IMG/VR virus record: IMGVR_UViG_3300030503_000102
Location: 1-27,047 of that record
Length of the DNA stretch: 27,047 bases
Direction: 5' to 3' (one strand)
Origin: a virus
Shown: piece by piece, positions 1 to 27,047 of the stretch
Numbering within the stretch: the first letter of the stretch is position 1
Layout of the letters: every line of letters starts with the position of its first letter
Notes under the pieces: generated by a model
What the model saw: only the letters and a program-made list of their open reading frames with translations
Databases searched by the model: none
What the model was told of the DNA's origin: nothing
Position numbers and translations under genes: made by a program

Positions 1-649
1 TTCCGTAAGTGGTCGGCGTGTAACTGCTCTGATTCTGCGTATATTGTCCGTAAATGTTTCCAAGCTGTCCAAGCGTGCTATTAACCGCATTAGCTTGGCC
101 GGCATAACTGGATGCATTGGCTTGACCAATGTTGTTTTCCTGCGCACCGATCTGGTTCGCAGTCTGCTGACCTACGCCAGCAAATGCACTGGATGCCGAA
201 TTACCTTGCTGCGCCACACCAGAAATCTTGTTCCAGTAGTTATTAGCGTACTGCGTGGCAAGTCCCTGACCAAGCGAGATTGCATCAGCTGTCTGACCAC
301 CACCCCACACGTTGCCAGAAGCCGCACCATTCGCTGTAGAAGCTTTCTCACCCTGACTCAGGGCGAACTGGTAATCCGGTGAATTGGCAAATCCTGAGGT
401 ATTTCCAGAGAGATACTGATTCTCAAGGTTGACAGCATTCGAACCTGCATTGAGATACGGCTGCGCATTAGCCGTATTCTCTCCATAAATTTTGTTCTGT
501 TCGGCAATAGCAGCATTAGACGCGTTGGTCTGCGCCTGTGCACCAGCACTCGCGGCGTTGGAGGACATGACGCCTGAGGCGAGAGCAGCGCCTCCTACAA
601 TGGCTGCGCCCCAAATTTCCGCCAGTTAGCTTGCATTCATAATTTTCAT
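1..649 (-). CDS. Putative virion/DNA-ejection-type protein, cut by window edge, with in-frame ochre at codon 8
   Basis: This is the last visible gene of the leftward structural operon; its 3' end lies outside the window. The reading frame is rich in Ala, Gly, Asn, Gln and Ser (for example GNVWGGGQTADAI) and opens with a glycine-zipper-like hydrophobic stretch, a composition common in phage internal or ejection proteins located after gp10. No specific family is recognised. The best ribosome-binding site (GGAGG, 7 nt spacing) serves an ATG at 649, but that frame reads MKIMNAS and then TAA (626-628) before continuing LAEIWGAAIVGGAAL without further stops. The next in-frame ATG is at 568 and has no close Shine-Dalgarno. 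The gene is therefore either damaged by a nonsense change, restarted downstream (CTG 625 or ATG 568), or affected by a sequence error. I am confident that the frame is coding and unsure of its start and function. Confidence 0.6.
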
Positions 650-687
650 TATGAAGCCTCCGAGTTGTATTTTCATAGTGAGCTTGT

Positions 688-1296
688 TCATGCGAATTCA
701 CCTGCCGCGTTTAACTTGTGAAAGTGGCTAACCCAGACCAATCGTCCTGACTCGCTATCCTTGCCAATACCTTCTAGCGGATACCGCGAATGAAACAAAG
801 GCGCTTGAAATATCAGCGCACGGTTCTTTTTACCACGCACCATGTCCGTCTGTATCCATTTGTCCGGATCGCGTGAAACCATATCGCTTTTCAGTTCGTC
901 CAGAATGCCCATCGCTTGCATTTCGGCAAATCCTGGCATCGCGTTTAATCCCGTGCGCTTATGCGTGAAGAACGCAGTCCCTGATTCTTCTTCATGATTG
1001 GTCAGATATGCCACGCACGTATGGTTCCCCGACTCCCGATCACTGTGTATATACGCTCGTTCCATGCCTTCATTGGTGACGCGGAAATACATCGTATTGG
1101 GTACAACCACGCCATTAACTGCCCGCATGATTGAGGCGACCATAAGTGCGTGATCACCCCAAAATCCCATGCCTTCATAGACTGAACTACCTACTTCACC
1201 TTTATTTGGTCGCCACGTATCAAATCCAGCAGCAAACACCGATGACTTGACGCGATCAAGTGCCTTACAGAAGTCATCGACAACGAGATAGCTCAT
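688..1296 (-). CDS. 2OG-Fe(II) oxygenase-like phage protein
   Basis: This 202-residue protein has the arrangement expected of a 2-oxoglutarate/Fe(II)-dependent dioxygenase double-stranded beta-helix. It has an HxD pair (His84-Ser-Asp86), a central TAFF strand near 107-110, and a distal FHSRYP segment giving His169 and Arg171. In this superfamily the two His and one Asp hold iron, and the downstream Arg usually binds 2-oxoglutarate. Such proteins hydroxylate proteins, nucleic acids or small molecules; the substrate here is unknown. The ATG overlaps the stop of the gp10-like gene (ATGA), so it is translationally coupled to the tail genes. Its place between gp10 and an ejection-type gene suggests a virion-associated or late role, which is inference. 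The fold assignment rests on motifs only. Confidence 0.62.
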   Translation of the reverse strand: MSYLVVDDFCKALDRVKSSVFAAGFDTWRPNKGEVGSSVYEGMGFWGDHALMVASIMRAVNGVVVPNTMYFRVTNEGMERAYIHSDRESGNHTCVAYLTNHEEESGTAFFTHKRTGLNAMPGFAEMQAMGILDELKSDMVSRDPDKWIQTDMVRGKKNRALIFQAPLFHSRYPLEGIGKDSESGRLVWVSHFHKLNAAGEFA

Positions 1297-2705
1297 CCTA
1301 CGGTTCCTTGAAGTACTGCTGCACCACCCATCAAATCTCGCCTACGTGGGCTGGAACAACTCACACGATATGTCCGGTTATATGTCGATCCTTGGCGTGT
1401 AAAAACAATGCGCTTTCCATATTCACCGGTTGCGCCAATATCTTCCTGATCCCAGTTGGACCAATTATAGCCACCATCGTCTGAGTATTGGATACGAACA
1501 TAATGATCCACATCATCCGACAACTGGCCAAGCGCCATAATCAGTTCAACCCGTGAAACAATCACGCGATTATGGTTATTAGACAATACACCGTTGGTGC
1601 GCTCAGAGATGAAATTGATATCACCCTCAGTGAATGTATCCCAATCAACAACCCATAATGTGCCATTCTGAAAATCACCGGCAATCCACTGGTTATTCCA
1701 ATACACCATTCCGCTAATACGCCAGCGGTTCATTTCGTAAGAGCCGCGACGATGCCATTCGTCAGCAGAGACGTCATAACCCCATGTCTGACCATCAGGG
1801 AATGTCCAGTAACAGACTTTATGTCCCTTGTCCTCCCACACAAACGCGAAAGCTTGTGACCAGTTAAGACCACTAATGGCCTGCTCAATCGGACGTGTCG
1901 ATTTACGTATCGGGGAATAACCTGAGAGACAGTAGAAAATACCATCATCGCCAAGCCAATAGACGGTGTTGTCCATATTGGCGACGGTATACGTTCCAGC
2001 GCAACCACGCGTCAGAGAAATTCCCTTAGTTCGGATTGGCTGTTCTGCATTGGAGGTGACTTGAAAGAATTCTGTACTACGCGCTGAAAAGATGATCAGT
2101 TCGTTATTGCTGACGGCCATCGACACCATGAGGTCAGGCGCAACTTCCGATGTGAAACGGTCCAGCTCGTTGTAGGTCAATGCGTCATCAGGTGCAGAAT
2201 TGAACGCAAAGCGCCGTGTCGGATCGATCTGCACCAGATAGCTGCCGATATAAACGCAGATGATTGCGCCTGGATAGCCGTCATCCGTGATCTTGGTGAA
2301 GGTGCTTAAGCTGGTATTCCACACATAACCCGACTGGCCATTGACGATCAGTAGTTCATTGCCACCATCCGCTAAAAGGTTATCGGCAAAGTACACGCGA
2401 CCCACGCTAGGAATCGTTCCAAGCTCCGTACAGACGCCTTTGATGCTGATGCTATAGAGCGATTTGGCGACGACGGCGAACAACGTTCCTTCGCAGTTGT
2501 AGACGCCACGCACTGGAGAATCAGGAATCGTCGCACCACTCGTTACCAAGGCGCGCAAACCGGGCGGTGTAACCAATGTCGAAGGCGTGCGTGTTCCCGC
2601 TTTCTCTGCGGATGTGGGAAGCCAGTTAAGCGTGTCCTGCGACGACCATGAAAGGTTGTCGTCTTTGTAGTAGCCACCCACAATGGGGAAGGTGGACTGC
2701 TTCAT
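1293..2705 (-). CDS. P22 gp10-like packaged DNA stabilisation / tail hub protein
   Basis: The product (470 aa) closely matches the size and character of P22 gp10 (472 aa), which plugs the portal vertex after packaging and joins the gp4 ring to the tail needle. It starts with a typical STFPIVGGYYKDDN-type N-terminus and contains repeated beta-propeller-like blades with many Trp, Gly and Asp residues (YWLGDDGIFY, VYWNNQWIAGDF). The chosen start (ATG at 2705) overlaps the stop of the preceding gp4-like gene as ATGA; a start 12 nt upstream is also open but lies inside the upstream gene. The order gp4-gp10 is the P22 order. The oxygenase gene downstream is coupled by a 4-nt overlap. Confidence 0.88.
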   Translation of the reverse strand: MKQSTFPIVGGYYKDDNLSWSSQDTLNWLPTSAEKAGTRTPSTLVTPPGLRALVTSGATIPDSPVRGVYNCEGTLFAVVAKSLYSISIKGVCTELGTIPSVGRVYFADNLLADGGNELLIVNGQSGYVWNTSLSTFTKITDDGYPGAIICVYIGSYLVQIDPTRRFAFNSAPDDALTYNELDRFTSEVAPDLMVSMAVSNNELIIFSARSTEFFQVTSNAEQPIRTKGISLTRGCAGTYTVANMDNTVYWLGDDGIFYCLSGYSPIRKSTRPIEQAISGLNWSQAFAFVWEDKGHKVCYWTFPDGQTWGYDVSADEWHRRGSYEMNRWRISGMVYWNNQWIAGDFQNGTLWVVDWDTFTEGDINFISERTNGVLSNNHNRVIVSRVELIMALGQLSDDVDHYVRIQYSDDGGYNWSNWDQEDIGATGEYGKRIVFTRQGSTYNRTYRVSCSSPRRRDLMGGAAVLQGTVG

Positions 2706-3124
2706 CCTATATACCAATTAGAACCATTGATCGAGTTCAGCGCTTGACGCCTACCACCAGGAATCGGCGCATCCAGAATCGGCTGGATTGGCGTTGCTAC
2801 CATCTGGTCACGCCATAGGTCATTGAGGCTGGCAACGGCTACTTGGGCGACTCCTGGTAATGGTGTGACGCCATATTCAGGCGCAAGCGTCATCGCCAAG
2901 TTATAAGCGACGGCTTGTTCGGCTTCCACCGGAATAGGCATTTCATCATCTGGCGCAGAGACGGGCGACCAACCCAAAGACAGCAGGTCAGCCTCCCATC
3001 GTTGCATCATGGCGTTCAGCGCGTCAATCGCCGTACCCATATCACGAGGCCGCACATCTTGTGAGGGATCGATGACCTGAATAAGGCGAAGTGAACGTCC
3101 GACGATCTTGACGACGGTTGTCAT
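2702..3124 (-). CDS. P22 gp4-like tail accessory factor
   Basis: At 140 aa it is somewhat shorter than P22 gp4 (166 aa), the protein that forms the ring under the portal and the docking site for gp10 and the tailspike. It has the family's helical N-terminal part (AIDALNAMMQRWEADLLSLG) and a mid-section with EAEQAVAYNLAMTLAPEYG, typical of gp4-like head-closure proteins. It lies directly before the gp10-like gene, overlapping it by ATGA, and after a small fiber-like gene, as expected for head completion. No strong Shine-Dalgarno is seen; translation may depend on coupling with the gene that ends 3 nt upstream. Muralytic activity has been described for P22 gp4, but cannot be judged here. Confidence 0.85.
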   Translation of the reverse strand: MTTVVKIVGRSLRLIQVIDPSQDVRPRDMGTAIDALNAMMQRWEADLLSLGWSPVSAPDDEMPIPVEAEQAVAYNLAMTLAPEYGVTPLPGVAQVAVASLNDLWRDQMVATPIQPILDAPIPGGRRQALNSINGSNWYIG

Positions 3125-3127
3125 GGT

Positions 3128-3436
3128 TTAGGCCATGATGCCGGCGGCTTTAAGTTTCGTCAGGATCGCGTTTAGCTCGGTAGCAAGCGTGGCGAAGTTG
3201 GCGTTTAGAATGGGCTGACTGAAACTAGTTCCTACATCGACAATGGCAGTGGCCGGCGTTCCCGGACCTACACTCGTCAACGCTGCTTGGTCAGCCGATT
3301 GCAGAACGACACCAGCAACGGTCGTGGTCGCAGCGGGCGCATTTTCGCCAACGAGAGACACGATATCGTTGATGGAGACGGTAGCCTTACCGCCATTGTT
3401 CTGCGATGCGTAAAGAAGGGTGTTAAGGGTTGTCAT
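3128..3436 (-). CDS. Small head-fiber/decoration-like virion protein
   Basis: This 102-residue protein has a short N-terminal segment (NTLLYASQNNGGKATVSI), a Ser/Thr/Ala/Val-rich middle and a helical C-terminus with repeated Ala, Leu and Asn (FATLATELNAILTKLKAAGIM). The pattern resembles small phage head-fiber or decoration proteins, where a C-terminal helix drives oligomerisation. AGGAG six nt before the ATG supports the start. It lies between the coat region and gp4, where decoration proteins are often found. The function is inferred from composition and position; no catalytic motif is present. Confidence 0.5.
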   Translation of the reverse strand: MTTLNTLLYASQNNGGKATVSINDIVSLVGENAPAATTTVAGVVLQSADQAALTSVGPGTPATAIVDVGTSFSQPILNANFATLATELNAILTKLKAAGIMA

Positions 3437-3445
3437 GATTTGCTC

Positions 3446-3721
3446 CTAAGCCGACTGATTGAATCGGAGGAAAGTGAAAGTAAGATCACTTCCAGATAGA
3501 TCAGAACCGCCATTTTGCTGCATCGTGTTATCGGTAACCACAATCGTTCGAAACGATGGTGTTAAGTTTCCTCCGATAGGAACGCCATCATTAACATTGG
3601 TTTGATCCACGCTAAGCAAAACATCTCCGGCCTTCACGCCCGATAGCGTGAAGGTTGTTTCATCAGAAGAAACACCATTTCCGGTAAGTTGAATTATCTG
3701 AATCGGCGAATAAAGAGTCAT
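3446..3721 (-). CDS. Hypothetical small virion-region protein (beta-rich)
   Basis: The product (91 aa from the ATG at 3721) is rich in Thr, Ser, Val, Asn and Gly and looks like an all-beta domain, for example VKAGDVLLSVDQTN and FRTIVVTDNTM. I do not recognise its family. An ATG 12 nt upstream is also in frame but sits on the tail of the terminator hairpin and lacks a Shine-Dalgarno; GGAA about six nt before the chosen ATG gives modest support. It lies just downstream of an intrinsic terminator, so its expression level probably depends on read-through. A decoration or head-tail connector role is only a guess from position. Confidence 0.55.
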   Translation of the reverse strand: MTLYSPIQIIQLTGNGVSSDETTFTLSGVKAGDVLLSVDQTNVNDGVPIGGNLTPSFRTIVVTDNTMQQNGGSDLSGSDLTFTFLRFNQSA

Positions 3722-3733
3722 ATGAATTTCCAT

Positions 3734-3758
3734 GGAAAGAGAGCCCCGAAGGGCTCTC
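3734..3758 (-). terminator. UUCG-capped hairpin terminator/attenuator after the coat cluster
   Basis: On the minus strand an 8-bp perfect stem (GAGAGCCC / GGGCTCTC) is closed by a TTCG tetraloop and followed by TTTCC. The stem is strong but the U-tract is short, so partial termination is more likely than a full stop. It separates the scaffold/coat genes from the fiber, gp4 and gp10 genes, which would suit high coat and lower tail-protein expression. Confidence 0.7.
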
Positions 3759-3768
3759 AGGATTGGTT

Positions 3769-3957
3769 TTAGCCTTCACTTTGCGTGACGACATTGCCAG
3801 TGGGATTAACCCACAACTGACCAACAACATGCGGATCAGCTCCGGGAAGGTCGCCCATAAAAACCGGGCTAGTTTCCACAGTGCCTACGCCAATAGGCGC
3901 ACTCCACCAATAGCTTTCAGAGCGCTGGGCAACACTAGGGTTAGTTGGATTAGTCAT
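3769..3957 (-). CDS. Hypothetical small protein after coat gene
   Basis: This 62-residue protein contains aromatic and Gly/Pro-rich segments (SESYWWSAPIGVG, GQLWVNPTGNVV). It resembles the small unannotated proteins that commonly follow coat genes in P22-like phages. AAGGAG six nt before the ATG supports the start. It lies 10 nt after the coat gene and just before a hairpin terminator, so it should be made from the same abundant transcript as coat. The function is unknown; a decoration or cement role would fit but is not shown. Confidence 0.6.
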   Translation of the reverse strand: MTNPTNPSVAQRSESYWWSAPIGVGTVETSPVFMGDLPGADPHVVGQLWVNPTGNVVTQSEG

Positions 3958-3967
3958 GATTTACTCC

Positions 3968-5173
3968 TTATGCCGGGGTGAAGTCGGACGGATCGTTAGT
4001 GATACGCGCAGCCCATTCAGGACGAAGCGCACCGAAGGCGTACATGATGTCGAAACGGGTCAGGTTCATGTCATTGACGATGCTGGAACCTTCTGTCACA
4101 CGCATCGAGACACCGTTGTACTGACGTCGCGAGGTTTTCCAGCCAGCCAATTCCGGCAGATCAACCGTCGCAAATGCGAAGGCTTCCGGGCGATACGCCA
4201 AGGACACGCCGTAGGACGAGCTTGCCGTCTGATCGATGGTAATGACCGCATTGTCTGCTGGTAGCGCCGTGACGTTCTGCTCAGAACCCGTGAGGGTCAG
4301 TGCCGGATAGATGCCGATGGAACCCGCGCCTCCAGCATAGTTGGCCGTGACGACGAACTGACGCAGATAGCCAAGATTCGCCTTGGTCTGCGGATGGACG
4401 GCGAACACACCGGCAAAGGTGATGATCGTACCGACCGGAACCGCACCCGTGCCGGTATCTACCACAATGGACGATCCAGCCTGATTTGCACCGTTGACCA
4501 GATAACCCGCGCCAGCACCGTTTGTAAAGACTGGCATCACGGTCGAGCTGTTCCAGTCATAACCGGCGGCACGACCCATCACACCATCTTCGTACTGCGT
4601 ATCAAGCTGCTTCTGCGAGTTGAACAAGCCAGCCAGAGCCGGAACCAGAGTGGTTTCGGACGTGGTGTTCATCAGCATCTTCATGGTAGACGGACCCGCG
4701 CCGTTGTCCATGATGAGCTTTCGACCAATGTTCGCCCATGCAAGCTGCGTCCACTGTGCCGCGCCACCGGGACCGGTCTGGTTTGGAATCGATTGCAACG
4801 CAAGATTCTGCACAGCGGCTTCAACCGTGACAGCCAAGTCCGCGACCTGCTGGCTCAGATAGCGAGCATCGAACTCTTCGATATCCAGCGCCAATTCGGA
4901 ACTGGTGTATTGGACGGAGAAGTTCAACTGATCGATCACCTTCACATTACGGATGATCGTTTCCAGTGGGGCAGGAGCCGCAACGCGGCCTGAGGTAATG
5001 ACGGCATGCTGCGGAACAGCAACACGCAAGGTATCGCCAATCGCTGGCGCACCTTCTTTGAACTCCGACGCATACGTGCGCGGGATAGTCTTGATGAAGG
5101 AGAGATTTTCGCTGAACCGCATCAATGCGCGGTCAGCGATCATGTCAGTGGTGAGTAGCTGGTTACTAGCCAT
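3968..5173 (-). CDS. Major capsid (coat) protein, P22 gp5-like
   Basis: The 401-aa product has the hallmarks of the P22 coat family (P22 gp5 is 430 aa). The N-terminus, TTDMIADRALMRFSENLSF, is followed by a basic and Pro-containing segment (IPRTYASEF) and a GDTLRVAVPQ strand. The HK97-like core has an inserted beta domain rich in Thr and Gly around residues 220-310, and the C-terminus contains MNLTRFDIMYAFGALRPEWAARI. GAGG 7 nt before the ATG supports the start. It directly follows the scaffold gene, as in P22. Coat assembles on scaffold into the procapsid. No odd features were seen. Confidence 0.93.
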   Translation of the reverse strand: MASNQLLTTDMIADRALMRFSENLSFIKTIPRTYASEFKEGAPAIGDTLRVAVPQHAVITSGRVAAPAPLETIIRNVKVIDQLNFSVQYTSSELALDIEEFDARYLSQQVADLAVTVEAAVQNLALQSIPNQTGPGGAAQWTQLAWANIGRKLIMDNGAGPSTMKMLMNTTSETTLVPALAGLFNSQKQLDTQYEDGVMGRAAGYDWNSSTVMPVFTNGAGAGYLVNGANQAGSSIVVDTGTGAVPVGTIITFAGVFAVHPQTKANLGYLRQFVVTANYAGGAGSIGIYPALTLTGSEQNVTALPADNAVITIDQTASSSYGVSLAYRPEAFAFATVDLPELAGWKTSRRQYNGVSMRVTEGSSIVNDMNLTRFDIMYAFGALRPEWAARITNDPSDFTPA

Positions 5174-5195
5174 TTTGAAGCCTCATAGGAAGGAT

Positions 5196-6089
5196 TTAGC
5201 GCCCTCCCTGCTTCTTCCAAGCTTTGATGCGGTCAGCCGTGGACATCCCTGGATCGTTGATGTCTACACTGGGCTTACCCGCACCTGAGATTGTCTTCAC
5301 AGGCGGCGGCGCAGAAGTGGTTTTCTTGGCAGTCACAGGCTTCGGCGTTTCCGCCGTTTCTTCACCCTCGAACCGTTCGGCCAACTTGGCGATTTCTCGA
5401 ACCTGCTGTAAGCGCGGTAACGCATTGATGCGCTCGGCTTCTTTCATGTTCGTGGCTAGATGATGGGCAATCTCAAGATCGTGTTCGTCACCCATGAACA
5501 ACTCGGTCAGCGGTTTGTAGGCCGGATCGGTATTCAGTTTTGACGACACAATGTCATCCCAAGCACCATCGCCAGCCTTTTCCTCAAAGGCATCGACATG
5601 CGACTTGAACGATTCTTGGGCTTCAGCCTGTTTCCTCTGCTCCGCTTCCTGTTTCGCTGCATGGTCTTTTCGCTCAAGAGCCTGTTCAACGCGATATGCG
5701 ATGTACTTGTCCTGATCGAAGTCGAAGTCCTGTAACGTTTTCTCGTGCGACGCGGCCTGCGGTTGTGGTGCAGACTCGTGCCTTACGGGTTCGCGCTTTT
5801 GGATTTCTTCCAGTACAGCAGCACGGGTGCGGGCTTCGGTGACTTGCCGTTCCCTTTCTAGCCTTTCCTTCATCCAGCGAGGCAGGCGTTTTTCGCCTTT
5901 CTGTGGAGAGTCCGCGTCTAGAGCGTCGCTTTCCCCTTCCGGGGGCTTTGCAGCTTCCGGTTTCGGCTCTGGCTTAGGCGTCTGTCGTGCCGTGATATTC
6001 GGCGTTTCAGCAGCCTTAGAGCTGGTATCGATTGATTTCAGCTCAGGTTGAGCTACCGGTGCCGTTACACCGTTGGTTTCGTCGGTCAT
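5196..6089 (-). CDS. Scaffolding protein
   Basis: The product is 297 aa, close to P22 scaffold (303 aa). It is highly charged and low in aromatics, with an acidic/Pro-rich N-terminus, a long Lys/Glu/Gln/Arg helical centre with coiled-coil character (residues about 70-190) and a short basic C-terminal helix (TADRIKAWKKQGG). In P22 the C-terminal basic helix-turn-helix binds coat. The gene lies between portal and coat. The ATG at 6089 has AAGG about 8 nt upstream; an upstream in-frame start at 6119 lacks support. The role as scaffold is inferred from composition and synteny. Confidence 0.85.
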   Translation of the reverse strand: MTDETNGVTAPVAQPELKSIDTSSKAAETPNITARQTPKPEPKPEAAKPPEGESDALDADSPQKGEKRLPRWMKERLERERQVTEARTRAAVLEEIQKREPVRHESAPQPQAASHEKTLQDFDFDQDKYIAYRVEQALERKDHAAKQEAEQRKQAEAQESFKSHVDAFEEKAGDGAWDDIVSSKLNTDPAYKPLTELFMGDEHDLEIAHHLATNMKEAERINALPRLQQVREIAKLAERFEGEETAETPKPVTAKKTTSAPPPVKTISGAGKPSVDINDPGMSTADRIKAWKKQGGR

Positions 6090-6139
6090 GATGTTTACCT
6101 TTTGTGCTGGCAATGTCAAGGCGTGCCAGCATCACCCCA

Positions 6140-6448
6140 TTAAGCGATACAAGCCCAAAGAACTTTGCAAGCAATGTGAATTGCCTGATCAGTGTTAATT
6201 CCAATCTTCTTTTCACACTTTGCATGGTCAGTTAGTGCATGAACGACAATCTCAGCCGCGCCGAGCCACCAAACGCCCGTAATCAATGCCACAAAGCCGC
6301 CGTGGATGAAGGAATGCGCCAATAGGCAATGCCACCACGGAACATAACCGGGGCCTGTTCTGCATTTCCCCATTGCCAAGAAATCACCTTGCAGCGGGTA
6401 ATCGGCAATAAAATGGGCAGCTATTAGTAGGAATAGCATGTAAGCCAT
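6140..6448 (-). CDS. Small DUF3307-like membrane protein
   Basis: This 102-aa protein has about three hydrophobic helices carrying conserved polar residues: HFIADYPLQGDF near the N-terminus, H-LLAHSFIHGGF in the middle, and EIVVHALTDHAKC toward the end. These spaced His and Asp residues resemble DUF3307 membrane proteins of unknown function. The ATG overlaps the portal stop (TGATG), so the two are coupled. Placing a multi-histidine membrane protein between portal and scaffold is unusual for a head-assembly operon. Whether it acts in the host membrane or is a passenger cannot be told. Confidence 0.6.
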   Translation of the reverse strand: MAYMLFLLIAAHFIADYPLQGDFLAMGKCRTGPGYVPWWHCLLAHSFIHGGFVALITGVWWLGAAEIVVHALTDHAKCEKKIGINTDQAIHIACKVLWACIA

Positions 6449-8610
6449 CAGAATCCACCTGTATACGTGTCAGGTGAAGATGGACCAATCGGACCTTCAT
6501 GCGGCACAGCGAAGCCCACTGGCTGCTGTGGCATGAGGGCTGCCCCGTTCTGGATCATCGTGGCGTGACCATCGGCCTCGGTGCCGGGAATCTTGGCGAC
6601 GAGACTGGCGGTCTTGGCTTCTTCCAGCTGCACCTGCGTCTGTGTCTTGGCAGCGATGTCCTGCGCGCGCGCCGTCGCGAGCGTGGCTTGTGCCTGATGA
6701 TGGGCAGCCTGCGCAATGACCTGCGGCGGCGGCGGTGCGGGCGGCGCGGGCGGCGGATCGTTCGGTCCTGGCGGGATAATGCCCTGCTTGACCAGCGCCG
6801 TACGAATCCACTCCACAGCATCGTCAATGCCTGGAACGTCCATCGACTTCATCATCAGGTATTGGCCGATAGCGCCAACAGGTCCCGGCGTCTGCGCCAC
6901 GGTCTGCGCGAACTCCGCCAGTTCCATGCGAGCCGTCTCGTAAGACTTTCCGACCGTTACCGTCACATCGTACTTACCGCGTGAGAGGTCGTTTTCGACG
7001 TATTCCTTACCTGTGACCGGATCAGTGACCATCTTGTTGATCGTGACGTATTTCTCAGCCAGATCAGGCCCCAGAATGCGTATGGAGCGTTCGGCATCAT
7101 AGTAATGCGGGATAGCGTCCACCAGAATCTCACCCAGCCGTTTGAGTGCTTTAACCTGATTGTCCACATAGACGAAGTTGACCACTTCCGCTTGAGCATT
7201 GCGCGCCATGATCGCGCGACCGCTGGTTTCATTTGACTGGCTTCCTACCGACGCGTCATACACACCGGTCGTAGCCTTCATCTCATCGACGGTGATATTG
7301 GACAGGTTCGCGAGGGCTGAAGGTAGCTGCGCCATCGGTTCGCGTGAAGGACCGCCTGGTGCGTTAGGGTCAGCGTTGAACAGCAATACCGGCGGATCGT
7401 CATAGCCTAGTCGTTCGTAATAGCTTTCCAGACCTTTGATCATTGCCGGAGTAGCTTTAAGCGGGCTGTTCGGAAGCTTGGCGACCACCTCCACCATCGA
7501 AGACATTTCAAAGTTGTGAATGGTCTGCGAGTCACGGGCAAAGCGCGTCATTCCTGAGTAAATCTGCTTGCCATCGATACTGATTAGATCACCCCATTGC
7601 GGAACAATCGGGATCATCGAACCACCCCATTTCGTCGGTTCTTCGAGCTTTCCATTGCCTGATACAGGGCACGAATAGATCACGTCCACATCGACTTCGC
7701 GAGTGGATTTGATCGTTACTGGTGGCGTGGCAGCCGGTGGAGGAATAGCTGTAGCGCCAGCTGGTGCCGTGGCTGGATCAACAGGAGGCATAGATTTAGC
7801 TGCATCAGCTTGCGCTTTCTGATAACCCTCATAGTCTTCTTCATCGACAATCGAGCCATCGGAAAGCAATAGGATCGTCTTGGGTTGCTTCTCTGCGTAC
7901 CAGTACTCGGCAATGCGCACCATATCTTCGGTGCACCACAATAGGTCGCTATCACTGTCAGTCCGGGCTACATCGAAGTCCACCACTTCCGCATTAGGCC
8001 AACGTGCTGTGAATGTTGCCTTTGGAATCAGTTCGGAAATGAACCAATATCGCGCGTCGGATCTGTCGAACTTTCGTGCAGATGGATCGCAAAACACGGT
8101 CATTGGATCAAGCACCGCTTCGATCTTCAGACATTGGTCGAACGTATCAGGTGACTCATAGTCCGACTTGACGCGCAGAACGCCATAGCCGCCGCCACAC
8201 GACCACTGGAAGGCAGTGTCATAGGCGTTGTCAGCCGACGAATCGACCTCGATATTTTTGATCATGCCGTTGAGGACTTCTGCCGTGTCAACGTCCTCGT
8301 CATTGGACGCGCGGCATTTAATCTCTGGCTTGTTCTTTAGCTGCTGCCCGGTCACTCGGCGAATCAACTGGCGAACCCGATTGAACTCGTAGTTCGGCTT
8401 GTTGCGGCGCTTGGCCGTGAGATGAGCGTCCCATTGATGCCCAGCCACAAAGGCGAACTTCATGTCTTCGACGCACTGCCGACGTTGTTCGGTGTCGAAC
8501 GTCATAGCATCAGAGGCGCGCTCAAGCATCTCTTTTGTCCACGAATCTTTCTCGACCACTTTCTGCTTGGTTTCACCACCCGTTGAACGGTAGGTCTTGG
8601 ACTTAGCCAT
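6448..8610 (-). CDS. Portal protein, P22 gp1-like
   Basis: The product is 720 aa (P22 portal 725 aa). It has the family's helical N-terminal region (FVAGHQWD, RPNYEFNRV-like NKPNYEFNR), a stem/clip region, and a long Ala/Gln/Pro-rich C-terminal barrel-type tail (from about residue 610). Portal forms the dodecameric ring at one vertex for DNA entry and exit and docks terminase and gp4. The ATG at 8610 has GGAGC six to seven nt upstream and overlaps the end of the large terminase gene by 8 nt. An upstream in-frame start at 8643 would lie deeper in terminase and lacks a Shine-Dalgarno. Confidence 0.92.
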   Translation of the reverse strand: MAKSKTYRSTGGETKQKVVEKDSWTKEMLERASDAMTFDTEQRRQCVEDMKFAFVAGHQWDAHLTAKRRNKPNYEFNRVRQLIRRVTGQQLKNKPEIKCRASNDEDVDTAEVLNGMIKNIEVDSSADNAYDTAFQWSCGGGYGVLRVKSDYESPDTFDQCLKIEAVLDPMTVFCDPSARKFDRSDARYWFISELIPKATFTARWPNAEVVDFDVARTDSDSDLLWCTEDMVRIAEYWYAEKQPKTILLLSDGSIVDEEDYEGYQKAQADAAKSMPPVDPATAPAGATAIPPPAATPPVTIKSTREVDVDVIYSCPVSGNGKLEEPTKWGGSMIPIVPQWGDLISIDGKQIYSGMTRFARDSQTIHNFEMSSMVEVVAKLPNSPLKATPAMIKGLESYYERLGYDDPPVLLFNADPNAPGGPSREPMAQLPSALANLSNITVDEMKATTGVYDASVGSQSNETSGRAIMARNAQAEVVNFVYVDNQVKALKRLGEILVDAIPHYYDAERSIRILGPDLAEKYVTINKMVTDPVTGKEYVENDLSRGKYDVTVTVGKSYETARMELAEFAQTVAQTPGPVGAIGQYLMMKSMDVPGIDDAVEWIRTALVKQGIIPPGPNDPPPAPPAPPPPQVIAQAAHHQAQATLATARAQDIAAKTQTQVQLEEAKTASLVAKIPGTEADGHATMIQNGAALMPQQPVGFAVPHEGPIGPSSPDTYTGGF

Positions 8611-10888
8611 GGAATAGCTCCGAGCGCTGGCCGAAGCCTTCACGGGTGAATTGGGTGGTAAAGGAGATGTTTGGCATAGCGCCGAGGTTTAGCGTGGCGT
8701 AGTCAACGGCAATTAGCCCAGCTGCATCAGCGGAGTGGCTTGACCAATCATGGTGGGGACCTAAGCCGATATTGCGGTTCTCATCGCGCTTTTCGTGATA
8801 CCAGCCCAGCGCTGATCGTCCTGCTTCGGTTTTCTTCTCATCGAACCACATAGAAGGAAAAGCTCTACGCATAGCTTCGATGCGCCTGGAAGCGGCACCT
8901 GCACCCATATTGGGAATGACACGCACATCGAACTGAGCTTCCATCAACGCACTTTGATAGCTCACCTGAAATACCTTGTCGTGCTGTGCTCCATCGTGAG
9001 GAAGAACAAGCTCAGCCTTACCGTAACCGTGATCGCGTAGCCACTGGACATGCACGCTCAAAGGTTGACCAACAGTCTCATAGTGATCCAGCACGCGTAT
9101 CTCTTTGCCAATGAACTGGACGATCCAGATAGCGCATGCGTCAGCTTTGGCACCCGTTCCACCAATGTCCCAATAGGCACGTAGTGTCATTAGAGGGTCG
9201 GCAGATAGATTGCCAATGCGGCCTTGTTCCTTGGCTTCGGCTAAGGCTTTGGCGTAATACGCACCCTCCACGGAGCGTTTATAGCCACCTTCCCATATGT
9301 GATCGTACTGATCTGGCCGCTCCTCAAGGTCGCGCAAGCGCTCACGTTCCAGTTTTGCGGGGAACTTGGGGTTATCGCGCCAATTAAGCTCGACCATCCG
9401 CACGAGAGAGTCAGTCGATAGCCGAAATCGCTTCTCGACGGCGTCAACTTCACGCTCGGGGTTCCATGTCACCCAAAGCTCAGCGTTCCAGTCCGTTCCT
9501 TCCTCACGCAACGTTGGTATCAGCGTAGACCACGCATCGTTCGTGACCGGGCTTGCCTCATCGACCCAGCAAATCAGAATGCGACCCTTTGATTTGATGC
9601 TGGCGATGTTCCGATCTAGACCGGAGAATGCGAACGAGATGCGCCCATCCTTTGACTTGATGTACTTATCGCCTACATCGTAATAGTCAGCTAGCCATTG
9701 TTCGTCTTGAATCGCCCGCTTCACTTCCTCAAGGCTGGAATCCTCAAGGCTATTCATGAACAGGCGAGCGCAGACGATGATGCCGCTAACGCCAGACGAT
9801 CCAAACATCATCCCGCGTACTGCTGCCATCTTGGCGAATGATCGTGTCTTGCCTGAGTTGTGGTTGACGATACCGTTTGACAGGTAGTTCTCAAGCACCG
9901 GCACATGTAAATCCCAATACACAAGGCGGTCGTGCTTGCAAATGCTTTGTATGCCAATCAAACTATGGCGGTCGTGAACACAACTGGGAGAAAACCATGA
10001 ACTATCGTGAACGCCGAGCCGAGGCATGCCGGGAATTGTTCGCTTCTTTCCATCCTGACTTTTCAGGTTGTCGTGATAAAGACCGAGCGAATGAAATTCT
10101 TGAGATGGCTCGCGAAGGAATGTTTTCTGCTGATATAGCGCAACGTCTCGGCATAACTCCAAAGGCTGTGCAGAAGCTTTACCGTCGCTATAACTTCCCT
10201 CAGCTACAGAACTTTTCGCCGCCGCTGCGAGAAGAACGCGTTGGCTGGACAGGTGGCGTGAAGGAAGTTCGCGGGTATCTGTATTCTCGTTCGCCAGGTC
10301 ATCCGCGTGCGTCCAAGTATGGGAACTATGTTGCGGTTCACCGACTTGTGATGGAGAAGAAACTAGGACGATATCTGAAAGGATCGGAGGTTGTTGATCA
10401 TATCGACGGGAATACGAGAAATAACCACCCGGATAACCTTCGTGTTTTTCCGAATAATGCGGAGCATCTTCGCGTGACGCTGAAAGGCCGTGTTCCGAAT
10501 TGGTCGCCGGAAGGCAAAGCTCGGATGGGGACGCCACGTAAACCGAATCAGCCATCGTCAAATCTTGAAGCTCAACCCAGCCTCGATTCGTCAGAAAGCG
10601 ATGCTCGTCCGTTACAGACATTGACCGACCATCCAGAAGAGTCACCAAGTAAAGCTGTTGCTCGTCATATGGAATGGATGGAGTAGCTGGAGCTATAACG
10701 ACTCGACCATCCAGCACCGAGTAAACGCTGCCTCCTTTGAACTCGCTTATCTTCACTTGACCTGAAGGCGTGTCGATAAGCGTATCGGGGTGGCAGCAGC
10801 CGCGCCCACCAAAAGCCCCACGGACGTCTGCTGCTCCCAAAAAGATAGGCCGTAGCTTTGGAGGAAGCTGGACAGTGACTTCGGTCAA
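8603..10888 (-). CDS. Large terminase subunit (TerL) interrupted by an intein
   Basis: The precursor is 761 aa; removing the 314-aa intein leaves 447 aa, close to P22-type TerL (499 aa). TerL is the ATPase/nuclease motor that cuts and packages DNA into the portal. The extein P-loop is rejoined as GGRG+SGKT across the insertion. Walker B is LICWVDE (about 438-444 of the precursor), the coupling motif is WVTWNP (472-477), and nuclease acidic residues are Asp574 (YWDIG), Asp632 (LPHDG) and Asp721 (HSADA). The start is TTG, overlapping the small terminase stop as TTGA; no Met codon precedes the P-loop, so the TTG is needed. The insertion disables the P-loop until splicing, so packaging depends on it. 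Confidence 0.93.
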   Translation of the reverse strand: MTEVTVQLPPKLRPIFLGAADVRGAFGGRGCCHPDTLIDTPSGQVKISEFKGGSVYSVLDGRVVIAPATPSIPYDEQQLYLVTLLDGRSMSVTDEHRFLTNRGWVELQDLTMADSVYVASPSELCLPATNSEHGLSASREDAPHYSEKHEGYPGGYFSYSRRYDQQPPILSDIVLVSSPSQVGEPQHSSHTWTHADDLANENTDTRELPSRHLSSQRVLLAAAAKSSVAEGSYSDGKASAQPLELCRDVALYQQKTFLREPSQEFHSLGLYHDNLKSQDGKKRTIPGMPRLGVHDSSWFSPSCVHDRHSLIGIQSICKHDRLVYWDLHVPVLENYLSNGIVNHNSGKTRSFAKMAAVRGMMFGSSGVSGIIVCARLFMNSLEDSSLEEVKRAIQDEQWLADYYDVGDKYIKSKDGRISFAFSGLDRNIASIKSKGRILICWVDEASPVTNDAWSTLIPTLREEGTDWNAELWVTWNPEREVDAVEKRFRLSTDSLVRMVELNWRDNPKFPAKLERERLRDLEERPDQYDHIWEGGYKRSVEGAYYAKALAEAKEQGRIGNLSADPLMTLRAYWDIGGTGAKADACAIWIVQFIGKEIRVLDHYETVGQPLSVHVQWLRDHGYGKAELVLPHDGAQHDKVFQVSYQSALMEAQFDVRVIPNMGAGAASRRIEAMRRAFPSMWFDEKKTEAGRSALGWYHEKRDENRNIGLGPHHDWSSHSADAAGLIAVDYATLNLGAMPNISFTTQFTREGFGQRSELFHG
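9857..10798 (-). mobile_element. Class-1 intein in the TerL Walker A motif, with antisense endonuclease gene
   Basis: The 314-aa intein spans precursor residues 31-344. Block A begins Cys1-Cys-His-Pro-Asp-Thr-Leu-Ile. Block B has Thr-Asp-Glu-His (intein residues 63-66). Block F is VYWDLHV, and block G ends NGIVNHN followed by Ser+1 of the extein, so every standard splicing residue is present. The Hint parts total about 125 aa (precursor 31-121 and about 315-344), a normal mini-intein size. The intervening 190 residues are Ser/His/Pro-rich with no LAGLIDADG or HNH motif in this frame. On the opposite strand the same DNA encodes an HNH endonuclease. The insertion is at a highly conserved catalytic site, typical for inteins. 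Confidence 0.93.
9997..10686 (+). CDS. HNH homing endonuclease encoded antisense inside the intein
   Basis: The 229-aa protein has a helix-turn-helix-like segment (residues 41-64, SADIAQRLGITPKAVQKL) and an HNH_3-type nuclease core: AVHRLVMEKKLG with His115, VDHIDGNTRNN with Asp134, His135 and Asn139-Asn143, then HPDNLRVF with Asn147. HNH enzymes of this type nick or cut a recognition site, promoting copying of the element that carries them. GGGAG six nt before ATG 9997 decides the start, although the frame is open back to 9877. The gene runs against terL. Its core (to about residue 176) lies opposite the intein linker, and its last 52 residues lie opposite the intein Hint block A-B region, suggesting that the tail is read-through of intein antisense DNA. 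First codon bases of the two genes face each other. No clear promoter was found. Confidence 0.88.
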   Translation: MNYRERRAEACRELFASFHPDFSGCRDKDRANEILEMAREGMFSADIAQRLGITPKAVQKLYRRYNFPQLQNFSPPLREERVGWTGGVKEVRGYLYSRSPGHPRASKYGNYVAVHRLVMEKKLGRYLKGSEVVDHIDGNTRNNHPDNLRVFPNNAEHLRVTLKGRVPNWSPEGKARMGTPRKPNQPSSNLEAQPSLDSSESDARPLQTLTDHPEESPSKAVARHMEWME

Positions 10889-11136
10889 GGCTTGTCCATG
10901 TCAACGAGCTTGATGGAGTGAACTATCTGGAAGGGATTATCTGGGTCTGTAGACATTTCAACGCTCGATAGGTCGGGAACTGATTTCCTTAACAAAATTT
11001 CAGCTGACTTAAGCTGTGTTGCGGTAAGATCACGCTTACCCTCGAAATGGTCATGCAGCCCACGGATTAACATACTCGCCTGTATCTTGGCGCGTATCTC
11101 ATCACTGTGTTTTGGGCGTAGTGTCCGTGCAGCCAT
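10885..11136 (-). CDS. Putative small terminase subunit
   Basis: This 83-aa basic/helical protein (RPKHSDEIRAKIQASMLIRG, then LTATQLKSAEILLRKSVPDL) lies immediately upstream of TerL and overlaps it by TTGA. Small proteins with this LTxxQ...ILLRKxxPDL pattern sit at the terS position in many podovirus-like phages. It is shorter than P22 TerS (162 aa) and has no recognisable full DNA-binding domain, so the assignment relies on position plus the helical pattern. There is no strong Shine-Dalgarno before the ATG. A role as DNA-recognition partner of the motor is inferred. Confidence 0.55.
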   Translation of the reverse strand: MAARTLRPKHSDEIRAKIQASMLIRGLHDHFEGKRDLTATQLKSAEILLRKSVPDLSSVEMSTDPDNPFQIVHSIKLVDMDKP

Positions 11137-11210
11137 TCGTATAAGTCTCGCGTCTCTTAGTCGTTAATATAGTTGCTAACCAGTTCATTAATTAGGCAAA
11201 TAAAAAGGTC

Positions 11211-11375
11211 TTACAAGCCCTTGGTATCGATGTCGATTGGTTCAATATCAGGTTTTACATCTTCCATTTCCATGAGGATTTTCAATACATCGTTGTCAAT
11301 GATTTCCGCCAGTGAATTCACTACCTTATCCAGGGCTTTGGTTAATTCGATTTCGTATTCTTCCAAAATTTTCAT
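11211..11375 (-). CDS. Small acidic hypothetical protein (54 aa)
   Basis: The frame reads MKILEEYEIELTKALDKVV and continues as an acidic, helical 54-residue protein ending in DIDTKGL. AGGTG about 9 nt before the ATG supports translation, and it starts 9 nt after the upstream gene stops. The charge pattern suggests a coiled coil or helical adaptor. No family is recognised. It may be under-called because of its size, but spacing and Shine-Dalgarno fit the dense operon. The 75 nt between this gene and the small terminase are A/T-rich, with a possible -10-like TATATT but no convincing promoter. Confidence 0.55.
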   Translation of the reverse strand: MKILEEYEIELTKALDKVVNSLAEIIDNDVLKILMEMEDVKPDIEPIDIDTKGL

Positions 11376-11383
11376 ATCAGCAC

Positions 11384-11584
11384 TCACCTTACTCCCGCAT
11401 AGTACATCGCCCGGCCCATAACGACAGAATGACGCCGTAGCGCCATGGTAATGCAGTAGGTGAGGTAGGTTTGGCTGGAAACGGTGCTTTTCTTCGATGG
11501 CCTACGAACTAGCTTGCCATCAACAATGTCCATGTCTTCGTATCCCGTGAGGTAGCCAATTTTCTTGGTCGTCATGTCAGTCAT
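11384..11584 (-). CDS. Hypothetical protein, translationally coupled (66 aa)
   Basis: The product begins MTDMTTKKIGYLTGYEDMDIV and has a basic C-terminal half (ALRRHSVVMGRAMYYAG). The ATG overlaps the stop of the upstream gene (ATGA), which decides the start over longer in-frame options. The family is not recognised. It belongs to a run of six very short genes between the late structural genes and the tRNA block, a position where phages keep head-maturation and host-interaction proteins. No function can be assigned. Confidence 0.5.
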   Translation of the reverse strand: MTDMTTKKIGYLTGYEDMDIVDGKLVRRPSKKSTVSSQTYLTYCITMALRRHSVVMGRAMYYAGVR

Positions 11585-11796
11585 CGACCACCGTATGGTG
11601 TGATCCAGCATGCAAGCGAATGACGCCAGTTGTCTATGCGTGAATTGATTCGATCCTTGGCTTTCTTCCAGCGTGAGCGCGTGTCCGGCTTAGGCTGCGC
11701 CCACAATGGCCGTGGTATTCCTTTGAGGAAATCCATTTCTACCTTCAAGTACGCGGTAGCACGTTCTGCAATCATCTGTGGCGTCAGAATTTCCAT
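11581..11796 (-). CDS. Hypothetical protein (71 aa)
   Basis: This 71-residue protein starts MEILTPQMIAERATAYLKVEMDF-like and has a basic centre (SRWKKAKDRINSRIDNW). A strong GGGAGG five to six nt before the ATG supports the start. The amphipathic basic helices could bind nucleic acid or membrane, but no family is recognised. It is coupled to the next gene by an ATGA overlap. Confidence 0.55.
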   Translation of the reverse strand: MEILTPQMIAERATAYLKVEMDFLKGIPRPLWAQPKPDTRSRWKKAKDRINSRIDNWRHSLACWITPYGGR

Positions 11797-11797
11797 A

Positions 11798-11926
11798 TTA
11801 GCCTCCCTTGAACCACTTCATCGGCTTATCGGCAACCTTGCTGGTCGTTTTGGGGCTATTGGACTTCGCGGCGGCTTTCTTAGTCGCTACCGTCTTGGGC
11901 AACGTCGATTTGCTTTTCATCTTCAT
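11798..11926 (-). CDS. Lysine-rich small basic protein (42 aa)
   Basis: The frame encodes MKMKSKSTLPKTVATKKAAA and continues to end in MKWFKGG; about a third of the residues are Lys. GAGGA six nt before the ATG gives clear translational support, and its start overlaps the stop of the upstream gene. Such Lys/Ala/Ser-rich peptides resemble small phage histone-like tails or nucleic-acid-binding proteins, but that is inference from composition. It is easily missed by gene finders because of its size. Confidence 0.55.
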   Translation of the reverse strand: MKMKSKSTLPKTVATKKAAAKSNSPKTTSKVADKPMKWFKGG

Positions 11927-12090
11927 GCGCATTCCTCTAGGAAATTCATGGCTTGTTCGTGCTGACGGTGCTTTACATCCATTGTCATGTAGGTCGTGAC
12001 CAATGCGTTGATCAATTCCCTCTTGGATAGCGAACGCAAATCACGCGATCCCCACATACCCATAAACGGCAACTCTTCTTCGTCGTTCAC
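11923..12090 (-). CDS. Hypothetical protein, GTG start (55 aa)
   Basis: The product begins with GTG (M)NDEEELPFMGMWGSRDL and has a helical C-terminal part (KHRQHEQAMNFLEECA). The GTG overlaps the stop of the upstream gene as GTGA, and the end overlaps the next start as ATGA, so it is locked into the coupled run of small genes. The family is not recognised. The central LSKRELINALVTTYM looks like a short helical module. Confidence 0.5.
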   Translation of the reverse strand: MNDEEELPFMGMWGSRDLRSLSKRELINALVTTYMTMDVKHRQHEQAMNFLEECA

Positions 12091-12311
12091 TTGAACCCTC
12101 GTGAGCTACGGTGACTATCGAGCTTGGCGCGTGCCTTGGCTTGGATCGTATCGGCTGTCTTGGCGGATATATTACCTGCATTCTTGGCACGTGTTGCGCC
12201 TGAGATAGCGGCACGGGCGTGGTTCGCGTCATTGATTGGGAATGATCGTCCCTTACCTGCGAAATCCGATTTGGGCAACGCTTTACGGGCTTTGGTAGTG
12301 AGCTTAGCCAT
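12087..12311 (-). CDS. Small conserved phage/prophage protein, DUF6582-like
   Basis: This 74-aa protein follows the pattern of a small basic family: KLTTKARKALPKSDFAGKG, then a FPINDANHARAAISGATRAK stretch. The motif LPxxxFA followed by FPIxDxxHAR is common in phage and prophage small proteins of unknown role, sometimes near head-maturation genes. GAGG five nt before the ATG supports the start. It is upstream of, and overlaps, the GTG-start gene. The family label is from memory of the motif; the function is unknown. Confidence 0.55.
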   Translation of the reverse strand: MAKLTTKARKALPKSDFAGKGRSFPINDANHARAAISGATRAKNAGNISAKTADTIQAKARAKLDSHRSSRGFK

Positions 12312-12319
12312 ATCAACCT

Positions 12320-13105
12320 CTAGGGATATTGGATAGTGTAAGGCCCATTGCTTGAGCCGTAGATAGCATTTGGAAAGATCGGTCTGTCTAATACCTCAAA
12401 CTGGAACTGTTGGCTAGTGATTTCGCCATTGCTCCATGTAGCCGTCGCTTGCAATGCTCCCCATCCCGCATAATTGAACGCAGCATCACACGCTACTGTG
12501 CGGTTTGTGGACTCTATACGGGCATTCGATATATTGATCGACCACGGGCTTGTGCAGTCCCACCGGACAGCCACAATTGTTACACCTAAAGGCATAGCCC
12601 CATTGAAGTCTGCCACGCAACAGCGCTTGGAAAACCTACGGATACGCCTAGACTCATTCCGTGCCGCTGTATAGCCACTCACGAACGACCGCGTAACACG
12701 GCCTAGCTCGCCACAATCGGGCGTTGATGGCGCAGGTGGCGCAGGCGGATTAGCCGTAGGCGTCAGCGTAGCCGTATCGGAAGCACAGCCCGAACCGGGG
12801 TTGACCGTGACTTCATAGCTGGAACCGCCTGTGGGCAAAGTGGCGCTGTACGCTGTAGGCGTTTCGCTCAGGGTGACATTCAGCAGGCTAACCGTGGTCG
12901 AACCGTTGAAATAACTGACGTTGGCTGTCGTGATCCCTGCCACGCTAGAACCCGTAAAGGCGATGGTGTCACCGGTTGCCACGCTCCCCGTGTAAGCCAG
13001 TGTCGTCTCGTCGTTCACGACCACGTAACTTGTGCCATCCCAGCAGGCGGGTGGCGTATTCGTGCCATCCGTGAAGTTGGCGGCTGTGGTGAAAAGGTTA
13101 GCCAT
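12320..13105 (-). CDS. Putative virion-surface or adhesin-like protein with beta domains
   Basis: The 261-aa product has two parts. The N-terminal 115 residues are Thr/Ser/Gly/Val-rich and look like an Ig-like or beta-sandwich domain. A Pro/Ala linker (PPAPPAPSTPD) leads to a C-terminal domain with several Cys and Trp residues (FSKRCCVADFNG, VAVRWDCTSPW, GWGALQATATWSN). No transmembrane segment or signal peptide is seen. It overlaps the glycosyltransferase gene by 8 nt. A two-domain beta protein beside a glycosyltransferase in a late region suggests a virion surface protein, but this is inference and the family is not recognised. Confidence 0.5.
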   Translation of the reverse strand: MANLFTTAANFTDGTNTPPACWDGTSYVVVNDETTLAYTGSVATGDTIAFTGSSVAGITTANVSYFNGSTTVSLLNVTLSETPTAYSATLPTGGSSYEVTVNPGSGCASDTATLTPTANPPAPPAPSTPDCGELGRVTRSFVSGYTAARNESRRIRRFSKRCCVADFNGAMPLGVTIVAVRWDCTSPWSINISNARIESTNRTVACDAAFNYAGWGALQATATWSNGEITSQQFQFEVLDRPIFPNAIYGSSNGPYTIQYP

Positions 13106-13637
13106 GCAGTTTTCTCACCAAGTCCGCGTGCTGTGGGTACAGTTTACGCGATCCTGACGGATTTATGCGGTAGTTGTAAACCCTGTCGGGCAAGTCAATG
13201 CCTGGGCCGAAGCCATCTGCATGACGGCTCAAGGCTTCATCGCTCAATATCGGCCATGCTCCAAAGTCAAAGCCATTCAGCACATCGCGGCGGTAGATTC
13301 GCAAGTTCTGCCGATTGTCAAAGAGGCGTGGCTTGCCGTTCTGCCAGACCGTCTCCCGCGTGTAAACAGCAGGAGCGCCGGATTGCAAGCTATCCCTCAA
13401 CACAGAAAACGCATTTGGCTCTAGCCAGTCATCGTCGTCTACCGTGGTTACGTAGGGGTGCGAACCCATCGCGTAGCCATGCTGGCGGGCGTGACCAATA
13501 TGACCATCTATGTAGGGAGCCAGATGGACTTCGACCGCGTAGGGAAGCGATACACAGGCGTCAATGAGGCTATACAAGCACCGATCCACCCACGTCACGG
13601 GCGTTTTCGGGCTGATAATGACATGCACGTCAAGCAT
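13098..13637 (-). CDS. GT-A type glycosyltransferase (family 2-like)
   Basis: The protein (179 aa from ATG 13637) begins LDVHVIISPKTP, the usual N-terminal strand of GT-A enzymes, and carries a DDDDW motif (Asp67-Asp70, in VTTVDDDDWLEPNAF) that in this fold binds metal and nucleotide sugar. A later DEALSRHADGFG segment resembles the acceptor/catalytic half. The start lies 2 nt after the 3' CCA of tRNA-Gln and lacks a Shine-Dalgarno. The longer in-frame start at 13682 would translate tRNA sequence (the GSNPARA signature) and is rejected. Possible roles are modification of a virion protein, of DNA, or of host surface sugars. Confidence 0.75.
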   Translation of the reverse strand: MLDVHVIISPKTPVTWVDRCLYSLIDACVSLPYAVEVHLAPYIDGHIGHARQHGYAMGSHPYVTTVDDDDWLEPNAFSVLRDSLQSGAPAVYTRETVWQNGKPRLFDNRQNLRIYRRDVLNGFDFGAWPILSDEALSRHADGFGPGIDLPDRVYNYRINPSGSRKLYPQHADLVRKLHG

Positions 13638-13639
13638 AA

Positions 13640-13716
13640 TGGCAGCGCGGGCAGGATTTGAACCTGCAATACTCGACTTCAAAGGACGATGCCTTACCTG
13701 ATTTGGCTACCGCGCT
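13640..13716 (-). tRNA. tRNA-Gln (anticodon UUG)
   Basis: This is a full cloverleaf on the minus strand. The acceptor AGCGCGG pairs with CCGCGCT, the D-arm is GCC/GGC, the anticodon loop CTTTGAA gives UUG, the T-arm is GCAGG/CCTGC with loop TTCAAAT, the discriminator is G and CCA is encoded. The anticodon stem has one T-T mismatch. It is the last of three tRNAs, directly before the glycosyltransferase. Confidence 0.9.
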
Positions 13717-13798
13717 GTAGGTAACCTGAAACATCTCACGACGTGACAGGCTCAGTGCAGGGCGTCTAGGGGGATAGACAGAAATCCCTACAGAATTT

Positions 13799-13886
13799 TG
13801 GCGGAAATGGAAGGATTCGAACCTTCGCGCCCTTTCGAACGTACCGGTTAGCAACCGATTGCCTTCATCCACTCGGCCACACTTCC
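13799..13886 (-). tRNA. tRNA-Ser (anticodon GCU)
   Basis: This is a class II tRNA on the minus strand with acceptor GGAAGTG/CATTTCC, D-arm GCC/GGC, anticodon loop TTGCTAA (GCU), a long variable arm, T-arm GAAGG/CCTTC, discriminator G and encoded CCA. It is canonical in every part and reads AGC/AGU. An 82-nt spacer without a gene separates it from tRNA-Gln; the spacer has a small hairpin. Confidence 0.93.
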
Positions 13887-13892
13887 TAAAAA

Positions 13893-13979
13893 TGGCGGAA
13901 GGTTGAGGAGTCGAACCCCTACCGTTTCCAGTCCCTCCGGGTTCAAACCGGATTGCCAGCCAACCTAGCGGAACCTTCC
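13893..13979 (-). tRNA. tRNA-Ser (anticodon UGA), divergent
   Basis: The acceptor is GGAAGGT/ACCTTCC, and one further pair can form, giving 8 bp. The anticodon stem TCCGG/CCGGA encloses loop TTTGAAC, giving UGA. A long variable arm, a T-loop TTCGACT, discriminator G and encoded CCA are present. The D-arm is poor (only about 3 pairs with a wobble) and the outer T-stem pair is A-A with 7-bp acceptor pairing. It is probably a functional but degenerate serine tRNA. Confidence 0.8.
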
Positions 13980-13988
13980 TTAATAACA

Positions 13989-14177
13989 TCAAGCGATATG
14001 TCTGACGCTGATCGAATCATTGCGCAAGTGCTTGGTCTGTGCAAGTGCATCTTGAGCATTCAGATGCATCAAATACTTTGTGCGCTCTTCCATCGCAAAC
14101 CGAGCTATAGCCTTGTCCGCTTCGCTCAATACGAATTCGAAGTCCATCGTTTTCTCGTTATCGCTGATCTTGATCAT
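13989..14177 (-). CDS. Small hypothetical protein (62 aa)
   Basis: The ATG at 14177 has AAGGA seven nt upstream, and the frame begins MIKISDNEKTMDFEFVLSEA. The protein is helical and charged, with ALAQTKHLRN near the end. Longer in-frame starts exist but run into the upstream gene. It sits 10 nt before the tRNA cluster. I do not recognise the family. Confidence 0.55.
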   Translation of the reverse strand: MIKISDNEKTMDFEFVLSEADKAIARFAMEERTKYLMHLNAQDALAQTKHLRNDSISVRHIA

Positions 14178-14187
14178 GATATTTTCC

Positions 14188-14403
14188 TTAGCCTGCATTG
14201 AACGATGCAAGAATGATGCCAGATTCTCCGTCATAGACATCCCAAAGAAGCTTAGCTCTGACATTCTCAGATTTACTTGACCAAGAATCATAGAAATCTG
14301 GATGAAACTCTTTGGCTGATTTTTCGTCAATTGCCGCAACAACACATCCATCAAATGTGTCATAGCCTTCGTTTTCTTCTTGTGTAAGTAACCAAAGTTT
14401 CAC
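14188..14403 (-). CDS. Conserved small phage protein ending in ASFNAG
   Basis: The 71-aa product starts with GTG and reads MKLWLLTQEENEGYDTFDGC, ending GIILASFNAG. That N-terminus (LLTQxxNxGYDTYD) and the C-terminal ASFNAG are typical of a widespread small phage protein of unknown function. A strong GGAGGG six nt before GTG supports the start, which overlaps the upstream stop as GTGA. Confidence 0.7.
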   Translation of the reverse strand: MKLWLLTQEENEGYDTFDGCVVAAIDEKSAKEFHPDFYDSWSSKSENVRAKLLWDVYDGESGIILASFNAG

Positions 14404-14642
14404 TTTCTACCCTCCGACCTGTGCATATCTTCGCGCAAATCCTGCACCCTTAGCTCGTTGCACCGCTGGTCGCTATGCTCGATTTCAGTTCGAAGTGTAT
14501 CGATTAGCGACGACTTGTCCGATTCTTGGTTATGCACGATCACCGGTCCTCCGATGCCCATCGCCGCCATCAGGGCGTAGACCATCCACTGCGGGACTGG
14601 CTTCGGACTGTTTAGGCGATGCGTTGGTAATTCGTCGGTCAT
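14400..14642 (-). CDS. Single-pass membrane protein with C-terminal helix (80 aa)
   Basis: About 20 polar residues lead to a hydrophobic segment (VYALMAAMGIGGPVIVH, residues about 21-37), followed by a charged helical tail (SLIDTLRTEIEHSDQRCNEL) that could form a coiled coil. AGGA seven nt before the ATG supports this start; a GTG one codon earlier is possible. The gene overlaps the upstream gene by 113 nt in another frame. The one-helix-plus-coiled-coil layout resembles small phage inner-membrane proteins, but the usual spanin partner is not evident, so no role is assigned. Confidence 0.5.
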   Translation of the reverse strand: MTDELPTHRLNSPKPVPQWMVYALMAAMGIGGPVIVHNQESDKSSLIDTLRTEIEHSDQRCNELRVQDLREDMHRSEGRK

Positions 14643-14865
14643 CACCTGATCCTGTGAGCTTCTTGGCTTCCATCTTACGGCGCTTTATTTCCTTGCGATA
14701 GTAGTCTGCATTGCTCTGCATTTTCTTTGCCGTATCCCGCGTGGATTTTTCCAAAGCGACAAGTTGGGTCAAGTCAAAAAATTCAACTGGGTAGCCAAGC
14801 AATTGTGATTGTTCAGATTTACGGTTTATCCGGTCTGAGATGGCTTTGGATTCGCGGACTGTCAT
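14530..14865 (-). CDS. Hypothetical charged protein (111 aa) overlapping the membrane protein gene
   Basis: The start ATG overlaps the stop of the upstream gene (ATGA). The product has a basic helical centre (NADYYRKEIKRRKMEAKKL) and a disordered, Gly/Asp/Arg-rich C-terminus that lies in the overlap with the next gene. The unusually long overlap (113 nt) means its last third is constrained by another frame or is non-essential. The family is not recognised. Confidence 0.5.
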   Translation of the reverse strand: MTVRESKAISDRINRKSEQSQLLGYPVEFFDLTQLVALEKSTRDTAKKMQSNADYYRKEIKRRKMEAKKLTGSGDDRRITNASPKQSEASPAVDGLRPDGGDGHRRTGDRA

Positions 14866-15035
14866 GGATTGCCTGCCCTGCTTTTCGCTAAGTTGGATTT
14901 CTTCACTTCCTGAGAAAGAATCACGCGTTCTTTAGGTGTCATGGAGGCAATAGCGAAATCGGCGTCTTTGTATGTGATGCCATGTTTTTTCGCGAGATGA
15001 TTCGTTAGGCGACGTTTAGCTGCTGAATGGGTCAT
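14862..15035 (-). CDS. Small basic hypothetical protein (57 aa)
   Basis: The frame reads MTHSAAKRRLTNHLAKKHGI and continues KDADFAIASMTPKERVILSQ. Its start overlaps the upstream stop by one base (TGATG) and its end overlaps the next start (ATGA), giving strong context support despite the short length. It is basic and helical, with a K-R-R cluster near the start. No family is recognised. Confidence 0.55.
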   Translation of the reverse strand: MTHSAAKRRLTNHLAKKHGITYKDADFAIASMTPKERVILSQEVKKSNLAKSRAGNP

Positions 15036-15238
15036 CAGAAAAGGCCTTCAATAGCGCGGTCAAACTCATCAATGTTTTGATCGATCAGCTCACGCAAACC
15101 GGGATATTCTGGCTGTTCCTTTGACTGCTGCCAGCCGATGTAACCAAACGAAACCTCTTTCGGTTCAGTGTGTCCATCGCCATAGTTGCGCATCTGAGAT
15201 TCCAGCCAGTCCAATCGTTCGCGGTCGGTATGTTCCAT
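15035..15238 (-). CDS. Small phage protein with RLDWLE motif (67 aa)
   Basis: It begins MEHTDRERLDWLESQMRNY; the RLDWLE helix near the N-terminus recurs in many small phage proteins of unknown role. The ATG at 15238 lies just after the GIY-YIG stop; a TTG 15 nt upstream is less likely. The C-terminal part is acidic (LIDQNIDEFDRAIEGLF). The function is unknown. Confidence 0.55.
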   Translation of the reverse strand: MEHTDRERLDWLESQMRNYGDGHTEPKEVSFGYIGWQQSKEQPEYPGLRELIDQNIDEFDRAIEGLF

Positions 15239-15239
15239 C

Positions 15240-15725
15240 TCAAAACGCCTCAATCGCTTTATTGACTATATCCACCAGCGTTTGGCCTTCGCGGCGGTAC
15301 TTTTCTAGCTTGGCTACGTTGGTAGGCGTAAACCAGACACCGATAAATTTATCTCCCTTGGCGAGTCTAGATTGACGCGCTTTGGCTTGATATTGGTTTT
15401 CTTTGATGCGGATCATGGTTTCTCTAGCAGGAACATCTTTGCGAAATGGCGCAGCTGTCCCCGGTGGATAAACGTTAAAACCACTCGGGTACATTGAGTT
15501 CATCGCTAAAACCCACTTTTTCTCTAGTTCGTTTAGCTGGTAAGGGGAACATGTTTCCAATATCGCTTTTTCAAAACTTTTCCACCCAAATTCTTCTATC
15601 GCATCCGCTATTTTCCCACTACTTCCTCTTTTGTGGCCTAAAAACCTTTGCTCTATATCAATGCTTTGACCTACGTATGTTTTACCTGTCGCAACATGCT
15701 TTATGGAATAAATTCCGCAAGTCAT
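15240..15725 (-). CDS. GIY-YIG homing-type endonuclease with C-terminal RHH-like tail
   Basis: The 161-aa protein has the GIY-YIG signature at its N-terminus: Gly4-Ile5-Tyr6, then Tyr17-Val18-Gly19, Arg27 and His31, the acidic helix LNELEKKWV (metal ligand near Glu66/68) and the GFNVYPPG loop. Free-standing enzymes of this kind (like T4 Seg proteins) cut phage DNA and spread their own genes. The last 35 residues (VWFTPTNVAKLEKYRREGQ to the end) look like a ribbon-helix-helix unit and resemble the small RHH protein encoded just upstream. The start overlaps that gene's stop as ATGA, so the pair is coupled. Confidence 0.88.
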   Translation of the reverse strand: MTCGIYSIKHVATGKTYVGQSIDIEQRFLGHKRGSSGKIADAIEEFGWKSFEKAILETCSPYQLNELEKKWVLAMNSMYPSGFNVYPPGTAAPFRKDVPARETMIRIKENQYQAKARQSRLAKGDKFIGVWFTPTNVAKLEKYRREGQTLVDIVNKAIEAF

Positions 15726-15880
15726 GGTTTAACCTTTTCCAAAGAATCTTCAATTGCTCGGCGCACAAATTCAGCCACTGGAACGCCGGTTGTCTTTTTT
15801 TGATTTTTAAGTCGGCCAACCATTTCTTGAGAGAGAAAAATATTCACTCTAACCATCGGTACAACTATGTCGTTTTTCAT
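15722..15880 (-). CDS. Ribbon-helix-helix (Arc/CopG-like) regulator
   Basis: The 52-aa protein starts MKNDIVVPMVRVNIFLSQEM and follows with a helix-turn-helix pair GRLKNQKKTTGVPVAEFVRR, the normal size and pattern of Arc/CopG repressors, which bind palindromes as dimers. A longer in-frame start at 15919 would read through the promoter region and is unlikely. The protein is coupled to the GIY-YIG gene, and a 10-bp perfect palindrome lies 17 nt upstream of its ATG, so autoregulation is likely. Confidence 0.75.
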   Translation of the reverse strand: MKNDIVVPMVRVNIFLSQEMVGRLKNQKKTTGVPVAEFVRRAIEDSLEKVKP

Positions 15881-15896
15881 TTTTATGCCAGTGATG

Positions 15897-15936
15897 ATGT
15901 ATACATATATCATGCACACTTATATGCTTACGTCAA
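15897..15936 (-). promoter_or_regulatory. Promoter and palindromic operator of the RHH-GIY-YIG pair
   Basis: On the minus strand TTGACG (15936-15931) is followed 18 nt later by TGATAT (15912-15907), a plausible sigma-70 promoter. Directly downstream is the perfect palindrome ATGTATACAT (15906-15897) at the expected start site, a good candidate binding site for the RHH protein. The site has not been tested. Confidence 0.5.
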
Positions 15937-15967
15937 CACCTAAATATCGAACGACAGGGTTTAGCTA

Positions 15968-16213
15968 TTAGAAAAGCGAATATCCTGGCTCAGTTTTAGC
16001 GTTACTGCCAGCTTTTTCAATTGATTCACAAAGCTCGCGATGCATTTTTTCTTCCCTATCTTCAAGACGCTGTTTTTCTCTACGAACGTCTAGTACGCGT
16101 CTGGCTTCGCCTTGAAACTCTATGGGCATTTTGCAGATAGCTTCATCTTCGTTAGCTCGTATCTGATTGGCAATGACACCTTGCATGATGGCTATATATG
16201 CTGATTCAAACAT
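15968..16213 (-). CDS. Hypothetical helical protein (81 aa)
   Basis: The product (MFESAYIAIMQGVIANQIRA at the start) is strongly helical with a charged coiled-coil-like stretch (EKQRLEDREEKMHRELCESI). AGGAG six nt before the ATG is a strong start signal, and it overlaps the nuclease gene's end by 8 nt. The family is not recognised. Its stop is followed by the promoter region of the RHH-GIY-YIG pair. Confidence 0.55.
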   Translation of the reverse strand: MFESAYIAIMQGVIANQIRANEDEAICKMPIEFQGEARRVLDVRREKQRLEDREEKMHRELCESIEKAGSNAKTEPGYSLF

Positions 16214-16511
16214 GATTAACTCCTGTGACTAATCGGATTGCCTCACCAACTGTATAAATCACGTGTACCTCGCAGCCAACACGGGCTATCTCAGCATGCA
16301 TCTTGACCTGGGCGGCCGTTAACTGGCGATCTAGGCGGGGTTTCAGCGGGTTCTTGACCTCGATCATCCACATGGAATGTCGATAGCAGGCGAGAAGATC
16401 GCAAACACCACCACCCGCGCCAGATAGATCCATCACGAATACGCCTATTTGACGCAATGCAGCGACAATTTCCCTTTGATTTTCGTCGGTTCGACGCTTG
16501 TGGTGGATCAT
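16206..16511 (-). CDS. PD-(D/E)XK (VRR-NUC-like) nuclease
   Basis: From ATG 16511 the protein (101 aa) begins MIHHKRRTDENQREIVAALRQ, matching the usual N-terminus of small VRR-NUC-like phage nucleases. The catalytic core is Asp38 in GGVCDLLAC, then Glu51-Val-Lys53 in MIEVKNP and Gln68. These enzymes cut branched or structured DNA and often sit in phage recombination regions. The ATG overlaps the upstream stop (ATGA); an upstream TTG at 16553 would add 14 residues with no Shine-Dalgarno. Confidence 0.75.
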   Translation of the reverse strand: MIHHKRRTDENQREIVAALRQIGVFVMDLSGAGGGVCDLLACYRHSMWMIEVKNPLKPRLDRQLTAAQVKMHAEIARVGCEVHVIYTVGEAIRLVTGVNHV

Positions 16512-16765
16512 CTCGGCTGAAACCATGAAAATGGGTTTATTGTTCTCTTCCAATTAAGTCCACTCATCTGTTGGGATGCCATTGAAGGATTACTAGGCAT
16601 GCTAGGCCAAGCGTTTTGCATTGATGCAATAAAACGATTAAGACTTACTCGGCATTCGTCATAAGCCTCTTTCGGCGTTCGACCATTTCCTGAGCATGGG
16701 CTACCGGGAAGGAAGCAATACCAACCACCATGGCTAGGCTTAATGTGATATTTGTTCGGTCTCAT
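16508..16765 (-). CDS. Hypothetical protein (85 aa), coupled to nucleases
   Basis: It begins MRPNKYHIKPSHGGWYCFLP and has a GNGRTPKEAYDECRVS segment, a pattern seen in small phage proteins where TPxEAY starts a helix. The ATG overlaps the YbcO-like stop (ATGA), and its own stop overlaps the VRR-NUC start. No catalytic motif is seen. It lies between two nuclease genes, so a recombination link is possible. Confidence 0.5.
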   Translation of the reverse strand: MRPNKYHIKPSHGGWYCFLPGSPCSGNGRTPKEAYDECRVSLNRFIASMQNAWPSMPSNPSMASQQMSGLNWKRTINPFSWFQPR

Positions 16766-17046
16766 TTCCTATCCTCCATAGCCTGCCACGTACGGAAAAC
16801 ACCTTCAGCCAGTGCAAGTCGAAGCTGATCACGCGTATAACCCGATTTAACCGCACCATCGCATTTCTGATGGCATGGATAGCAGCACCAAGCGCCGATA
16901 GCGTCAGACGACTTGTAACCGCGTCCTGAGAGTCCTGCAAGAGAGTAGTGCGCAAGAATTGTCGTTTCACCTCCGCCGTCACAGCCTTCTAAGCGAACCA
17001 TGCAAGGCTGACCTCTTGCCGCTTTACGCGCTGGCGTGGTTTTCAT
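16762..17046 (-). CDS. YbcO/DUF1364-type HNH-like nuclease
   Basis: The 94-aa protein carries the signature of the lambdoid YbcO (DUF1364) family: a PCMVRLEGCDGGGETTILAH segment with Cys15, Cys22 and His33, then a GAWCCYPCHQKCDG segment with Cys54/55, Cys58 and His59. Family members are small metal-dependent nucleases in the recombination region of lambdoid phages. Overlapping start and stop codons on both sides tie it into the operon. Confidence 0.82.
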   Translation of the reverse strand: MKTTPARKAARGQPCMVRLEGCDGGGETTILAHYSLAGLSGRGYKSSDAIGAWCCYPCHQKCDGAVKSGYTRDQLRLALAEGVFRTWQAMEDRK

Positions 17047-17243
17047 GGTGAACTTCCGCCTTTCATAAACTGATCGGCATAGATTTTCATCTTTACAGGA
17101 TCACTCCATGGCGATAGCGCGGAAGAAGGTTCATCCCATTTAGTGAAAGCCATCGTGATGATGGTATCCCAATCATTTTTAGTAGGCATAGGCATTTTCC
17201 CAGCGAAACCGCGAAACCAGTAAGCGAATTCATTCGACGTCAT
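17043..17243 (-). CDS. Hypothetical protein (66 aa)
   Basis: The ATG at 17243 has a strong GGGAG upstream and begins MTSNEFAYWFRGFAGKM. An aromatic helix (EFAYWFRGF) is followed by a helical segment with TIITMAFTKWDEP. It overlaps the RMF-like gene by 14 nt. Longer in-frame starts exist but lie inside that gene and lack signals. The pattern FAYWxxGF near the N-terminus recurs in small phage proteins of unknown role. Confidence 0.55.
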   Translation of the reverse strand: MTSNEFAYWFRGFAGKMPMPTKNDWDTIITMAFTKWDEPSSALSPWSDPVKMKIYADQFMKGGSSP

Positions 17244-17412
17244 TTTTTCTCTCCCTTTCCGCGTCCAGCCAGCCTTTTTCCCAGAATGCTGTGGCCCAAT
17301 GCGAGTCACGGGCCATCGAAAGTCGGTAAGGACACATGTATTTTTCCAAACCAGCCTTATAGTCAGCATATCCACGATTGATGCAGGTGATGCGGTCGTA
17401 TAGGTCGGTCAT
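17230..17412 (-). CDS. Ribosome-modulation-factor (RMF/CrpP)-like protein
   Basis: The 60-aa protein contains the spaced pattern RGY...AG...MCPY...W...GW...A seen in bacterial RMF, a 55-aa protein that pairs 70S ribosomes into inactive 100S dimers in stationary phase. The core here is INRGYADYKAGLEKYMCPY followed by WATAFWEKGWLDAERE. The start overlaps the upstream stop (ATGA). If functional, it could alter host translation during infection. Phages carry several proteins of this fold whose roles are not settled, so ribosome binding is inferred, not shown. Confidence 0.58.
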   Translation of the reverse strand: MTDLYDRITCINRGYADYKAGLEKYMCPYRLSMARDSHWATAFWEKGWLDAERERKNDVE

Positions 17413-17636
17413 GGCGATTTCTCGCGATGCGTGATTAACGCGATCATCAGACCGTTTCTACGCAAATCCATCTCTTTCTGAATCTCAGGGTGCATTTCCA
17501 AGATTGCCTTTTTCACGGCATCGTCTATGGATGGCTCAATTGCAGCCAACGCTTTACCTTTGAGTTCGTCAAACATCTTCTTGCAAAACATATCCAGCAA
17601 TAAATGATCGATCTTCACGCTTTCGTTGTTTTCCAT
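17409..17636 (-). CDS. Hypothetical helical protein (75 aa)
   Basis: It begins MENNESVKIDHLLLDMFCKK and is almost entirely helical, with two Met/Leu/Lys-rich helices (KKMFDELKGKALAAI, DDAVKKAILEMHPEI). Its stop overlaps the RMF-like start (ATGA), so the two are coupled. The family is not recognised. It could be a partner of the RMF-like protein, but that is speculation from coupling alone. Confidence 0.5.
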   Translation of the reverse strand: MENNESVKIDHLLLDMFCKKMFDELKGKALAAIEPSIDDAVKKAILEMHPEIQKEMDLRRNGLMIALITHREKSP

Positions 17637-17638
17637 GG

Positions 17639-17851
17639 CTATGCATTCTCCCGTAATTTGAATTGATCCGGCCTATCCAGCTTTCTCACCCTAGCAATCG
17701 TACCGTCAGCGTGAAGCGCTCTCGTTGCGCTACTCACACCCATCCAGGAACAGTCCGTAAGCTGGCATAACTCCCCGATATCCCTAGGACCATCGGCTAG
17801 CGCGGTGATGATCTTTAGGGATTTGGGCGAGCGGCGGGATTTGGCGTTCAT
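17639..17851 (-). CDS. Winged-helix-like transcription regulator (70 aa)
   Basis: The product begins MNAKSRRSPKSLKIITALAD and contains a recognition helix pattern IGELCQLTDCSWMGVSSATR followed by a wing-like VRKLDRPDQFKL. Its size and layout match small phage winged-helix proteins that gate operons. The ATG at 17851 follows the HAD gene stop by 2 nt; GAGGG lies upstream but at a long spacing (about 12 nt). Longer frames start inside the HAD gene and are rejected. Confidence 0.55.
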   Translation of the reverse strand: MNAKSRRSPKSLKIITALADGPRDIGELCQLTDCSWMGVSSATRALHADGTIARVRKLDRPDQFKLRENA

Positions 17852-17853
17852 CG

Positions 17854-18315
17854 TCAAAAGTTTCCCTCTGCAACTTGAAAGCATGGAACGGCGTTGGATC
17901 GCCACATCGAAACAACTTGGTTTCTATCGTCAAAAACAGCAACCAAGCGCCTACGATCTTCGTCAAGCATGCCATCCCACCATTCCTGCTTGACCACATT
18001 GTCAGCCCTATAGTCTCCCTCTTGCCGCATAACCAAAGCGGTATCTAGGTCATGCGTCATGAAGTTGGTATTTTCTATAAGCCATTTAACGGTTTTGTCT
18101 CTCACTTCCTCACTACGCCCGCTGAAAATCCAAATATCGGCAGAGTGCCTAAGGCGCTCCATCGTCGCAATCACCGCAGGAATGGGTAAATCTCGGTTAC
18201 ACGCTGCGTAAAATCTACGCCAACGGTTAGGGTCATGTTTCTCATCGAGAATATGCTTGCGATGCTCGATGTTTGCCAAAGTCCCATCTAAGTCAAAAAT
18301 GTATAACGGCTTCAT
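17854..18315 (-). CDS. HAD-superfamily phosphatase (polynucleotide 3'-phosphatase-like)
   Basis: The 153-aa protein has HAD motif I (Asp8-Leu-Asp10 in YIFDLDGTLANIEHR), motif II Ser62 in IFSGRS, a Lys in DNVVKQEWWDG (motif III) and motif IV acidic residues in AVFDDRNQV. The DLDGTLA and FSGR pattern and the WRxFYxAC segment are close to the phosphatase half of T4 polynucleotide kinase, which removes 3'-phosphates for RNA/DNA repair. No kinase domain is attached. The ATG at 18315 has GAGGG nearby and overlaps a mini-ORF stop. Confidence 0.75.
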   Translation of the reverse strand: MKPLYIFDLDGTLANIEHRKHILDEKHDPNRWRRFYAACNRDLPIPAVIATMERLRHSADIWIFSGRSEEVRDKTVKWLIENTNFMTHDLDTALVMRQEGDYRADNVVKQEWWDGMLDEDRRRLVAVFDDRNQVVSMWRSNAVPCFQVAEGNF

Positions 18316-18356
18316 ACCCAATCCCTCGCCATAGCCTCGCCGATGATGTAATTCAT
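18312..18356 (-). CDS. Possible 14-aa coupled mini-ORF between two genes
   Basis: ATG at 18356 overlaps the upstream gene's TGA, and its own TGA overlaps the HAD start (GTATGA). It would encode MNYIIGEAMARDWV. The double overlap makes it a candidate translational coupler rather than a protein with its own activity. It is too short for certainty. Confidence 0.25.
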   Translation of the reverse strand: MNYIIGEAMARDWV

Positions 18357-18541
18357 AGCCTGCATCTACCATCTAACTTCGCTTTATCGTGATAGTTACG
18401 CTTCAAAGCCTCTTGCCGCAACCATAGGCGACATTCGGTTTGTGCAGGTTCTTTCAGTTTGTCGATCAATGGACCCCATCGTCGGAAGTTAGGTTCTATT
18501 TGCATGATATTCAGGGCCTCGGTTAGATGATGGTAGATCAC
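18353..18541 (-). CDS. Hypothetical protein, GTG start (62 aa)
   Basis: The GTG at 18541 overlaps the upstream stop as GTGA and has GGGGA five nt before it. The frame contains NFRRWGPLIDKLKEPAQTE and a basic C-terminal part (ALKRNYHDKAKLDGRCRL). An internal ATG at 18505 is an alternative start. The C-terminal charge suggests nucleic-acid contact, but no family is recognised. Confidence 0.45.
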   Translation of the reverse strand: MIYHHLTEALNIMQIEPNFRRWGPLIDKLKEPAQTECRLWLRQEALKRNYHDKAKLDGRCRL

Positions 18542-18744
18542 GCCAGTCCCCAAATAATCGACCTCTTGCGCGATCTCGGCCCCCAGCCCATCGGAGCTAC
18601 CAGTAAATGACGCATGAGCCTTAAAAGTGACTTTCTGGCCGTCTCAAAGGCTATCGATAGGCAGCGCGACAGTTCATTGATTGACATGGGTCGAAGTCTT
18701 AAAGCTTTCAGGATGCGGATGCGGAGACGTTCAGGTCTTAGCAT
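18538..18744 (-). CDS. Small winged-helix DNA-binding protein (68 aa)
   Basis: From ATG 18744 the frame reads MLRPERLRIRILKALRLRPM and contains a helix-turn-helix SINELSRCLSIAFETARKSL followed by a wing-like basic segment. AAGGA about 9 nt upstream supports the start, and a longer frame starting at 18816 lies inside the T5orf172 gene. It is the second winged-helix protein in this operon. Confidence 0.55.
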   Translation of the reverse strand: MLRPERLRIRILKALRLRPMSINELSRCLSIAFETARKSLLRLMRHLLVAPMGWGPRSRKRSIIWGLA

Positions 18745-19121
18745 GGTGTTACTTCCTTCGATCTTGGAAAACGTGAATAGAAAGCACTGCGCTTCTTGTT
18801 CTCCTTTTTCTTGCAACCTTTCCTAACCTTTTCCATGGAAATTTCCATAGTTGTTCCAGAAGCAAGCGAAGCAATCAAATCACGTAGAAGTTGATTGTTG
18901 GAAAAATACTCTCCCTTCTTTCGACAGAAAGAGAACATTTCATGCAACTTGTGTTCGATCGCGTAAGCCTGACTTTCCGAGCCGATATGATGAGCATATA
19001 GAATCTTTAAGCGTGACGAACTTCCGGTCTGAAGCCCTTTCAAGCGAGCTTCTACATCATTGGCTTTACCGATCTTCACATTCCCGAACTGGTCACATTG
19101 CTGAATGAAATATATATGCAT
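18738..19121 (-). CDS. T5orf172 / GIY-YIG superfamily nuclease-like protein
   Basis: The 127-aa protein begins MHIYFIQQCDQFGNVKIGKA, where YFI and VKIG correspond to the GIY and YIG elements of the T5orf172 branch. The core continues with Arg26 (VEARLKGLQTGSS), a helix around Glu56-His57 (YAIEHKLHEMF) and the GEYF strand. A Lys-rich tail follows. GGGAG six nt before the ATG decides the start. It lies next to the long unexplained intergenic region and is the second GIY-YIG-type protein in the window. Confidence 0.8.
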   Translation of the reverse strand: MHIYFIQQCDQFGNVKIGKANDVEARLKGLQTGSSSRLKILYAHHIGSESQAYAIEHKLHEMFSFCRKKGEYFSNNQLLRDLIASLASGTTMEISMEKVRKGCKKKENKKRSAFYSRFPRSKEVTPC

Positions 19122-19387
19122 TCTTGTCTCCCATACTCAAGTCATAGATGCCTTTGGGGCACCTAGCCGGAAACAACCACCTCTGGTACTCCTACCACCT
19201 TTGTCCACATCGGTTCGTCATCCTGACCTTTCCGACAAGCCCTTCGGTGCCCACTTGAATGGTTTTACTTAGCGCCGACATCAAAGCGCTTGGTAGAGAG
19301 TCAGTCTATTCTGGGTTCGCCCGACCTTTGGCAATAAGCTAACGCGCCCTGACGGCAAGTTATTACGAATCACCCAGGGGTTGCATT

Positions 19388-19431
19388 GCACCTTATTGGT
19401 GCGCTAGGATGGTTTTGCACCGCAATGGTGC
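19388..19431. repeat. Two copies of the inverted repeat GCACC-N5-GGTGC
   Basis: GCACCttattGGTGC (19388-19402) and GCACCgcaatGGTGC (19417-19431) share both arms and differ only in the 5-nt centres, with 29 bp between centres. Such paired palindromes suggest a dimeric repressor's operators. The first lies in the spacer of a possible plus-strand promoter (TTGCAT - 18 - TAGGAT). As RNA each would be a small hairpin. Confidence 0.6.
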
Positions 19432-19499
19432 ATTACATCCAGCTACTTGTCCTAGCTGACACGCCGGAACCTTTGCGGGGTTGCCGGCGTTTTCTTTTT
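19411..19499 (+). ncRNA. Candidate short RNA with hairpins and terminator
   Basis: If the promoter TTGCAT (19381) - 18 nt - TAGGAT (19405) is used, a transcript of about 80-90 nt would contain the second GCACC/GGTGC hairpin, a CAGCTA/TAGCTG hairpin (19440-19458) and an intrinsic terminator. It runs against the flanking operon and has no plausible coding frame. This is a prediction from structure only. Confidence 0.4.
19461..19499 (+). terminator. Strong intrinsic terminator, plus strand
   Basis: ACGCCGG-AACC pairs with GGTT-(G)-CCGGCGT (11 bp with one bulged G) around a 7-nt loop, followed by TTTTCTTTTT. It has a U-tract only in the plus direction, although all nearby genes are on the minus strand, so it should end a plus-strand RNA. 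Confidence 0.85.
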
Positions 19500-19514
19500 A
19501 CGCTTCCGTGAGAT

Positions 19515-19616
19515 TCATGTCAATACCGCGCAAGACGTATATCGCCGCTGAGCGAGTTCTAGGATGTATTCGCACCAGCGGAGTTGGCGGATGTAGTGGG
19601 TGGGAGTGTGGGTCAT
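19515..19616 (-). CDS. Possible small coupled protein (33 aa)
   Basis: The ATG at 19616 overlaps the upstream stop as ATGA and the frame reads MTHTPTHYIRQLRWCEYILE, continuing to a TGA. It is Arg/Tyr/His-rich. Coupling supports translation, but the length is short and no family is recognised. It is the last gene before the gene-poor stretch. Confidence 0.35.
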   Translation of the reverse strand: MTHTPTHYIRQLRWCEYILELAQRRYTSCAVLT

Positions 19617-19798
19617 TTTGGATGGTCCGGGCATGGTTGCCACATGTAAGGTGGGTCAATTTTTGACCAATCGGTTAACGTCTCAATAAGCCACACTCCG
19701 TGCCGACTATCAAACATCGCAACAGCAGGACTTATCAATTTTCTTGTACTGACCAAAACTGGTTCGTCTTGTGGGCAAGTAATCATGTTTTGCCACAT
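19613..19798 (-). CDS. Hypothetical small protein (61 aa), DUF551-like tail
   Basis: It begins MWQNMITCPQDEPVLVSTRK, where a Pro followed by PVLV matches the strand order of DUF551-like small phage proteins, and ends with YMWQPCPDHPK. GAGGTG seven nt before the ATG supports the start. The function is unknown; such proteins often occur in multiple copies in phage early operons, as here. Confidence 0.55.
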   Translation of the reverse strand: MWQNMITCPQDEPVLVSTRKLISPAVAMFDSRHGVWLIETLTDWSKIDPPYMWQPCPDHPK

Positions 19799-19799
19799 A

Positions 19800-19982
19800 T
19801 CATTTCACCTCTGGCTCGGTTATGAGTAAAGGTACGTACTGATCAATCCACGCGTTGATATCTCGCTTCAACTCATCACAAACCTTACTATCGTCAAGTG
19901 CCGCACTCATCCATGCGCCTAAATCAACGTCTTGCTGTGACCATGCGCGCGTGCTGTGTGGCAATCGTGGGAAATTGTCCAT
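19800..19982 (-). CDS. Hypothetical protein (60 aa)
   Basis: ATG 19982 is preceded at six nt by GGGG and follows two other in-frame ATGs (19988, 19985), one of which overlaps the upstream stop. The frame reads MDNFPRLPHSTRAWSQQDVD and continues as an acidic helical protein. The family is not recognised. Confidence 0.5.
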   Translation of the reverse strand: MDNFPRLPHSTRAWSQQDVDLGAWMSAALDDSKVCDELKRDINAWIDQYVPLLITEPEVK

Positions 19983-19984
19983 CA

Positions 19985-20137
19985 TCATCCCCAGTAAACG
20001 AACTTTCGTCCACGCCACATGCGAACCTTCCTACGGTCATATAGGCGTGGAATCATACGGCAATAAATTTCGCCAAGATTTCTGATGGATTCCGCAATTC
20101 CGTCTATAGTCACGGAATCGGTAGCTATGTAGTTCAT
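19985..20137 (-). CDS. Hypothetical basic protein (50 aa)
   Basis: The ATG overlaps the stop of the DUF551-like gene (ATGA). The frame begins MNYIATDSVTIDGIAESIRN and ends with a very basic stretch (RLYDRRKVRMWRGRKFVYWG). A nucleic-acid-binding role is possible from charge only. The family is not recognised. Confidence 0.5.
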   Translation of the reverse strand: MNYIATDSVTIDGIAESIRNLGEIYCRMIPRLYDRRKVRMWRGRKFVYWG

Positions 20138-20319
20138 CGCTTCACGTTTTCCTTGGTTATGGGCAACGGTGGCAAATGCATCCAATACATCATCTCGTCG
20201 TTAAAAACGTCATAGTTGTACCAGCCATCAACCCAGTGAACGACATCACAAATGTGGCCGTCTGTAGCAAGAATTTCTGTGCCATCTCGCGGCGCAGTTT
20301 CTATCGTTTGCCAGTCCAT
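20134..20319 (-). CDS. DUF551-type small phage protein
   Basis: The 61-aa protein starts MDWQTIETAPRDGTEILATD. The WxxIxTAPxDGTxIL motif is the hallmark of DUF551, a common phage protein of unknown function. It is coupled to the gene before it (TGATG) and after it (ATGA). A gene further right, on the plus strand, carries a related C-terminal domain. Confidence 0.78.
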   Translation of the reverse strand: MDWQTIETAPRDGTEILATDGHICDVVHWVDGWYNYDVFNDEMMYWMHLPPLPITKENVKR

Positions 20320-20471
20320 CAGTGCGAACTCCTCACGACAGCCACTCTACCGCAGCATTCTTCAGCCAGTTCGCGAGCCTCAGAACGCTTGGCGCAGACG
20401 ATGATGAGTTCGGCGGTGGTCGGATCGTAGACAATCCAAGCGATGATTTGACCATCTTCATGTTTGTTCAT
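20319..20471 (-). CDS. Small hypothetical protein (50 aa)
   Basis: It begins MNKHEDGQIIAWIVYDPTTA and has a helix with KRSEARELAEECCGR. A strong AGGAGG six nt before the ATG and a coupled TGATG junction at the end support it. The pattern resembles small phage proteins where IIVCAKRSEARELA forms the core. The function is unknown. Confidence 0.6.
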   Translation of the reverse strand: MNKHEDGQIIAWIVYDPTTAELIIVCAKRSEARELAEECCGRVAVVRSSH

Positions 20472-20659
20472 TTCTTACCTCCTGAGACGCGCTTGTGCAA
20501 CTTTAGAAGCTCGACTCCAGCACCATAGAGAGGTTGCCTAGTCTTGCCTGTACTTAGGTCATGCACGCTGTTTTTCTTGAGGCCAGCATGATCGCCTATG
20601 TATTGAAGCGTATGCCTCTCGCGAAGCTTGTTGACAATGTCTTGCCAGTTGTCCCGCAT
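20468..20659 (-). CDS. HTH transcription regulator, first gene of the leftward operon
   Basis: The 63-aa protein contains a Cro/XRE-like helix-turn-helix (LRERHTLQYIGDHAGLKKNS followed by VHDLSTGKT). GAGGG seven nt before the ATG supports the start. Position at the head of the minus-strand operon, facing the plus-strand operon across the control region, is typical for a phage switch regulator acting on divergent promoters. Confidence 0.72.
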   Translation of the reverse strand: MRDNWQDIVNKLRERHTLQYIGDHAGLKKNSVHDLSTGKTRQPLYGAGVELLKLHKRVSGGKK

Positions 20660-20785
20660 GTTGCAACCCTCTGTTTGTTATGCGTGTACGATACGCCGAA
20701 TTTATTTTTGCGCAAGGGTATTGCAAACCAGTTCGGCAGGGCGTACAGTTCACCCATCGGCCACCACCTGGCCATGGAGCGAACG
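20660..20785. promoter_or_regulatory. Divergent control region between left and right operons
   Basis: This gap separates the two operons. On the minus strand TTGCGC - 16 nt - TATCGT is a possible promoter for the regulator. The near-palindrome GCGTGTACGATACGC (20682-20696) overlaps that -10 and could be an operator. TTGCGCAA (20708-20715) is a perfect 8-bp palindrome, flanked by two TTGCAA copies. A plus-strand promoter must exist here but no good -35/-10 pair stands out. Confidence 0.45.
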
Positions 20786-21562
20786 ATGAACCAGATCGTA
20801 GAGATTCTTCCCGACCGCCTTGCTGCCGTGATGCAGCGCGAACTCAAGTCTGGCAGCCACGACAACTTCGAAGCCGGCCTATGCTTCATGGAAGGCGTCA
20901 GCTATGTCGCTGGCGAACCGTGGAGCGATACCCCGCAGTGCGCCTGCCCAGTCATCGCGACCTTCCTGCGTGGATGGAACGATGCACTGCCAGATGCTCG
21001 CCGCACTGAACTGCTCCGCGACCTGATTCCGCGTCTCGTCGGATCGAATTCCACACCAGAAGTGGAGCTGAAACGCTCACTGTTAGCCGCTGATTGGTTG
21101 GTGCGCACCCATACACCTGCATGGCTTCGTCTTGCTGGACTGACCGCACAAGCTGATGCGTTGGCTGGACTGCCGGAAATTACCGCGATGGCGCAGATAC
21201 CGGGCATCAAGCCTGCGATAGAGGCGGTGCGCCGAGATGCATCCGCTGCTCGGGCCGCTGCTGGGGACGCTGCTTGGGACGCTGCTGGGGACGCTGCTTG
21301 GGCCGCTGCTCGGGCCGCTGCTTGGGACGCTGCTTGGGCCGCTGCTCGGGCCGCTGCTTGGGCCGCTGCTTGGGCCGCTGCTTGGGACGCTGCTTGGGCC
21401 GCTGCTGGGGCCGCTGCTCGGGCCGCTGCTTGGGCCGCTGCTGGGGACGCTGCTGGGGACGCTGCTGGGGACGCTGCCAAGAAAAAACTCGCGCCCACCG
21501 TCGATGAACTCCAAACGTCCGCCCTCGCGTTGGTCGCGAAAATGCTGGACGTGCAGGCATGA
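20786..21562 (+). CDS. Hypothetical protein with C-terminal Ala-rich tetrapeptide repeats
   Basis: The 258-aa protein has an N-terminal globular part (MNQIVEILPDRLAAVMQREL onward) with Trp and Cys residues, followed by a repeat tract of the four-residue unit (W/R/G)-(A/D)-A-A across about 76 residues, then a short Lys-containing tail (KKKLAPTVDELQ). GGAG six nt before ATG 20786 decides the start over several upstream in-frame Met codons. Repeats of AAW/AAR type occur in phage proteins and in some Imm5-like immunity proteins, but the link is uncertain. It is the first gene of the rightward operon. Confidence 0.65.
   Translation: MNQIVEILPDRLAAVMQRELKSGSHDNFEAGLCFMEGVSYVAGEPWSDTPQCACPVIATFLRGWNDALPDARRTELLRDLIPRLVGSNSTPEVELKRSLLAADWLVRTHTPAWLRLAGLTAQADALAGLPEITAMAQIPGIKPAIEAVRRDASAARAAAGDAAWDAAGDAAWAAARAAAWDAAWAAARAAAWAAAWAAAWDAAWAAAGAAARAAAWAAAGDAAGDAAGDAAKKKLAPTVDELQTSALALVAKMLDVQA
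21251..21478 (+). repeat. 19 tandem copies of a 12-bp unit NGGGMCGCTGCT
   Basis: The 228-bp tract has 19 units with no indels. All copies match except base 1 (T nine times, C four, G six) and base 5 (A eight, C eleven), plus a final C in the last unit. The unit encodes (W/R/G)-(A/D)-Ala-Ala in frame. The tract lacks stops in several other frames, producing long spurious open frames. Confidence 0.97.
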
Positions 21563-21705
21563 CCACCAACCGCACCTTCCGCTGCCGCATCGCCCGAATG
21601 AACGACGGCGCGATCCAGACGATGAGCTACATCGGACCGATGGATGGCGTGCCGGTTGGCTGGTCGATCGTGATGCGCCGCGTGGCGATGAAGGTGGCGG
21701 CATGA
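21559..21705 (+). CDS. Small hypothetical protein (48 aa)
   Basis: The ATG overlaps the stop of the repeat protein and the stop overlaps the next start, both as ATGA. The frame reads MTTNRTFRCRIARMNDGAIQ and ends with a basic segment (VMRRVAMKVAA). The overlaps are the main support. No family is recognised. Confidence 0.5.
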   Translation: MTTNRTFRCRIARMNDGAIQTMSYIGPMDGVPVGWSIVMRRVAMKVAA

Positions 21706-22049
21706 GCGCGCATACTTCTGAACCTTGGACAATCATAACTGATCCAGCTATGAAGCATGGCGATTGGTTTGACAACGGCGGCTACCGAATCGATGCAAAA
21801 GATGTTGAGCAACTTTGCTATGTGTGGAATGCAAGTAATAGATTGCTGCATGATCATGCTCAAGAAGATGGACCGCGATTTGGAAGTGATGAAGGCGAAG
21901 CAAACGCATGCCTAATCGCAGCCGCGCCAGATTTGCTTGAAGCTTGCAATCTTTTGCTTAATTGCATGTATTTAGCTGGATGGGATGATGATTTCGCAGC
22001 AAAGAAAGCACGCGAAGCCATCGCCCGCGCTACCGGAAAAAAATCATGA
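21702..22049 (+). CDS. Small phage protein with ANACLIAAAPDLLEA motif (115 aa)
   Basis: It begins MSAHTSEPWTIITDPAMKHG and contains EANACLIAAAPDLLEACN, a motif frequent in phage early proteins (related to Ea22-like and similar families) where AAAPDLLEA forms a helix. Coupled ATGA junctions occur on both sides. The function is unknown, and it differs in codon choice from the G+C-rich repeat gene just before it. Confidence 0.72.
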   Translation: MSAHTSEPWTIITDPAMKHGDWFDNGGYRIDAKDVEQLCYVWNASNRLLHDHAQEDGPRFGSDEGEANACLIAAAPDLLEACNLLLNCMYLAGWDDDFAAKKAREAIARATGKKS

Positions 22050-22402
22050 ACGTAGCCCAAGCTCAGGCTATCTATGACAACAGTATTGATCTAATGGCTG
22101 AAATTAACGACAGCTTGGAAAGAAAGGAAGCTTCTATACGGTATGGCATCGAATCCGATGCTGAATTGCTCGGTGAAGCGGTAGCCGATTACTACGCCGG
22201 CAACGAGCATTGCGACCTGCTGACCGAATTCACGCTGGCGCTATGCGGCGCTGAGAAGTTGGTTGATGCCATTGCTCACGGAGATGGCCTGCCAGATTCT
22301 GAGTTGCAGGCATTCCGCGCGCTGTGCCGGCAGATTGAGGAAGCCAAGCGTCGGACAACGATAGCAATTTCGGAAATGGTTGAGAAGGAGATGTCGAAGT
22401 GA
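22046..22402 (+). CDS. Hypothetical helical protein (118 aa)
   Basis: It starts MNVAQAQAIYDNSIDLMAEI and is mainly helical and acidic, ending with AISEMVEKEMSK. The start overlaps the previous stop (ATGA) and the stop overlaps a GTG start. The family is not recognised. It lies just before a two-helix membrane protein and the SPFH lipoprotein and may be made together with them. Confidence 0.6.
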   Translation: MNVAQAQAIYDNSIDLMAEINDSLERKEASIRYGIESDAELLGEAVADYYAGNEHCDLLTEFTLALCGAEKLVDAIAHGDGLPDSELQAFRALCRQIEEAKRRTTIAISEMVEKEMSK

Positions 22403-22590
22403 ATGTTTTCAAGTTTTTCTTGATCGTTATTTTTCTAGTCATTGTTCTTGGCTTCGTTATTCCGTTTCTTGTAAGTGCAAATGATGATATGAGCGTTGGT
22501 ATTGGTATCGTCATATTGCTCGCACTTCTCTACATACCCGCTCGAATGATCGAGCGGAAATTCAAACCCAAGGGAAATATCACACCATGA
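22399..22590 (+). CDS. Small two-helix membrane protein (63 aa)
   Basis: Two hydrophobic segments are present: FKFFLIVIFLVIVLGFVIPF near residues 4-23 and VGIGIVILLALLYIP around 33-47, followed by a basic end (ERKFKPKG). The GTG overlaps the upstream stop. Being directly before the SPFH lipoprotein, it may act with it at the membrane; this is inference. Confidence 0.6.
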   Translation: MNVFKFFLIVIFLVIVLGFVIPFLVSANDDMSVGIGIVILLALLYIPARMIERKFKPKGNITP

Positions 22591-23456
22591 AATCCATTCG
22601 TTCGATTGCTGTTCTGTCTGTCCTGACGCTGGCCCTGACTGGATGCTATAGCCGCGTGCCTGCCGGCAACGTTGGTGTTCAGTACAACAAATACGGCAGT
22701 AACAAAGGCATTGATCTTCAAGTACGTGAGCCTGGATCATATTGGCTTTCGTACAACGAAGAAATTGAGTTGTTCCCGACGTTCTTGCAAACCTACAATT
22801 GGACGGCAAGCTCTGGCGAAGGCAACGCAACGGATGAGAGCTTCACATTCCAGACTGGCGATGGTATGCCTGTAAATGCGGACATTGGCATCACCTACCA
22901 AATCGAAGCTCAAGCTGCCCCAAAGGTATTTCAAGAGTTTCGCCGAACTGTCACTGAAATCACAGATACATTCATTCGCAATGATGTTCGTGATCAGCTT
23001 TTGCGTAATGGTTCACAACTCAAGATTGACGACATGATAGGCAACGGCAAAGCCGCTTTGATGGATCAAGTGCAAGCAGGCGTTAAATCCGATATGTCGA
23101 AATATGGCATCCAAGTCGATAAGGTTTTCTGGCTCGGGGCTCCGCGTCTGCCAACTGCTGTTACGAACGCTATCAACGCAAAGATTCAGTCAACACAGAT
23201 GGCAGAACAGCGTAAGAATGAAGTCGCACAGGCAACTGCTGAAGGACAGAAAGAAGTGGCTCTCGCACAAGCACGCGCTACGGCAACTGTTGCCACTGCG
23301 CAGGCTGAAGCTCAGGCCATCACACTCAAAAACAATGCGCTAAAGGACAACCCTGCATTGATCGAGTTGACAAAGGCGCAGCGTTGGAATGGTCAGCTTC
23401 CGACGACCGTCATGGGACAAAACGTTACTCCATTTCTGACGCAATCTGTCAAATAA
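22587..23456 (+). CDS. SPFH/Band 7 (prohibitin-like) lipoprotein
   Basis: The 289-aa protein has a lipoprotein signal ending in a lipobox LTGC (Cys20), then an SPFH domain: VPAGNVGVQYNKYGSNK, a PTFLQTYNW strand, and VFQEFRRTVTEITDTFIRND with GMPVNADIGITYQI before it. A long Ala/Gln/Lys coiled-coil follows (residues about 205-260). SPFH proteins form membrane-anchored ring assemblies (HflK/C, prohibitin, stomatin) that shape membrane domains and control proteases. Phage copies are known but their role is unclear. The ATG overlaps the membrane protein stop. Confidence 0.85.
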   Translation: MKSIRSIAVLSVLTLALTGCYSRVPAGNVGVQYNKYGSNKGIDLQVREPGSYWLSYNEEIELFPTFLQTYNWTASSGEGNATDESFTFQTGDGMPVNADIGITYQIEAQAAPKVFQEFRRTVTEITDTFIRNDVRDQLLRNGSQLKIDDMIGNGKAALMDQVQAGVKSDMSKYGIQVDKVFWLGAPRLPTAVTNAINAKIQSTQMAEQRKNEVAQATAEGQKEVALAQARATATVATAQAEAQAITLKNNALKDNPALIELTKAQRWNGQLPTTVMGQNVTPFLTQSVK

Positions 23457-23497
23457 CCCACCCAACACAAGCCGGTTAGCGGCGAGAGGATTTAGAC

Positions 23498-23665
23498 GTG
23501 AGCAACATGTCTTATTGCAGGTTTCAGAACACGGCAAGCGATCTACGCGACTGTTTGGATAATTTTGATGACGATGATCTTTCGGATGAAGAACGTAAAG
23601 CGCGCCGCAGAATTATCCGCATGTGTGTCGATATAGCTTCCGATTACGGCGACGAAGAATCCTAA
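23498..23665 (+). CDS. Small conserved phage protein with MSYCRFQNT motif (55 aa)
   Basis: GTG 23498 has GAGAGGA seven nt upstream; ATG 23507 is also possible. The frame MSNMSYCRFQNTASDLRDCL with an acidic DDDDLSDEERKARRR helix matches a common small phage protein of unknown function. It stands alone between the SPFH and Erf genes with 37- to 41-nt gaps. Confidence 0.72.
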   Translation: MSNMSYCRFQNTASDLRDCLDNFDDDDLSDEERKARRRIIRMCVDIASDYGDEES

Positions 23666-23701
23666 CCCACCCCACCGCCCAGCGGAAATTTGGTGATTGA
23701 T

Positions 23702-24400
23702 ATGAGTAATTTAGCGACAGTTGAGAATGATGATCACGGCACCGTTTCTCCCATGTTCGCCATGATTGAGCGCGCTGCGCGTGATCCTGCCGTCGATATC
23801 GACAAGCTCGAACGGTTGATGCTGATGAAGGTCAATGCGGACGCGTTACAGGCTCGCGGAGCTTATGACGATGCTATGGCCGAACTTCAGCCTGAGTTGC
23901 CTGTCATCGCCGAGAGAGGCCAAGCTGACCGTTATTCCTTTGCCAAGTGGGAAGATATCAACGTGGCTATCAAGCCGGTACTTATGCGACATGGTTTCGC
24001 TCTGACATTCCGCACCGACTTTGCCGATGGAATAGCTATTACTGGCGTTCTTTCGCATCGTGCTGGACACCGTGAAGAAACAACGATAAAACTCCCAGCC
24101 GATGCTAGCGGAAATAAAAACCCTGTACAGGCTGTCGCATCAAGTGTCAGCTACGGGAAGCGATATGCGGCCAGCGCGTTGCTCAACCTGACCAGCCATG
24201 GTGAGGATGATGATGCTTACACCGCAACGGTGGAAAGGGTCACAGAGGATCAGGAAATCCAGATCAACGATATGCTGGAAGCAACCAATTCCGACAAAGC
24301 CAAGTTCCTTGAATGGCTGAAGATTGACGGCGTATCGAAGATCCCAGCGAAACGCTTCGATGAGGTGATGAAACTACTTAAGGCGAAGGTTAAAAAGTGA
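23702..24400 (+). CDS. Erf-type single-strand annealing protein
   Basis: The 232-aa protein carries the ERF family core: AYDDAMAELQPELPVIAERG, RYSFAKWEDINVAIKPVLMR, a beta segment with ITGVLSHRAGHREE, and NPVQAVASSVSYGKRYAASA followed by an acidic HGEDDDA. Erf proteins (P22) form rings that anneal complementary single strands, helping genome circularisation and recombination. GGTG six nt before ATG 23702 supports the start. It overlaps the exonuclease gene by GTGA, and the two should work as an exonuclease-annealase pair. Confidence 0.9.
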   Translation: MSNLATVENDDHGTVSPMFAMIERAARDPAVDIDKLERLMLMKVNADALQARGAYDDAMAELQPELPVIAERGQADRYSFAKWEDINVAIKPVLMRHGFALTFRTDFADGIAITGVLSHRAGHREETTIKLPADASGNKNPVQAVASSVSYGKRYAASALLNLTSHGEDDDAYTATVERVTEDQEIQINDMLEATNSDKAKFLEWLKIDGVSKIPAKRFDEVMKLLKAKVKK

Positions 24401-25014
24401 GGATCATCGAATGCCAACAAGGCACACCCGAATGGTATGCCGCTCGCCTTGGTATACCAACCGCGTCCGAGTTCGACAGTATTATAACGCCGAAAAAGGG
24501 TGATCTTGCCGCTGCTCACGAGGGCTACATCGATCAGTTGATTGATGAGTCCGTGCGTGTAGATGCTGAGCGCGCCTTTAAGGGCAATCAACATACGGAG
24601 CGAGGCAAGGAGTTAGAGCCAGAAGCGCGAGACCTCTACGCGTTTCTGCGCGATGTCTCACCACAGGTTGTCGGCTTCATTCTCAACGATTCCGAGGATG
24701 CGGGCTTTAGTCCAGACTCCCTCATTGATGACGATGGTGGTCTTGAAATCAAGTGTCCCGATGGTCCTACGCATGTTGGCTATCTTCGTGCTGGAAACAT
24801 TCCAGACAAGTACAAGCCACAGGTTCACGGAAGCATCCTTCTGAGCAAACGCAAGTGGTGGGACTTCATGTCTTATTGCCCCGGACACAAGCCACTGATT
24901 GTTCGTGTAGTGCCGGACGCATTCACCGAAAAGCTAGCCATGCATTTGAATTTCTTCGTAAAAAAGCTGGCTATAGAAAAACAGAAATTACTTGGAGAGA
25001 CCAATGGGCATTAA
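24397..25014 (+). CDS. YqaJ/lambda-exonuclease-like recombination nuclease
   Basis: The 205-aa protein has the YqaJ pattern: QGTPEWYAARLGIPTASEF, then GKELEPEARDLY with Glu74, FSPDSLID with Asp107, and LEIKCP giving the Glu117-x-Lys119 motif of a PD-(D/E)XK nuclease. YKPQVHGSILLSKRKWWDF completes the family signature. It resects 5' ends at double-strand breaks to feed the Erf protein. The start is GTG overlapping Erf's stop (GTGA). Confidence 0.9.
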   Translation: MRIIECQQGTPEWYAARLGIPTASEFDSIITPKKGDLAAAHEGYIDQLIDESVRVDAERAFKGNQHTERGKELEPEARDLYAFLRDVSPQVVGFILNDSEDAGFSPDSLIDDDGGLEIKCPDGPTHVGYLRAGNIPDKYKPQVHGSILLSKRKWWDFMSYCPGHKPLIVRVVPDAFTEKLAMHLNFFVKKLAIEKQKLLGETNGH

Positions 25015-25273
25015 GACCAAATTCGATGCGGTAGCCGCCAAGAAATATACCAATGGCGGAGACGAAGAAAAGACGCAATGGATCAACGTTGGTCGGGGCG
25101 TCGAGTGGGATGAAGGCGGCATTGAAATCGAGTTGAACGCCGTTCCTGTAGGCGCGTGGTGGAACGGTAAAATCAAGCTATTCGTACAGAAGCCAAAGAA
25201 TCAAAACAGTGCATCAAATCGTTCGCCAGCAGCATCGGTCGATGACTTTCAAGATTCTTCGATTCCCTTTTGA
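25004..25273 (+). CDS. Single-stranded DNA-binding-like protein with SSB-type acidic tip
   Basis: The 89-aa product begins MGIKTKFDAVAAKKYTNGGD, has a beta-rich core (WINVGRGVEWDEGGIEIEL, AVPVGAWWNGKIKLF), a disordered Ser/Asn stretch and ends DDFQDSSIPF. The final acidic-plus-Ile-Pro-Phe tip matches the SSB C-terminal tip that recruits partner proteins. The core is far shorter than a classical SSB OB-fold. GGAGAG before the ATG supports the start. Location between exonuclease and NinB-like genes fits a recombination/replication role. Confidence 0.62.
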   Translation: MGIKTKFDAVAAKKYTNGGDEEKTQWINVGRGVEWDEGGIEIELNAVPVGAWWNGKIKLFVQKPKNQNSASNRSPAASVDDFQDSSIPF

Positions 25274-25275
25274 TC

Positions 25276-25695
25276 ATGGCTCAGACCTTCCTACTTCCCG
25301 AAAAAGACCGTGATCGCATCGCTGCAAACATGCATGCGTTCGTCCTTTCAACGACGCCAGGAAAGAAGGTTCGTGTGACTGTAGAGGTTTACCGAAAGTC
25401 ACGGTCTAACCAACAATCGCGTTACCTCAACGGTGTGGCATATAAGCTCTTAGGCGAAGCCACAGGATACGAAAGAAACGATATTAGCGAATATCTTTGC
25501 TTAATTTATTTCGGCGGGAAAGATAAGAAAGTTCCAGGTGGTAAAATTGTCCAAGTTCCACTACGCACAACAACGACAAACGAACAGGGCGAGCGCGACG
25601 TTATGAATACGGTGGACTTCGCGGCCTATGTGGATTTTGTGCAGCGATTCGGCGCTAAGCATGGTGTTTATATCCCCAATCCGGATGAGGAATAA
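25276..25695 (+). CDS. NinB-like recombination protein
   Basis: The 139-aa product (MAQTFLLPEKDRDRIAANMH onward) contains EVYRKSRSNQQSRYLNGVAY and ATGYERNDISEYLCLIYFGG, resembling the core of NinB (lambda Orf), a recombination mediator that loads Red-type annealing proteins. The match is by pattern only. It follows the Erf-exonuclease-SSB-like set, a fitting context. The ATG at 25276 lies directly after the previous stop; there is no strong Shine-Dalgarno. Confidence 0.55.
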   Translation: MAQTFLLPEKDRDRIAANMHAFVLSTTPGKKVRVTVEVYRKSRSNQQSRYLNGVAYKLLGEATGYERNDISEYLCLIYFGGKDKKVPGGKIVQVPLRTTTTNEQGERDVMNTVDFAAYVDFVQRFGAKHGVYIPNPDEE

Positions 25696-25698
25696 TTT

Positions 25699-25962
25699 AT
25701 GACCCGCGAACAGAGGTTGAGGGATTTGGTTGCGGAGTGGAATTCTATTGGCGATGAGTACGGTCCGAACTTTGACCGTAATGGCGTAAATATCTTTTGC
25801 TCTGATGAACTCGAAGCCATCCTTAAGGAAGGAAGTGAGGAATGGTTGCCAAAAAGACTTATGGAATATGAAGGAAATGAATATGCTCGGGGATGGAACT
25901 GCTGCTTGGAAACGATTAGAGATTCCATCTCAAAACAGATGCCTAATGGGGTTGCGAAATGA
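25699..25962 (+). CDS. Hypothetical protein (87 aa), paralogue of next gene's N-terminus
   Basis: It begins MTREQRLRDLVAEWNSIGDE and contains AILKEGSEEWLPKRL. The next gene shares the plan MTxxQRLxxLVxx followed by ILxExSExWLP, so the two look like tandem copies or carry a shared module. The remaining part (NEYARGWNCCLETIR) is not recognised. It is coupled by ATGA to the next gene. Confidence 0.6.
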   Translation: MTREQRLRDLVAEWNSIGDEYGPNFDRNGVNIFCSDELEAILKEGSEEWLPKRLMEYEGNEYARGWNCCLETIRDSISKQMPNGVAK

Positions 25963-26348
25963 CCCACGCACAGAGACTGATGAAGTTGGTTGAGAAGGCT
26001 TGCGTTGCTCATTACGAAAACTGGTCAAAGTTCCATCAATGGGAGCGTGAGGCTTTTCGTAAACATATGCAGGTAACTGTCGAATCCATCCTCAGCGAAG
26101 AGAGTGAGGGATGGTTGCCTTGGGATGAGAATAATCCTCCTGATCCAGGTGAATATTTCGTTTACCACTCGCGATTTATTCAGCCCGGTGAAAAACTTTG
26201 GAGTTACAGAGCAATCGGATATGGGCCGAAGAAACATGACGTCATTTGGTTTAACGACGGAAATCGTCCTGCTGACGGACCACCTGAGTTTTATTGCCCT
26301 ACCCCTAAATTCCCCGGATTGAACACATCATTGGAGGAAAGCAAGTGA
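25959..26348 (+). CDS. Protein with shared N-terminal module and DUF551-like C-terminus
   Basis: The 129-aa protein starts MTHAQRLMKLVEKACVAHYE, has SILSEESEGWLPWDENNPPD, and then a DUF551-like domain (PDPGEYFVYHSRF, FYCPTPKFPG). DUF551-like proteins also occur in the leftward operon, so the domain is used on both arms. It is coupled at both ends (ATGA, GTGA). The function is unknown. Confidence 0.62.
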   Translation: MTHAQRLMKLVEKACVAHYENWSKFHQWEREAFRKHMQVTVESILSEESEGWLPWDENNPPDPGEYFVYHSRFIQPGEKLWSYRAIGYGPKKHDVIWFNDGNRPADGPPEFYCPTPKFPGLNTSLEESK

Positions 26349-26530
26349 TTCGATTAATTACTAAAAGCCGACTTAATGACGTGATCACACGCGCAGAAAT
26401 AAAAGGCTGGCATGTCGGGTACTGGGAAGGGCGACGCGACTTGCAAAAAGAATTCAATGATCAATGGGCATGGGAGAACGAACAGCGCGGTTTCGATGCC
26501 GCCCTAGACAAAGGAAACGAGCATGACTAA
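26345..26530 (+). CDS. Small hypothetical protein (61 aa)
   Basis: The start is GTG overlapping the previous stop (GTGA). The frame reads MIRLITKSRLNDVITRAEIK and then GWHVGYWEGRRDLQKEFNDQ, rich in Trp and charged residues. The GYxxGRRDLxKEF-type motif recurs in small phage proteins of unknown role. Its end overlaps the last gene by 8 nt. Confidence 0.58.
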   Translation: MIRLITKSRLNDVITRAEIKGWHVGYWEGRRDLQKEFNDQWAWENEQRGFDAALDKGNEHD

Positions 26531-27047
26531 CCCGACCTCCAGTGAAGTGCGTGAACGCGTTAAGTGGGAATATGACAGCTGGGGTTCTACTACTACTACG
26601 CAGATGCTCGAAAGCTATGCAGACCTCCTATCCACGATGGAGAAGACGGAGCCGGCAGGGTATCTGTATACGTTACACATGGAGGATGGCCAAACGTCAA
26701 GCCTCTACACAAAGGTCGATGAAAATCCATTCGGCAAGTGTGGCGAAGATTATTCGCATGAGTATCACGTTACATCGAAGCCGATGTTCTTTCACCCAAC
26801 CATATCCACCGAACAAGCCACTCGCCCCGCAGCGGATGGTGATCTGGTTAAGTACCATCCGGCGCCGAACGCAGCATCGCCTATGGTCCCAAGTAGCCCA
26901 ACGCACAACCTGCAAGTTATCGGGTCAAAAATGCGAGATGAGATTGCTGCAATCATCCGACTTGCGGATGGTGAGTCGGTAGCGCAGGGGTATGTGACTA
27001 AAGTTGGTAGTGGCTATACCAAGCCAAATCTTCCCGTGGGCAGCTGG
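26523..27047 (+). CDS. Hypothetical protein, runs off the right edge
   Basis: ATG 26523, with GGAAA upstream, opens a frame that continues to the window end (175 codons seen). It begins MTNPTSSEVRERVKWEYDSW and contains EPAGYLYTLHMEDGQTSSLY, a module often seen in small phage proteins that read AGYLY. A proline-rich middle (KYHPAPNAASPMVPSSP) is followed by an apparently helical second part (SKMRDEIAAIIRLADGES). The family is not recognised, and the C-terminus is outside the window. Confidence 0.6.
   Translation, partial: MTNPTSSEVRERVKWEYDSWGSTTTTQMLESYADLLSTMEKTEPAGYLYTLHMEDGQTSSLYTKVDENPFGKCGEDYSHEYHVTSKPMFFHPTISTEQATRPAADGDLVKYHPAPNAASPMVPSSPTHNLQVIGSKMRDEIAAIIRLADGESVAQGYVTKVGSGYTKPNLPVGSW

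Follow-up and report, generated by a model that had tools for sequence, protein, structure and literature searches.

A phage terminase intein with a putative homing endonuclease gene on its antisense strand

Described systems and the present locus

Inteins are commonly taught as bifunctional, with the nuclease and splicing domains in one polypeptide. Another layout was reportedly described by Dassa et al. 2009, namely fractured genes with split inteins in which an endonuclease gene is said to lie between the halves. There, as in the locus analyzed here, the endonuclease would be a separate open reading frame (ORF) of the intein locus; however, the host gene is in two parts, whereas the present intein is continuous and the nuclease gene is nested in it in antisense orientation.

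The mycobacteriophage inteins TerL1-a and TerL1-b, located in the P-loop of the terminase large subunit (TerL), carry active endonucleases (PMC5050341). Like the intein described here, they are Walker A inteins of terminase large subunits with horizontal spread and endonucleases of the same role (PMC5050341), but their endonuclease is encoded by the intein itself, whereas no endonuclease occurs in the intein frame described here, an HNH gene being found on the complementary strand. Nuclear group I introns carry antisense homing endonuclease genes (PMC9548176). These, too, are self-splicing elements that carry the nuclease gene on the complementary strand, but, being RNA introns, they need no open host frame, whereas in the present case both strands must stay open for about 690 bp. 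The ShiLan domain, a phage methylase insertion lacking splicing domains, contains an HNH gene on the same strand but out of frame (PMC11855218). It shares with the present locus a mobile HNH gene hidden in an open host frame without a detectable intron, and its HNH is a distant relative of the HNH family analyzed here (about 36% over 95 aa). A ShiLan-type insertion was nevertheless rejected because our locus has the splicing domains of a full intein and its HNH is antisense. The best PDB fold match of the modeled HNH protein was I-HmuI (PDB 1u3e; probability 0.96, but E only 0.039), which is encoded on the sense strand of a group I intron, whereas the HNH protein described here combines HNH_3 with an N-terminal helix-turn-helix (HTH) within an intein. 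The first-pass annotation of this DNA knew of no described intein with an antisense nuclease, and our search of the full-text literature, largely outside subscription journals, found no intein with a nuclease gene on the opposite strand.

The terminase intein and its antisense HNH gene

The window (the whole stretch of DNA analyzed, 27,047 bases) is IMG/VR virus record IMGVR_UViG_3300030503_000102. The terL frame (Table 1) matched Terminase_3 (Pfam, E 2.4e-16) and phrog_3717, terminase large subunit (E 8.5e-51). The intein frame within it contained 0 stops in 314 codons, started with C-C-H-P-D-T, and ended with I-V-N-H-N, followed by Ser. The insertion site was inside the Walker A motif (GGRG^CCHPDT...GIVNHN^SGKT; carets mark the junctions), and excision of the intein would give GGRG^SGKT, the same motif as in the intein-less alleles L088-L093. 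All the hallmarks of an intein were present: blocks A, B, F, and G, C1, the block B His (H66, invariant in intein alignments of 30 and 32 rows), the terminal His-Asn, and a +1 residue of the Ser/Thr/Cys set. The Pfam model Intein_splicing (PF14890) matched with 37.7 bits (cut-off 35.8; E 2.3e-9). When AlphaFold2 was fed an alignment of related inteins, the Hint halves were modeled with a pLDDT of about 95, and residues 95-273 were nearly all below 50, with low-pLDDT segments running from 95-107 to 270-273. The top Foldseek match of this model was the Ssp DnaB mini-intein (E 1.8e-7), in agreement with a Hint fold.

Table 1 Features of the terL locus in the window (positions of the window; strand relative to the sequence as given)
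Feature	Position	Strand	Remarks
TerL precursor frame, including intein	8603..10888	-	Open frame, 761 aa
N-extein, ending in first Walker A half (GGRG)	10799..10888	-	90 bp identical to intein-less allele L089
C-extein, opening with SGKT (second Walker A half)	8603..9856	-	
Intein, 314 codons, C1 to N314, +1 Ser	9857..10798	-	Motifs, Pfam, fold
Intein block A (CCHPDT)	10781..10798	-	
Intein block B (SVTDEH, T-x-x-H)	10601..10618	-	Antisense overlap by C-terminal tail of HNH
Intein block F (YWDLHV)	9902..9919	-	
Intein block G (GIVNHN)	9857..9874	-	Then +1 Ser at 9854-9856
Intein linker, approximately residues 91-275, predicted disordered	9974..10528	-	Antisense to HTH and catalytic domain of HNH
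Putative HNH endonuclease gene, 229 aa, wholly within intein	9997..10686	+	ATG 9997 to stop 10686
Shine-Dalgarno-like GGGAG, 6 bases 5′ of HNH ATG	9986..9990	+	AGGAG in relatives L006, L007
HTH DNA-binding domain, HNH residues 27-66	10075..10194	+	HTH_23 E 9.6e-5, below Pfam cut-off
HNH_3 catalytic domain, HNH residues 113-154	10333..10458	+	PF13392 E 1.6e-12

Profile searches, including Pfam, recognized no endonuclease in the intein's own frame. A conventional bifunctional intein was rejected, there being no nuclease match between blocks B and F of this frame and a linker predicted to be disordered. A group I or group II intron was also rejected, since a search of 9500-11100 against Rfam gave no intron hit up to E = 1. 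Because, in addition, the host frame is open through the insert, the locus does not correspond to an intron with an antisense homing endonuclease gene.

Residues H115, H135, N143, N147, and H157 of the HNH protein were invariant columns in alignments of 26 and 28 rows, which gives the conserved His and Asn of the catalytic motif of HNH homing endonucleases. In the structural model, the HTH helices had a pLDDT of about 90 and the nuclease core was confident, whereas the C-terminal tail was of low confidence. The HNH frame spans intein codons 38-267 and crosses block B with its C-terminal tail only. It had 0 antisense stops in the intein phase, versus a mean of 7.75 in synonymous shuffles (HNH read from a longer TTG-initiated ORF). 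A scan for a sigma-70-like promoter for the HNH gene gave nothing above chance. A Shine-Dalgarno-like site preceded HNH in only about 60 of the 97 family loci described below, as a raw count.

The interpretation offered in the first-pass annotation was supported by these data. The intein was found at the proposed position with all its splicing motifs and with no endonuclease of its own, and the plus strand carried the predicted HTH and HNH_3 protein, although with a weak HTH match, behind its own GGGAG site; both strands were open, and this exceeded chance in the synonymous shuffles. The claim that HNH lies between Hint blocks B and F held for the HTH and the catalytic domain, which are opposite the linker, but not for the tail, which overlaps block B.

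Recurrence and constraint on both strands

An HNH protein search of viral contigs returned 80 loci (numbered with the prefix L), about half of them with a long open opposite frame flanked by intein motifs. Later scans used our own profiles of the intein halves and of HNH. Among 165 HNH-carrying loci, for which an open frame was not required, 128 had HNH antisense within a single open intein frame, all in phase 1; in none of the 165 was HNH in the sense strand or the flanked intein frame broken. A scan with the intein N-domain, blind to HNH, gave 39 loci: 38 with antisense HNH and one mini-intein (L262). Altogether, 171 loci represented 99 distinct inteins, 97 of them with antisense HNH. In each of the 97, the intein enclosed the entire HNH gene, and neither its antisense orientation nor its phase ever varied. 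The first-pass annotation had proposed a search for related inteins with the same antisense HNH, and these 97 distinct loci are its outcome.

The 97 HNH-bearing inteins came mostly from uncultured viral contigs, together with nine isolated phages (seven Pectobacterium phages of the Ymer group, Dickeya phage Setonix, and Pseudoalteromonas phage PHS3). A single bacterial genome assembly also contributed a contig (Opitutae, L168). An assembly artefact was rejected because the genomes of the nine isolates are complete and the contigs numerous and distinct. Nearly all family inteins were located in Walker A: by pattern, 65 of the 99 were inserted before Ser/Thr-Gly-Lys, 28 between Lys and Thr/Ser, and 6 elsewhere. 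Host proteins were mostly Terminase_3 and Terminase_6, with single members matching TraG/TraD, DnaG, and MCM models. PF14890 matched 31 of the 38 intein frames of the first set. Inteins with an antisense nuclease gene are thus a real class of mobile elements, widespread and not an oddity of a single sequence. They represent another solution to combining the two functions: in about a hundred distinct phage inteins, one strand of a DNA segment encodes splicing and the other the nuclease. With nine isolated phages among its carriers, the class can be tested directly.

Annotation of such loci errs either way. In PHS3 (L163, KX912252.1), the full TerL plus intein frame is open at 1209-3332 (708 aa); in its GenBank annotation, the HNH gene was called and the terminase truncated. 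The Pectobacterium phages, conversely, have the large frame annotated as one hypothetical protein and lack an HNH call. The paper on the Ymer group mentions neither inteins nor HNH (PMC11445585).

The intein phase opposite the 97 HNH genes had 0 stops in 19,587 codons, versus 659 expected from synonymous shuffles, and the other two antisense phases had 717 and 1009. In free-standing HNH relatives (n = 29), 296 stops were observed in the intein phase versus 316 expected. Because these relatives were near expectation, the open intein frame cannot be put down to the HNH sequence or to its codon use; a chance open frame was rejected by the shuffles and the free-standing controls. The zero-stop count depends in part on the requirement that one ORF contain both intein halves, and we therefore also rely on the 165-locus and HNH-blind scans, which were free of that requirement and showed no broken frame. 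Antisense openness could, in principle, simply follow from base composition or from the coding of HNH, with the linker not truly maintained: long antisense ORFs arise by chance in GC-rich genes, and two free-standing GC-rich HNH genes (L023 and L030) were also without phase 1 stops. We consider this extremely improbable given the deficit of stops across 97 distinct loci (many at GC 0.39-0.50), the near-expected counts in the free-standing controls, and the abundance of stops in the other antisense phases. Moreover, L023 and L030 are placed close to the intein clade and could themselves be escapees.

Substitutions were counted in 13 pairs of closely related elements, not all of them independent. 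In this phase, HNH codon position 3 coincides with intein codon position 2. Substitutions at intein codon positions 1, 2, and 3 numbered 32, 17, and 119 in Hint-N alone; 20, 13, and 51 in the part of Hint-N overlapped by the HNH tail; 120, 410, and 85 in the linker/HNH core; and 31, 16, and 102 in Hint-C. Core-overlap substitutions were thus concentrated at the third codon position of HNH. A sum over nine pairs showed the same pattern along the element. This switch indicates conservation of HNH in the middle of the element, with the linker simply remaining open, and of the splicing domain at the ends, including the part under the HNH tail. Between the window and L006, 33 of the 229 HNH residues differed, compared with 83 of 228 residues read from the same DNA in the antisense intein frame. 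Among the window, L006, and L007, substitutions by HNH codon position were 17, 19, and 77; this conservation of the HNH frame excludes a dead HNH frame in the lineage of the window. Conservation of HNH in relatives, on which the first-pass annotation had made its interpretation depend, was thereby confirmed, both by the third-position bias and by the 97 distinct loci. The functional status of antisense proteins in prokaryotes is disputed, and this class offers a long and clean case of antisense gene overlap in which a switch of selection can be read along the sequence.

In our judgment, these elements probably form an old, widespread, and hitherto unrecognized intein class, restricted almost entirely to the P-loops of terminases and other ATPases, with HNH antisense in one invariant phase. 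The two genes would share their DNA permanently, with selection acting on the nuclease frame in the central part and on the splicing frame toward both ends, the other strand being merely stop-free. Such an arrangement would uncouple the expression of the nuclease of an intein from that of the host gene.

Mobility, origin, and rival readings

The intein DNA of L009 and L187 was identical at 931 of 975 positions (95.5%), whereas their TerL proteins were only 70% identical; divergence started at both junctions. On a shorter scale, the inteins of L177 and L178 were identical at 943 of 945 positions within more diverged exteins. Exteins and Hint domains were 40% and 82% identical, respectively, between L182 and L183, and 31% and 71% identical between L008 and L185. 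Hint distances were correlated with HNH distances (Mantel r = 0.63; the largest of 999 permutations was 0.13), which indicates that both were inherited together. Judged from these sequence comparisons, the intein and HNH were shown to move as one unit between diverged terL genes.

Intein-less terL alleles, which the first-pass annotation had suggested looking for, do exist and were up to 94% identical in TerL (L088-L092). For Ymer, Escherichia phage KW1E_UTAR (MZ506873) has an intein-less terL that is about 71% identical. Next to an identical N-extein (Table 1), the first 150 bases past the empty site contained 17 silent differences and one that was not silent. When the window was compared with L089, positions 10900-11400 were strongly diverged between terL and the match at 11384, with flanking blocks 92-98% identical, a mosaic exchange just upstream of terL. 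This mosaic divergence fits co-conversion but also ordinary phage recombination; a clean co-conversion tract at the empty site is only suggested and is not claimed, the wider flanks being mosaic. No family HNH was found near intein-less terL in 73 loci, on the DNA fetched.

HNH was observed to decay in inteins that remained open: it was truncated in L044 and L269 and had a broken frame in L062. In L262, HNH was gone and a mini-intein with a 48-bp linker remained. Such decay and loss with the intein open match the expected life cycle of a homing endonuclease gene. A further decayed copy was seen in L176 (around 3501-4181), with two in-frame stops in the HNH match and a whole intein.

The features expected of homing, namely a mobile element, a conserved site, empty alleles, and horizontal spread, were all found, and we consider it very likely that the window carries a mobile intein with a homing endonuclease gene on its own antisense strand. 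We infer splicing, HNH expression, and cleavage as follows. On the minus strand, translation of TerL would continue across the entire insert; the Hint halves (roughly residues 1-90 and 276-314) would fold around a disordered linker of approximately 185 residues and splice out, rebuilding Walker A, as the conserved motifs and structure suggest. On the plus strand, an independent HTH and HNH_3 protein would be made from its own start. By analogy with I-HmuI, it may recognize and nick or cut the P-loop coding sites of intein-less terL, and repair from the intein-bearing copy would then insert the intein and the nuclease gene together, as with HNH homing enzymes. The window encodes an Erf-like single-strand annealing protein (23690-24400), and, speculatively, this phage protein could take part.

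The visible decay of some copies would also be compatible with a normally splicing intein in which HNH is an inactive passenger (a dead or misdirected homing endonuclease gene) and mobility depends on general phage recombination, and both the recombinogenic, mosaic region and the Erf-like protein lend this some weight. We regard it as unlikely, given the intact catalytic residues and the purifying selection on the HNH frame in the window, L006, and L007. Somewhat less likely still is a packaging accessory kept near terL by its antisense placement rather than a homing enzyme. HNH proteins beside terminase genes assist terminases in some cos phages, and most hosts of the family are terminase genes; however, the nuclease-intein unit also occurred in hosts matching TraG/TraD, DnaG, and MCM and was common to diverged terL genes, the 73 intein-less terL loci had no family HNH nearby, and HNH was truncated or lost while the intein and TerL stayed open.

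A quick tree grouped 63 of the 67 intein HNHs together with the free-standing L023 and L030 and left four (L049, L052, L056, and L062) outside this main clade. Forcing all intein HNHs into one clade gave a better likelihood, and a single origin was not rejected (p-AU 0.73). The simplest reading is that the antisense arrangement arose once and that its phase was fixed through descent; several independent origins are not claimed, given the better one-clade likelihood. The free-standing HNH genes near the intein clade (L023, 3974-4519; L030, 3932-4477), each with 0 phase 1 stops, are possible intein escapees.

Other overlapping HNH arrangements were also observed. L058 contained an unrelated intein (1358-2236, plus strand; PF14890 E 5.8e-13) at the TerL nuclease motif (DWSSHG^C...VSN^SDAF), with an HNH_3 ORF (1600-2166, plus strand; E 8.7e-15) on the same strand as the intein in a different frame. 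In L070 (2586-4381) and L078 (2910-4300), and possibly in L045, L047, and L071, a free-standing HNH gene was inserted in antisense orientation close to where a phage gene begins (an SU10-type adaptor in L070). In L070 and L078, the upstream copy of the gene start ran antisense through HNH with 0 stops in phase 0 (GC 0.29 in L070), and the gene restarted downstream with a second, similar N-terminus that overlapped the end of the first ORF, an arrangement that resembles the logic of the yeast WHO elements (PMC7282813).
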